A program made the translations under genes and the position numbers. This document shows, piece after piece, positions 1-64,000 of a stretch of 64,000 nt of DNA (position 1 is the first letter of the stretch; each line of letters begins with the position of its first letter). The DNA lies in NCBI RefSeq assembly GCF_030813495.1, contig NZ_JAUSUI010000006.1, forward strand, positions 310,001 to 374,000. Reading direction: 5' to 3'. The stretch is from Ancylobacter polymorphus. GTDB taxonomy: Bacteria; Pseudomonadota; Alphaproteobacteria; Rhizobiales; Xanthobacteraceae. The notes under the pieces were generated by a model. The model did no database searches, was not told the origin of the DNA, and worked only from the letters and a program-made list of their open reading frames with translations.

Positions 1-126
1 ACCGTCTTTCCGATCTTCGGCCAGTATTTCGCCAAGGCCCGGCCCGCTGCCACCCTCATCGTCGCGGGGTTGCTGCAACCGCAGATGAAGATCGAGATCG
101 AGGTAACGGCACGCCGGCAAGGCTGA
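1..126 (+). CDS. RidA/YjgF family protein, C-terminal fragment
   Basis: The window opens inside a gene read in frame 1 that stops with TGA at 124-126, so only the last 41 residues are visible. They contain the pattern RPA-x-T-hydrophobic, then LLQPQMKIEIEV, which is the C-terminal strand and ligand-binding arginine region of RidA enamine/imine deaminases. RidA proteins hydrolyse reactive 2-aminoacrylate. The conserved Arg (in ARPAAT) is present. The start and most of the fold lie outside the window, so the subfamily cannot be set. Confidence 0.75.
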   Translation, partial: TVFPIFGQYFAKARPAATLIVAGLLQPQMKIEIEVTARRQG

Positions 127-211
127 GCCGGGCTGCGCCGCCTTTTCGCTTTACAGCGCCCGCGTCTCGGGATGGAATCGTTCAAAATGAGAACACCCCG
201 GGAGACGCTCC

Positions 212-553
212 ATGTGCCACATCTTCGCCGGCCAGGCGCCCGAAACCTATGACAGCCAGACGCGCTCGGTGCGCATTGGCGGCCATTCCACCTCGATTCG
301 ACTCGAAGCCGCCTTCTGGACCGTGCTGGAAGAGGTTGCCGCCCATCAGGGCATGAGTCTGGGCAAATTCGTCACCAAGCTGCATGACGAGGTGCTGGAA
401 CTGCATGGCGAGGTGCGCAACTTCGCCTCGCTGCTGCGCTGTTCCTGCCTGATTTATCTCGCCGAGCTTCGCCCCGCCGGCATCGCCCCTGCTGCCGCCC
501 GCGAGCGCTATCTCTGCGAGAGTGGGCGGGTGCATCTCCACGCCGCCGAATAG
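212..553 (+). CDS. Ribbon-helix-helix domain protein
   Basis: A 113-residue protein. The segment RSVRIGGHSTSIRLEAAFW at about residues 18-36 is a ribbon-helix-helix strand with the 'TSIRLE' DNA-contact pattern, followed by two helices ending near KLHDEV. This matches the small alphaproteobacterial RHH_4 type of putative DNA-binding protein. The C-terminal third (LLRCSCLIYLAEL onward) is a short helical extension. A GGGAG element lies about 8 bases before the ATG. The target is unknown. It stands alone between the RidA gene and the glyoxalase gene, with no visible partner. Confidence 0.75.
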   Translation: MCHIFAGQAPETYDSQTRSVRIGGHSTSIRLEAAFWTVLEEVAAHQGMSLGKFVTKLHDEVLELHGEVRNFASLLRCSCLIYLAELRPAGIAPAAARERYLCESGRVHLHAAE

Positions 554-690
554 CGCGCGGGCGCCGTCCGCCGGCAATGCACATCGTGGTGATGTGTTAG
601 CGGTCTACCACCTGCCGCTCCCTCTGCGGCCTAGCATCCTCCTCAAGGCGACCATCATCGCCGGAGTGAGTTTCAAGGTCGGAGGTACAG

Positions 691-1086
691 GTGGCGAAGG
701 CCATTCATTCGATGATCCGCGTGCTGGATGAGGCGCGCTCGGTGGATTTCTACACGCGCGCTTTCGGGCTGACGATCGCGCAGCGGCTTCCCTTTGACGG
801 CTTCACGCTGGTCTATCTGCGCAATCCGGAAGCCGATTTCGAGGTCGAACTGACCATCAACCACGACCGCACCGAGCCCTATGTGCTGGGCGACGGCTAC
901 GGGCATATCGCCTTCGTGGTCGACGATCTCGATGCCGAGCACGCTCGATTTACGCAAACCGGCCTAAATCCGCAGCCGGTCAAGGAGTTTTTCCACGAGG
1001 GCGAGCTGCTGGCCAAGTTCTTCTTCGTCACTGACCCCGATGGCTACAAGATCGAGGTGCTGCAAAAACACGGCCGCTACCGCTGA
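691..1086 (+). CDS. gloA: Lactoylglutathione lyase (glyoxalase I), VOC family
   Basis: A 131-residue VOC-fold protein. Glyoxalase I isomerises the methylglyoxal-glutathione hemithioacetal to S-lactoylglutathione in the cytosol. The expected metal ligands are present: His6 (AIHSMIRV), Glu53 (EVELTINHD), His72 (GYGHIAFVVDD) and Glu122 (DGYKIEVLQ). The length equals the usual 130-135 residues. It starts with GTG, supported by a GGAGG element at 680-684. Glyoxalase II, which finishes the pathway, is also in this window at 13528-14301 but is not linked to it. Confidence 0.85.
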   Translation: MAKAIHSMIRVLDEARSVDFYTRAFGLTIAQRLPFDGFTLVYLRNPEADFEVELTINHDRTEPYVLGDGYGHIAFVVDDLDAEHARFTQTGLNPQPVKEFFHEGELLAKFFFVTDPDGYKIEVLQKHGRYR

Positions 1087-1156
1087 ACGACCGCGCCGGT
1101 ACGCCAAGCGGCGCTGAGGACATCAAGAATACATAAGAATACCCTGGGAGGTAACA

Positions 1157-1693
1157 ATGCCAACACTGATCGACAGGCGCGGCCCCTCACGCCGCGCCGT
1201 GCTCGCCGGCCTCGGTGCCGCCGGCGCGCTGATGGTGAGCGGCGCGGCCGTGCTCAACCCGCGCGAGGCGTGGGGGCTGGAAGTCACCGCGCTGAAGCCG
1301 GAGACCATGCGCACGCTCATCGTCATGGCGCGCGACGTCTACCCGCATGACCGCATCCCCGACCGCTTCTACGCCATCGCCATGAAGCCCTATGAGGCGG
1401 ACGCGGCCAAGGACCCGGCGCTGAAAGCGCTCGTCGAGGATGGCGTCGTTACCCTCGACACCCTGTCCAAGGCCAAATACGGCGCGGCCTATGCCGATCT
1501 CGGCTGGGAGGACCAGCGGGTGGCGGTGCTGCGCGAGATCGAGGACAGCGCCTTCTTCCAGAAGGTCCGCGGCGGCCTCGTGGTCGGCCTCTACAACCAG
1601 GAGGAGGTGTGGCCGATCTTCGGTTATGAGGGCGCCTCGGCCGACAAGGGCGGTTACATCGACCGCGGCTTCAACGACATCGCCTGGCTGTGA
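1157..1693 (+). CDS. Tat-exported gluconate 2-dehydrogenase subunit 3-like protein
   Basis: A 178-residue protein with a twin-arginine leader (PSRRAVLAGLGAAGALMVSG, residues 10-29) and a helical body like the small gamma subunit (gluconate_2-dh3 family) of membrane or periplasmic FAD dehydrogenases. A strong GGGAGG site precedes the ATG. The large GMC subunit begins 16 bases after the stop and has no signal of its own, so this subunit probably carries the complex through Tat. The substrate is unknown; relatives oxidise gluconate, sorbitol, fructose or choline-like alcohols. Confidence 0.75.
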   Translation: MPTLIDRRGPSRRAVLAGLGAAGALMVSGAAVLNPREAWGLEVTALKPETMRTLIVMARDVYPHDRIPDRFYAIAMKPYEADAAKDPALKALVEDGVVTLDTLSKAKYGAAYADLGWEDQRVAVLREIEDSAFFQKVRGGLVVGLYNQEEVWPIFGYEGASADKGGYIDRGFNDIAWL

Positions 1694-1708
1694 GGGGAGG
1701 CTCAACCC

Positions 1709-3280
1709 ATGTCCGCACCCTTCGATCTGAATGACGATTCCGTCGTGGTCATCGTCGGCTCCGGCGCCGGCGGCGGCACGCTCGGCACCGAGCTGGCGCT
1801 CAAGGGCATCAAGGTGGTGATCCTTGAGGCCGGTCAGCGCCACAACATGGAAGATTTCGTCAACAATGAGTGGGAGAGCTTCTCCCAGCTCGCCTGGACC
1901 GACATGCGCACCACGTCCGGCTCGTGGCGGGTGCACAAGAACTTCCCCAATCTCCCCGCCTGGATCGTCAAGGCGGTGGGAGGCTCCTCCGTGCACTGGG
2001 CCGGCGCCTCGCTGCGCTTTCAGGAGCACGAGTTCAAGACCCGCACCACCTATGGCGACATTGACGGCGCCAATCTGCTCGACTGGCCGATCACGCTGGC
2101 CGAGCTGGAGCCGTGGTACGCCAAGGCCGAAGACCGGATGGGCGTGACCCGCACCAACGGCATTCCCGGCCTGCCCGGCAACAACAATTTCAAGGTGTTC
2201 GAGGCCGGGGCGAAGAAGATCGGCTATCAGGAGGTCTCGACCGGCCGGATGGCGATCAACAGCGAGCCGCGCGCCGACCGTGGTTCCTGCCAGCAGATCG
2301 GCTTCTGCTTCCAGGGCTGCAAGTCGGGCGCGAAATGGTCGACGCTGATCGCCGAGATTCCGCGCGGCGAGGCCACCGGCAATCTGGAAGTGCGCCCGCA
2401 AAGCATGGTGCAGAAGATCGAGCATGACGCCTCCGGCAAGGTGACGGGCGTCGTCTATGTCGACAAGGACGGCAAGACCCAGCGCCAGAAGGCGCGCATC
2501 GTCGCGGTGGCCGGCAATTCGATCGAGAGCCCGCGCCTGCTGCTCAACTCCGCCAGCAACATGTTCCCGGACGGGCTCGCCAACTCCTCTGGGCAGGTGG
2601 GGCGCAATTACATGCGGCACATGACCGGTTCGGTCTACGGCATCTTCGAGAAGCCGGTGCACATGTATCGCGGCACCACCATGGCTGGCATCGTCCGCGA
2701 CGAGGCGAGGAACGACACCAAGCGCGGCTTCGCCGGCGGCTACGAGATGGAGACGCTTTCGCTCGGCGTGCCGTTCATGGCCGCCTTCCTCGATCCCGGC
2801 GGCTGGGGCCGTTCCTTCACCTCCGCCATGGATGGCTATGTGAACATGGCCGGGCTGTGGATCGTCGGCGAGGACATGCCGCAGGAGACCAATCGCGTCA
2901 CCCTCAACACGGACGTGAAGGACCAGTACGGCCTGCCGGTGGCCAATGTGCATTTCGACGATCATCCCAACGATGTCGCCATGCGCAACCACGCCTATAG
3001 CCGTGGCGCGGCGATATACGATTCGGTCGGCGCTGTCCGTACCTTCCCGACGCCGCCTTACCCCTCCACGCATAATCTCGGTACCAACCGGATGAGCGAG
3101 AAGGCGCGCGACGGCGTGGTGAACAAGCACGGGCAGACGCACGACATCCCGAACCTATTCATCTCTGACGGCAGCCAGTTCACCACCGGCGGCGCCGAGA
3201 ACCCGACGCTGACCATCGTTGCCCTGGCGCTGCGCCAGGCGGATTTCATCGCGGGAGAAATGTCACGCAAGACGATCTGA
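1709..3280 (+). CDS. GMC-family FAD oxidoreductase, large subunit
   Basis: A 523-residue flavoprotein. GSGAGG at residues 17-22 is the FAD dinucleotide-binding loop, followed by the adenine-ribose site ILEAG. The C-terminal GMC signature HNLGTNRM and the active-site segment ending GGAENPTLTI are present. It is probably translated with the upstream Tat subunit as a periplasmic alcohol or sugar-acid dehydrogenase. A membrane cytochrome c subunit, the usual electron acceptor of this three-part enzyme, does not follow; a terminator does. The substrate cannot be read from the sequence. Confidence 0.85.
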   Translation: MSAPFDLNDDSVVVIVGSGAGGGTLGTELALKGIKVVILEAGQRHNMEDFVNNEWESFSQLAWTDMRTTSGSWRVHKNFPNLPAWIVKAVGGSSVHWAGASLRFQEHEFKTRTTYGDIDGANLLDWPITLAELEPWYAKAEDRMGVTRTNGIPGLPGNNNFKVFEAGAKKIGYQEVSTGRMAINSEPRADRGSCQQIGFCFQGCKSGAKWSTLIAEIPRGEATGNLEVRPQSMVQKIEHDASGKVTGVVYVDKDGKTQRQKARIVAVAGNSIESPRLLLNSASNMFPDGLANSSGQVGRNYMRHMTGSVYGIFEKPVHMYRGTTMAGIVRDEARNDTKRGFAGGYEMETLSLGVPFMAAFLDPGGWGRSFTSAMDGYVNMAGLWIVGEDMPQETNRVTLNTDVKDQYGLPVANVHFDDHPNDVAMRNHAYSRGAAIYDSVGAVRTFPTPPYPSTHNLGTNRMSEKARDGVVNKHGQTHDIPNLFISDGSQFTTGGAENPTLTIVALALRQADFIAGEMSRKTI

Positions 3281-3402
3281 TTGGGCGGGGGGTGCGTAGA
3301 AGAGTTGCCGGCATGCCCCCCGGCCACCTCTCGGGGTGACGACTAAACTCGTCCCACTCGAGCGCGATCCGCTCGTCTTGCTTTAATCGGATCCGGCTCC
3401 AG

Positions 3403-3436
3403 GCCGCTGGCGTTTGCGCGCCGGCGGCTTTTTTTT
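3403..3436 (+). terminator. Rho-independent terminator after the GMC operon
   Basis: A 10-base-pair stem (3403-3412 with 3419-3428, one G-U pair) with loop TTTGCG is followed by eight T. It lies 120 bases after the dehydrogenase stop and ends that transcript before leuB. Confidence 0.85.
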
Positions 3437-3555
3437 CCGCGCGAGGGGGCCTCGCCCGCGCCGGATCGGCCAATGTCTTGCCAGCGTCAGGCTTAGCGAT
3501 TAGCAACGCTTCGCCTGAGACAGAGGCTCGGGCCACAGGCGAATGCGAGGAAACC

Positions 3556-4665
3556 ATGGCGACCCACAAGCTCCTGCTTCTTCCCGGCGACGGTATCGGC
3601 GTCGAAGTGATGGCCGAGGTGAAGCGGGTCATTGATTGGCTCGACCGGCGCGGTGTCGCTTCCTTCGCCATCGAGGAAGACCTCGTCGGCGGGGCTGCCT
3701 ATGATTCCTGCGGCCAGCCGATATCCGAGGAGGCGATGGCCAAGGCCTTCGCGGCGGATGCGATCCTGCTCGGCGCCGTGGGCGGCACCAAATGGGCGAA
3801 TGTGCCCTATGAGGACCGGCCTGAAGCCGGCCTGCTGCGCCTTCGCAAGGACCTGCAGCTTTTCGCCAATCTGCGCCCCGCCGTCTGCTACCCTGCGCTC
3901 GCCGATGCCTCCAGCCTCAAGCGCGAGCTGGTCGAAGGGCTCGACGTGCTGATCGTGCGTGAGCTGACCGGCGGCGTCTATTTCGGCGAGCCCAAGACCA
4001 TCACCGACCTCAGCGATGGCCAGAAGCGCGCCGTCGACACCCAGGTCTACGAATCCTACGAGATCGAGCGCATCGCCCGCGTCGCCTTCGAGCTCGCCCG
4101 CACCCGCCGCAACAAGGTGGTTTCCACCGAGAAGCACAACGTCATGAAGACCGGCCTGCTGTGGAAGCAGGTGGTGAGCGAGGTGCATGGCTCGGCCTAT
4201 GAGGACGTGCATCTGGAGCACCAGCTGGCGGATTCCTGCGGCATGCAGCTGGTGCGCGCGCCCAAGCAGTTCGACGTGATCGTTACCGACAATCTGTTCG
4301 GCGACATTCTCTCGGACGTGGCGGCGATGCTCACGGGTTCGCTCGGCATGTTGCCCTCCGCCTCGCTGGGCGGCGTCGAGGAGCTCTCCGGCCGACGGCG
4401 CGCGCTTTATGAGCCCGTGCACGGCGCCGCCCCGGACATCGCTGGCAAGGGGCTGGCCAACCCGATCGCAATGATCGGCTCGCTGGCCATGGCGCTGCGC
4501 TATTCCTTCGGCGAGCTGGAAGCGGCGGACCGCATCGAGGCGGCGATCGCCGGCGTGCTGGCGGGCGGGGTGCGTACGGCCGACATCTATTCCGAGGGCA
4601 AGACCCGGGTCGGCACGTCAGGCATGGGTGACGCCATCCTCGCCGAACTCGACAAGGCCAACTGA
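3556..4665 (+). CDS. leuB: 3-isopropylmalate dehydrogenase
   Basis: A 369-residue enzyme of leucine biosynthesis that oxidatively decarboxylates (2R,3S)-3-isopropylmalate with NAD. The N terminus [11 protein letters not shown] (PGDGIG at 10-15), the substrate-binding [13 protein letters not shown] segment and the decarboxylating-dehydrogenase signature [19 protein letters not shown] are all present. An in-frame opening runs upstream to 3478, but the ATG at 3556 has a GAGGA site and gives the family N terminus. It is monocistronic, between two terminators; leuC and leuD are not here. Confidence 0.97.
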
Positions 4666-4692
4666 GCCGCCGGACCCCGCGCCAAGCTCATG

Positions 4693-4719
4693 AAAAGCCC
4701 GGCCTGTGCCGGGCTTTTT
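4693..4719 (+). terminator. Terminator after leuB
   Basis: AAAGCCCGGC (4694-4703), loop CTGT, GCCGGGCTTT (4708-4717), then T. It is a perfect stem starting 28 bases after the leuB stop. Confidence 0.85.
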
Positions 4720-4755
4720 ACTGTCCGGGCTTTTTGCGTCGTGGCTCGGCCTATG

Positions 4756-4780
4756 AAAAAGCCCGGCGCGAGCCGGGCTT
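4756..4780 (-). terminator. Terminator after the 4818-5093 gene
   Basis: A 7-base-pair stem (4761-4767 with 4772-4778) with loop GCGA. On the minus strand it is followed by five T (4760-4756). It lies 37 bases beyond the stop of the minus-strand exported protein. Confidence 0.8.
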
Positions 4781-4817
4781 TGGTGTCGTCAGGCGAGGCG
4801 CCGAAAAACCAGGCGAA

Positions 4818-5093
4818 TCAGTAGCCCGGCAGGTCGAAGCGGCTCGGCAGCGGCCAGCGAATGCCGGTGATGCCACCATCATTGCCATACTGCGGATACA
4901 CCGACTGGGCGACATAGATGTAATTGAGGTCGCGCGCCGTGCCGGGCTTCACCACCGGACCGGGATCGAGATAGGAGCGCGGCGGCAGCTTGCGAATGAT
5001 AATGCGGTTGCTGTCCTGCGCCTGGGCAGGGGCCGTGGCGACGACGGCGGAGCCGGCGACAAGAGCGGCAAGGGCGAACAGGGCGACACGCAT
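4818..5093 (-). CDS. Small exported protein of unknown function
   Basis: A 91-residue protein. Residues 1-26 are a clear Sec signal peptide (ALFALAALVAGSAVVA, cleavage after AQA). The mature 65 residues are rich in Pro, Tyr and Gly (RSYLDPGPVV, SVYPQYGNDGG) with no cysteine and no domain I recognise. It looks like the short conserved periplasmic proteins common in this order. It lies downstream of ispA on the same strand, after a 97-base gap, so it may be cotranscribed. Confidence 0.7.
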   Translation of the reverse strand: MRVALFALAALVAGSAVVATAPAQAQDSNRIIIRKLPPRSYLDPGPVVKPGTARDLNYIYVAQSVYPQYGNDGGITGIRWPLPSRFDLPGY

Positions 5094-5190
5094 CTCAACC
5101 TCCAGGAAACGGTCGCGTCGCGCGGCGCGGACGGTCTCGTTCGGTACAACATTGCCCGGAACTTATCGTTCCGTCGAGATGATGAAAGTC

Positions 5191-6129
5191 CTAATTGCGC
5201 CGATCGGCGATGAAATATGCCGCTTCCACGAGAAGTGTGGCCGCGCTGCCAAAGCCGGCAAGGGCCGCTTCCGCCTCGCTGACCAACCGCGCCAGTTCCG
5301 CCCGCGCCCCCTCGATGCCCAGCTTTCCGACCAATGTGGCCTTGCCGGCGGCGGCGTCCTTGCCCACGGCCTTCCCCACCAGCCCCGCTTCGCCCTCGAC
5401 ATCGAGCAGGTCGTCGGCGATCTGGAAGGCACGGCCGACGGCGCGGGCGTAGCGGTCCAGGCTGGCGCGCTCAGCGGGGCTCGCCCGCCCGAGCAGGGCG
5501 CCGGCCTCGCAGGCTTGGCGCAGCAGGGCACCGGTCTTCATCGCCTGCAACTCGATGATGGAATCGGCCGGCAGGTCGAGCGGAACGCCGTGCGCCGCGC
5601 CTTCCGCGAACCGGCCCTCGGCGGCGAGGTCGAGCATCTGCCCGCCGATCATGCCGGCCACTCCCGCCGCGCGGGCCAGGCTGGCGATGAGGGCGAGACG
5701 CACCGCCGGATCAGTCTCAGTCGCGTCATCCGCGAGGATCTCGAAGGCGAGGGTCAACAACCCGTCGCCCGCCAGAATCGCGGTGGCCTCGTCATAGGCG
5801 CGGTGAACGGTCGGCCGGCCGCGCCGCATATCGTCATTGTCCATGGCGGGCAGGTCGTCATGCACCAGCGAATAGCAGTGGATGCACTCCAGCGCCGCCG
5901 CTGCCGGCATCGCCGCATGCGAGGGGACACCGAACAGCGCGGCCGATTCGATCACCAGGAACGGGCGCAGCCTTTTACCGCCGGCCAGCGTCGCGTGCCG
6001 CATCGCCGCCGACAGACGCGCGCCCGGCGCTCCGCTGCGGGCGATGGCGCCGTCGATATAGGCCGCGACGGAATCGGCGGTGGCGGCGAGCGCAACGGCG
6101 AGGGCAGGGCGGTTTTCGGCAGCGGACAT
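5191..6129 (-). CDS. ispA: Polyprenyl synthetase, farnesyl diphosphate synthase type
   Basis: A 312-residue trans-prenyltransferase that condenses IPP with allylic diphosphates. The first Asp-rich motif DDLPAMD is at 91-97 and the second is in QIADDLLDVEG. Tyr and Ser at the -5 and -4 positions before the first motif match E. coli IspA and argue for a short (C15) product, though a C20 product cannot be excluded. The opening continues to 6270, but the ATG at 6129 gives the family length. It is divergent from mtgA across 139 bases. Confidence 0.88.
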   Translation of the reverse strand: MSAAENRPALAVALAATADSVAAYIDGAIARSGAPGARLSAAMRHATLAGGKRLRPFLVIESAALFGVPSHAAMPAAAALECIHCYSLVHDDLPAMDNDDMRRGRPTVHRAYDEATAILAGDGLLTLAFEILADDATETDPAVRLALIASLARAAGVAGMIGGQMLDLAAEGRFAEGAAHGVPLDLPADSIIELQAMKTGALLRQACEAGALLGRASPAERASLDRYARAVGRAFQIADDLLDVEGEAGLVGKAVGKDAAAGKATLVGKLGIEGARAELARLVSEAEAALAGFGSAATLLVEAAYFIADRRN

Positions 6130-6268
6130 CGGACCGAGGGATCGTTCAAGAGGGTAATGCGTTGCGTGCCCGAGGCGGGCGGTGGGGTCAAGCGAGGCGA
6201 TTGCCGCAGTCCCTCCCGGTCGACCGGCGGAAGCGGGGCGGCTACAGTGCCCGCGGCGGGGAGAACGC

Positions 6269-6937
6269 ATGGGTCGGGTGTGGAGCTGGGTCTGGAAGAT
6301 CGCACTCGTGGTGGTGGCGACCCCGCTCGTGCTTGGTCTTCTCTATAATATGGTCCCCGCGCCCTCCACGCTGATGCTCGGCCGCTGGGCCACCGGTCAG
6401 AGGGTGGAACGGGTGTGGCTACCCCTCGACGACATTTCGCCCACGCTCATCCGTTCCGTGCTGGCCTCGGAGGATGCGCGCTTCTGCTCCCATTCCGGCA
6501 TCGACATGGTGGAACTGCAGGGGGTGATCGACGAATCGGACGGGCTCAACGCGCCGCGCGGGGCCTCCACCATCACCATGCAGCTCGCCAAGAACCTGTT
6601 CCTGTGGAACGGCCGCAGCGTCATCCGCAAGGGGCTGGAACTGCCGCTGGCCCTGTATCTCAATGCGGTGATGACCAAGCATCGCCAGCTGGAAATCTAC
6701 CTCAACATCGCCGAATGGGGGCCGGATGGCGAGTTCGGCGTCGAGGCGGGCGCGCAACGGGCCTTCGGTCGCTCCGCCCGCGATCTCTCGGCGCGGCAGG
6801 CGGCGCTGCTCGCGGTCATGCTGCCCAATCCGCATAACCGCAACGCCGGCAAGCCGGGACGGGGGCTGAACCGGCTGGCGGGAAACCTGCAGGCGCGCAT
6901 TCCGCGCGAGGGGCCGGAGCTGACCTCCTGCCTGTGA
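6269..6937 (+). CDS. mtgA: Monofunctional biosynthetic peptidoglycan transglycosylase
   Basis: A 222-residue GT51 glycosyltransferase that polymerises lipid II into glycan strands at the inner membrane. Residues 10-28 form the single N-terminal membrane anchor. The catalytic Glu68 (LASEDARF), the RGASTITMQLAKN motif and the downstream EIYLNIAEWG block are all seen. There is no transpeptidase domain, which separates it from class A PBPs. The ATG at 6269 has a GGGGAG site; an earlier in-frame start would place residues before the anchor inside the divergent promoter region. Confidence 0.93.
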   Translation: MGRVWSWVWKIALVVVATPLVLGLLYNMVPAPSTLMLGRWATGQRVERVWLPLDDISPTLIRSVLASEDARFCSHSGIDMVELQGVIDESDGLNAPRGASTITMQLAKNLFLWNGRSVIRKGLELPLALYLNAVMTKHRQLEIYLNIAEWGPDGEFGVEAGAQRAFGRSARDLSARQAALLAVMLPNPHNRNAGKPGRGLNRLAGNLQARIPREGPELTSCL

Positions 6938-6980
6938 GACGCACCGCGCGGTAAGCGTGCGACAGAATTGCGTCAGCCCC

Positions 6981-7009
6981 TTTCGCTCGCGCCCATGAGT
7001 CTGTATAAG
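6981..7009 (+). promoter_or_regulatory. Candidate sigma-70 promoter of rpmF
   Basis: TTTCGC (6981-6986), 17-base spacer, TATAAG (7004-7009). The -10 is 5 of 6 to consensus while the -35 is weak. It lies 75 bases before rpmF, downstream of the mtgA stop. Confidence 0.45.
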
Positions 7010-7084
7010 CCGCCACTCGAATTACGCACCATCCGGCGCGGCCCTTCCGACTGGGCGTGAGCCAGGCCGGGACAGGAGAAGACC

Positions 7085-7270
7085 ATGGCAGTTCCGAAGA
7101 AGAAAACCAGCCCGTCGCGTCGCGGCATGCGCCGTTCCGCCGATGCCCTCGCCAAGCCGACCTATATCGAGGACAAGGATTCGGGCGAGCTGCGCCGTCC
7201 GCACCACCTGGACCTGAAGACCGGCATGTACAAGGGCCGTCAGGTGCTGAAGGTGAAGGCCGAGGCCTGA
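7085..7270 (+). CDS. rpmF: 50S ribosomal protein L32
   Basis: A 61-residue basic protein beginning [17 protein letters not shown], the L32 signature, with the alphaproteobacterial ending [11 protein letters not shown]. It has no zinc-binding cysteines, as usual for the C-minus form in this group. A GGAGA element precedes the ATG. It stands alone with its own terminator; the plsX-fabH genes that follow rpmF in some bacteria are absent. Confidence 0.97.
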
Positions 7271-7298
7271 TCGCCCCGGACCCGTGCCGATCTGTCTG

Positions 7299-7322
7299 AA
7301 GCCGGCCCTCGGGCCGGCTTTC
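7299..7322 (+). terminator. Terminator after rpmF
   Basis: AGCCGGCC (7300-7307), four-base loop, GGCCGGCT (7312-7319), then TTT. The stem is strong and the T tract short; it lies 29 bases after the stop. Confidence 0.7.
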
Positions 7323-7464
7323 GCGTGTCCGGCCGGCATTCGCCCCGCGTGGCGGTAACGATCCAGAAGCGTTGGTGCCGTATCCTTGTAGGGTCGCCAC
7401 TGCTATCGTGCCGCCCGCACCCGTAAAGGTGTGATCGTCGGGCGCGTCGAACGGAGAGCCTGTT

Positions 7465-8697
7465 GTGTCGCGTAAGTCTAGTCGTGGATCGCGCAGTGGC
7501 TTCGCTTGGATCGTGGCGCTGGCGCTGGCGCTGATCGCGCCTGTTCTGGCCGGATGTGCCGGGCGCCCGGGGCCGGACGCGCTCTCCGTCATCACCGACG
7601 AGGATGTCAGCATCGGCACCCACACGCTGCTGGTGGCGTCGGCCCGTGCGCGCGACCCGCGGCCCGGCGTGTTCTACAATGGCGAACGCACCCCGGAACT
7701 GAGCTTCGCCAAGGTTCAGGTCAGCGTTCCGCCCACCCACAAGCCCGGCATGGTGGAAGCGCCGACACAGTCGCCGCCCAATCCCGCCACCGACATGGTG
7801 GTGCGCGAGGCGGTCTATCGCGAGACGCCGAAGCAATTCACCGCCGATCTCAAGAGCGAACTGGCGAAATACCCGGCCGGCAAGCGGCAGGCGGTGATCT
7901 TCGTCCATGGCTACAACACGCTGTTCTCCGAGGCGCTGTACCGGCTCACCCAGATGGCCGAGGATTCCAAGGCCACGGGCGTCCCGGTGCTGTTCACCTG
8001 GGCCTCGCGCGGCGAAATCGCCGATTATGTCTACGATAACAACAGTGCCACTGCGGCCCGCGACCGGCTGGAAGAGACGATCCGTCTCGTCTTCGACAGC
8101 GGCGCCGATCAGGTGAGCATCGTCGCGCATTCCATGGGCAATTGGGTGACGGTCGAGGCGCTGCGGCAGATCCAGATCTCCGGCAAGCGCCTGCCGGTGG
8201 AGAAGATCGGCAACATTGTGCTGGCCGCGCCTGATATCGACGTGGACGTGTTCAAGAGCCAGCTCAAGCGCTTCGGCAAGCCGCCCAAGCCCTTCATCGT
8301 CATCGTGTCGAGCGACGACAAGGCGCTGGCCTTCTCCAATTTCATCGCCGGCGACAAGCCCCGTCTCGGCGCCTACACCCAGGACACCGAACTGGTCGAA
8401 CTGGGCGCCGTCGTCGTCGACATGTCCAAGGTGAAGTCGGTGGATGGATTCAATCACGCGAAATTCGCCCAGCTGGCGGAGATGGCGCCGGAACTGCGTG
8501 GAATGATCACGCGCGCCGCGCATGGCGAAGCGACGCCCCCGTCCAATGTCGAGGTGGCCGGCATCCGCTTCGTCGGGCTGGACCGTGTCCGCGCGGCGCA
8601 GGTGACCTCGGGGCTGCCCGTGGTTCAGGTGCCGGCGAATGGGGCGGTCACCGGCGATGCCGCAGTCGTTACGGCCAATTCCGTGGCGCAGCCCTGA
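7465..8697 (+). CDS. Lipoprotein alpha/beta hydrolase (DUF900 type)
   Basis: A 410-residue protein starting at GTG 7465. Residues about 12-32 are a signal peptide ending in the lipobox LAGC, so it should be a lipoprotein. The body holds the alpha/beta-hydrolase oxyanion segment VIFVHGYNTLF and the nucleophile elbow VAHSMGNW, as in DUF900 esterases. The last about 60 residues are a weakly conserved extension. The substrate is unknown. It is convergent with phaR across 119 bases. Confidence 0.8.
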   Translation: MSRKSSRGSRSGFAWIVALALALIAPVLAGCAGRPGPDALSVITDEDVSIGTHTLLVASARARDPRPGVFYNGERTPELSFAKVQVSVPPTHKPGMVEAPTQSPPNPATDMVVREAVYRETPKQFTADLKSELAKYPAGKRQAVIFVHGYNTLFSEALYRLTQMAEDSKATGVPVLFTWASRGEIADYVYDNNSATAARDRLEETIRLVFDSGADQVSIVAHSMGNWVTVEALRQIQISGKRLPVEKIGNIVLAAPDIDVDVFKSQLKRFGKPPKPFIVIVSSDDKALAFSNFIAGDKPRLGAYTQDTELVELGAVVVDMSKVKSVDGFNHAKFAQLAEMAPELRGMITRAAHGEATPPSNVEVAGIRFVGLDRVRAAQVTSGLPVVQVPANGAVTGDAAVVTANSVAQP

Positions 8698-8782
8698 CCC
8701 CAGAGGCGCTGGCGCCGTATCTCGGCCCGCCACTGCCGGCCGGGCGCCAGACCTCGCGCGTGACGTGAGGCGGCGCCGGGCC

Positions 8783-8802
8783 GGCCGAGAGCCGGCTCGG
8801 CC
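8783..8802. terminator. Hairpin between convergent hydrolase and phaR
   Basis: GGCCGAG (8783-8789), loop AGCCGG, CTCGGCC (8796-8802), then GTTTCCCC. It is a good stem with a poor T tract, so it may only slow transcripts from either side. Confidence 0.4.
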
Positions 8803-8816
8803 GTTTCCCCGGTGGA

Positions 8817-9413
8817 TCAGTCCTTCTTGCCGCCGTCGCCGAGCTTGTCGAGCCGCTTCTGCATATCTGCCACCTGGCGGCGCAGCTCGTCGAAATCGCC
8901 CGCCTGCGGAGCGGCAGGCGCTGCGGGCGCAGTGGGCGCCTCGTCGCGCCCGTTGGGCAAGAACATCTTGAAGGTGCGGTCAAACATTTCCATGTTGCGC
9001 CGCACCTGTTCTTCCAGCATGCCGAACCCGCCTATACCTCCCATGCCGCCAATGCCCAGCGTCTTGGTGAAGTGTTCCCGCAGGTTGTTCTGTTCCTTGC
9101 TGAAATTCTCGATCGACATGTCGAGATAGCGCGGCACCAGCATCTGCATGCTGTCGCCATAAAAGCGGATGATCTGGCGAAGGAAATTGATCGGCAGCAG
9201 GTTCTGGCCTTTGCCTTCCTGCTCGAAGATGATCTGGGTCAGTACGGAGTGAGTGATGTCATCGGAAGTCTTGGCGTCGTAGACGACGAAGTCTTCGCCG
9301 TTCTTGACCATCTGCGCGAGGTCTTCGAGCGTTACATAGGTGCTCGTGCCGGTATTGTAGAGGCGGCGGTTCGCGTATTTCTTGATGGTGACGGGTTCGG
9401 TGGATTTTGCCAT
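8817..9413 (-). CDS. phaR: Polyhydroxyalkanoate synthesis repressor
   Basis: A 198-residue regulator that binds both DNA and PHB granules, and is released from phasin and pha promoters when polymer is present. The N-terminal PHB/PHA-accumulation DNA-binding domain (IKKYANRRLYNTGTSTYVTL) and the following granule-associated domain (PRYLDMSIENFSKEQ) are intact. A Gly-rich linker (GGMGGIGGFGML) and a C-terminal coiled coil (ELRRQVADMQKRLDKL) end it. The ATG at 9413 gives the usual N terminus; an in-frame ATG at 9443 would add ten residues. It is divergent from phaA, the usual arrangement. Confidence 0.95.
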   Translation of the reverse strand: MAKSTEPVTIKKYANRRLYNTGTSTYVTLEDLAQMVKNGEDFVVYDAKTSDDITHSVLTQIIFEQEGKGQNLLPINFLRQIIRFYGDSMQMLVPRYLDMSIENFSKEQNNLREHFTKTLGIGGMGGIGGFGMLEEQVRRNMEMFDRTFKMFLPNGRDEAPTAPAAPAAPQAGDFDELRRQVADMQKRLDKLGDGGKKD

Positions 9414-10851
<1,438 letters not shown>

Positions 10852-10988
10852 GCGGGAAGCGCGGCCGGTGTCGGCCGTGACCGAAGCCTGAACCGGCGGC
10901 AGGGCGGACGCACCGCCTTGCCGTCGACACAGATCGACAAACAGAAGTCGCAAGTTCCCTTGGAAAAGGGACGCCAGAGGGGGGAGAC

Positions 10989-11714
<726 letters not shown>

Positions 11715-11721
11715 GGCCGAG

Positions 11722-11746
11722 GCCGCCCGCTGCGAAGGCGGGCGGC
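11722..11746. terminator. Hairpin after phaB, between convergent genes
   Basis: GCCGCCCGC (11722-11730), seven-base loop, GCGGGCGGC (11738-11746), starting 7 bases after the phaB stop. There is no T tract on either strand, so it may be a stability hairpin and not a true intrinsic terminator. Confidence 0.5.
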
Positions 11747-11758
11747 GTGTGATGCCCC

Positions 11759-12019
11759 TTAGCGGGTCTCGGTCTTGAGCACCTTGCCGGTCGCCGGATC
11801 GATGTCGATCTCGATCTTGCGCTGGGAAGTGTTCATCCCTTCCACTTCCCACTTGCCGTCATCCAGTTCGATCTTGGTGACGTGCGCCACGCCACTGGCG
11901 CGGGCGATGCGCAGGGCCTCCTCGATACCGGTGGCCGGAGCCGGCGTCTGGGCAAAGGCCGGCACGGCGAAGAGCGCGGCAAGGGTGAGGGCCGGGACGA
12001 GGGCACGAGCTAAGATCAT
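11759..12019 (-). CDS. Exported PepSY-domain protein
   Basis: An 86-residue protein. Residues 1-24 form a signal peptide (VPALTLAALFAVPAFAQ). The mature part is one PepSY-like unit: GIEEALRIARASG, then VTKIELDDGKWEVEG and the closing IDIDPATGKVLKTE. PepSY units are thought to bind or inhibit proteases or act as periplasmic sensors. The ATG at 12019 has a GGAGG site about 10 bases upstream; longer in-frame starts reach into the transporter promoter and lack a site. Confidence 0.8.
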   Translation of the reverse strand: MILARALVPALTLAALFAVPAFAQTPAPATGIEEALRIARASGVAHVTKIELDDGKWEVEGMNTSQRKIEIDIDPATGKVLKTETR

Positions 12020-12176
12020 CAGGGGAACTCCTCCGAACAAGGGTGACGTGTGGGTAATCGGCTCTCGCGCCGCAGGTTCCCGTGCGCGGCGCGATTCCCG
12101 GTGGGCGGCAGGCCGAAAACGGCCCTTGGCGTGTGCGGCCGCACCGGTCATAAGGAGCACCCGCACAGGTGTTTCC

Positions 12177-13076
12177 ATGCCCTCTTCCGCTTCCACTCCC
12201 GCCCGCTCCCTGTCCCGCCGGACGGCCACACTGATCGGCTTCAGCGCCATTCTCTTGTGGTCGACGCTCGCGCTGACGACCTCCTCCACGGGCGCGGTGC
12301 CGCCTTTCCTGCTCACCGCTCTCACCTTCGCCATTGGCGGGGCGGTGGGGCTGGTTACGGCGGTGGCGCGCGGCGTCGGGCTCGGCGTGCTGCGCCAGCC
12401 CTGGCCGGTGTGGCTGCACGGCGTGGGTGGCCTGTTCGGCTATCATTTCTTCTATTTCTCGGCGCTGAAGCTGGCCCCGCCGGCCGAGGCCGGCCTCATC
12501 GCCTATCTCTGGCCGCTGCTCATCGTGCTGATGTCCGCCTTCCTACCGGGGGAGGGGCTGCGGCCGGCGCATATTATCGGCGCGCTCATGGGGCTCGCCG
12601 GCACCGTGGTGCTGCTCGGCGCCCGGGCGGGCGGCTTCGGCTTCGCGCCGGAATATGTGCCGGGCTATCTCGCTGCCGCGCTGTGCGCGGTGATCTGGTC
12701 GGTCTATTCGGTCGCCTCGCGCCGCTTCGCCAGCGTGCCGACCGAAGTGGTGGCCGGTTTCTGCCTCGCCACCGCCGCGCTCTCGGCGCTCTGCCATGTG
12801 CTGTTCGAGCCATCCGTGTGGCCGGCGGGGGCAGGGGAGTGGCTGGCGGTGGCGGCGCTCGGCATCGGCCCGGTCGGCATCGCCTTCTATACCTGGGACA
12901 TCGGCATGAAGCGCGGCGACATACGTCTGCTCGGCGTCATGTCCTATGCGGCGCCGGTGCTCTCCACCCTGCTACTGGTGCTGGCGGGCTTTGCCGCGCT
13001 GAGCTGGTCTCTGGGGCTCGCCTGCGCGCTCATCGTTGGCGGCGCGGCGGTGGCGACGCTGCCGGCGCGGCGCTGA
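12177..13076 (+). CDS. EamA/DMT-family transporter
   Basis: A 299-residue inner-membrane protein with about ten hydrophobic segments in two EamA halves; the first half includes FFYFSALKLAPPAEAGLIAYLWPLL split around residue 100, and the second contains IAFYTWDIGMKRGDIRLLG. This resembles YddG-type aromatic amino-acid exporters of the drug/metabolite superfamily, but the substrate is not readable. The start is uncertain: the best AAGGAG lies about 20 bases before the ATG used here, with no nearer in-frame start. Confidence 0.8.
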   Translation: MPSSASTPARSLSRRTATLIGFSAILLWSTLALTTSSTGAVPPFLLTALTFAIGGAVGLVTAVARGVGLGVLRQPWPVWLHGVGGLFGYHFFYFSALKLAPPAEAGLIAYLWPLLIVLMSAFLPGEGLRPAHIIGALMGLAGTVVLLGARAGGFGFAPEYVPGYLAAALCAVIWSVYSVASRRFASVPTEVVAGFCLATAALSALCHVLFEPSVWPAGAGEWLAVAALGIGPVGIAFYTWDIGMKRGDIRLLGVMSYAAPVLSTLLLVLAGFAALSWSLGLACALIVGGAAVATLPARR

Positions 13077-13083
13077 TCCCGTT

Positions 13084-13527
13084 TCAGCCCGGCGACCAGC
13101 CGGGCGCCGCCAGTTCGAAGCCGGCGAAATGGAAGCCGGGCGCCACGGTGCAGCCGACCAGCGTCCAGTCCCCGAGGCTGCGAGCGGATTGCCAGGCCGC
13201 GCGTGGGACGATGCGCTGCGGCTCCTCGCCCGCGTCGAGGCCCGGGCCGAGCCGATGCGGCACCACTGGCCCGGCATCGCCCGGCGCAATGGAGAGTTCC
13301 AGCGCCGCGCCGGCATGCCAGTGCCACACCTCCACCGCATCCACCCGGTGCCAGTGCGAGACTTCCCCTGCCGCCAGCAGAAAATAGATGGCGGTGGAGG
13401 CCGAGCGCCCGTCCGGCGTCAGGTGGGGATCGCGGAAGGTTTCACGGTAATGCCCGCCCTCCGGATGGGGGACGAGGCCGAGATGGGCGACGATGTCGGC
13501 GGCGGAAAGCCCGTTCGGCCGCATCAC
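13084..13527 (-). CDS. Cupin-family protein (DUF985)
   Basis: A 147-residue single-domain cupin of the DUF985 (cupin_5) type. The opening LGLVPHPEGGHYRETF and the metal-site strands SHWHRVDAVEVWHWHAG are diagnostic. Relatives such as yeast YML079w bind a ligand in the barrel, but no reaction is established. It begins immediately after the gloB stop (stop 13528-13530, start 13527) and is surely cotranscribed with it, hinting at a link to aldehyde detoxification. It is convergent with the EamA gene. Confidence 0.85.
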   Translation of the reverse strand: MMRPNGLSAADIVAHLGLVPHPEGGHYRETFRDPHLTPDGRSASTAIYFLLAAGEVSHWHRVDAVEVWHWHAGAALELSIAPGDAGPVVPHRLGPGLDAGEEPQRIVPRAAWQSARSLGDWTLVGCTVAPGFHFAGFELAAPGWSPG

Positions 13528-14301
13528 TCAGCCCCGGAAGCTGTTCTTCAGGCTGCGCAGCTCGGTGAACACCGCCCCCGGCTCGGCGCCGGGCAGGCCG
13601 ATGCGGGCGGCGAGTTCGGGATCGTCTGCGCGCATGAAAGGATTGGTCGCCTTCTCCGCGCCGATGCTGGTCGGCAGGGTCGGCATGCTGGCGGCGCGTT
13701 GCGCCTCGATTTCCTTGAGCCGCGCGGCGATGGCGGCGTTGTCTGGGTCGACGCTCAACGCGAAACGGGCATTGGAAAGGGTGTATTCGTGCCCGCAATA
13801 GACCGCGATGTCGTCCGGCAAGGTGCGCAGCCGGGCGAGCGATTCCCACAATACCGGCGGATCGCATTCGAAGGGACGGCCGCAGCCCATGACGAACAAC
13901 GTGTCGCCGGCGAACAGCAGGCGCTCCTCCTCGAACAGGAAGACGATGTGCCCCTTGGTATGGCCCGGCGTCTCCATCACCCGTCCAACCAGCCCGCCGA
14001 CGGCGACGGGATCGCCATCGACCACAGCGAAGTCGAGGCCGGGAATGGTGTCGCGCTCGGCGCGCGGGCCGATCACCGTCGCACCGAAGCGCTCTTTCAG
14101 CGCCTCGACGCCGGCGATGTGATCGGTGTGGTGGTGGGTGACGAGAATATGGGTGAGCGTCCAGTCCTCGCGTTCCAGCACGGCCAGAACGGGCGCCACC
14201 TCCGGCACGTCGATGACGGCGGTGGCCTCGGTCACGGGGTCGCGCAGCAGCACCGCGTAATTGTCGGCGAGGCAGGGGATGAGCCGCAGTTCGGCAGGCA
14301 T
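13528..14301 (-). CDS. gloB: Hydroxyacylglutathione hydrolase (glyoxalase II)
   Basis: A 257-residue metallo-beta-lactamase-fold enzyme that hydrolyses S-D-lactoylglutathione to D-lactate and glutathione. THHHTDH at 55-61 is the binuclear metal motif, with further ligands in PGHTKGH, FAGDTLF and YCGHEYT. The C-terminal glutathione-binding domain (NPFMR) is complete. The ATG at 14301 matches family length; a longer opening to 14454 overlaps the upstream gene and is rejected. A zero-gap operon with the cupin gene follows. Confidence 0.95.
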   Translation of the reverse strand: MPAELRLIPCLADNYAVLLRDPVTEATAVIDVPEVAPVLAVLEREDWTLTHILVTHHHTDHIAGVEALKERFGATVIGPRAERDTIPGLDFAVVDGDPVAVGGLVGRVMETPGHTKGHIVFLFEEERLLFAGDTLFVMGCGRPFECDPPVLWESLARLRTLPDDIAVYCGHEYTLSNARFALSVDPDNAAIAARLKEIEAQRAASMPTLPTSIGAEKATNPFMRADDPELAARIGLPGAEPGAVFTELRSLKNSFRG

Positions 14302-14380
14302 GATGACCTCGAAGATGGGCGCTCGGGGGATGGCGGGGCGCGAGGCCGCCGCCGGCACTCTAGCAGGCGCACATGGCGCG

Positions 14381-14899
14381 TCAGCGGCATTCCTGGGCGG
14401 CGCGGTCGATGGCCGCCGAGATGCCGCTGAGCGAATAGGTGTCGGTGGTGACATTGCCTCGCGCCGAAGTGCTCTTCACCACCACGTCCTTGCCCTTGCG
14501 CAGCGCATCCACCAACCGTGCTTCTTCCGCGACGTTCCGCACCCAGGCGCCGGTGCCGCGGGTGTAGAGGTCGAAACTGTTGGTGCCGATGGTCAAGGTG
14601 GCGTCGGTGCCTTCCTTCAGCGCAAAGCCCATGACCACGCTGACCTCGCCCTTTACATTCTCGGCGGTGCGGGTGGAGATGAAGAAATAGGCGGGATCGC
14701 GCTTCAGCCCCGCCGGCATGCGGGTCTTGGGCTGGGAGAGCGCGTAGCAGATCTTGCCGCTGCCGCTGGTGTCGAGATAGACCCCCCAATCCCCGGACTG
14801 GGTGACGAGCTTTGGCGCACCCTGGGCACTAGCGCCGCCGATGCCGATCAATGCCATCGCCAGGCCGGCGAGTGCGGCGCGCACGGTGCGTCGTGCCAT
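14381..14899 (-). CDS. Invasion-associated locus B (IalB) family protein
   Basis: A 172-residue exported protein. Residues about 5-26 are a signal peptide (ALAGLAMALIGIGGASAQ). The mature part follows the IalB pattern: SGDWGVYLD, a CYALSQPK strand, then KEGTDATLTIGTNSFDLYT, and a final Cys (QECR) that may pair with the first. The Bartonella member aids erythrocyte invasion; in free-living bacteria the role is unknown. The ribosome site decides the start: GGAGG lies 9 bases before the ATG at 14899 but touches the in-frame ATG at 14908. Confidence 0.85.
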   Translation of the reverse strand: MARRTVRAALAGLAMALIGIGGASAQGAPKLVTQSGDWGVYLDTSGSGKICYALSQPKTRMPAGLKRDPAYFFISTRTAENVKGEVSVVMGFALKEGTDATLTIGTNSFDLYTRGTGAWVRNVAEEARLVDALRKGKDVVVKSTSARGNVTTDTYSLSGISAAIDRAAQECR

Positions 14900-15109
14900 G
14901 GTCTGCATCCTCCGTATCCTAAAGGCCGCCAGCGGCGGCTCCGCGTGATTCTCCGTCTCAGCGGCTCAGGGATATCCGCGCCGTTGGCGGCTGTGAACCC
15001 TTGGAACCCCGATCGGACGGCTTTGCTGATCAATTGGCGAAAGGGCGGCGGCGAATTGATGGCAGAAGCGGCGCTCGCGGCAAAGATCGGCGCCGGTCGC
15101 GGCGCGCCC

Positions 15110-15523
15110 TCAACGGGCGCGCAGCCGCGCCAGCGCGCTCTTGGCCGCCGCGCGGTGATCGGCGCCGATATGGCTGGCGAGCAGATTGAGCGCCGTCGCC
15201 AGCACCGCCGCGTCGTCGGTGAAGCCGAGGCCGACAAACACATCCGGCACCGCATCGGTGGGTAGCAGGAAATAGGCGAGCGCGCCGAACAGCAGCGCCC
15301 GCACCCGCGTCGGCGTCTGAGTGTCCAGCGCGCAGTAATAGGCGGCGGCCGCGTCCTCGGCGAAGGGAATGCGCGCGAGCGCCCCCGCCAGCTTCGGCCA
15401 GAAGCCGGCGCGCACCCGAGCCTCGTCCGCCGCGCTGGCGCCGGCAAGTCCCTCGCCCTCTGTGCCGAGGGGATCGGCATCGAGAAAGTCGGCGTCAAGG
15501 GCAGGGTCGGATCTCTGGATCAT
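15110..15523 (-). CDS. YkvA-like DUF1232 protein
   Basis: A 137-residue protein. The DUF1232 core is at about residues 75-112: RALLFGALAYFLLPTDAVPD followed by GFTDDAAVLATAL, a short membrane-associated helical pair. The N terminus is acidic and variable. GGAGA precedes the ATG. The function of DUF1232 is not established. It sits downstream of thpR on the same strand with a 78-base gap. Confidence 0.85.
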   Translation of the reverse strand: MIQRSDPALDADFLDADPLGTEGEGLAGASAADEARVRAGFWPKLAGALARIPFAEDAAAAYYCALDTQTPTRVRALLFGALAYFLLPTDAVPDVFVGLGFTDDAAVLATALNLLASHIGADHRAAAKSALARLRAR

Positions 15524-15601
15524 CGTGTTCTCCGGGCGACCAAGGGCAGGCCGGTCACCAAAACATGGTTGCCGGCTTTGCCGTTCGCAACGGGCGTGCC
15601 C

Positions 15602-16135
15602 TCACATCAGCGGATAGGCGGCTTCCACGCGATAGGGCCCGCCCCCGACCGAATCGCGCGAGGAATAGAGCACGAAGCGCGAGACCTCGAAGGTGCTGCT
15701 GCGGAAATAGCCGCGCAAGGCGAGATAGTCCGCTACTTGCCGGGGCGCGGCGTCGCGTAGCCGGGCGAGGGTGACATGCGGGCGGAAATTGCGCCCTTCC
15801 GGCGGCAGGCCGATGCGCTTCATCGCCCGCTCATGCTCGGCCTGAAGCTCGTTCAGCGCCGGGTTGGCCTGCACGCCGGCGAAGATCGAGTGCGGCTTGT
15901 GATTGCCGAACTGGTCGACGCCCGACAAAGTGAGATCGAAGCCGAAGCGTTCGATCTCATCCAGCGCGGCAGCGGCGTCGCGGGCGACCACATGGTCGAC
16001 ATCGCCGATGAAGCGCAGCGTGACGTGGTAATATTCCGGGCTGATCCAGCGGGCGCCGGGAAGACCGCCGCGCAGCATGGACAGATGTTCGGCGATGTCG
16101 GCCGGAATTTCGAGGGCGGTGAAGAGCCGCGGCAT
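15602..16135 (-). CDS. thpR: RNA 2',3'-cyclic phosphodiesterase
   Basis: A 177-residue 2H-family phosphoesterase. The two HxTx motifs are HVTL at 37-40 and a second HVTLARL near residue 124. Family members open 2',3'-cyclic phosphates on RNA and can form 2'-5' linkages in vitro; the physiological substrate is uncertain. The ATG at 16135 follows a strong GGAGGGG site. It is divergent from the MOSC gene. Confidence 0.9.
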   Translation of the reverse strand: MPRLFTALEIPADIAEHLSMLRGGLPGARWISPEYYHVTLRFIGDVDHVVARDAAAALDEIERFGFDLTLSGVDQFGNHKPHSIFAGVQANPALNELQAEHERAMKRIGLPPEGRNFRPHVTLARLRDAAPRQVADYLALRGYFRSSTFEVSRFVLYSSRDSVGGGPYRVEAAYPLM

Positions 16136-16288
16136 GACCCCCTCCTGGTGGTTTCGGCAGGGAACCCGCCAGCTATTGAGACGGATTCGTAACCCGAGGA
16201 AAAGCTAAAATTGCGACAGGCAAAACACGGGCCGGCGGAGTCTCCCGGTCGCGGCTGACGTGGGCGCCCGGAGCCGATATGGTGAGGC

Positions 16289-17122
16289 ATGATGAGCGAA
16301 TCGACCGACGACGCCGACCTTTTCACCGCGGCTGACGAGGCGCCGAAGTCTCTCAGCTTCGCCAGCATTCAGTCGCTCTACCGTTACCCCGTGAAAGGGC
16401 TGACGCCAGAGCGTCTCGATCTGGTCGAGCTTGAGGCGGGCCGGTACTTTCCCGGCGACCGGCTTTACGCCATCGAGAACGGCCCCTCCGGCTTCATCCC
16501 GGAAGCGCCGGCCTTCCAGCCCAAGATCAAGTTCCTGATGCTCATGCGCAATGAGCGGCTCGCGGCGCTTGAGGCGCGCTATGACGACGCGGCGGCGGAA
16601 CTGGTCATCCGCCTCGACGGCGACGAGGTGGCGCGCGGCCGGCTCGACACGGCGGAAGGGCGCGAGGCGATCGAGGCGTTCTTCCAGCGCTATTCGCGCT
16701 ACGAGTTGCGCGGCGCGCCGCGCGTGCTGGCGGCACCGCCGGCCTTTCGCTTCGTCGACACTACCGAGGGCTATGTGTCGCTGATCAATCTGGCGAGCTG
16801 CCGGGCGCTGGGCGAGATCATCGGCCGGCCGGTGGATCCGCTGCGCTTCCGCGGCAATCTCTATCTCGACGGCATGGAGCCGTGGGAGGAGTTCGACCTT
16901 GTCGGCCACACCATCGAGGTCGGCAGCCAGGTGCGGCTCAAGATCACGCAGCGTATTTTCCGCTGTGCGGCCACCAATGTCGACCCGGCGACGGCCAAGC
17001 GCGACATGGATGTGCCGGGGACGCTGATGCGGACCTTCGGCCATACGGATTGCGGCATCTTCGCGGAGATCGAGCAGGGTGGGCTCATCGCCGAGGGCGA
17101 TTCCGTCCGCATCACCGTCTGA
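16289..17122 (+). CDS. MOSC-domain protein
   Basis: A 277-residue protein with an N-terminal MOSC_N beta-barrel (IQSLYRYPVKGLTPE) and a C-terminal MOSC domain. The conserved cysteine that would receive or pass sulfur is in QRIFRCAATNVDP, followed by the typical MRTFGHTDCGIFAE ending. MOSC proteins handle molybdenum-cofactor sulfuration or use Moco themselves, like YcbX and mARC. It has no ferredoxin domain. Two adjacent ATG codons (16289, 16292) are possible starts. Confidence 0.88.
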   Translation: MMSESTDDADLFTAADEAPKSLSFASIQSLYRYPVKGLTPERLDLVELEAGRYFPGDRLYAIENGPSGFIPEAPAFQPKIKFLMLMRNERLAALEARYDDAAAELVIRLDGDEVARGRLDTAEGREAIEAFFQRYSRYELRGAPRVLAAPPAFRFVDTTEGYVSLINLASCRALGEIIGRPVDPLRFRGNLYLDGMEPWEEFDLVGHTIEVGSQVRLKITQRIFRCAATNVDPATAKRDMDVPGTLMRTFGHTDCGIFAEIEQGGLIAEGDSVRITV

Positions 17123-17157
17123 ACGTCCCGGGGCCGCAAAAGCGGGCTCCCGCAACG

Positions 17158-17186
17158 AAAAAGGCCCGGCACGCGCCGGGCCTTTT
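17158..17186. terminator. Bidirectional terminator, MOSC gene and DUF4167 gene
   Basis: AAAAA, GGCCCGGC (17163-17170), loop ACGC, GCCGGGCC (17175-17182), TTTT. It lies between the convergent stops and has an A tract on one side and a T tract on the other, so it can serve both strands. Confidence 0.85.
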
Positions 17187-17199
17187 CATTTGGGTCAAC

Positions 17200-18309
17200 T
17201 CACTCCGCCACTTCCGCCGGGGCGGTATCGGTGCCTTCGCCCTCACCCTCCGCATCGGCGCGGCGATAACGGCGGCGGCGTGTGCGCGGCGCACGGGCCT
17301 CGCCATCCTCGGCCGGTGCTTCCTCGGGCGCTGGCACGGCGGCCGCCTTGGCGGCACGGCTGCGGCCGGGCGCCTTCGGGGCCGGTGCCGCAGGAGCGGC
17401 CGCTTCTGCGGGCGCAGGCTCGGCCGCCGGCTGAGACGCGGGCACGGCGGCCGGGATCGCGGCTTCGGGGGCCTTGGTCTCCGTTGCTTCCGCCGGCGCC
17501 TCGTTCCGGCGCGGGGCGGCCGGGGTCACCGGGGCGGCGCCGCCACTCTGGGTGATGAAGGCCGGCAGGCCGATCTCGGCTTCCACATCCGGTCCAAGGC
17601 GCGGCTGCGGCTGCTGGGCGGGATCGCGATAGCCGCCCTCGCCACCCTCGCGGGGCGCGCGGTTGTCGCGGTAGGGACGGTTGTCGCGCGACCAGCGGCC
17701 CTCGCGGCCCTCATTGCGCTCCGGACGGTCGCCCCGGTCACGATCTTGCCCGCGCTCGGCGTGGCGGTCCTGGTTCCGATCCTGGCCGCGGTCCTGATTG
17801 CGATCCTGGTTCCGGTCCTGATAGCGGTCGGTACCGCGCTCGCGATTGTCGCGGCGATTGTCGCGGTCACGTGGGAAATCGCGCTGGCCGTCCCGCGGGC
17901 CGCTGTCGCGGTGCCCGTTCTCGCGGTAGCCGTTCTCGCGCGGCGCCTGCGGCTCCCGAACCTGATACGCCTGCGGCGCCTCCGCACCGCCCTCGTCCAT
18001 CTCGTCGTCGAAATCGTCGTCGTCGTTGCGCTGATAGGGCTGACCCTGCACCCCGAACTGCGCCTGAGCGGCGGCGATGATGCGGTAATAGTGCTCGGCG
18101 TGCTGCAGATAGTTCTCGGCGGCCACGTGATCGCCGGAGGCCTGCGCGTCGCGGGCGAGCTGCTGGTACTTCTCGACGACATGCTGGGCCGTGCCGCGCA
18201 CCTTCACGTCCGGGCCGTTCGACTCATAAACGCGGGTAAGCGGATTCTGGCTGCGCCGATTGCCGTTGTTGCGGCCGCGCGTACGCTTCTGCTGATTGTT
18301 ATTTCGCAT
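17200..18309 (-). CDS. DUF4167 RNA-binding-like protein
   Basis: A 369-residue protein. The N terminus (NNNQQKRTRGRNNGNRRS) and residues to about 85 (KYQQLARDAQASGD, YYRIIAAAQAQF) form the DUF4167 domain. Residues about 85-250 are disordered, with an acidic stretch (DDDDFDDEMDEGG) and then Arg/Asp/Gln repeats of the RNQDR kind. The C terminus is Ala/Pro-rich and ends with a basic RTRRRRYRR patch. It looks like an RNA-binding or condensate-forming scaffold by composition, but no function is established. In this order it usually sits downstream of prmC, as here. Confidence 0.85.
   Translation of the reverse strand: MRNNNQQKRTRGRNNGNRRSQNPLTRVYESNGPDVKVRGTAQHVVEKYQQLARDAQASGDHVAAENYLQHAEHYYRIIAAAQAQFGVQGQPYQRNDDDDFDDEMDEGGAEAPQAYQVREPQAPRENGYRENGHRDSGPRDGQRDFPRDRDNRRDNRERGTDRYQDRNQDRNQDRGQDRNQDRHAERGQDRDRGDRPERNEGREGRWSRDNRPYRDNRAPREGGEGGYRDPAQQPQPRLGPDVEAEIGLPAFITQSGGAAPVTPAAPRRNEAPAEATETKAPEAAIPAAVPASQPAAEPAPAEAAAPAAPAPKAPGRSRAAKAAAVPAPEEAPAEDGEARAPRTRRRRYRRADAEGEGEGTDTAPAEVAE
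17764..17832 (-). repeat. In-frame 12-base tandem repeats in the DUF4167 gene
   Basis: Units of 12 bases encode RNQD or RGQD four or more times in a row on the minus strand, in phase with the reading frame. Copy number may vary between strains without disrupting the frame. Confidence 0.7.
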
Positions 18310-18897
18310 CGAGCTGGTCTCTGGTGCCCCACAAAGCCGGACGGCAGTGCCGTTCGGTGCCACACGGGCGGGTCAATCACACGGTGTCCGCTGTGCCGTT
18401 GTTCGGCCTCAACCATTGTCACGGCACGGCGGCAAATCTCGCCGTCAGCCGGGGAAAAGCTGCCGCAGCCCGGGACCCCAGCGGGGCTCCAGTCACGCCG
18501 CAGGTCGACCTCGACCATCGGGCTTCTTCCATGGGAGCGCATCTCGACGATGCTTCGTCGCCGGCCACGCCGACGACGCTCCGTCCGAACCGCATTTCTC
18601 CGGCCCGGACCCGGCGCGCGCACGGATGCGCTGCGGCCGACCCCATGTTTCATCGCGTAACCGAAGCCACGCCGATAAACTCTTGGAGCGTTCGCCCCTT
18701 AATGAAACAGGTCGCATTCAGGCTTTTCACAAAGCGCTGAACGCCACTGCCAGCGACGAGCACAGCTACCCGAACGAATGAGCGGCCGGCGTTCCAATCA
18801 CCAAAAGGCAGTTGATGTCTCAGGACGATTCCTGCGATAGACACTAATCGGTTCGGTATCGTGTTCCAAGCCCTTTTTTGTGGCGCTTCATGCGCGA
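18310..18897. other. 588-base gap between prmC and the DUF4167 gene
   Basis: Short open frames here have no ribosome site, family resemblance or plausible codon use. G+C falls to near even in the prmC-proximal half (18650-18890). It is long for this compact chromosome and may hold the DUF4167 promoter and leader. I see no intrinsic terminator after prmC and no recognised RNA family. Confidence 0.5.
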
Positions 18898-19745
18898 TCA
18901 AGCCTTTCGGGCGATCATCGCGCGGGCGATTCCGGCGAGATCGGCGCGCGCCGGGTCCTCGACGCCGAGGCCGGCGGCGGTCAGCAGCCCTGCCACCTGC
19001 CGCTCCTGCCCGATGCCCAGTTCCAGCACCGCGTAGCCGCCCGCAACCAGTAGGCGGGGCAGCGCGAGCGCGAGGGCGCGGTAGGCATCGAGCCCCTGCG
19101 GCCCTCCGTCGAGCGCGAGAAGCGGGTCGTGCGTCCGAACCTCCCGTTGCAGCGCCGGAATATCGGTGCCGGGAATGTATGGCGGATTGGAGACCACGAG
19201 ATCGAAGCCGCCGATGAGCGCCTCGCCCCAGTGCCCCACCAGCACCGCCGCGCGCGTGGCAAATCCAAGCGCCGCAAGGTTTGCGCGCGCCTGCCGGGCG
19301 GCGCCCGGCGCGAGGTCGACGCCCACGCCGAAAGCGGCGGGATACTCGCTCAGAAGCGCCGCGAGCAGGGCGCCGCTGCCGGTGCCAAGATCGAGCAGGC
19401 GGAGCGGGGCGGAGCGGTCGGGAAACAGCGACAGCGCTGCCTCCACCAGCGTTTCCGTCTCCGGGCGCGGTACCAGCGTTTCGGGGCTGAGGGCGAAGTC
19501 GAGGCTCCAGAACTCACGCCGACCGGTCAGCCGGGCCAGCGGTTCGCCCTGGGCACGGCGTTCCGCGAGAGCGCGAAGGCGGGTCGCATCGTCTTCCGCC
19601 ACTTCCTGTTCGCCCCGTGTCACGAGGTCGAGATCGGTGAGGCCGAGGCAGCCCCGCAGCAGGGCGCGGGCCTCGCGCTCGGGCGCCTCCATCCCGCTTT
19701 CGGTAAAGGCTGCGGCAAAGGCGCGCAGAAGGGCGGTGCGCGTGG

Positions 19746-19749
<4 letters not shown>
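18898..19749 (-). CDS. prmC: Release factor glutamine N5-methyltransferase
   Basis: A 283-residue SAM-dependent enzyme that methylates the glutamine of the GGQ motif in RF1 and RF2. The N-terminal helical domain is followed by the SAM loop [11 protein letters not shown] and the substrate glutamine clamp SNPPYIPG. It starts with GTG at 19749, overlapping the prfA stop by four bases (GTGA), so it is translationally coupled to its own substrate gene. The C terminus is intact. Confidence 0.95.
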
Positions 19750-20843
<1,094 letters not shown>

Positions 20844-20853
20844 GCGGCGGCAC

Positions 20854-23121
20854 TCACAGCGGCAGGCCGGCCTTCTCGGCGAAGGCGGCGAGCTGCGGGC
20901 GCAGCGACGCCACCTCGCCGCGCGTGCCGAGCAGCGGTTCGACAAAAGCGGAAGCGGCGGGCAGGTCGAGTTCGAGCAGCATCGCCTTCACAGGGCCATA
21001 GGAGGCCGGGGAAACGGACAGTTTGCGGTAGCCGATGGCGGCAAGGGCCAGCGCTTCCAGCGGGCGCGAGGCCAATTCGCCGCAAAGCGTGACCGGCTTG
21101 CCGTATTCCGCCGCCTTGTCGATGATCAGCTTGAGCGCCCGCAATGCGGAGGGTGCAAGCGGGTCGAAGCGGTCGGCGACGCGGGCATTGCCGCGATCGG
21201 CGGCATAGAGGAACTGCACGAGGTCGTTGGAGCCGACCGAGGCGAAGTCCACCCGGCTGAACAGCTGGTCGAGCTGGAACAGCAGCGCAGGCACTTCCAG
21301 CATCACCCCGACCAGCACCCGCTCGGGCAGGCCGTGGCCGTGCCGGCGCAGATGGGTGAGCTCGCGCTCGACGATGTGGTGGGCGCGGTCATATTCCTCC
21401 ACCGCCGACACCATGGGGAAGATGAGACGCAGCTCGCGCCCGGTGGCGGCGCGCAGCAGGGCGCGGATCTGGCTGCGCAGCAGGCCGGGCCGGTCGAGGC
21501 CGAGGCGGATCGCCCGCCAACCCAGCGCCGGGTTTTCTTCCTCGATCGCCCGCATATAGGGCAGCACCTTGTCGCCGCCGATGTCGAGGGTGCGGAACAC
21601 CACGGGCCGTTCTCCCGCCGCGTCCAGCACCGAGCGGTAGAGCTTCAGCTGCTCATTGGTGCGCGGGAAGGCAGAGGCGATCATGAACTGCAGTTCGGTG
21701 CGGAACAGGCCGATGCCGGTGGCGCCGGTCTCCGCGATATGTGGCAGGTCGACCAGCAGGCCGGCATTGAGGTGCAGCTCAATCGGCGTGCCGTCCTTGG
21801 TGACGGTCGGCACGTCGCGCAGGGCGGCGTAGCGCTCCAGCCGCTTGGCGCGGAACCGCACCTTGTCGACATAGGCGTTCTCGACATCGGCGGGCGGGCG
21901 GATATGCACCTCGCCCGAGACGCCGTCGACGATCACCGCGTCGCCGGCATCGACCTGGCCGACGACGTTTTCCATATGGCCGACGGCGGCGATGCCGAGC
22001 GCCCGCGCCACGATGGTGAGGTGGCTGGTCGCCGCGCCTTCTTCCAGCACCAGGCCGCGAATGCGCGTGCGGTCATAGTCGAGCAGCGCCGCCGGGCTCA
22101 TATTGCGGGCGACGATGACGGCATTGTCCGGCAGCTTGCTGTGCTCGGAACCCGCCGCGCGGCCGGTGAGCTGGCGCAGCAGCCGATTGGCGAGATCGTC
22201 GAGATCGTGCATCCGCTCGCGCAGATAGGGGTCGGTCATGCGCAGCATGCGGGCGCGGGTGTCGGACTGCACGCGCTCCACCGCGCCCTCGGCGGTGAGG
22301 CCGGTCATCACCGCCTCGCGCATGCGGCCGATCCAGCCGCGATCATGGGCGAACATGCGGTAGGCTTCGAGAATTTCGCGGTGCTCGCCGACGCGGGCGA
22401 CGCCCTCATCCTCCAGCATGATGTCGATGGAGGCGCGCAGCGTCTCGACCGCGCCGTCGAGCCGCTTCAATTCGCCGGGCAGGTCGTCGGCGATGACCTT
22501 GGTGACCTCGATGCGCGGCTCGTGCAGCACCACATGGCCGAGGCCGATGCCTTCCGAAAGCGCGAGTCCCTTGAGGTGGAGCGGACGACGCGCCGCCGGC
22601 TCGGCGCCGGGCAGCGCCATGGCGGTGAGCTCGCCCGAGGCGATGATCTCGGCCAGCACCATGGCCGTGGTCTGCAGCGCCTCAATCTCCTCCTCGGTAT
22701 AGGAGCGGTGGGCGCGGTTCTGCACCACCAGCACGCCGAGCGTGTTGCCGGCGCGCAGGATGGGTACGCCGAGGAAGGAGTGGTAGATTTCTTCGCCCGT
22801 TTCCGGACGGTAGGAGAAGGCCGGGTGCGCCTGGGCGTTGGAGAGGCTGATCGGCTCGGCCTCGCGCGCCACCGTGCCAACGAGGCCCTCGTCGATCCGC
22901 ATCACCGTGAGATGCACGGCGGTGCGGTTGAGGCCTTCGGTGGCGTAGAGTTCGAGCGTGCCGTCGACGCGCAGCACATAGACCGAGCACACCTCGGCCA
23001 CCATGTTGGCCGCGATCAGTACCACGATCTTGTCGAGGCGGTCCTGCGCGCTCACCGGCTCCGCCATGACCTCGCGGAGACGCCTCAAAAGCACGCGCGG
23101 GCCGCCGAGCGCGCCACGCAT
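20854..23121 (-). CDS. ptsP: PEP-protein phosphotransferase of the nitrogen PTS (EI-Ntr)
   Basis: A 755-residue enzyme. The N-terminal GAF domain (about 20-170: [15 protein letters not shown] to [10 protein letters not shown]) precedes the PEP-utiliser domains. The phospho-histidine is in the [16 protein letters not shown] segment, and the PEP barrel has the [11 protein letters not shown] block. It passes phosphate from PEP to NPr and then EIIA-Ntr, a chain that in this group influences potassium and carbon/nitrogen signalling and PHB. The GAF domain senses glutamine and 2-oxoglutarate in relatives. Confidence 0.96.
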
Positions 23122-23202
23122 TGGCCGTCCTCGGTTTCCGGGAGCCGCTATCCCGGAGCGTCACTCAACACGGCGCGACTCGCGCCGCGCCGTTGCCTGA
23201 CT

Positions 23203-24453
23203 TCAGGCGTCTAGCCCGTATACCGAATGCAGCGTTCGCACGGCAAGCTCGGTATAGGCGGCGTCGATCAGCACCGAGATCTTGATCTCGGAGGTGGAGA
23301 TGGCGCGGATGTTGATTCCGCGCTCGGAAAGCGCCTTGAAGGCCCGTGCCGCGACGCCCGCATGGCTACGCATGCCGATGCCGATGATCGAGACCTTCAC
23401 CACGTCGGTGGCGCCCTCGATGCTCTGGAAGCCGATCTGGTCGCGCACCACGGCAAGGGCCGCCTTGGCGCGTTCGAAATCGGTGCTCGGCACGGTGAAG
23501 GTGATGTCGGTGAAGCCCTCGGCCGAGATATTCTGGACGATCATGTCGACATTGATGTTCGCTTCCGCGAGCGGCACGAACACATTGGCCGCGATGCCGG
23601 GCTGGTCCGGCACATGGCGAATGCTGACCTGGGCTTCGTCCCGGGCGAAGGCGATGCCGGTGACGACTTCACTCTCCACGATTTCCTCCTCGTCGCAAAT
23701 CAGGGTGCCGGGCGGGTCGCCGGCGGTCTTGAGTTCCGGAGCGTCCGGATCGGTGAAGCTGGAACGCACGAAGGTGCGCACCTTGTGTACCATGGCGAGC
23801 TCGACCGAGCGCACCTGAAGCACCTTGGCGCCGAGCGACGCCATTTCCAGCATTTCCTCGAAGGCCACCTTCTCCAGCCGCCGCGCCTTCGGCACAATGC
23901 GCGGATCGGTGGTGTAGACGCCGTCGACATCTGTGTAGATATCGCAGCGGTCGGCCTTGATGCCGGCCGCGACCGCCACAGCGCTGGTGTCCGAGCCGCC
24001 GCGCCCGAGTGTGGTGAGGCGCCCGGTCGGCAGGTGGATGCCCTGGAAGCCGGCGATGACAGCGACTTCGCCCTGGGCGAAGCGGTTGATGATCTCCTCG
24101 CCGTTCACGTCGAGGATGCGGGCGGCGCCATGGGCGTCGTCGGTCGAGATGGGCAGTTGCCAGCCGAGCCAGGAGCGGGCCGGAATGCCCATGTCCTGCA
24201 GCACGATGGCCAGCAGGCCAGAGGTCACCTGTTCGCCCGAGGCGACGATGGCGTCATATTCGCGCGCGTCGTGCAGCACGGCGGCCTCGCGGCACCAGGC
24301 GACCAGCTCATTGGTCTTGCCGGACATGGCCGAGACGACGACGGCGACCTGATGGCCGGCCTCCACTTCCCGTTTGACGTGCCGCGCAACGATGCGAATG
24401 CGCTCAATGTTGGCGACCGAGGTGCCGCCGAACTTCATCACCAGACGTGCCAT
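23203..24453 (-). CDS. lysC: Aspartate kinase
   Basis: A 416-residue kinase that makes aspartyl-4-phosphate, the entry step to lysine, threonine and methionine. [15 protein letters not shown] starts the catalytic domain, and two C-terminal ACT domains ([17 protein letters not shown] and [17 protein letters not shown]) give allosteric control. The ATG at 24453 is the family start. In the 81-base gap to ptsP there is a hairpin (23171-23187, 7-base-pair stem, loop ACT) without a T tract. A strong GC hairpin (about 24481-24512) sits in its leader on the minus strand. Confidence 0.96.
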
Positions 24454-24611
24454 GCGGGAAACCGTACCGTGTTCTTCTGTGGGGCCGGGCGGGAGAATGT
24501 GAGCTCCCGGCCCAAAAGGCGCGTATACATATCCACCTCGCGCCGCGCCCGCAACGGCGCCGCGCGAGCTTGGAATCCCTCTCGGCACCGCCGGGCGAAG
24601 ATGAGGCGTCG

Positions 24612-25361
24612 ATGACCGCAACCGCCACCACCGTCGATCCCCGTGAAGTCGAGCGCTTCGCCGCGCTCGCCGCCGAATGGTGGAATCCGCGCGGCAAGAT
24701 GCGGGTTCTGCACAAGTTCAACCCGGTGCGGCTCGCCTATCTGCGCGAGACGCTCACCGCTCATTTCGGCCGCGATCCCCGTGCCATCCGCCCGCTGGAA
24801 GGGCTGCGCCTGCTCGATATCGGCTGCGGTGGCGGCCTGCTGAGCGAGCCGCTGGCGCGCATGGGCGCGGATGTCACCGGCATCGATCCCGCCGAGCGCA
24901 ATGTGCGGATCGCCGCGCTGCATGCGGAGGAAAGCGGCGTTCCCGTCGATTACCGCGCCACCACGGCCGAGGCGCTGGCCGATGACGGCGAGCGATTCGA
25001 CGTTGTCATGGCGATGGAGGTGGTGGAGCATGTCGCCGATGTCGACCTGTTCCTCGCCCGCGCCGCTGAAATGGTGAAGCCGGGCGGTCTCCTGGTCGCG
25101 GCGACGCTGAACCGGACCAAGCGCGCCTTCGCCCTCGCCATTGTCGGCGCCGAATATGTGCTCGGCTGGCTGCCGCGCGGCACCCATGACTGGCAGCGCT
25201 TCGTCACGCCGGAGGAACTGCAGGCGGCGCTGGAAGCGGGCGGCCTGCGGGTGATCGAGCGCGAGGGCGTTGTGTTCAACCCGCTGGCGGATGAGTGGCG
25301 GCGCTCGGGCGATCTTTCCGTCAACTACATGATGGTGGCCGAGCGCCCCGCCGCGTCCTAG
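24612..25361 (+). CDS. ubiG: Ubiquinone biosynthesis O-methyltransferase
   Basis: A 249-residue class I methyltransferase that performs both O-methylations in ubiquinone synthesis at the membrane. The N-terminal [19 protein letters not shown] is diagnostic for UbiG, the SAM loop is [19 protein letters not shown], and [20 protein letters not shown] covers the membrane-binding segment. The ATG at 24612 gives family length. It is divergent from lysC across 158 bases, which appears conserved in this order. Confidence 0.96.
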
Positions 25362-25570
25362 GGCTGGCAGCGGCTCGGGCGACCGCGGCCTGAGCAAAAT
25401 CCGCGTTTGATCCGGCGCAACGCCCTTCCGTTGCCGTTTCGCCACACTACATGAGGACCGACGGATTGCCGCAACGGGGTCCGTTACGGCGGCCGGGATA
25501 CGGGCGCCGTCGTCCCGAGTGACCGTTCGCGCCTCTGGAGGGCGGACGGGGGGCCAGGAGGCAACGCGAA

Positions 25571-28189
<2,619 letters not shown>

Positions 28190-28223
28190 CGGCCTCCACA
28201 CGCCCCACCATCCTGTAAAAGAC

Positions 28224-28250
28224 CGAAGGGCCCTCTCGCGGGGCCCTTCG
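28224..28250 (+). terminator. Hairpin between clpB and the DUF2267 gene
   Basis: A perfect 10-base-pair stem (28224-28233 with 28241-28250) and a seven-base loop, without a T tract. It lies 35 bases after clpB and ends 20 bases before the DUF2267 start, so it may only reduce readthrough. Confidence 0.5.
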
Positions 28251-28270
28251 TGCAGGGGCGGAGGAATGCA

Positions 28271-28690
28271 ATGCCGATACCGATGGAGCTGCAGCACGCA
28301 TCCGACGATTTCGAGCGCTTCCTTGCCGATGCCCGCGACGGATCGGGCCTCGCCACTCGCAACCAGACCTACACCATGGTCGAGGGCGTGCTGCGCACCT
28401 TCCGCCGCCGGCTGGCGGTGCAGCAGGCGCTCGACTTCGCCGATGCGCTGCCGCCCATCCTGCGTGCCATCTTCGTCTCCCGTTGGGATGTCTCGGAGCC
28501 GGTGCTGCCCTTCGCCGACCGGGCGACGCTGACACGGGAGGCGCAGGGGTTGCGCCAACACCACAATTTCGCGCCCGACAATTGTCTGGCCGACGTCGCC
28601 TGCGCGCTGCGCCGTCATGTCGACGCCGTGGCCTTCGACCGGGTGCTGGCGACGCTGCCGGAAGGCGCGGCGGACTATTGGCGCGCCTGA
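28271..28690 (+). CDS. DUF2267 protein
   Basis: A 139-residue helical protein of the DUF2267 family, with FERFLADARDGSGLATRNQTY split by the first helix and TMVEGVLRTFRRRLAVQQALDFADALPPILRAIF across the middle. The family is of unknown function. A GGAGG site (28259-28264) supports the ATG at 28271. It follows clpB on the same strand, so readthrough cotranscription is possible. Confidence 0.85.
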   Translation: MPIPMELQHASDDFERFLADARDGSGLATRNQTYTMVEGVLRTFRRRLAVQQALDFADALPPILRAIFVSRWDVSEPVLPFADRATLTREAQGLRQHHNFAPDNCLADVACALRRHVDAVAFDRVLATLPEGAADYWRA

Positions 28691-28710
28691 CCGATCCCGC
28701 CGATCAAGCA

Positions 28711-28736
28711 AAAGGGCGCCGCGCGGCGCCCTTTTT
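28711..28736. terminator. Terminator between DUF2267 gene and galU
   Basis: AAGGGCGCC (28712-28720), loop GCGC, GGCGCCCTT (28725-28733), then TTT. An A tract precedes it, so it may serve the convergent galU as well. Confidence 0.85.
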
Positions 28737-28765
28737 CATCAGATGGCAGCAGCAGGACCGGGGGC

Positions 28766-29656
28766 TCAACCCCGTCCCAAGAGCGCGTCGAGCTCGGGAC
28801 GGAAGGAGCCGGAGATTTCCGGATTGTCCAGCGCATAGGCGACATTGGCCATCAGGAAGCCGAGCTTCGAGCCGCAATCATAGATCGCGCCGTCAAAGGT
28901 GACGCTGTAGAAATCCTGTGTCTGGGCCAGCTTCAACATAGAATCGGTGAGCTGGATCTCGTTGCCGGCGCCGCGCTCTTGGGTGGCGAGCAGGTCGAAG
29001 ATTTCCGGCTGCAGTATATAGCGGCCTGAAATGGCGAGGTTGGAGGGAGCGTCGTGCTTCTTCGGCTTTTCGACCATGCGGGCGATCTTGTGGACGCCGT
29101 CGGCCATCTCCTCGCCGAGGCCGACAATGCCGTATTGGTCGGTCTGCTCGGGCGGCACCTCATAGACCGCGATGTGGTTGCCGCCGCCGGTGCGCTTGTA
29201 GGCTTCCGCCATCTGGCCGAGGCAGCCCTTGCCGTTGGTCGGCTTGTGCAGCATGTCCGGCAGCAGCAGCGCGAAGGGCTCGTTGCCGATGATGTCGCGG
29301 GCGCACCATACCGCATGGCCGAGGCCGAGCGGCAATTGCTGCCGGGTGAAGCTGGTGGCGCCAGGACCCATGGTCTCCTCGCGCAGCAGTTCCAGCATTT
29401 TCAGCTTGCCGCGCTCCTGCAGCGTGTCTTCCAGCTCGTACTGGCGGTCGAAATGGTCTTCGATCACGCCCTTGTTGCGGCCGGTGACGAAGACGATGTG
29501 CTCGATGCCGGCGGCGCGCGCCTCGTCCACCACATGCTGCACGACGGGACGATCCACCACGGTGAGCATTTCCTTCGGCACCGCCTTGGTGGCGGGAAGA
29601 AAGCGCGTGCCGAGGCCGGCGACGGGGAGGATCGCTTTGCGAATAGGTTTTACCAT
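28766..29656 (-). CDS. galU: UTP-glucose-1-phosphate uridylyltransferase
   Basis: A 296-residue nucleotidyltransferase that makes UDP-glucose for exopolysaccharide, LPS and glucans. [19 protein letters not shown] (8-26) is the nucleotide-binding signature with catalytic Lys, and [14 protein letters not shown] follows. The protein is full length. It is monocistronic and divergent from the transglycosylase gene across 245 bases, in which I see no strong promoter. Confidence 0.96.
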
Positions 29657-29901
29657 CGGGGGAATATGCCGCTCTTGATGACGCAGGTTCAGGCAGACGG
29701 GCGAACTCGTAGCGCAATGAACTTAACGCTTCGCTCCTGTTAATGCACCGGCGGGTTAACGCGGAGGTGGCGGAATGGGTTCCAGGGGCAGTCACTTCCG
29801 CGAAACAAGGGGATGCCGCAACGGAAAGTGACGCCGCGTTAACATCACCGAAACCATGCGGCTGGCCTAATCATCGCCGGTTTCCGCGTTAGGGTAGCGT
29901 C

Positions 29902-31284
29902 ATGGTTCATCGCACGGCCTCCGACCGGGGGTATGCCGGCCGCGCGGCTGGCGTCGCCATCATCTGTCTCGGGCTTGCCGCTTGCGCCGGTACCGACGAC
30001 ATCACCGGCGCCCTCTCCGCGCCGCCGGCCGCCTATGCCAATGCGGCGCCGGCCCGCCCGTCACCCGTGCGTCCGCAGGCGCGGGCGGAGGCGGCTGCCG
30101 CCGCGCCTGCCGCCACCGCCAGCCATCCCGACATGACCCCGGCCGCACTGGCGCGCGACGAGGCGAATTTCACCCGCTGCATTGCCGCACTGGAACCGAA
30201 GGCGCGCGCCGCCGGTGTCTCCGCCGCCGGCTTTCGCCGCTACACGGCGGGGCTGAAGCCCGATATGGGCATCATGGAGAAGCTGCAGACCCAGCCGGAA
30301 TTCAGCCGGACCGCCGGTGATTATGTCGAAATGCTCGTCTCCGAGACCCGCATCCGCAAGGGCCGGGAGGCGATGGCGCAGAACGCGGCCGTGTTCGCCG
30401 AAGTCGAGCGCCGCTATGGCGTCGACCGCTATGTCGTCGCCGCCATCTGGGGCATTGAGACCAATTACGGCAGCGCGCGCGGCTCCTATCCCGTGATCCA
30501 GGCGACCGGCACGCTCGCCTGCGTCGGCCGCCGCAAGGCCTATTTCCGCGACGAATTCGTCGCTGCCCTGCGCATCGTCGATCGCGGCGACATCCCTGAG
30601 AGCCATCTGCGCGGCTCCTGGGCCGGCGCTTTCGGGCTCACCCAGTTCATGCCCACCGCCTTCCAGCGCGACGCGGTGGACTTCGACGGCGACGGGCATC
30701 GCAACGTGGTCGATTCCGTCGCCGACGCCATGGGCTCCACCGCCAAGAAGCTCAAGCGCGGCGGCTGGCAGGCGGGCCGCAGCTGGGGTTATGAGGTCGT
30801 GCTGCCGCGCCGCTTCGACTATCTGCTGGCCGACAAGAACATCCGCAAGCCGATGCGGGAATGGGCGGCGCTTGGCATTCACCGCCCCGACGGGCGGGCG
30901 ATGCCGCCGGGCGACGAGATGGCCTATCTGCTACTGCCCGCCGGCGCCAAGGGCCCGGCCTTCCTGATGACCGACAATTTCAAGGCGATCCTCAGCTATA
31001 ATCCGGCGGATGCTTATGCGCTCGCCATCGGGCATCTGGCCGACCGTCTGCGCGGCGGCGGCCCCTTCGTCCAGCCGTGGCCGGAACAGCGCGCCCTTTC
31101 GCGCAATGAGCGTTCGGAGCTTCAGCAGCGCCTCGCCTCGCGCGGCTACAATGTCGGCACGCCCGATGGCGCGATCGGCGCGCAGACGCGGGCGGCGGTG
31201 CGCGATTATCAGGTCGCGGTCGGCCTGCCGCCGGACGGAATGGCCAGCGGCGAGGTGCTCGACAGCCTGCGCGGCGGCTCCTGA
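29902..31284 (+). CDS. Lytic murein transglycosylase (MltB family) with PG-binding domain
   Basis: A 460-residue lipoprotein that cleaves glycan strands to 1,6-anhydromuropeptides. The lipobox is LAAC with Cys28. A Pro/Ala linker leads to the MltB-type SLT_2 domain; catalytic Glu186 is in WGIETNYGS, and GAFGLTQFMPTAFQ follows. The C-terminal about 60 residues (RSELQQRLASRGYNVGTPDG) form a PG_binding_1 repeat. The next gene begins 82 bases later on the same strand. Confidence 0.93.
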   Translation: MVHRTASDRGYAGRAAGVAIICLGLAACAGTDDITGALSAPPAAYANAAPARPSPVRPQARAEAAAAAPAATASHPDMTPAALARDEANFTRCIAALEPKARAAGVSAAGFRRYTAGLKPDMGIMEKLQTQPEFSRTAGDYVEMLVSETRIRKGREAMAQNAAVFAEVERRYGVDRYVVAAIWGIETNYGSARGSYPVIQATGTLACVGRRKAYFRDEFVAALRIVDRGDIPESHLRGSWAGAFGLTQFMPTAFQRDAVDFDGDGHRNVVDSVADAMGSTAKKLKRGGWQAGRSWGYEVVLPRRFDYLLADKNIRKPMREWAALGIHRPDGRAMPPGDEMAYLLLPAGAKGPAFLMTDNFKAILSYNPADAYALAIGHLADRLRGGGPFVQPWPEQRALSRNERSELQQRLASRGYNVGTPDGAIGAQTRAAVRDYQVAVGLPPDGMASGEVLDSLRGGS

Positions 31285-31366
31285 TACCGGAACCGGGCCA
31301 GAGGGTCTTGAATCAGCCGCGATAATGGGCCACCCGTTCTGGGTGTCACCATTGGGAAATCGGCGC

Positions 31367-32734
31367 ATGGGCCGCAGGCTCGGCTATCGGATCGGAGCGA
31401 AGGCGCTGGCGGCGGCCGGCCTGCTTCTGGCCGGCTGCGCGCTGGCGCAGGCGCAGAGCGACTGGTTCCGCCCGCCGGCCGATGTCGGCCAACCCTCCGC
31501 CCGGCCCTCCCAACAGCAGCAGCGCCCCCAGCAACAGCAGCAGCGCCAGCAGGCGCGCCCGCAACAGCAGCAGCGGGCCGCCCCGCCGCAGGCCGCCGCG
31601 CCGAGCCGCTCCTGGTCGCCGTTCCAGCCCTTGATCGATCTGTTCGGCGGCCGCGACAACCGGCCCCGGCGCATGCGCCCGATGGAGCCGGAACTGGCGC
31701 CGCCGCCGCCCGTGGTGGCGCAGCCTCCGGCCGAGCCGCGCGGCAAGGTCTATGCCTCGTCCAGCGAGGCGCGGGCGGCGTCCGACAAGGTGAAGGAAGT
31801 GGTGCTGGTGTTCGGCGACGAGCAGGCCGGCACGCTAGCGCAGGGGCTGGCGGACGCCTTCGCCGCCGACCGCGAGACTGCCGCCGTCGTCGCTCGCGCC
31901 GAGGCCGATGCCGGCTTCGCCCCGGGCAGCGGTGTGGACCTCATCGCCGCCGCGCGGCAATTGCCGACCGGCAACGAGCAGGCCAACGTCATTGTGGTGC
32001 TGGCCGGCAGCCATGATCTGGAGCCGATCACCGACGCGGCCGGCGTCCGGGCCGAGCTGTTCGACGAGCGCTGGCGCGACCTCTATTCCCGCCGGGTCGA
32101 GGATTTCCTGCTGGCGCTGAAGCTGCAGCGCCGCAACGTGGTGGTGGTGGGCCTTCCGCCGGTGGAAGACGCGGTGCGCAATGAGCAGATCGCGCGCTAC
32201 AACGCCCTTTTGAAGGAAATGGTGGAGCGCAGCGGCTTCATCTTCGTCGATGTCACCGATGGCTTCGTCGACGAGAACGGCAAGTTCATGATGTCCGGCC
32301 CGGCGGTGGACGGCCAACGCCGCCGCCTGCGCACCGCGGACGGGGTCGGCTTCACCCGCGCAGGGGCACGCAAGCTGGCCTTCTTCGTCGATCAGAAGCT
32401 CGACGATCTGCTCACCGGCAAGGACCTGCCGCCGACGGCGGCCGACCCGGCGGAAACGCGCCCGTCCATCATCATGCTGACGGGCGGCCCGCCGGCTGGC
32501 AACGCCCGCAGCCTCGCCGGCGCGCCGGGCGCGCTGTCGGCCAGCGAGATCCGCACCTCGCCCGTGGCGGAAGCCGACGCCACGCCGGAGCCGGCCAGCG
32601 CGCTTGTCGAGGGCACGGCGCCGCCGGTCGTGGCCGGCCGCACGGACGATTTCCGCTGGCCGCCGGGCCAGCCGGTAGAGCCGCTAGTTCCCGCCATGCC
32701 GCAGGCGCCGCTCACCGCCACGCCCGCGCCCTGA
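31367..32734 (+). CDS. DUF459 SGNH-fold lipoprotein, probably inactive
   Basis: A 455-residue protein with a lipobox (LLAGC, Cys24), a Gln-rich region (about 45-70) and a DUF459 SGNH domain from about 140 to 345. The usual GDS block reads FGDEQAG (Glu152 for Ser), the usual Asn block reads GSHDLEP (His216 for Asn), and the usual DGxHFT block reads DGVGFT (Gly328 for His), so Ser, Asn and His of the catalytic set all seem lost. The C terminus is Ala/Pro-rich. It lies downstream of the transglycosylase gene, suggesting an envelope scaffold role. An in-frame ATG at 31325 is an alternative start. Confidence 0.8.
   Translation: MGRRLGYRIGAKALAAAGLLLAGCALAQAQSDWFRPPADVGQPSARPSQQQQRPQQQQQRQQARPQQQQRAAPPQAAAPSRSWSPFQPLIDLFGGRDNRPRRMRPMEPELAPPPPVVAQPPAEPRGKVYASSSEARAASDKVKEVVLVFGDEQAGTLAQGLADAFAADRETAAVVARAEADAGFAPGSGVDLIAAARQLPTGNEQANVIVVLAGSHDLEPITDAAGVRAELFDERWRDLYSRRVEDFLLALKLQRRNVVVVGLPPVEDAVRNEQIARYNALLKEMVERSGFIFVDVTDGFVDENGKFMMSGPAVDGQRRRLRTADGVGFTRAGARKLAFFVDQKLDDLLTGKDLPPTAADPAETRPSIIMLTGGPPAGNARSLAGAPGALSASEIRTSPVAEADATPEPASALVEGTAPPVVAGRTDDFRWPPGQPVEPLVPAMPQAPLTATPAP
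31508..31575 (+). repeat. CAG-rich tract encoding polyglutamine
   Basis: Runs of CAG and CAA codons encode four clusters of Gln near residues 48-70 of the DUF459 lipoprotein. It is a likely length-variable, disordered spacer behind the lipid anchor. Confidence 0.65.
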
Positions 32735-32751
32735 GCCTTCGCTCGGCATGA

Positions 32752-32778
32752 AAAAGCCGGGCGCGAGGCCCGGCTTTT
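32752..32778. terminator. Bidirectional terminator between DUF459 gene and gltD
   Basis: AAAAGCCGGGC (32752-32762), five-base loop, GCCCGGCTTTT (32768-32778). It lies between convergent stops and is symmetric enough to serve both strands. Confidence 0.85.
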
Positions 32779-32800
32779 GCGTTCAGGCATAGGATGGCCT

Positions 32801-34225
<1,425 letters not shown>

Positions 34226-34365
34226 TGCGCCCTCTTTCGCGGAGCACCGCCACCTTGGAGGCATTCCACCCCCCGGTGCAGATACATCAAACATGCCAGT
34301 TGGAAAATGGCGGCGCGGCACCGTACCGCGCCGCGACCGAGCCGCGGCCCTCCCGAAGGGCCGGT

Positions 34366-34386
34366 CCCGCCGGAAGCCCCGGCGGG
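34366..34386 (-). other. Hairpin in the gltB-gltD spacer
   Basis: CCCGCCGG (34366-34373), loop AAGCC, CCGGCGGG (34379-34386), with no T tract. It could stabilise the upstream gltB message or tune subunit ratio. Confidence 0.45.
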
Positions 34387-34397
34387 TGCGGGCAGAC

Positions 34398-39125
<4,728 letters not shown>

Positions 39126-39493
39126 TCCCGTCACTCCCTCAAGGGTCGCTTTGATGTCCGGCGCCGAAACGGTCTGTTCCCGCGGGGCGCTCTCCCGCAA
39201 GGCGTTCCCGCTCGCCGAACTACGCTAGCATCCGCCGTGCCACGCCCTCAGAAGGGCTGGGCCGCGAATTATAGGACAGCATACCTGCCCTATCAACCGC
39301 GAAGATGCCAGAATTGATGCCCGCGCACAAGCGGCGCGCGTGCAATCGCCGGCGCGTTTTTTCAATCTTCTTGCGAAGCGCGCGCGCGAAGCGAAACGAA
39401 CGGTAAGGCGCCTGGCCTCCGCGCGCAACGCCGTTGCGTCTGAAGGTCGCCGTTGCCGCCGGCGTGGTTGCGAGGGCGGGGAGGGGAGGAGAC
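39126..39493. other. 368-base divergent region, gltB and exported PepSY-like protein
   Basis: It holds the strong gltB promoter and a GC-rich stretch with a T run near 39359. No gene is supported. The plus-strand gene has a very strong GGGGAGGAG site at 39480-39490, but its promoter is not obvious. Confidence 0.55.
39268..39296 (-). promoter_or_regulatory. Sigma-70 promoter of gltB
   Basis: On the minus strand TTGATA (39296-39291), a 17-base spacer and TATAAT (39273-39268). The -10 is perfect and the -35 is 5 of 6. Transcription should start near 39261, giving a 5' leader of about 135 bases. Confidence 0.75.
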
Positions 39494-40489
39494 ATGGCCA
39501 AGGTCTTGCCGATGCCGCATTTTGCGGCTTCGCTGCCCGCTCGCCCTTCCGCTTCGGAGATGTCCATGCCGATGCCCTGCGCGCCGACCGCCCGCTTGCC
39601 CCGGCGCCTCGCGGTGGCCGTGCCGGCGCTGGCCGGCCTATGCACCCTCATCAGCCTGCCGGCGCAGGCGCAGATGTATGTCCGGCCCTATGGCGGGGTC
39701 TATGTGGAGCGCTATTACGGCCCGCCCCCGGCTTATTACCCGCCGCCCCCGGTCTATTATCCCCCGCCTGCCGCCTATCCACCCCCACCGCCGCTTTATC
39801 AGGCGCCGGGTCGCTTTCCCTTCGCCGATGTCGCCCCGATGCTGCGCTCCATGGGCATGAGCGCCATCGGCCGGCCGCGTGTCGACGGCAACACCTATCT
39901 CGTCGATGCCACCGCGCGCTCGGGTGCGCGCATGCGCGTGCGTATCGATGCCTATAGCGGCGAGGTGATCGCCATGCACCCGATCGGGCAGGGGCCGGTG
40001 GGGGCCGCGCCGGCCGCACCCGCCCGTCAGGCGCTGCCGGCGGTGGCGCCGCTGCCGCCCGCGCGGCCGCCGGAGCTCGCCGCCATCCCGGCGCCGGAGC
40101 CTTCGGCCGATGTGCTGCCCGCCGCTGCACCGGATTCGGCGTCGTCCGCCCCGGCGTCGCCGGCTCCGGTGGCCGATGCGGCGCCCCCCGCGTCCCCCTC
40201 CGCTGCGGCGGGTGCGAGCGAACCGGCCCCGGGCGCTGCCAGCCCGGTGCGGATCATCCCGGGAACCGCCGTTCCGCCGAGCGCCATGCCCCCGGCAACG
40301 GCGTCCACGGCGCCTCCTGCGGCCCCGCCGCCCACCGAACCGGCCAAGGCTGCCGCTGCGACGCCCGCCATTCCCCCGGCCGGCAGCGGCACGGGAACCG
40401 GCGTCGGCACCGGCAGCACCGTGCCGGCCGGAACCGCCTCGGTCTATGCGCGCGGCGCTTCGGGCAAGCCGGCGCCGACGGAGGACTGA
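39494..40489 (+). CDS. Exported Pro/Ala-rich protein with PepSY-like unit
   Basis: A 331-residue protein. Hydrophobic residues about 39-60 (AVAVPALAGLCTLISLPAQA) form a signal peptide; the ATG at 39494 has the best ribosome site, but an in-frame ATG at 39560 would shorten the n-region to a normal length. A Tyr/Pro repeat (YYPPPPVYYPPPAAYPPPPP) precedes a PepSY-like unit at about 107-165 (VAPMLRSMGMSAIG to DAYSGEVIAMHPIG). The rest is Ala/Pro-rich and disordered. The unit is paralogous to that of the 41384-41767 gene. Confidence 0.75.
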   Translation: MAKVLPMPHFAASLPARPSASEMSMPMPCAPTARLPRRLAVAVPALAGLCTLISLPAQAQMYVRPYGGVYVERYYGPPPAYYPPPPVYYPPPAAYPPPPPLYQAPGRFPFADVAPMLRSMGMSAIGRPRVDGNTYLVDATARSGARMRVRIDAYSGEVIAMHPIGQGPVGAAPAAPARQALPAVAPLPPARPPELAAIPAPEPSADVLPAAAPDSASSAPASPAPVADAAPPASPSAAAGASEPAPGAASPVRIIPGTAVPPSAMPPATASTAPPAAPPPTEPAKAAAATPAIPPAGSGTGTGVGTGSTVPAGTASVYARGASGKPAPTED

Positions 40490-40506
40490 CCTCCTGCCCG
40501 CAACGC

Positions 40507-40542
40507 AAAGGGCGCCCCGGTGGTCCGCCGGGGCGCCCTTTT
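40507..40542 (+). terminator. Terminator of the 39494-40489 gene
   Basis: A 14-base-pair perfect stem (40507/40508-40520 with 40528-40541), seven-base loop and TTTT. It starts 18 bases after the stop. Confidence 0.88.
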
Positions 40543-40625
40543 CGTCAGATGGAGAGCCGGGTCGCCGCTGCGGGGACGGTCCTCACCCGCAGCAGGCCGT
40601 CGGCTTCGCTAACGCGGCATAAAGC

Positions 40626-41117
40626 TCACGCGGCCTGGGCCTCGCGGGCTTTCGCCTCGCTGGTCTTGGCCTCGATCACGCGCGGCGCGCTGGCGCCGGT
40701 TGCGATGGGAATGGTGCGGGGCTTCATCGCCTCGGGGATCTCGCGCACCAGTTCCACATGCAGAAGGCCGTTGGCGAGGCTGGCGCCACGCACTTCCACA
40801 TGGTCGGCGAGCTGGAAGCGGCGCTCGAAAGCGCGGGCGGCGATGCCCTGGTAGAGCACGTCAGCCGGCTTGCCGGCCTCAACCTTGCGATCGCCGCGAA
40901 TGGACAGGCCATTTTCCTTCACCTCGATGGACAGATCGTCCGCAGTGAAGCCGGCGACGGCGACGGTGATGCGATAGGCGTTCTCGCCGGTGCGCTCGAT
41001 ATTGTAGGGCGGATAGGTGGGGGCGGTGTCGAGGCTGTTCACCTGGTCCAGCAGTGAGAACAGGCGATCAAAGCCGACCGTCGAACGGTGCAGGGGGGTA
41101 AGGTCAAACGTACGCAT
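40626..41117 (-). CDS. Small heat-shock protein, Hsp20/IbpA family
   Basis: A 163-residue alpha-crystallin chaperone that holds unfolding proteins. It begins MRTFDLTPLHRSTVGFDRLF, a class A rhizobial sHsp N terminus; the alpha-crystallin domain spans about 35-135, with YRITVAVAGFTADDL and the ANGLLHVELVREIPE ending. An Ala/Lys-rich tail (SEAKAREAQAA) follows the IPI-type motif TIPI. Expression is controlled by an RpoH promoter and a ROSE thermometer directly upstream. It is convergent with the exported PepSY-like gene. Confidence 0.95.
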   Translation of the reverse strand: MRTFDLTPLHRSTVGFDRLFSLLDQVNSLDTAPTYPPYNIERTGENAYRITVAVAGFTADDLSIEVKENGLSIRGDRKVEAGKPADVLYQGIAARAFERRFQLADHVEVRGASLANGLLHVELVREIPEAMKPRTIPIATGASAPRVIEAKTSEAKAREAQAA

Positions 41118-41203
41118 GGCATATCCTCACATTAAGCGACATGCAGAAGGGTTCTCTCAATTGAGCCGAACCCGGTTCACGTACCGCCTTCTGGCCGGTA
41201 CAA
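41118..41203 (-). ncRNA. ROSE-type RNA thermometer in the hsp20 leader
   Basis: Minus-strand leader with three hairpins. Hairpin 1: GTACCG with CGGTAC (41181-41201). Hairpin 2: GGGTTC with GAACCC enclosing CTC-AATT-GAG (41149-41173). Hairpin 3 (41120-41143) pairs UCGCU with the ribosome site AGGA, with one bulged G, extended by CAUG-AUG pairs. U(U/C)GCU opposite AGGA with a bulged G is the hallmark of ROSE elements of rhizobial small heat-shock genes: closed at normal temperature, melted by heat. Confidence 0.85.
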
Positions 41204-41208
41204 CAGCG

Positions 41209-41236
41209 AAATAGGAAAGGCTTTGCGGCGCGCAAG
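41209..41236 (-). promoter_or_regulatory. RpoH (sigma-32) promoter of hsp20
   Basis: On the minus strand CTTG (41236-41233), a 17-base spacer and CCTATTT (41215-41209). This matches the alphaproteobacterial heat-shock consensus CTTG-N17/18-CYTATNT. Transcription should start at about 41202, exactly at the first ROSE hairpin. Confidence 0.8.
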
Positions 41237-41383
41237 AGGCTCGCGGCGAAATCGGTTGCGCGCCTGTCGCGGCCCGCGCGCATCGCACATGAACGCGGGA
41301 TGAACGAGGGGCTCGGGCCCTATTCAGTGCCGGCTGGCTAAGGGATCGAAGGTCGGTAAAGATCCGATCGAGGGGTGTGTGGA

Positions 41384-41767
41384 GTGAGGACGCGGGCACC
41401 GGTGGCGCTGGCCGTCGCCGTGGGACTGCTGGTCGGGACGCTTCCCCCGCTGCTGCCGGGGAGCATGGCCGCGTTCGCCCAGAATTATCGACCGCCGCCC
41501 GGGCCCTATACGCCGGGACCGGGCCCCTACGCGCCCTATGACGCGCCGCCGGGCGGCCGGGCGGGCGGGCCGGTCGATGCCGACGCGGCGGTGCGGATGC
41601 TGAGCGCGCGCGGCTTTTCCAACATTTCCGTGATCCGCCGGCGCGGGGCCACCATTCTTCTGGAAGCCAACGGCCCGCGCGGCGAGCGCGTGCAGGTGGT
41701 GGTGGACGGCGCGTCCGGCGCCATCAGCGGCATGAAGGTGATCGGCTTCGGCGACAAGCGCTACTGA
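41384..41767 (+). CDS. Exported PepSY-like protein
   Basis: A 127-residue protein with a signal peptide (VALAVAVGLLVGTLPPLLPG, cleavage near AFA-Q), a Pro/Tyr/Gly-rich linker (YRPPPGPYTPGPGPYAPY) and one PepSY-like unit (DAAVRMLSARGFSNISVI to DGASGAISGMKVIGFG). It is a short paralogue of the 39494-40489 protein. GTG at 41384 follows a GAGGGG element at a good distance; the in-frame GTG at 41375 overlaps that element. Function unknown. Confidence 0.75.
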   Translation: MRTRAPVALAVAVGLLVGTLPPLLPGSMAAFAQNYRPPPGPYTPGPGPYAPYDAPPGGRAGGPVDADAAVRMLSARGFSNISVIRRRGATILLEANGPRGERVQVVVDGASGAISGMKVIGFGDKRY

Positions 41768-41881
41768 GGCCGCCGCCGCTTGCGCGAGCCTGACGTTGCG
41801 GCGCTTTGCGCGCTTTTGCGCCTTTGCCCCGTGCCGGGGCTTCGCTATAAGCCGCTGGGGCAAAAATCAACGCGCGGCGAC

Positions 41882-42841
41882 ATGAGCTTTAAACCCGTTC
41901 TCTATTCGACCCGGGATAATCCGGTGCCGGAAGGTGCCCTGTGCGGCGCGGTCACCGCCACGGATGGAATCCGGCTGCGTTTCGCCCGCTGGATGCCGCT
42001 GGGCGAGGTGTGTCACGGCACGGTCTGCGTCTTTCCCGGCCGCACCGAGAAAATCGAGAAGTATTTCGAAACCGTGCGGGACCTGCTGCGCCGGGGCTTC
42101 GCGGTGGCCGCGCTCGACTGGCGCGGGCAGGGCGGTTCACAGCGGCTGCTGTCCAACCCCATGAAGGGCCATATCAAGGACTTCGCGGACTATCAGCTCG
42201 ACATTGAGGCGCTGCTGCGCGAGGTGGTGCTGCCGGACATGCCGGGGCCCTGTTTCGCCCTTGCCCATTCCATGGGCGCGGCGATCCTGCTCGACCATGC
42301 ACGCCGGGGTGGCCAGTCGTTCGAGCGCATGTTCCTGGTCGCGCCCATGCTCGACCTCTCGCTGCTCAAGCACGATGTCGCGGCACGGCGCATCGCCCGC
42401 ACCCTGTCGCGCCTCGGCCTGTCGCGCGCCTATGTGCCGACCCGCAAGGTGCGGCCGCTGCACGAGGTGCATTTCGAGGGCAATCGCCTCACCTCCGACG
42501 CCACGCGCTTCGCCCGCAACCTCACCATATCCATGGAGCACCCGCAGCTCGAAGTCGGCCCCCCGACCATCGGCTGGGTGAAGGCCGCCTTCGACCTGAT
42601 GGAGACACTGGCCGATCCGGCCTCGGCGCGGGCGATCCGCCAGCCGCTGCTGATGGTGGGCGCCGGCGCGGACAAGATCGTCTCCACCCCGAGCATCGAG
42701 CATCTCGGCACCCGGCTGATCGCCGGCGCGCATATCATCATTCCCGGCGCGCGGCACGAATTGCTGCAGGAGCGCGACCTGTTCCGCGAGCCGTTGCTCG
42801 CCGCCTTCGATGCCTTCATTCCCGGCAGCGCGGCCGCCTGA
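41882..42841 (+). CDS. Alpha/beta hydrolase, lysophospholipase or monoglyceride lipase type
   Basis: A 319-residue serine hydrolase of the Hydrolase_4 (PldB-like) family. The oxyanion region is CVFPGRTEKIEKYFE, DWRGQGGSQR is the family block, and the nucleophile elbow is ALAHSMGAAIL. The C-terminal GARHELLQERD holds the catalytic His. No signal peptide, so it is cytosolic or peripheral. The ATG at 41882 lacks a clear ribosome site. It is convergent with hisN, 17 bases apart. Confidence 0.85.
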   Translation: MSFKPVLYSTRDNPVPEGALCGAVTATDGIRLRFARWMPLGEVCHGTVCVFPGRTEKIEKYFETVRDLLRRGFAVAALDWRGQGGSQRLLSNPMKGHIKDFADYQLDIEALLREVVLPDMPGPCFALAHSMGAAILLDHARRGGQSFERMFLVAPMLDLSLLKHDVAARRIARTLSRLGLSRAYVPTRKVRPLHEVHFEGNRLTSDATRFARNLTISMEHPQLEVGPPTIGWVKAAFDLMETLADPASARAIRQPLLMVGAGADKIVSTPSIEHLGTRLIAGAHIIIPGARHELLQERDLFREPLLAAFDAFIPGSAAA

Positions 42842-42858
42842 CGTCGTGCTGGGGAGGT

Positions 42859-43644
42859 TCAGCCGCGGTTGAGCACGCTCAGCGTCTCTTCATGCAGGCG
42901 GCGGTCGCCTGAGGCGACGACGCGGCCGCCGGAGAGGTCGGAGCCGCCCTCCCAATTGGTGACGATGCCGCCCGCGCCCTGAACGATGGGGGTGAGCGGC
43001 AGAATGTCGAAATCGTTCAGATTGGTCTCGATGACGAGATCGACATGGCCGGCGGCCAGCATGCAATAGGCATAGCAATCGCCGCCATAGCGCGGCAGCC
43101 GCACGCGCTTCTCGACTTCCGTGTAGAGGGCGCGGTTGCCTTCCTCCATCAGCAGCGGGCTGGTGGTCATCATGACAGCTTCGCCCAGGGAGGCGCAGGG
43201 GCGGACGGTGAGCCGGCGGTCGCCGGCCGGGCCGCGATAGCGCGCCTGCGCGCCGTCGCCGGTGAAGCGCTCGCGGATGAAGGGCTGATGCATCATGCCA
43301 AAGACCGGCTCGCCCTGCCGGCACAGGCCGATCAGCGTGCCCCAGGCCGGCATGCCGCTGATGAAGGACTTTGTGCCGTCGATGGGATCGAGTACCCAGA
43401 CATAATCGGCATCGAGGCCCTCATCGGGGAACTCCTCGCCGCGCACGCCGTGGCTGGGAAAGGTGCGGCGGATCAGCGACCGCATCGCCTGCTCGGCGGC
43501 GCGGTCGGCGGCGGTGACAGGATCGAACACCGCGCCGCGACTCTTGTCCTCGACACCCAGAGCGGTGCGGAAGAAGGGCAGTATGGCCTGCCCGGACACG
43601 GTGGCGAGTTCGTCGACGAAGCTCTCGAAGTCCACCGCGCCCAT
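42859..43644 (-). CDS. hisN: Histidinol-phosphatase, inositol monophosphatase family
   Basis: A 261-residue Mg-dependent phosphatase. The IMP-family motifs are GEEFPDEG, DPIDGTKSF (86-94) and the C-terminal ETNLNDFDILPLTPIVQGAGG. Alphaproteobacterial HisN dephosphorylates L-histidinol phosphate; an inositol or other sugar-phosphate role is the alternative. The ATG at 43644 fits family length; the in-frame start at 43698 adds only Gly/Gln-rich residues. Its upstream side faces the gene-free region that holds three suhB/mmgR-like RNAs. Confidence 0.85.
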   Translation of the reverse strand: MGAVDFESFVDELATVSGQAILPFFRTALGVEDKSRGAVFDPVTAADRAAEQAMRSLIRRTFPSHGVRGEEFPDEGLDADYVWVLDPIDGTKSFISGMPAWGTLIGLCRQGEPVFGMMHQPFIRERFTGDGAQARYRGPAGDRRLTVRPCASLGEAVMMTTSPLLMEEGNRALYTEVEKRVRLPRYGGDCYAYCMLAAGHVDLVIETNLNDFDILPLTPIVQGAGGIVTNWEGGSDLSGGRVVASGDRRLHEETLSVLNRG

Positions 43645-43899
43645 CTGGTCCTGCCCCTGCTGCTGCCCCTGCCGGCCCGTTCCGTCCGGCGCCCTCACTT
43701 CCTACCGGGCAGCGCAGGGAACGGCAATTGCCCTATGCGTGGCACGGCGCGCGCGGATGCTGCCGCGACTCCTGCGCGAGGTGAGGGGCGCCCCTCGTTT
43801 TTGCCCCGCGCCAAGCGCATGGCTGCCATTCCGGCAGGGTCAAGAAATGGGCAATTCCGGCGTTGCGCCGGAGAAGCGAACCTGCCATATTATTGCAGC

Positions 43900-43998
43900 G
43901 CGGTAGAGCGATTGGCGTCGCTTCACCGCCGCCCTCCTTGGGCGTTTCCTCCCTAGACTTGGGCCGCTCCGGCAACGTGAGCGGCCCCTTTCTTTTTT
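43900..43998 (+). ncRNA. suhB/mmgR-like small RNA, copy 1
   Basis: First of three copies. Hairpin A is GCGA-TTGGCG-TCGC (43908-43921); hairpin B is GCCC-TCCTT-GGGC within the shared 38-base block at 43931-43968; then single-stranded GTTTCCTCCCTAGACTT; then a terminator GGCCGCTC with GAGCGGCC and a long T tract to 43998. The unpaired UUUCCUCCCU core plus terminator is the signature of the alphaproteobacterial suhB (mmgR) RNA family. A candidate -10 TATTAT lies at 43888-43893. Ends are estimates. Confidence 0.8.
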
Positions 43999-44217
43999 AG
44001 CCATCCACCTGAAAATAAACGATATTTTTCGCCGCTTGGCGCGCGCGGCACAGGGCAGCGTGAGCCGGCCGCCCGGGTGGTCGCCGCGTTCAGGACGATG
44101 TCGGGCGGCGCTCAAACGCACCGCAGGCCGATATCCGGGCCACGCGCGCTGGATGCGCGATTGTCGTCATTTGAGCGCCTGCGACCAATTGCCAGTTTCG
44201 TTTCTTTCGTTTCGCCG
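43999..44217. other. Spacer between small RNA copies 1 and 2
   Basis: No gene or recognised element. GC-rich stretches with one AT-rich patch (near 44010-44025). Open frames here are antisense runs through the RNA repeats. Confidence 0.5.
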
Positions 44218-44246
44218 TTGTCACCGCGGCGTCGCAGGTCTATGTT
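44218..44246 (+). promoter_or_regulatory. Candidate sigma-70 promoter of small RNA copy 2
   Basis: TTGTCA (44218-44223), 17-base spacer, TATGTT (44241-44246). It points at a start near 44253, a few bases before hairpin A of copy 2. This makes independent transcription of that copy likely. Confidence 0.6.
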
Positions 44247-44252
44247 TATTGC

Positions 44253-44354
44253 GTTGCGGCGGCGTGATTGGCGTCACGCTGCCGCCGCCCTCCTTGGGCG
44301 TTTCCTCCCTAGACTTGGGCCGCTTGCGCGCTGCGTAAGCGGCCTCTTTCTTTT
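44253..44354 (+). ncRNA. suhB/mmgR-like small RNA, copy 2
   Basis: Hairpin A is GTGA-TTGGCG-TCAC (44264-44277), a C-G to T-A compensated version of copy 1. The shared 38-base block is at 44287-44324. The terminator is GGCCGCTT with AAGCGGCC, again compensated relative to copy 1, then CTCTTTCTTTT. From the block to the end it is identical to copy 3. It has its own promoter candidate. Confidence 0.8.
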
Positions 44355-45135
44355 CGGCGCCGGCGCCGACCCGCTGTGGCCCTGCGCGCGATCTCAGAAG
44401 GCCGGTCGCGCGCCATCGTTCCACCTTTAGTGCCGCCAAGGTGCGGGATCGCGGAGCCCTTTCGTGACCGGTACTGATCCGGGGGCGGGGCGGGCTCGGG
44501 CCGATGAGCCGTCACCTATTCGCTTTGCCACGCCCCGGCTGCGGGGTGGGGCCTGAACCGGGGCGGGCACGCGAGGAGGCTCACCGGCAAACCGGTTGAA
44601 GCGCGGCAGTGATCCCGGCCGCAACGGCATTTCTTGACGGCAGTGGAACCGGAACGCCGGGCGGGGCGGGCCCCGTAAGGGCCATCCTCTTCCGGTCGCA
44701 TGTCAAGCTGGTCTCGGGTGCTCAATGGGATCGGGCGCCCAGGTCTCCTTCGGTCACGCGCAGCGTGGCGAGGGCTCCGCCAAACGTCCGTCTCGCGGGT
44801 CAAAGCCGGGAAGGAGGAGGTGGGAGGTGGGACAGGTCGGCCACCTCGCTAGCTGCCGCGCCCCAGGCGGTAGCCGGAAAGACAGCGCGACGCCCTGATT
44901 CCGGTACTGTCATCGCGAGCCGCGCGCTGGGCCTCAAAACGGAAGCGGGCGCTGACGTGCCGCGACCCCCCGGTCGGCTCCGTCAACGCCCGGCAGGGCG
45001 CCAAGCGCTCCTGAAAGGTAATTTGATACGGCAGATTGCGGTATTAATGTCACACCGCTCATGCCACCGTATTTGGTATGCCAGAAACTGACGGTGCTTG
45101 CCTTGATTATTCCGCAATGCACCTACATCTTGCAC
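44355..45135. other. Unassigned 780-base region between small RNA copies 2 and 3
   Basis: No open frame has a convincing start, codon pattern or family resemblance; the longest (44609-45091, plus) is Arg/Gly/Ser-rich and looks spurious. The DNA has many GC-rich inverted repeats, for example GCCCCGG...CCGGGGC-like pairs near 44532-44566 and GGGCCCCGTAAGGGCC at 44669-44684. The last 100 bases are AT-richer and contain the candidate promoter of copy 3. RNase P RNA, tmRNA, SRP RNA and 6S RNA signatures were looked for and not seen. Confidence 0.5.
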
Positions 45136-45234
45136 TCGCACGCAGCGATTGGCGTCGCTCCGTGCAGCCCTCCTTGGGCGTTTCCTCCCTAGACTTGGGC
45201 CGCTTGCGCGCTGCGTAAGCGGCCTCTTTCTTTT
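45136..45234 (+). ncRNA. suhB/mmgR-like small RNA, copy 3
   Basis: Hairpin A is GCGA-TTGGCG-TCGC (45145-45158); the shared block is at 45167-45204; the terminator GGCCGCTT with AAGCGGCC is followed by CTCTTTCTTTT ending at 45234. The two bases between hairpins differ from the other copies, which supports selection on the paired and core parts. A weak promoter may be TTGATT (45103) and TACATC (45124), with an unusually short 15-base spacer. Confidence 0.8.
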
Positions 45235-45516
45235 GCGCCGGACGAAGACGCCTGCCGTGGCTTCTGCCATCTTGCCGGTCGTCCCGTTGCGGTTCCGTGG
45301 TCTCTCTTTGAGAGCCCGTCCGTCCTTTCGGACCGACCTTTCCCCCCGCTTTTTCAGCGGCTTTGACCGAACAATCGGTGGTGGATTTCAGCCCGGAACC
45401 GAGCGTGCAGAATTGGTATAGCTCGCATGTCTAAAATGCAAGGCTCTGCGATGAGGTTTTTTGCGTCGCCCCATCAAAAATTTGAAACGTCTCGTCAGTG
45501 AATTGAAAAATATGGA
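45235..45516. other. Gap after small RNA copy 3
   Basis: 282 bases, with AT-rich sequence from about 45410 on. Two small hairpins (GTCCG-TCCTTT-CGGAC near 45318 and CCGCT-TTTTC-AGCGG near 45347) are visible. No gene is supported. Confidence 0.45.
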
Positions 45517-46398
45517 TTATTCAGCCGCTGTGCGCAGCGGCGCGAGGTCGAGATGCGGTATCTCAGTCAGCGCGAGCGCGACTTCGAGCAGATCGTTCTG
45601 GACGATTTCGAAATTTTCGGACGGTTCGTAGGTCGCCTCGCGCATGTAGAGCGCGCGGTTGATCTCGATCTGAACCGCATGCATCCCGGAGGCGGGGTTG
45701 CCGTAATGCTCGGTGATGAAGCCGCCGGCATAGGGCTTGTTGCGCACCACGCTGTAGCCGCGCCGGCGCAGTTCAGCCTCGATCGTGTCGGGAATGATGC
45801 CGGCGCAGCTCGTGCCGTAGCGGTCGCCGAGCACGATGTCGATGCGCCCGTCCCGCTGGCAGCCGGACGGCATGGAGTGGCAGTCCACGAGAACGGCGAC
45901 GCCGAAGCTGCGCTGCATCTGCGCCATCAGTTGCCGCAGCGAGCGGTGATAGGGCTTGTAGAGCGATTCGATGCGGGCGATCGCCTCGTCCACCGGAATG
46001 CGCCGGCCATAAATCTCCTGCGCTTCGCCGACGATGCGGGCGATGGTGCCGAGCCCGCCGGCGACGCGCATGGAGCGCGTATTGGCATAGGCGGGCAGGC
46101 GCCCTTCGAACATGCGGGGGTCGAGCTCATAGGGCTCGCGATTCACGTCGAGATAGCAGCGCGGGAAATGCGCGCGCATGAACCCCATGCCGAATCGTGT
46201 CACCTCGGCGAACAGGCGGTCGACGAAGCTGTCCTCCGAGCGGCGCAGAACGGGCAGATCGAGCCGCGACTGGCTGACGAAGGCGCGGGGATAGACGATG
46301 CCGCTATGGGGCGAATTGAACAGGAACGGGGCACGAAGCGCGGCCGGCTGGACGATCTCGAAGGCGGGGTCGATCGTCTCGGCAATGACGGCCATCAT
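45517..46398 (-). CDS. N-formylglutamate amidohydrolase family protein
   Basis: A 293-residue protein of the N-formylglutamate amidohydrolase (HutG-type) family. The opening PFLFNSPHSGIVYP and the metal-site block VLVDCHSMPSGC are diagnostic, and YCLDVNREPYELDPRMF-like residues (CYLDVNREPYELDP) follow. HutG cleaves N-formylglutamate in histidine breakdown, but no hut gene is near, so the substrate could be another N-formyl amino acid. It starts with two adjacent Met codons. The gene borders the small RNA region. Confidence 0.85.
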   Translation of the reverse strand: MMAVIAETIDPAFEIVQPAALRAPFLFNSPHSGIVYPRAFVSQSRLDLPVLRRSEDSFVDRLFAEVTRFGMGFMRAHFPRCYLDVNREPYELDPRMFEGRLPAYANTRSMRVAGGLGTIARIVGEAQEIYGRRIPVDEAIARIESLYKPYHRSLRQLMAQMQRSFGVAVLVDCHSMPSGCQRDGRIDIVLGDRYGTSCAGIIPDTIEAELRRRGYSVVRNKPYAGGFITEHYGNPASGMHAVQIEINRALYMREATYEPSENFEIVQNDLLEVALALTEIPHLDLAPLRTAAE

Positions 46399-46643
46399 TC
46401 CTCAATCCGGTTCCGGCCCCACCGCGCGCGGGCCTGACCTTCGTCTCTAACATGGCGCATGGCGGGGCGGAATGCAGGCGGGCGCGGGCGCGCCGGTTTT
46501 TGCGCACACGTCCGCGCGAGGGAAACGGGCGCACGTTCACGATGTGCTAAGGGGCGCTGGAGTACCCAAGGAGAACGTGTACGCGGCGCGGTGCGCGTGT
46601 CGGTTCACCCGATGCCCGCCATGGCCGCCTCAGGACAATCAGG

Positions 46644-47012
46644 ATGCCCGGGATGCTCAAGATCCTGCTCGCCGAAGACGATAATGACATGCGCCGCTTT
46701 CTGGTGAAGGCGCTGCAGAATGCCGGCTATGAGGTCGCCGATTTCGACAATGGCCGCTCCGCCTATGACCGGCTGCGCGAGGAGCCGTTCGAATTGCTCC
46801 TCACCGACATCGTCATGCCGGAGATGGACGGAATCGAACTCGCCCGCCGCGCCACCGATCTCGACCCGGACATAAAGGTGATGTTCATCACCGGATTCGC
46901 CGCCGTCGCGCTCAATGCCGACAGCCAGGCGCCGAAAGATGCGAAGGTGCTTTCCAAGCCCTTCCATCTGCGCGATCTCGTCAACGAAGTCGGCAAGATG
47001 CTGGCGGCCTGA
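46644..47012 (+). CDS. cpdR: Response regulator CpdR
   Basis: A 122-residue single receiver domain. The acidic pocket is LAEDDND, the phospho-acceptor is Asp55 (LLLTDIVMPEMDG) and the conserved Lys is in VLSKPFHLRDLV. It matches Caulobacter and rhizobial CpdR, which, when unphosphorylated, delivers substrates such as CtrA pathway proteins and PdeA to ClpXP; CckA-ChpT phosphorylation blocks this. An in-frame ATG at 46653 may be the real start. It lies upstream of tRNA-Val. Confidence 0.95.
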   Translation: MPGMLKILLAEDDNDMRRFLVKALQNAGYEVADFDNGRSAYDRLREEPFELLLTDIVMPEMDGIELARRATDLDPDIKVMFITGFAAVALNADSQAPKDAKVLSKPFHLRDLVNEVGKMLAA

Positions 47013-47124
47013 CGCGCGCGCGACCGGTGGGGAAAGGCGGCGTCATCCACAGCTGCCATTCCCCGCTTGCACCAAGCCGGGCTTCTGGTTATAGGGGAGC
47101 CCCGCTCGCAAGAGACCACGGAAT

Positions 47125-47199
47125 GGGCGCGTAGCTCAGCGGGAGAGCACCTCGTTGACATCGAGGGGGTCACAGGTTCAATCCCTGTCGCGCCCACCA
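47125..47199 (+). tRNA. tRNA-Val (anticodon GAC)
   Basis: Complete cloverleaf: acceptor GGGCGCG with CGCGCCC, D arm GCTC...GAGC, anticodon stem CCTCG-CGAGG around loop TTGACAT (anticodon GAC), T arm ACAGG-TTCAATC-CCTGT, discriminator A and encoded CCA at 47197-47199. GAC reads GUC and GUU codons. Confidence 0.97.
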
Positions 47200-47706
47200 T
47201 TCCTTCCCATCCGACATTGACCGCTGAGAACAGCCCGGACGGGCTGAGGCCGTCGGCTTCGCGTGTCCTGCGGCCGCACGGACGGATTGTGCCTCCCTCA
47301 CGTCGCTTCTGCTGCCCATCTCCCTCGTCCGCTTGACCGCTACGCCGTGCAACGGCGATCGATCGCGTGCGATTGCCTTGCGTCACGCACGCGAAAATTG
47401 CGTCCATTCTGGAGGGAATTCCACCCCATTTTGGAACAGCTTTCCGCCGCCCGCCGCTCACGACAGCTTGTCGCCCCACGCGAGTGGGGAGTACCAAAAC
47501 ACCATGCGCGGAAGCGGTGGGCGCATCGCGGTTGTCGCGGCGCAGATGGCGTGTGTCATCCATCTGTCCGCAAGGCTTCGCATCATCAGGTGAGCGGTTG
47601 CTGAACCTATCGGCGCTGCGTGCGGCCGGAGCCTCGGGAGGGGTGAATTCGGCCGAGAGATGGTATTATCGTAAGACATCTCCGATCTCGGGGCTAAGAG
47701 GGCATC
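47200..47706. other. 507-base gap after tRNA-Val
   Basis: No gene is supported. A short hairpin CAGCCC-GGAC-GGGCTG (47231-47246) without a T tract may end the tRNA transcript. No repeat of the tRNA 3' end was found that would mark an integrated element. The last 60 bases must hold the promoter of the repeat protein; no clear -35/-10 pair is seen. Confidence 0.5.
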
Positions 47707-49167
47707 ATGAATCAACTGAATTGGGTGAAGACGCGCAGCGGCTGCGCGGCGCTGGCGATTGCGGTGGCGCTGGCGTGGGGTTCGGCGGGCTTCGGGGGCG
47801 CCTTCGCGGCCGATGCGACCGGACCGGGGTCGCTGGACAAGAGTTTCGGGGCCGGCACGGCCGATGGTACGCCGGACGGCGTCGCCAGCACGTCGCTGGG
47901 TGACGGGGACGATATCGCCAACGGTATTGCCACGGCGCCGGACGGCAAGGTTGTCGTCGTCGGCAACCGCAACAATGGCAAGAGCAACGACATCGTCGTG
48001 CTGCGCTACGCCAAGGACGGCACGCTGGACGCCAGCTTCGGCAAGGCCGAGGACGGCACGCCGGACGGCGTGGTCAACATCTCGCTCGGCGAGGGCGACG
48101 ACTTTGCTACCGACGTGGCGGTGCAGACCGACGGCAAAATCGTGGTGGCGGGCTATCATCAGGAAGGCGCCAGCACCAACATCGCCGTGCTGCGGCTCAA
48201 CACCGACGGCACGCTCGACTCCAGCTTCGGCAAGGCCAATGACGGCACGCCGGACGGTGTGGTGAACATCTCGCTGGGCGACGGCAACGACATCGCCAAC
48301 GCGGTGGGCCTGACCGCCGATGGCAAGGTCGTTATCGCCGGCACCACGGTTGCCAAGGACGGCACGTCCAACATCGTGATTGGCCGCCTGAACACCGACG
48401 GCACGGCGGACGCCAAATTCGGCGTCGACGGCAGCGACGGCACCCCGGACGGCTTCACCGCCGTATCGCTCGGCGACGGCAATGATGTCGGTGAAGACCT
48501 CGCCGTGGCTCAGGACGGGAAGATCGTCGTCGTCGGCACCCACGGGCCGAAGGGCAACACCAACATCGCCGTGCTGCGCTTCACGGCCGATGGCACGCTC
48601 GACCCCTCCTTCGGCAAGGCCAATGACGGCACGCCGGACGGCGTCGCCAGCTTCTCGCTGGGCGACGGTTCGGATGAGGCGAATGCGGTGGCGCTCACCG
48701 CCGATGGCAAGATCGTTGTCGCCGGCGACTCCGTCTCTAAGGACGGCAGCACCAACGTCATCCTTGCCCGCCTGAACGCCGACGGCTCGCTCGACGAGGC
48801 CTTCGGCGTGTCCGAGGACGGTACGCCCAACGGCTTCGTCGCCACCTCGCTCGGCGCCGGCAACGACTATGCAACCGATGTAACGATGGACAAGAACGGC
48901 AATATCATCGTCGCCGGCTATCACCAGAAGGGCAGCAGCACCAACATTGCGGTGCTGCGCTACAACCCCAAGGGCGAGCTGGACGAGGCGTTCGGCACCG
49001 CCGATGACGGCACCCCGAACGGCATCGTCAACCTCTCGCTCGGCGACGGCGACGACACGGCGAACGGCGTGGTGATGCAGGGCGATGCGCTGATCGTCGT
49101 CGGTGGCGTCACCACCGCCAAGGACGGCAGCAAGAACATTACCGTGGTTCGGCTGATCGGCCAGTAG
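47707..49167 (+). CDS. Exported seven-repeat (delta-60 type) protein
   Basis: A 486-residue protein with a signal peptide ending near AFA-AD (residue 35). The mature part is seven repeats of 63-64 residues, each with a (S/A)FG turn, DGTP(D/N)G, SLGxGxD, a central DGKIVVxG strand and an xxLRLNxDGTLD strand, the last shortened. They match the delta-60 repeat seen in beta-propeller-like secreted proteins. Seven units suggest a closed seven-bladed propeller. It is acidic, rich in Asp/Gly and without cysteine. No export or cell-wall anchor follows. Confidence 0.85.
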   Translation: MNQLNWVKTRSGCAALAIAVALAWGSAGFGGAFAADATGPGSLDKSFGAGTADGTPDGVASTSLGDGDDIANGIATAPDGKVVVVGNRNNGKSNDIVVLRYAKDGTLDASFGKAEDGTPDGVVNISLGEGDDFATDVAVQTDGKIVVAGYHQEGASTNIAVLRLNTDGTLDSSFGKANDGTPDGVVNISLGDGNDIANAVGLTADGKVVIAGTTVAKDGTSNIVIGRLNTDGTADAKFGVDGSDGTPDGFTAVSLGDGNDVGEDLAVAQDGKIVVVGTHGPKGNTNIAVLRFTADGTLDPSFGKANDGTPDGVASFSLGDGSDEANAVALTADGKIVVAGDSVSKDGSTNVILARLNADGSLDEAFGVSEDGTPNGFVATSLGAGNDYATDVTMDKNGNIIVAGYHQKGSSTNIAVLRYNPKGELDEAFGTADDGTPNGIVNLSLGDGDDTANGVVMQGDALIVVGGVTTAKDGSKNITVVRLIGQ

Positions 49168-49202
49168 GACCAGCGGACGCAAGATCGGGCGTCCGGAAAA
49201 AG

Positions 49203-49246
49203 CGCGCCCCGGCCTCCATCGCGGAGCGCCGGGGCGCGGTCGTTTT
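49203..49246 (+). terminator. Terminator of the repeat-protein gene
   Basis: An 11-base-pair stem (49203-49213 with 49228-49238) whose loop itself pairs CTCC with GGAG, then GTCGTTTTCT. It starts 36 bases after the stop. Confidence 0.75.
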
Positions 49247-49264
49247 CTGCCTCGCGCGCGCCGC

Positions 49265-49519
49265 TCAGCCGACGCTTTCGTCCAGCAGCCCATTCGCCTC
49301 GCACCACCAGCGGAAGGCGTTCGCCGCCTCGATCCGGTCTTCCTCGCGATGGGCGCCCTGCAGGCGGCGGATCATCCCTTCATAGTCGCCTTCGGGATGC
49401 GGGTTGCGCTCGGCGAAGACCAGCGCCTCGTCGAGCGTGCGGATCACCACCGCCCCTGCCTCGCCTTTGAGCGGCAGGGGTGGGGTGAAGGCGGCGGAGG
49501 TGGAAGAAGTGATCGCCAT
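49265..49519 (-). CDS. Small conserved hypothetical protein
   Basis: An 84-residue soluble protein with no signal peptide. The core VVIRTLDEALVFAERNPHPE and the C-terminal AFRWWCEANGLL look structured, and the first 20 residues are low complexity. I do not recognise a family. It is divergent from the exported protein at 49698 across 178 bases. Confidence 0.6.
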   Translation of the reverse strand: MAITSSTSAAFTPPLPLKGEAGAVVIRTLDEALVFAERNPHPEGDYEGMIRRLQGAHREEDRIEAANAFRWWCEANGLLDESVG

Positions 49520-49697
49520 GGTGGTCCCCCGTGGTTTCGCGCAAACAACGGCCCGATACGCAACAGGTTCCCCGCGCGTAGGCGTACGCCCGGCGCGACG
49601 AGCACGCTTATTTTGTCAGCCGCGGCCGTCTCTATTGGAAACTATTTTCCGTGCCCCGTGTTGTCAGGCCAGAAGATCGTTTCTTGAGGAGGTCAAC

Positions 49698-49973
49698 ATG
49701 ACGAAGACTCGGATGAGTTCGGTCGGCGTTGCCGCTCTGGTGGCTGCGGGCCTTGTTTTCGCGGCGGTTCCTGCCGGCGCCACGTCCGTCGGTCCCCGCG
49801 ACACGCCGCGCTTCGGCGACAATTCCGACCGCACCCAGCTGCGCGAGCATGAGCGCGTGCGCAAGCAGCAGGTGCGCCAGACCGAAGGCCAGTCCAAGAC
49901 GCGCGCCTTCTTCGGCCCGCTCTATGAGGGCAAGAATTCGCCCTGGCAGAAGATGAAGCGCACTTTCGACTGA
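49698..49973 (+). CDS. Small exported basic protein
   Basis: A 91-residue protein with a signal peptide (VGVAALVAAGLVFAAVPAGA, cleavage near residue 29). The mature part is charged and helical (LREHERVRKQQVRQTEGQS) and ends in SPWQKMKRTFD. An excellent GAGGAGG site precedes the ATG, and a strong terminator follows. Function unknown. Confidence 0.7.
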   Translation: MTKTRMSSVGVAALVAAGLVFAAVPAGATSVGPRDTPRFGDNSDRTQLREHERVRKQQVRQTEGQSKTRAFFGPLYEGKNSPWQKMKRTFD

Positions 49974-50001
49974 CCGTGCCGATCCCAAACGGACCAAGAC
50001 T

Positions 50002-50027
50002 GAGCGCCCCTGTGGCGCTCTTTTTTT
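50002..50027 (+). terminator. Terminator of the small exported protein gene
   Basis: GAGCGCC (50002-50008), loop CCTGT, GGCGCTC (50014-50020) and seven T. The stop codon of the convergent gene follows one base later. Confidence 0.9.
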
Positions 50028-50028
50028 G

Positions 50029-50754
50029 TCAGGAGCAGCCGCTGTTCGCCGGGCGGGGCTCCGGCGCGCCCCAGTCATTGGAGGGCAGGTTGGCATAAGG
50101 CTCGGCGAAGTACTGCCGCACCACCTCGAACCGGCTCGGCACCGTATCGCCCGGGCGGTCATAGGTGAGGATCCAGAAGAAATTGTAATTGCTGTCTGGC
50201 CAGGTCGTCGGCACGCCGCCCTTGACGCCCTTCACCTGGCCGAGATGCAGCAGCTGGCGCAGCGTCACCTGCTCGCCGGCGAACTCAGCCTCCAGCGCCG
50301 CGCTGGCGATGTGGAAATGCTCCCACACCATCACCACCGTCTTGCCGTGCCAGCGCGGATTTTCCAGCAGGTCGCGCGCCACGTCGCGATTGACCACGTT
50401 CAGCTTGGCGTTGAAGTAGCGGTTGTTGCGGATCGGGATGTAGCCGATCGGCGGCGCAATGAGCTTCATGTCCCAGGCGCGGGCGATCGGGCGGGCGGTC
50501 TCCACCGTGTGCAGGGTCATGGCGAGAATGGCGGCCGGCGGGTCGTTGCGGATCAGGCTCATCGGGCTGGTGGGGCTGAGATATTGCGCTGCCAGCGCCT
50601 GCGCCCGCTCCTTGCCGAGGCTGCACAGCGTCAGCGCCGTGTGTTTCTCGCCATGCCGCACGATCACGATCCGGCGGGGCGCTGCCTCGGCCAGCGCGGT
50701 GCCGAGAGTGGTAAACAGGGTCAGGCAGGCGAGAGTTCGGAGCAGCGGTCGCAT
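50029..50754 (-). CDS. Exported histidine phosphatase superfamily protein
   Basis: A 241-residue protein with a signal peptide (TLACLTLFTTLGTALAEA). IVIVRHGEK (about 28-36) is the phospho-His RHG motif, and the second His is likely in VWEHFHI. The conserved arginine in TARPI is present. It is a branch-1-like periplasmic phosphatase of unknown substrate. The ATG at 50754 follows a GAGG site; the longer opening to 50847 is not used because the signal peptide starts here. Divergent from pepF. Confidence 0.8.
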   Translation of the reverse strand: MRPLLRTLACLTLFTTLGTALAEAAPRRIVIVRHGEKHTALTLCSLGKERAQALAAQYLSPTSPMSLIRNDPPAAILAMTLHTVETARPIARAWDMKLIAPPIGYIPIRNNRYFNAKLNVVNRDVARDLLENPRWHGKTVVMVWEHFHIASAALEAEFAGEQVTLRQLLHLGQVKGVKGGVPTTWPDSNYNFFWILTYDRPGDTVPSRFEVVRQYFAEPYANLPSNDWGAPEPRPANSGCS

Positions 50755-50887
50755 TTTTTCCTCGGGACGCGCAGGTTCAGGAGAGAATGCCGCGCCTTGG
50801 CGACGCTGCCAATTCGCAACGGGATGGTTGATAGCCCGCCAAGGCACACGATATCACTGCCACCTCGCCTTACCCGCCGGAGTGACC

Positions 50888-52732
50888 ATGCAGCGCCGTT
50901 TCGATTCCTTCGCCTTCGCGCCCCGTTCGCCGGAGGCGTCCGCCGCCGCTCTCGGCTCCCTGCCGCAATGGGACCTGTCGGATCTCTATCCGGCGATGGA
51001 TTCGCCCGAACTCACGGCCGACCTCGCCGCGGTCGCCGCCGAGTCGGCGGGCTTCGAGGAAGCCTATAAGGGCAAGCTGGCCGAGGTGCTCGACGGCGCG
51101 GATGCCGGCGGGCAAATGGCGCTCATCATCGCCCGCTACGAGAAGATCGAGGACCGGCTCGGCCGGCTCTATTCCTATGCCGGCCTCGTCTATTCCGGTG
51201 ACACCACCGATCCCGTGCGCGCCAAATTCTATGGCGACGTGCAGGAAAAGCTCACCGACGCCTCGACGCATCTGCTGTTCTTCACGCTGGAGCTGAACCG
51301 GCTCGACGATGCCAAGATGGAATCGGCGCTCACCGACCCGGCCTTCGCCAAGTACCGGCCCTGGATCGAGGATGTGCGGGCGGAAAAGCCCTATCAGCTG
51401 GAAGACCGCATCGAGCACCTGTTCCATGAGAAGGGCGTCACCGGCCGCGGCGCCTGGAACCGGCTGTTCGACGAGACCATCGCCGGGCTGCGCTTCGAGG
51501 TCGGCGGCGAGAGCCTGCCGCTGGAGCAGACGCTGAACTTCCTCGCCGAGCCGGAGGAGGAGAAGCGCAAACAGGGTGCGGAGGCGCTGGCCAAGGTGTT
51601 CGGCGAGAATCTGCGCCTGTTCACCCTCATCACCAACACGCTGGCCAAGGACAAGGAAATCTCCGACCGCTGGCGCGGCTTCGAGGACATCGCGGATTCC
51701 CGCCACCTCGCCAATCGCGTCGAGCGCGAAGTGGTGGACGCGCTGGTGTCCTCCGTCCACGCCGCCTATCCGCGCCTCGCCCACCGCTACTACAAGCTCA
51801 AAGCCAAGTGGTTCGGCAAGGAGAAGCTGGAATATTGGGACCGCAACGCGCCGCTGCCGAAGGTGGAGACGCGCCCGATCGGCTGGGACGAAGCGCGCGA
51901 CACCGTGCTCGGCGCCTATTCCACCTTCTCCCCGCGCATGGCCGACATCGCCCGCGACTTCTTCGACAAGAGCTGGATCGATGCCGGCGTGCGGCCGGGC
52001 AAGGCCACCGGCGCCTTCGCACACCCCACCGTGCCCTCCGCCCATCCCTATGTGCTGCTCAACTATATGGGCAAGCCGCGCGACGTGATGACGCTCGCCC
52101 ATGAACTCGGCCATGGCGTGCACCAGGTGCTGGCGGCACCGAATGGCGCGCTGATGGCACCGACCCCGCTCACCCTGGCGGAGACCGCGTCGGTGTTCGG
52201 CGAGATGCTGACCTTCCGCCGGCTTTTGGCGGCGGCGCCGGACGCGCGCGCCCGCAAGGCGATGCTGGCCTCGAAGGTCGAGGATATGATCAACACGGTG
52301 GTGCGGCAGATCGCCTTCTACACCTTCGAGCGCCGAATCCACACCGAGCGCAAGAATGGCGAGCTGACCGCCGAGCGTATTTGCGCCATCTGGATGGAAG
52401 TCCAGTCGGAAAGCCTTGGCGAGGCCATCCATCTCGGGCCCGGCTATGAGAATTACTGGGTCTATATCGGCCACTTCATCCATTCGCCCTTCTATGTCTA
52501 CGCCTATGCCTTCGGCGACTGCCTGGTGAACTCGCTTTATGCGGTCTATGAGAACGCCCAGGAGGGCTTCGCCGAGCGCTATCTCGCCATGCTGGCGGCG
52601 GGTGGTACCAAGCATCACTCGGAACTGCTCAAGCCCTTCGGCCTCGATGCCCGCGACCCCGCCTTCTGGCAGACCGGCCTCGGCCTCATCGAGCGCATGA
52701 TCGGCGAACTGGAAGCGATGGAAGAGGCATGA
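50888..52732 (+). CDS. pepF: M3 family oligoendopeptidase F
   Basis: A 614-residue cytosolic zinc peptidase that cleaves oligopeptides. HELGH at 405-409 is the zinc site, and the third ligand Glu is in TLAETASVFGEM. The C-terminal HSPFYVYAYAFGDC block is typical of the PepF/M3B group. The ATG at 50888 has a GGAG site; the long in-frame opening from 50459 runs through the divergent gene and is rejected. Confidence 0.94.
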   Translation: MQRRFDSFAFAPRSPEASAAALGSLPQWDLSDLYPAMDSPELTADLAAVAAESAGFEEAYKGKLAEVLDGADAGGQMALIIARYEKIEDRLGRLYSYAGLVYSGDTTDPVRAKFYGDVQEKLTDASTHLLFFTLELNRLDDAKMESALTDPAFAKYRPWIEDVRAEKPYQLEDRIEHLFHEKGVTGRGAWNRLFDETIAGLRFEVGGESLPLEQTLNFLAEPEEEKRKQGAEALAKVFGENLRLFTLITNTLAKDKEISDRWRGFEDIADSRHLANRVEREVVDALVSSVHAAYPRLAHRYYKLKAKWFGKEKLEYWDRNAPLPKVETRPIGWDEARDTVLGAYSTFSPRMADIARDFFDKSWIDAGVRPGKATGAFAHPTVPSAHPYVLLNYMGKPRDVMTLAHELGHGVHQVLAAPNGALMAPTPLTLAETASVFGEMLTFRRLLAAAPDARARKAMLASKVEDMINTVVRQIAFYTFERRIHTERKNGELTAERICAIWMEVQSESLGEAIHLGPGYENYWVYIGHFIHSPFYVYAYAFGDCLVNSLYAVYENAQEGFAERYLAMLAAGGTKHHSELLKPFGLDARDPAFWQTGLGLIERMIGELEAMEEA

Positions 52733-52859
52733 GCCTTGCCCCGGCGCGGCGCCCTCCGCCGCGCCGGTGGCGGTTGACTGCGTTTCCTGGCCCTCACCTG
52801 GCGGCGGGAGCGGCGGGACGAGACAATTGCGGGCGGCCACTCACCTACCAGCTTGAGCC

Positions 52860-53264
52860 CTAGGCCGACCGGGCGGCGATGTAGCGCCGCTCCTGGGTCA
52901 GGCCGGCATAGCCATAGGCGTCGCCGCGCGCTTCCACCACATGCACATAGCTTTCCGCATGAAGGGGGCCGAGCATGTCGCTGAAGGCGGCGAAGGTCTC
53001 GGCGATGAAGGCCGCCTTCTCGTCCTTGGTGTTGGTCCCCTCGGTCACGCGGATATCGAGCCAGAAGCCGGAGAGGCCGGCTTCGGCGAGGCTGCGCCCC
53101 GCACAGAACCAATGCGAGGGGTCGGCGCGCTCCACCAGCACCGCAGTGAGTGCCGGGTCCTTTCCGAGCCGCTGCTGCGCGAGCTGCGACGCGCGGGCGG
53201 CGAGGGCGGCCTCCAGCCCGGCGGCGACGGCGGGAGTGGCGTACTTGATCTGGATCATGGGCAT
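52860..53264 (-). CDS. Tautomerase-superfamily protein
   Basis: A 134-residue 4-oxalocrotonate tautomerase-like protein. It starts M-P-M-I-Q, so removal of Met exposes the catalytic N-terminal Pro. The block SGFWLDIRVTEGTNTKDEK and the ending GGLTQERRYI-like residues (YAGLTQERRYI) match a conserved tautomerase group often placed beside a LysR gene. AAGGAG precedes the ATG. The substrate is unknown. It is divergent from the LysR gene, its probable regulator. Confidence 0.85.
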   Translation of the reverse strand: MPMIQIKYATPAVAAGLEAALAARASQLAQQRLGKDPALTAVLVERADPSHWFCAGRSLAEAGLSGFWLDIRVTEGTNTKDEKAAFIAETFAAFSDMLGPLHAESYVHVVEARGDAYGYAGLTQERRYIAARSA

Positions 53265-53331
53265 GGCGGGTCTCCTTGCAACAGTGTGCGGAGACTCGTA
53301 GCGCGCTGAGATACATGATAGAATGCTATTG

Positions 53332-53353
53332 TTGAATATATCAATGATATCAT
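53332..53353. promoter_or_regulatory. Palindromic operator candidates between tautomerase and LysR genes
   Basis: TTGAATATATCAA (53332-53344; TTGA-N5-TCAA) is followed by the perfect palindrome ATGATATCAT (53344-53353). They are AT-rich islands in a GC-rich background, seven bases before the LysR start, where autoregulating LysR proteins commonly bind. Confidence 0.6.
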
Positions 53354-53359
53354 TTTGTA

Positions 53360-54202
53360 ATGAATGAGCGTCCTCTCGACCTCGAACTTGTCCGCGCCTT
53401 TGTCCATGTCGCGGAACTGTCGAGCTTCACTCGGGCGGCGGAAGCGCTGGGCGGCACACAGGCCGGGGTAAGCCTGAAGCTGCGCAAGCTGGAAGCCCGC
53501 CTCGGCCGCACCCTGCTGGAGCGCACGCCGCGCCTTGTCCGTCTCACCGCAGATGGGGCGGCGTTTCTGGAGCGGGCGCGCCGCCTGCTGGCTGCCGATC
53601 GCGATGCGCGGCTGTGGGAGGTGGCGCCGCCGCGGCGTCTACGACTTGGCATCAGCGATCATGTCACCGGCGACACGCTGCCCGGCCTGTTGCGGCGGCT
53701 GGCGGCGGCAAGCCCCGGCCTCGTCTTCGACATCCGCATGGGCTTTTCGCGGCTCCTGCTGGATGCCTTCGACGCCGGCGATCTCGACGCCGTCGTGGTA
53801 CGGCGCGAGGGCGACCGGCGCGACGGCCAGGTGCTACGGCAGGACTGCTATGGCTGGTTTGCCAGCCCCGGCTGGCACGCCGATGCCGGCCGCCTGCCGC
53901 TCGCCTTGCTGGCGGCGCCCTGCGGCGTGCGCGCGGCCGCCATCGCCGCGCTCGATTCGGCCGCGATTGGCTGGCGCGAAGCCTTCACGGGCGGCAGTGT
54001 GTCTTCGGTCGGCGCGGCGGTGGCGGCGGGGCTCGCGGTCGCCCCCATGGCGGCCCATCTCGCGCCAGCGGGCAGCATCGAGGTCGGCCCGGCGCTGAAT
54101 CTGCCCGTTCTGCCGGCCGCGACGGTCATGCTGGTCGCCCGCGCTGGCGACGCGCCGGCGAAAACCGCGCTGCGCGAACTTGCCGCCTTCCTGCGGGCGT
54201 GA
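53360..54202 (+). CDS. LysR-family transcriptional regulator
   Basis: A 280-residue regulator. The winged helix-turn-helix is at about 7-65 (LELVRAFVHVAELSSFTRAAEALGGTQAGVS split across the helices). The effector domain (about 92-275) is complete but somewhat short. It probably controls the divergent tautomerase gene and itself. The ligand is unknown. Confidence 0.9.
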   Translation: MNERPLDLELVRAFVHVAELSSFTRAAEALGGTQAGVSLKLRKLEARLGRTLLERTPRLVRLTADGAAFLERARRLLAADRDARLWEVAPPRRLRLGISDHVTGDTLPGLLRRLAAASPGLVFDIRMGFSRLLLDAFDAGDLDAVVVRREGDRRDGQVLRQDCYGWFASPGWHADAGRLPLALLAAPCGVRAAAIAALDSAAIGWREAFTGGSVSSVGAAVAAGLAVAPMAAHLAPAGSIEVGPALNLPVLPAATVMLVARAGDAPAKTALRELAAFLRA

Positions 54203-54221
54203 GCCGGCGGCACCGCCAGAA

Positions 54222-54252
54222 CGAAAAAGGCCGGTCGAGCGACCGGCCTTAA
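54222..54252 (-). terminator. Terminator of irr
   Basis: AAGGCCGGTC (54227-54236), loop GAGC, GACCGGCCTT (54241-54250). On the minus strand five T follow (54228-54224). It may also slow the convergent LysR transcript. Confidence 0.85.
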
Positions 54253-54274
54253 ACACTTCGCGGGATGGCGTGGA

Positions 54275-54799
54275 TCAGGAGCGGCGCTTGGGACGCAGGC
54301 GCACCACCACGTCGACACGCGCGACCTCATAGCCTTCCGGCGGCTCGGGAATCCGCTCGACCTCGACCGAGGCACTGGGAATGTCGACGAGGTTGTTCTC
54401 GCCTTCGAGGAAGAAGTGATGGTGGTCCGACGGGTTGGTGTCGAAATAGGTCTTCGAGCCGTCCACCGCCAGTTCGCGCAGCAGGCCCACCTCGGTGAAC
54501 TGGTGCAGCGTGTTGTAGACGGTGGCCAGCGACACCGGGAAGCGCGCCTTGATCGCCTCTTCGTGCAGGATTTCCGCCGAGACGTGGCGGTCGCCCTTGG
54601 CGAAGAGCAGCCAGCCGAGCGCGAGGCGCTGGCGGGTGGGGCGCAAGCCGACATCGCGCAGCATATGGCGCACATCGTGGAACGGGCAGCCGGTGCGGCC
54701 CGCCCCGTCGCGCAGCTTGGCGACCGGCAGCACGGGGCCGTCCTCTTCCACTACCATGCGGGAGAAGGCTACGTTCTGGGGGCGAAAAACTTCGCTCAT
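54275..54799 (-). CDS. irr: Iron response regulator Irr (Fur family)
   Basis: A 174-residue Fur-family protein. The N-terminal GCPFHDV (37-43) is a Cys-Pro heme regulatory motif, Phe replacing the Trp of Bradyrhizobium Irr. The winged helix (LRPTRQRLALGWLLFAKGD), the YNTLHQFTEVGLL recognition region and the HHH triplet (126-128), which binds ferrous heme in Irr, are present. Irr represses heme synthesis and iron genes when heme is scarce and is degraded when it is plentiful. Upstream lies the fab gene group. Confidence 0.92.
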   Translation of the reverse strand: MSEVFRPQNVAFSRMVVEEDGPVLPVAKLRDGAGRTGCPFHDVRHMLRDVGLRPTRQRLALGWLLFAKGDRHVSAEILHEEAIKARFPVSLATVYNTLHQFTEVGLLRELAVDGSKTYFDTNPSDHHHFFLEGENNLVDIPSASVEVERIPEPPEGYEVARVDVVVRLRPKRRS

Positions 54800-55260
54800 C
54801 TCGTCTTCCGAACCATCGTTACCGCCTTTCCCCCGAAGGGAGAGACAAGGTCGATCCGCAACTCCGGCTCCGCGACACGCTCCCTGGCAAAGCCGGAAGC
54901 GGGCGCTGAGCACCTTTTTCAACTGTCATTATATCGGTACGGTGACCGCCGGGGCAATATCGGGCGGAATAATCGTAACAGTTCCAATCTGCGGCGCGTT
55001 CGGCGCAGCCGGCGCATGTGCCCGCGCCGGAGGCGACCCTCTGCCACTTTCAGGCGCGGCGGTGCGCAGGTATTGTCATAGGGATGACATTTTCGGCATG
55101 GTCGCAGGCGGCCGGCCGGCTTTGAGCGCGCGGGGCGCTGTGATAGGAAGCGCCCTGCGTCAGGTGGCCGGGCCGGAGAGTGTCCGCGCGTGCCGCACAA
55201 AACCGGCGGCTGCGGGCCGCTCAAGGTATGGAAACAGCAAGCGTGGGTAATACCGAGACG
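54800..55260. other. 461-base divergent region, irr and fabA
   Basis: It contains the irr promoter candidate and a long fabA leader. AT-rich patches (54915-54975) contrast with the rest. I see no clear iron control element (TTTAGAA-type inverted repeat). The fabA promoter is not obvious. Confidence 0.5.
54928..54957 (-). promoter_or_regulatory. Candidate promoter of irr
   Basis: On the minus strand TTGCCC (54957-54952), an 18-base spacer and a perfect TATAAT (54933-54928), about 120 bases before the irr start. Confidence 0.55.
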
Positions 55261-55767
55261 ATGGTCGAGCGGCAGACGAGCTTCACTTACGAGGAACTGC
55301 TCGCGTGCGGGCGCGGAGAGCTTTTCGGGCCGGGCAACGCGCAGCTTCCCGCTCCGCCCATGCTGATGTTCGACCGCATCACCGAGATTTCCGAGGATGG
55401 CGGCCCCAACGGCAAGGGCCATGTGCGAGCCGAACTCGACATCAATCCTGACCTCTGGTTCTTCGGCTGCCACTTCATCGGCGATCCGGTGATGCCCGGC
55501 TGCCTCGGTCTCGATGCGCTGTGGCAGTTGGTCGGCTTCCATCTCGGCTGGCTCGGTTCTCCCGGCCGCGGGCGGGCGCTCGGCGCTGGCGAGATCAAGT
55601 TCTCCGGCCAGGTGCTGCCCACGGTGAAGAAGGTCGTGTACGGCATCGACTTCAAGCGCGTGATGCGCTCCAAGCTGGTGCTCGGCATTGCCGATGGCTG
55701 GTTGGAAGCCGATGGCGAGGTGATCTATCGCGCGAGCGACCTGAAGGTCGGCCTGTTCCAGTCCTGA
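55261..55767 (+). CDS. fabA: Beta-hydroxydecanoyl-ACP dehydratase/isomerase
   Basis: A 168-residue enzyme that dehydrates 3-hydroxydecanoyl-ACP and isomerises trans-2- to cis-3-decenoyl-ACP, the branch point for unsaturated fatty acids. Catalytic His71 ([15 protein letters not shown]) and Asp85 (LGLDALW) are present. The ATG at 55261 gives the family N terminus MVERQTSF; an in-frame ATG at 55228 has a better ribosome site (CAAGG) and would add 11 residues. It leads the fabA-fabB-fabI operon. Confidence 0.96.
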
Positions 55768-55850
55768 CCCGTGCGCCCTTGCGGCGCCACTCGGGCGGGG
55801 CCATCTCGCCTGTCTCGATCCTCTCGCGTGCTTTGAAGGAAAGGAAGCCT

Positions 55851-57071
55851 ATGCGCCGTGTTGTCGTAACCGGAATGGGCATCGTCTCGTCCATAGGCAA
55901 CTCCACCCAGGAGGTGCTGGCTTCCCTGCGTGAGGGCAAGAGCGGCATCCGCCGGGCCGACGCCTATGCCGAGCTCGGCTTCCGCAGCCAGGTGCATGGC
56001 GCGCCGCAGCTCGATGCCAGCGAGGTGGTCGACCGCCGCGCCATGCGCTTCCACGGCGGCGGCACGGCGTGGAACCATGTCGCCATGGACCAGGCGATCC
56101 GCGACGCGGGTCTGGAAGAGCACGAGATTTCCAACGAGCGCACCGGGCTCATCATGGGCTCGGGCGGCTCCTCCACCCGCACCATCGTCGAGGCGGCGGA
56201 CATCACCCGCAAGAACACCAGCCCGAAGCGCGTCGGCCCCTTCGCCGTGCCGAAGGCGATGGGCTCGACCGCTTCCGCGACGCTCTCCACCTGGTTCAAG
56301 ATCAAGGGGCTGAGCTATTCGATCTCGGCCGCCTGCGCGACCACCAATATCTGCATCGGCAACGCCGCCGAGATGATCCAGTACGGCAAGCAGGACATCA
56401 TGTTCGCCGGCGGCTGCGAGGATCTCGACTGGACGCTCTCCTGCCTGTTCGATGCTATGGGCGCCATGTCGTCCGACTATAATGACCGCCCCGCCGTCGC
56501 CTCGCGCCCCTATGACAAGAACCGCGACGGCTTTGTCATTTCCGGCGGTGCCGGCGTGCTGGTGCTGGAAGAGCTGGAGCATGCCAAGGCGCGCGGCGCG
56601 CGCATCTATGCCGAGATCGTCGGCTATGGCGCCACCTCGGACGGCGCCGACATGGTGGCCCCTTCCGGTGAGGGCGCGGCCCGCGCCATGAATCTGGCTC
56701 TCTCCGGCGTGAAGGGGGGCATCGACTATATCAACCCGCACGCCACCTCGACCCCGATCGGCGATCTCAAGGAGATCGAGGCGATCCGCGCCGTGTTCGG
56801 CGACAAGGCGCCGCCGATTTCGGCCACCAAGTCGCTCACCGGCCACTCGCAGGGCGCGACCGGCGTGCATGAGGCGATCTACTCCATCCTGATGATGCAG
56901 AACGGCTTCATCTCGGCGAGCGCGCATATTGACGAGATCGATCCGGCCTTCGCCGACATGCCGATCGTGCGCGAGCGCGTCGACAATGCACGGCTGGAGC
57001 GGGTGCTTTCCAACGGCTTCGGCTTCGGCGGGGCCAATGCGGTGCTGGTGTTCCAGCACCCCGAGGCGTGA
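55851..57071 (+). CDS. fabB: 3-oxoacyl-ACP synthase I
   Basis: A 406-residue condensing enzyme that elongates the unsaturated product of FabA. The active-site Cys162 is in [13 protein letters not shown]; the two catalytic His are in HATSTPIGD and [12 protein letters not shown], and the [12 protein letters not shown] ending is the KAS I/II pattern. It follows fabA by 83 bases with a GGAAAGGAAG site. The fabA-fabB pair is diagnostic of the anaerobic-type unsaturated pathway. Confidence 0.96.
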
Positions 57072-57102
57072 TCGAGGCGGCGGGGCGGAAGGAACCACAA
57101 GC

Positions 57103-57966
57103 ATGAGCCTGACGCAGGGCACTTCCCCTCAGGGCAACCTGATGCAGGGCAAACGCGGCCTTATCATGGGTGTCGCCAACGATCATTCCATCGCCTGGGG
57201 CATCGCCCGGACGCTGGCGGCGCAGGGGGCGGAACTCGCCTTCACCTATCAGGGCGAGGCGCTCGGGCGCCGGGTGAAGCCGCTGGCCGAGAGCCTCGGC
57301 AGCGATACGCTGCTCGCCTGCGATGTCGAGGACCTGGCCTCGGTCGACGCTGTGTTCGCGGCGCTGAAGGAGAAGTGGGGCAAGCTCGACTTTCTCGTGC
57401 ACGCCATCGGCTTTTCCGACAAGAACGAGCTGAAGGGCCTCTATGCCGACACCACGCGGGCGAACTTCACCCGCACCATGGTGATTTCCTGCTTCTCCTT
57501 CACAGAGCTCGCCAAGCGCGCGGCGCCGCTGATGACGGAAGGCGGCTCGCTCATCACGCTCACCTATGGCGGCTCGACGCGGGTGATGCCGAATTACAAT
57601 GTGATGGGTGTGGCCAAGGCGGCGCTGGAGGCGAGCGTGCGCTACCTCGCCGCCGATTACGGGCCGCAGGGCGTGCGGGTGAACGCGATTTCCGCCGGGC
57701 CGATCCGCACCTTGGCGGGCGCCGGCATCGCCGATGCCCGGCTGATGTTCAACTATCAGAAGCGCCATGCCCCGCTGCGCCGCACCGTTTCCATCGACGA
57801 GGTGGGCGGCGCTGCGCTTTATCTGCTGTCCGATCTTTCCACCGGCGTGACCGGCGAGGTCCACTTCGTCGATTCCGGCTACAACATCATCTCGATGCCG
57901 CACCCGGACGCGCTGAAGACCATCGAGGATGCCGTCGAGCGTGCGACCGGCGAGGCCGCCGAGTAG
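57103..57966 (+). CDS. fabI: Enoyl-ACP reductase (NADH)
   Basis: A 287-residue SDR-type reductase that completes each elongation cycle and is the triclosan target. The nucleotide loop is IMGVANDHSIAWG; the catalytic Tyr-x6-Lys is YNVMGVAK. The protein carries a 14-residue N-terminal extension before GKRGLIMG. It lies 31 bases after fabB. Many rhizobia have two fabI genes, so this may be the operon-linked isozyme. Confidence 0.95.
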   Translation: MSLTQGTSPQGNLMQGKRGLIMGVANDHSIAWGIARTLAAQGAELAFTYQGEALGRRVKPLAESLGSDTLLACDVEDLASVDAVFAALKEKWGKLDFLVHAIGFSDKNELKGLYADTTRANFTRTMVISCFSFTELAKRAAPLMTEGGSLITLTYGGSTRVMPNYNVMGVAKAALEASVRYLAADYGPQGVRVNAISAGPIRTLAGAGIADARLMFNYQKRHAPLRRTVSIDEVGGAALYLLSDLSTGVTGEVHFVDSGYNIISMPHPDALKTIEDAVERATGEAAE

Positions 57967-57989
57967 GCGCTTATAGCTCCATATGAGAC

Positions 57990-58015
57990 GAGGCCCGGTC
58001 CTGCGCCGGGCCTTT
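57990..58015 (+). terminator. Terminator of the fabA-fabB-fabI operon
   Basis: AGGCCCGG (57991-57998), seven-base loop, CCGGGCCT (58006-58013) and TT. It lies 24 bases after the fabI stop and just before the convergent pheA stop. Confidence 0.75.
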
Positions 58016-58020
58016 GCGTT

Positions 58021-58872
58021 TCACGCCCGCAGCGCCACGCGGTAGGGGTGGGCGGGATAGACGCCGAGAATGCGCACTTCCTTGGAGAAGAACGACAGTT
58101 CCTCCAGCGCCAGCTTAAGATTGGCGTCCTCGGGGTGCCCGTCGACATCGGCATAGAACTGGGTGGCGAAGAACTCACCGTCGAGCTGGTAGGATTCCAG
58201 CTTGGTCATGTTCACGCCATTGGTGGCGAAGCCGCCCATCGCCTTGTACAGCGCGGCCGGCACGTTGCGCACGCGGAACACGAAAGTGGTGACGGTCGGT
58301 CCGTTATTGGCCGGCGCCCAGTCGCCATCCTTGGCGAGGACGACGAAGCGCGTGGTGTTGTGCGCCTCGTCCTCGATATTCTCGGCGATGATATCCAGCC
58401 CGTAGATCTCGGCGGCGAGGCGGGAGGCGATGGCGGCGCGGCTCGGGTCCTGCGCTTCCGCCACCAGCCGGGCCGAGCCGGCGGTGTCGGCGCCGACAAT
58501 GGCCTTGAGCCCGAGCTTTCGGATGATGTTGCGGCACTGGCCGAGCGCCATCACGTGGCTCTCCGCCGACTTGACCGTCGCCAGCGTGGCGCCGGGAATG
58601 GCCATCAGCTGGTGCGAGAGCGGCAGGAAGAACTCGCCGATGATGGTGAGGCCGGAAGTCGGCATCAGGTGGTGAATATCCGCCACCCGCCCGGCGACCG
58701 AGTTTTCGATCGGGATCATGCCGAGATCGGCCTCGCCATTCTGCAGCGCGGCGAAAGCGTCCTCGAAGGTGGCGCAGGGCACGGCCTCGTGGGTGGGATA
58801 GACTTCGCGGCAGGCGATATGCGAGTTCGCGCCCGGCTCGCCCTGGAAGACGATGGTGCGGCGGGTCGTCAT
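58021..58872 (-). CDS. pheA: Prephenate dehydratase
   Basis: A 283-residue enzyme that converts prephenate to phenylpyruvate for phenylalanine synthesis. The catalytic domain begins VFQGEPGANSHIA and has the signature Thr in NTTRFVVL; a C-terminal ACT domain (NVPAALYKAMGGFATNGVNM, then ESYQLDGEF) gives feedback control. It has no chorismate mutase domain. AAGGA supports the ATG at 58872. It follows kdsB by 11 bases on the same strand, an order common in this group. Confidence 0.95.
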   Translation of the reverse strand: MTTRRTIVFQGEPGANSHIACREVYPTHEAVPCATFEDAFAALQNGEADLGMIPIENSVAGRVADIHHLMPTSGLTIIGEFFLPLSHQLMAIPGATLATVKSAESHVMALGQCRNIIRKLGLKAIVGADTAGSARLVAEAQDPSRAAIASRLAAEIYGLDIIAENIEDEAHNTTRFVVLAKDGDWAPANNGPTVTTFVFRVRNVPAALYKAMGGFATNGVNMTKLESYQLDGEFFATQFYADVDGHPEDANLKLALEELSFFSKEVRILGVYPAHPYRVALRA

Positions 58873-58883
58873 GGCAGCGTCCT

Positions 58884-59630
58884 TCACGTTGATTCGCGCG
58901 CGAGCATGAGGCGCGCCTTTTCGAGATCGTCCGGCGTGTCGACACCGAGCGGCACGGTGTCGACGATGGCAACGTCGATCCGCATGCCGGCTTCCAGCGC
59001 GCGCAGTTGCTCCAGCTTCTCGCGGCTCTCCAGCGGCGAGGGCGGCAGCGCGACGAAGCGCTCAAGGGCGCGGCGCCGATAGGCATAGAGGCCGATATGG
59101 TGGAACAGCGGCCCCTCGCCATAGGGAGCGGTGGCGCGGGTGAAGTAGAGCGCGCGCAGCCGTGTGGCGCTCAGCGGGCTGCCCACCGCCTTCACGACAT
59201 TCGGGTTGGTGCGCTCGCCCGCCTCGGTGATCTCGGCGGCCAGCGTGCCGATATCCACAGCCGGGTCATCGAGCAGGTCGAGCGCGGCACGGATGAGCGC
59301 GGGGTCGATGGTCGGCAGGTCGCCCTGCACATTGACGATGCGGGCCACCTGGCCTTGCGGGTCGATGCGTCCGAGCGCCTCGAAGATTCGGTCCGAGCCG
59401 CTGGCATGGTCGGCGCGAGTCATCGCCACCTCGAAGCCAGCCTTCTCCACGGCGGCGCGCACGCCCTCATCGTCGGTCGCCACCACCACGCGGCCGATCT
59501 GCGCCGCGGCGGAACGCCGCGCCACCTCGACGATCATCGGCCGGCCACCGAGATCGGCGAGCGGCTTCCCCGGCAGCCGGGTCGAAGCCATGCGGGCTGG
59601 AATAAGAATAACTGTGTCCTGCGAGGACAT
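58884..59630 (-). CDS. kdsB: 3-deoxy-manno-octulosonate cytidylyltransferase
   Basis: A 248-residue enzyme that activates Kdo as CMP-Kdo for the LPS inner core. The N-terminal [17 protein letters not shown] signature and [11 protein letters not shown] metal block are typical; E. coli has QGDEP, so the Leu at that position is a small difference. Complete and translationally close to pheA. Divergent from cycM across 217 bases. Confidence 0.94.
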
Positions 59631-59847
59631 TCGGGAGCCCCGTCATCGTGCTAGAAGGTGCCGGCGCCCCTCTCAGAGTGGCGAAACGTAGCACCGCAGC
59701 GCGCTTATACGGGTTGCACGTCAACCGTCAAAATGATTAGTTCCCGCGCGCCATTGGCGGTCGCAAGCGAGCGCTGATACATTGCGCGCGGGGTATCGGC
59801 GGACCAGCCGGATGGTCGCGGTGCCGGGTGAGGGAGCGAATATTTCG

Positions 59848-60684
59848 ATGGACAGCTTCGAGCTGAACAAGGTTGCTGGTGCGGTCCTGGGCGTGCTCAC
59901 GTTCACGCTCGGTCTGAATGTGTTCGCCGACATTCTGTTCTCCAGCCACGGGCCCGAGAAGGCCGGCTACGAGATCGCCGTGCAGGAGGAAATGACCGGT
60001 GAGGCACAGGCCGCGCCGGCCGCGGTTCCGCTTGCGCAGCTGCTCGCCGCCGCCAGCCCGGAGAAGGGCGAGGCCCAGGCCAAGAAGTGCGCCGCCTGCC
60101 ACAATTTCGTGGAAGGCGCCGGCGCCAAGGTCGGCCCGGATCTCTATGGCATCGTCGGCCGCCCGGTCGGTGGCGTCGAGGGCTTCGCCTATTCCGCGGC
60201 GATGAAGGCCCATGGCGGCACCTGGACGTTCCAGGACCTCAGCGACTTCATCAAGAATCCGAAGGCCGATATTCCCGGCACGGCGATGGGCTTTGCCGGC
60301 ATCGCCAAGGACACGGACCGCGCCGACCTGATCGCCTATCTCAACACGCTCTCGCACAGCCCGCTGCCGCTGCCCTCGCCGGAGGCGACGCCCGCCGCCG
60401 CCGAGCCTGCGGCCACCCAGCCGGCGTCCGGCGAGACGGGCGGCAATGTGCCGCCGCCGGCTGGCTCCGCCGCGCCGGCCACCACCGTTCCCGCGCCCGC
60501 CGGTCCGGCGCCTGAGGCGACACCGGCTCCGGCCGCTCCGGCTCCGGCCGCTCCGGCCCCGGCCGCTCCGGCCCCGGCTGCTCCCGCACCGGAAGCGGCC
60601 CCTGCGCCCGCCGCTCCGGCGGCGCCCGCTCCGGCGGAACCGGCTCCCGCCCAGCCCGCTCCGGCGGCGCCGGCCACGCCCTGA
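59848..60684 (+). CDS. cycM: Membrane-anchored cytochrome c (CycM type)
   Basis: A 278-residue protein. Residues 7-30 form an uncleaved N-terminal membrane anchor, followed by a class I cytochrome c domain with CAACH (Cys81, Cys84, His85) and PGTAMGF providing the axial Met. Bradyrhizobium CycM carries electrons from the bc1 complex to aa3 oxidase. Residues about 180-278 are an unusual Pro/Ala/Glu-rich tail absent from classical CycM. The ATG at 59848 starts the anchor (MDSFELNKVAGAVLG). Confidence 0.92.
   Translation: MDSFELNKVAGAVLGVLTFTLGLNVFADILFSSHGPEKAGYEIAVQEEMTGEAQAAPAAVPLAQLLAAASPEKGEAQAKKCAACHNFVEGAGAKVGPDLYGIVGRPVGGVEGFAYSAAMKAHGGTWTFQDLSDFIKNPKADIPGTAMGFAGIAKDTDRADLIAYLNTLSHSPLPLPSPEATPAAAEPAATQPASGETGGNVPPPAGSAAPATTVPAPAGPAPEATPAPAAPAPAAPAPAAPAPAAPAPEAAPAPAAPAAPAPAEPAPAQPAPAAPATP
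60523..60582 (+). repeat. 15-base tandem repeats in the cycM tail
   Basis: Four in-phase units of the form CCGGCTCCGGCCGCT encode PAPAA repeats in the disordered C terminus. Unit number could vary without a frameshift. Confidence 0.75.
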
Positions 60685-60723
60685 GGCGTGCGCCCCGCGG
60701 GGCGCGGCTTTCACGATCACGTC

Positions 60724-60761
60724 AGGCCGGCGGCGCTTTGCGTCGCCGGCCTTATTCTTTT
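60724..60761 (+). terminator. Terminator of cycM
   Basis: GGCCGGCG (60725-60732), an 11-base loop, CGCCGGCC (60744-60751) and TTATTCTTTT. It lies 40 bases after the stop. Confidence 0.75.
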
Positions 60762-60851
60762 CCGGACTGGCCTCTTCTTATTCGCCGCCACTGTTCATAA
60801 TCCGTCGCGAGGGCCGGCTCGGCCCCGCCTTCAGACGTGCCAGAGGGATGA

Positions 60852-62801
60852 ATGCGCATGACCCGTCTCCGCCGCTCCGACCGCCCCGCCGCCCCCGGCT
60901 GGCGTCCCCCGGCATGGAGTGGCGCGATGACCCGGTCGCTCGCCGTCGCCCTTCTCGGCATCGGCCTTGTCGGCCCCGCAATGGCGCAGGAGGCGGCTCC
61001 CGCCGCTCCCTCCGCATCGACGGCAAGTGCCGGCGAGTGGAAGCATGGCCTCTCGCTGATGGGCGAGCCGAAATACCCGGCCGGCTTCAAGCATTTCGAC
61101 TATGTGAACCCGGGCGCGCCGAAGACCGGCCTGTTGCGGCAGTCTGTCGACGGCACCTTCGATTCGCTGAACGACATCATCCCACGTGGCGCGGCGGCGG
61201 CTGGGCTGCATCTCATCTACGACACGCTGATGAGCCCGGCCTCTGACGAGGTGGCGACCGAATACGGCCTGCTGGCCGAAGCGGTGCGCTATCCCGCCGA
61301 TTTCTCCTCCGTCACCTATCGCCTGCGCCCGGAGGCGAAATGGCATGACGGCCAGCCGATCACGGCAGAGGATGTGGTGTGGTCGTTCGAGCAGATGACC
61401 AAGAACAACCCGCGCCAAGCCTATTACTACAGCCATGTGAAGGGCGCCGCCGTCACCGGCGAGCGCGAGGTGACCTTCACCTTCGACCAGGCGGGCAACC
61501 GCGAACTGCCGCAGATCGTCGGCCAGCTGCGGGTGATGCCCAAGCACTGGTGGACGGCGAACGGCCCGGACGGCAAGCCGCGCGACATCAGCCAGGGGAC
61601 GCTGGAAGTACCGCTCGGCTCCGGTCCCTATAAGGTCAAGCAGGTGCAGCCGGGCCGCTCCATCTCCTTCGAGCGCGTGCCGGATTATTGGGGCAAGGAC
61701 CTGCCGGTGAACATCGGCACCAATAATTTCGCCGAGCAGCGCTACGAGTATTTCCGCGATTCGACGGTGGAGCTGGAAGCCTTCAAGGGCGACCAGTATG
61801 ATTTCCGCATCGAGACCTCGGCCAAGGACTGGGCCACCGCCTATAACTTCCCGGCGGTAAAGGAAGGCAAGGTCATTCTTGAGGAGTTCCCCAACCGCTC
61901 CTTCGGTTCGATGCAGGCCTTCATCCCCAATCTGCGGCGCGAGAAGTTCCAGGACCAGCGCGTGCGCCGGGCGTTGAACTTCGCGCTCGATTTCGAGGGC
62001 ATGAACCGCACGCTGTTCTTCGGCCAGTACAAGCGCACCTCGAGCTATTTCCAGAACACCGAGCTCGCCTCTTCGGGCCTGCCGACTGGCAAGGAGCTGG
62101 AGATTCTGGAAAGCGTCCGCGACAAGATTCCCGAAAGCGTCTTCACCAAGCCTTATGAGAACCCGCCGTCGGGCAGCGAGGGCATTCGCCGCTCCAATCT
62201 GCGCGAGGCGGCGCAGCTTCTGCGCGCGGCCGGCTATGAGGTGAAGGACGGCAAGCTGGTGAATGCCAAGGGTGAGCCCTTCACGCTTGAGATTCTGATC
62301 GGCAACCCGGCCTTCGAGCGCGTCGCCCTGTTCTACAAGCCGTCGCTGGAACGGCTCGGGATCACTGTCACCGTCCGTCAGGTCGACACGTCGCAGTACA
62401 TCAACCGCACCCGCGCCCGCGATTATGACATGATCATCACCGGCTGGGGGCAGTCGCTCTCGCCCGGCAATGAGCAGCGCGACTTCTGGGGCTCCAGCGC
62501 CGCTGACCGCGAGGGATCGGGCAACCATGCCGGCATCAAGGACCCCGGCATCGACGCGCTGATCGAGAAGGTGATCTACGCCAAGGACCGCGAGGAGCTC
62601 GTCGCCGCCACCCATGCGCTCGACCGGGTGCTGCTGGCGCATGACTATGTGATCCCGAGCTGGACCTACCCCAACACCCGGACGGCGCGCTGGAACCGCT
62701 TCAGCCATCCCGAGAAAATGCCGGAATATGGCGGCGACGCCTTCCCCACCATCTGGTGGTGGGACGCGGAGAAGGCGGCCAAGACCGGGGCGGCACGATG
62801 A
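60852..62801 (+). CDS. YejA-like extracellular solute-binding protein
   Basis: A 649-residue SBP_bac_5 family protein for an ABC importer, like YejA, which binds oligopeptides and microcin C-type compounds. A signal peptide is at about 27-46 (TRSLAVALLGIGLVGPAMAQ), preceded by an Arg-rich extension; in-frame starts at 60858 or 60927 are possible. KHGLSLMGEPKYPAGFKHFDY and GLHLIYDTLM are diagnostic. The next paralogue overlaps its stop by four bases (ATGA), so they are cotranslated. Permease genes must lie beyond the window. Confidence 0.92.
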   Translation: MRMTRLRRSDRPAAPGWRPPAWSGAMTRSLAVALLGIGLVGPAMAQEAAPAAPSASTASAGEWKHGLSLMGEPKYPAGFKHFDYVNPGAPKTGLLRQSVDGTFDSLNDIIPRGAAAAGLHLIYDTLMSPASDEVATEYGLLAEAVRYPADFSSVTYRLRPEAKWHDGQPITAEDVVWSFEQMTKNNPRQAYYYSHVKGAAVTGEREVTFTFDQAGNRELPQIVGQLRVMPKHWWTANGPDGKPRDISQGTLEVPLGSGPYKVKQVQPGRSISFERVPDYWGKDLPVNIGTNNFAEQRYEYFRDSTVELEAFKGDQYDFRIETSAKDWATAYNFPAVKEGKVILEEFPNRSFGSMQAFIPNLRREKFQDQRVRRALNFALDFEGMNRTLFFGQYKRTSSYFQNTELASSGLPTGKELEILESVRDKIPESVFTKPYENPPSGSEGIRRSNLREAAQLLRAAGYEVKDGKLVNAKGEPFTLEILIGNPAFERVALFYKPSLERLGITVTVRQVDTSQYINRTRARDYDMIITGWGQSLSPGNEQRDFWGSSAADREGSGNHAGIKDPGIDALIEKVIYAKDREELVAATHALDRVLLAHDYVIPSWTYPNTRTARWNRFSHPEKMPEYGGDAFPTIWWWDAEKAAKTGAAR

Positions 62802-64000
62802 GCGGGCCGCTGCCGGCCCCGCTTTCCCGCCGCGCTCTGATGGCGCTGGCGGCCGGTACCGTAGCCTTGCCCTGGCTCGGTCGCCGCGCCGTGGCGCAGC
62901 CGGCGCCGGCAGCTCCCTCGACGGCGGTCGCGCCGGATTCCACCCTCGGGCCGGAGCGCCACGGCCTCTCCATTTTCGGCGATCTGAAATACCCCGCCGA
63001 TTTTGCCCATTTCGACTATGTCGATCCGGCGTCTCCGAAGGGCGGCACCTTCTCGCAGATCGGTCCCACCATCGCCTTCAACCAGTCGTTCCAGACCTTC
63101 AACACGCTGAACGGCTATATCCTCAAGGGCGATGCGGCGCAGGGCGTCGAGCTGCTCTTCGACACGCTGATGACGCGCGCCTATGACGAGCCGGACGCGC
63201 TCTACGGGTTGGTGGCGCAGAGCGTCGCCGTTTCGGAGGACGGCACGCTCTACCGCTTCCGCCTGCGCCCGCAGGCGCGCTTCCATGACGGCTCCAAGCT
63301 CACCGCCGAGGATGTCGCTTACTCGCTCACCCTGCTGAAGGAGAAGGGCCATCCCGTCATCGCGCAGAATCTGCGCGATCTCGTGAGCGCGCAGGCGGAG
63401 GGCGAGGAGGTCGCCGTGCTCCGCTTCGCGCCGACGCGGGCACGCGATGTGCCGCTGTTCGCCGCCTCGCTGCCGATCTTCTCCAAGGCCTATTACAGCG
63501 CCCATCCCTTCGACGCGAGCACGCTGGAGGTGCCGCTCGGTTCCGGCCCCTATCGCGTGGGTCCGTTCGAGGTCGGCCGTTACATCGAATATCGCCGCGA
63601 CCCCGCCTATTGGGGCAACGGGCTGCCGGTGAATGTTGGCGTGAATAATTTCGACGTGCTGCGCTACGAGTATTTCCGCGATCGCGAGGTCGGCTTCGAG
63701 GCGTTCAAGGCGCGGGCCTATCTGTTCCGGCAGGAATTCACCGCGCGCAGCTGGGCCACGGGCTATAATTTCCCGGCGCTGAACGAGGGCAGGGTGAAGC
63801 GCGAGACCCTGCCCGATCGCACCCCCTCCGGGGCGCAGGGCTGGTTCCTCAATCTGCGCCGGCCGAAATTTGCCGATCCGCGCGTGCGCGAGGCGCTGTC
63901 CTATGCGTTCGATTTCGAGTGGACCAACAAGAACCTGATGTTCGATGCCTATAGGCGCACGACATCCTTCTTCGAGAATTCCGACCTTGAAGCGCAAGGT
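62798..64000 (+). CDS. YejA-like extracellular solute-binding protein, second copy (truncated by window end)
   Basis: The first 401 residues are visible. The signal has a twin-arginine (PLSRRALMALAAGTVALPWLG), so Tat export is possible, unlike the Sec-type first copy. RHGLSIFGDLKYPADFAHFDY, GVELLFDTLMTRAYDEPDAL and the middle block mirror the upstream protein over the whole visible length, so this is a tandem duplicate with diverged sequence. The start ATG overlaps the upstream TGA. The C terminus lies beyond position 64000. Confidence 0.9.
   Translation, partial: MSGPLPAPLSRRALMALAAGTVALPWLGRRAVAQPAPAAPSTAVAPDSTLGPERHGLSIFGDLKYPADFAHFDYVDPASPKGGTFSQIGPTIAFNQSFQTFNTLNGYILKGDAAQGVELLFDTLMTRAYDEPDALYGLVAQSVAVSEDGTLYRFRLRPQARFHDGSKLTAEDVAYSLTLLKEKGHPVIAQNLRDLVSAQAEGEEVAVLRFAPTRARDVPLFAASLPIFSKAYYSAHPFDASTLEVPLGSGPYRVGPFEVGRYIEYRRDPAYWGNGLPVNVGVNNFDVLRYEYFRDREVGFEAFKARAYLFRQEFTARSWATGYNFPALNEGRVKRETLPDRTPSGAQGWFLNLRRPKFADPRVREALSYAFDFEWTNKNLMFDAYRRTTSFFENSDLEAQG

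Follow-up and report, generated by a model that had tools for sequence, protein, structure and literature searches.

The window, the 64,000-nt stretch of Ancylobacter polymorphus DNA that was analysed, carries three plus-strand elements between a hisN-like gene and a gene for N-formylglutamate amidohydrolase (FGase), which are probably three sibling alphaR8 small RNA genes repressed by PhaR, with one seed and separate promoters. According to this reading, the three alphaR8 (suhB/MmgR) genes would be fixed in Ancylobacter, and each would have a promoter and a terminator to itself; the unpaired UUUCCUCCCU seed of each RNA would pair in trans with Shine-Dalgarno regions, probably with Hfq, and PhaR (AniA), the reader of the polyhydroxybutyrate storage state, would most likely repress all three. 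The PhaR operators would be differently placed, over the start site in copies 1 and 2 and between -35 and -10 in copy 3. As the seed is the same and the operators lie at different places, the siblings may provide a single common target set, a raised dose and differing induction thresholds. Family membership, conservation, covariation of the 5' stems of copies 1 and 2, enrichment of the operator motif and partial homogenisation of the terminators were computed. Transcription, the binding of PhaR, the part of Hfq, the targets and any division of labour are what we infer.

The elements form one repeat family in a repeat search (43928-43998, 44284-44354 and 45164-45234), in which copies 2 and 3 are 99% identical across 71 nt and copy 1 reaches 77%. 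The first-pass annotation had placed three same-strand copies here, each with a common 38-base block and a terminator hairpin followed by a T tract, and had assigned them to the suhB/mmgR family. All of this was borne out: repeats and covariance model locate three plus-strand elements at these places, the 38-base block (GCCC...GGCCGCT) is common to all copies, each 3' end carries a GC-rich stem with a T-rich tail, and the Rfam model RF00519 (suhB; MmgR; alphaR8) scored 65.8, 62.7 and 61.9 bits for copies 1, 2 and 3 against a gathering cut-off of 41 bits. This margin of about 21-25 bits, with E values of 2.5e-11 to 2.5e-10 for the window, excludes chance. The gathering-level Rfam scan of the window returned suhB and one tRNA, and nothing else; genome-wide, with 150 of the 294 first-look candidates scored, no RF00519 match above the cut-off was found besides the three copies. 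A fourth genomic match below the cut-off (G000 C4, 34 bits) was rejected, being without the UUUCCUCCCU core and only a terminator look-alike.

The flanking genes are a hisN-like gene of the inositol-monophosphatase family (42859..43698, minus strand; PF00459, 171 bits) and the FGase gene, a known neighbour of alphaR8 (45517..46398, minus strand; PF05013, 241 bits). The gap between them, earlier described as a gene-free region of 1.3 kb, measures about 1.8 kb by the longest ORFs. The neighbourhood of a suhB-family phosphatase gene was upheld by the PF00459 match and by synteny, but the published neighbour of alphaR8 is the FGase gene, hisN being on the other side. Most species are described as having one alphaR8 copy, which adjoins FGase, in the available part of the 2025 Caulobacter paper (PMC12559287).

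In the predicted folds, each RNA of about 100 nt consists of a 5' hairpin, a short GCCC/GGGC helix, the unpaired UUUCCUCCCU and a terminator. With putative 5' ends, copy 1 would be about 102 nt long (43897..43998; RF00519 match 43924-44002; fold -52.0 kcal/mol), copy 2 about 102 nt (44253..44354; match 44280-44359; -60.9 kcal/mol) and the FGase-proximal copy 3 about 101 nt (45134..45234; match 45160-45239; -50.3 kcal/mol), all on the plus strand. The 10-mer UUUCCUCCCU, the predicted anti-Shine-Dalgarno seed, follows the short helix and is unpaired in all three folds (43945..43954, 44301..44310 and 45181..45190, plus strand). A mechanical terminator scan listed only the stems of copies 2 (44317-44345) and 3 (45197-45225), both on the plus strand, and missed that of copy 1, which nevertheless has the same fold; in the folds, all copies end in the rho-independent terminator expected of RF00519.

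The three copies represent an expansion that is old and fixed, at the site where the family usually resides, and not a recent accident. All 30 genomes compared within the genus, among them the host genome, had three clustered RF00519 matches. The FGase protein was the query of a further scan, from which 80 loci of named records were retained; the 19 best of these (L035-L053), mostly from Ancylobacter species but also from Bosea sp. 117, Xanthobacteraceae bacterium 501b and two MAGs, had exactly three cores each by a core search (19/19). The remaining 61 loci had one core in 56 cases, two in four and none in one. Among these loci, which were collected by FGase, all cores lay between FGase and hisN in every one of the 76 that had both a core and hisN, the 19 included; three further core-bearing loci had no hisN match. 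Paired alphaR8 cores were seen at the FGase-hisN site in other Hyphomicrobiales (L059, L092, L096 and L112). In the host's family, at least one RF00519 match was present in 194 of 198 genomes. Among other genera, 46 of 186 genomes had at least three matches at E <= 0.001, wherever in the genome these lay, by a hand count that takes in adjacent or scattered copies, some below the cut-off. Several copies per genome are common, and the notable point is the presence of three at one site throughout the genus.

Multiple copies are on record. In the accessible text of Corbino et al. 2005 (PMC1273637), suhB is a noncoding RNA whose strand is opposite to that of the suhB gene; it has a short 5' helix, and many genomes contain several copies of it. 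Many genera with several alphaR8 copies, some of them adjacent, are mentioned in the part seen of PMC12559287. As multiple and adjacent copies are already in print, the arrangement is of a known kind. For such copies, PMC12559287 cites Lagares 2016. Within the open-licence literature, no publication on small RNAs of Ancylobacter was found.

The 5' hairpin sits outside the RF00519 model. It occupies 43900..43929 in copy 1 (UUGGCG apex at 43912-43917), 44256..44285 in copy 2 (apex 44268-44273) and 45138..45165 in copy 3 (apex 45149-45154), where the stem is nearly invariant, always on the plus strand. Each of the 63 elements that do not belong to the group has a hairpin at the same place, at <= -5 kcal/mol and with varied loops. 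A hairpin in the 5' position is not itself new, and it is the apex A-UUGGCG-U that stands out: all 60 copies of the 20 loci, the window among them, have it unchanged while the stem varies, and among the 64 elements from the 61 other loci one has UUGGCG. In the predicted folds, a U-G wobble forms within UUGGCG and leaves a UGGC tetraloop; the unpaired bases number six or four.

The stem itself covaries. When the 37 distinct hairpins are pooled, 89.2% of the cells are paired; column shuffles reach 70.5% on average and 75.2% at most, and arm shuffles 78.1% at most, the rows being ungapped and the shuffles ignoring the kinship of the loci. Two-sided changes occur at 9 of 11 positions. Taken by copy, pairing is 88.5% versus 81.3% for copy 1 (arm-shuffle maximum 88.0) and 92.9% versus 78.7% for copy 2 (arm-shuffle maximum 90.4). 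The stem of copy 3 shows no excess over the shuffles (88.9% versus 87.9%, maximum 88.9), because it hardly varies and its single mismatched position was excluded.

When the host's family was searched for exact matches to the apex with the core after it, 58 of 391 genomes had one (control 0): every genome of the genus (30) and, from seven other genera, 28 of the remaining 361. The rarity of UUGGCG in the 61 outside loci is explained by the scarce sampling of these seven genera there. Nine apex-bearing loci outside the genus were inspected; each has one apex-type copy, adjacent to FGase, and six of the nine have an additional hisN-side copy without the apex. Two more matches of the search pattern (L227 at 5398, L229 at 4396) were dropped as unlike alphaR8 elements. 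An apex-type FGase-side copy is probably ancestral to the clade, and in Ancylobacter all three copies bear the apex. A fourth apex-type alphaR8 copy lies outside the cluster in two genomes of the genus (G022, C1:4242023-4242063; G020, C84:120592-120632).

The UUGGCG apex is probably a second functional element. A bolder proposal, which we put forward as tentative and on the doubtful side, is that the apex could serve as a second recognition module specific to the clade, at which a partner RNA (a sponge) or a protein would dock; docking of a sponge RNA would be similar to what is known of CrfA and Caulobacter SisA. If true, one partner would address all three siblings together while their promoters diverge, and Ancylobacter with some related genera would have a two-module alphaR8 subtype. 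The string UUGGCG was not found in related open-licence papers, a search that a paper containing that string alone could escape.

The three RNAs have different upstream regions, with clear copy-specific conservation for copies 1 and 3, which suggests that each copy is likely a separate transcription unit. The putative promoter of copy 1 (43863..43891, plus strand; TTGCGC -17- CATATT) matches the consensus weakly and is absent from the promoter scan; CTGCCATATTATT was found in copy 1 of 19 of the 20 loci. For copy 2 the candidate is TTGTCA -17- TATGTT (44218..44246, plus strand), which was returned by the scan with 9/12 matches. The candidate of copy 3, TTGATT -17- CATCTT (45103..45131, plus strand), is absent from the scan and lies in a strongly conserved block, CCTTGATTA being found at this copy in all 20 loci.

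All three window promoters contain the PhaR/AniA operator motif (YGCRNYGCR), as does that of S. meliloti mmgR. It lies over the predicted start in copies 1 (43894..43902) and 2 (44250..44258), and in copy 3 between -35 and -10, outside the RNA (45113..45121), in each case on the plus strand. In the available part of PMC12542648, S. meliloti PhaR (AniA) is reported to bind the mmgR promoter in EMSA and to repress it, with YGCRNYGCR as the centre of its motif. In the 60 nt examined per locus, the box was present for copy 1 in 17 of 20 loci, for copy 2 in 20 of 20 and for copy 3 in 19 of 20, so that three copy-1 loci and one copy-3 locus had no match; the shuffle means were 2.1, 3.3 and 2.2, respectively, with shuffles that disregard the relatedness of the loci. 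Outside the group, 61 of 63 elements had the box against 7.7 in shuffles, one of the 64 elements having been dropped as too short. The box of copies 1 and 2 covers the predicted start in most cases and overlaps the 5' stem of the RNA itself, so part of the motif conservation may stem from the RNA.

The genome has one match to PF05233 (PhaR), in the window at 9081-9197 on the minus strand. By eye, this gene is divergent from phaA-like (9577-10851) and phaB-like (10989-11714) ORFs, and the region (8817-11714) is about 32-35 kb from the small RNA genes. Two of the three phasin genes of the genome have paired PhaR-type boxes upstream, with starts 18 or 30 nt apart (L126 1362-1400; L127 2131-2157, which is the same as L128 1368-1394), supporting the view that the PhaR motif is in use in the host. 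At the third phasin gene, no PhaR-type box was seen placed upstream.

The first-pass annotation had suggested that tandem copies may give dose or condition-specific control, and both ideas can be set against these promoters. The copies might be divided by condition, each promoter answering to a signal of its own (for instance nitrogen via NtrC, carbon or growth phase) as for SisA-D, whose promoters have no motif in common, and with the shared PhaR motif incidental or inactive; we consider this unlikely, though it is the alternative that survives best. It agrees with the different upstream regions, clearly conserved by copy in copies 1 and 3, with the precedent of Caulobacter SisA-D (PMC12559287, in the part seen) and with the activation of mmgR by NtrC in S. 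meliloti that the accessible part of a review describes (PMC7143759). It does not agree well with the enrichment of the operator motif in all three copies, which predicts a common input, nor with the box of copy 3, which lies outside the RNA and is present in 19 of 20 loci. As the promoters of the Caulobacter siblings are without a common motif, common control is not universal.

The terminators of the copies are partly homogenised. Inner sequences of the terminator are identical between copies of the same genome in 13 of 60 comparisons, and permutation gave a mean of 3.2 and a maximum of 9 in 10,000 draws; this excess suggests that the 3' half has undergone gene conversion. Together with the identical seed, it could be taken to mean that three interchangeable copies, kept alike by gene conversion, simply lift the output of the small RNA. 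This is rather improbable, as the promoters and the outer 5' stems remain copy-specific. Redundant or decaying repeats without selective value are very improbable: copies 2 and 3 are nearly identical in the 3' half, but the triplet is kept in 30 of 30 genomes of the genus, and the apex (60/60) and the stem covariation contrast with a mostly unconserved spacer between copies 2 and 3. In this 743-nt spacer, no conserved island was found apart from about 170 nt upstream of copy 3. The latter block (44929-45101) is conserved in the nearest relatives, and farther relatives match short parts of it only. A 160-aa ORF is present in the gap between copies 2 and 3.

A possible sponge and possible targets were sought with the exact complement of the 10-mer, AGGGAGGAAA. 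According to the available text of PMC12559287, Caulobacter SisA (alphaR8) represses many mRNAs, likely via the same 10-mer, and is sponged at the 10-mer site by CrfA with Hfq. The genome has ten matches to AGGGAGGAAA: three are the antisense of the small RNAs themselves, five are located 2-4 nt ahead of a start codon and two are elsewhere. No CrfA-like sponge was identified among these ten; the last two sites are overlapped by ORFs. The five candidate targets encode a Rieske_3 and Molybdopterin protein, which by reading appears arsenite-oxidase-like, a 105-aa protein without a Pfam match, two NMT1-type substrate-binding proteins and one ABC ATPase. As AGGGAGGAAA ahead of a start codon is also a plain strong Shine-Dalgarno sequence, these genes are leads only. 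Across the genus, 26 of 30 genomes contain the pattern AGGGAGGAAA-N2-4-ATG, with 53 matches in total and a control of 0 that is unfair as the start codon was reversed too. Phasin mRNAs are not supported as direct targets: when duplex energies were computed over a 23-nt stretch around the 10-mer for the leaders of two of the three phasin genes, 18 and 17 of the 35 control leaders, taken from mechanically chosen window ORFs, did at least as well.

One of the closest described systems is MmgR of Sinorhizobium meliloti, which has the same family core, 10-mer, terminator and PhaR/AniA operator in the promoter, and for which the part of the literature seen also reports three stem-loops. It is given there as the sole copy in S. 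meliloti and 77 nt long, whereas Ancylobacter has three copies of about 100 nt with a UUGGCG hairpin. SisA-D of Caulobacter crescentus are likewise several siblings with one common seed, SisA being beside the FGase gene, but, in the part of PMC12559287 seen, they are four genes at separate places with promoters without a common motif, while the three genes of Ancylobacter are clustered and have a common operator motif. AbcR1/AbcR2 (alphar15) are tandem alphaproteobacterial Hfq small RNAs with anti-Shine-Dalgarno motifs, as far as the source seen describes them; they differ in family and neighbourhood. The alphaR8 small RNAs have been linked with carbon storage in Sinorhizobium and, in Caulobacter, with the feast-famine switch. 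Whether alphaR8 siblings act redundantly or separately is stated as an open question in the accessible part of PMC12559287. With its common seed and apex and its separable promoters, a compact, genus-wide triplet would lend itself well to distinguishing dose from division of labour, and would also serve to find the binding partner of the invariant apex.

SorY of Rhodobacter (RF02651), considered here as a possible Rhodobacter counterpart of alphaR8, has a 5' hairpin, CCUCCCU and a similar lead into the terminator. The copies score far below the RF02651 cut-off of 111 bits (copy 2 22.5 bits, copy 1 21.6 bits). Around two SorY-like loci (L157, L158), no FGase or hisN was found within 18 kb; this is a weak test, since RF00519 loci read in the same way gave FGase only (L160), hisN only (L161) or, for a sub-threshold 33-bit match (L159), neither. 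In Rfam, SorY is without a clan and suhB belongs to CL00108. A distant kinship of SorY and alphaR8 is possible. SorY-like loci in two other alphaproteobacterial genomes (L129, L130) have an alphaR8-like 5' hairpin, CCUCCCU, GACU and a terminator. A further locus (L132), with the same family label (f48) as these two genomes, has two CCTCCCTG motifs in a short stretch, the first of which adjoins GATTGGCGG / CCGCCAATC arms.
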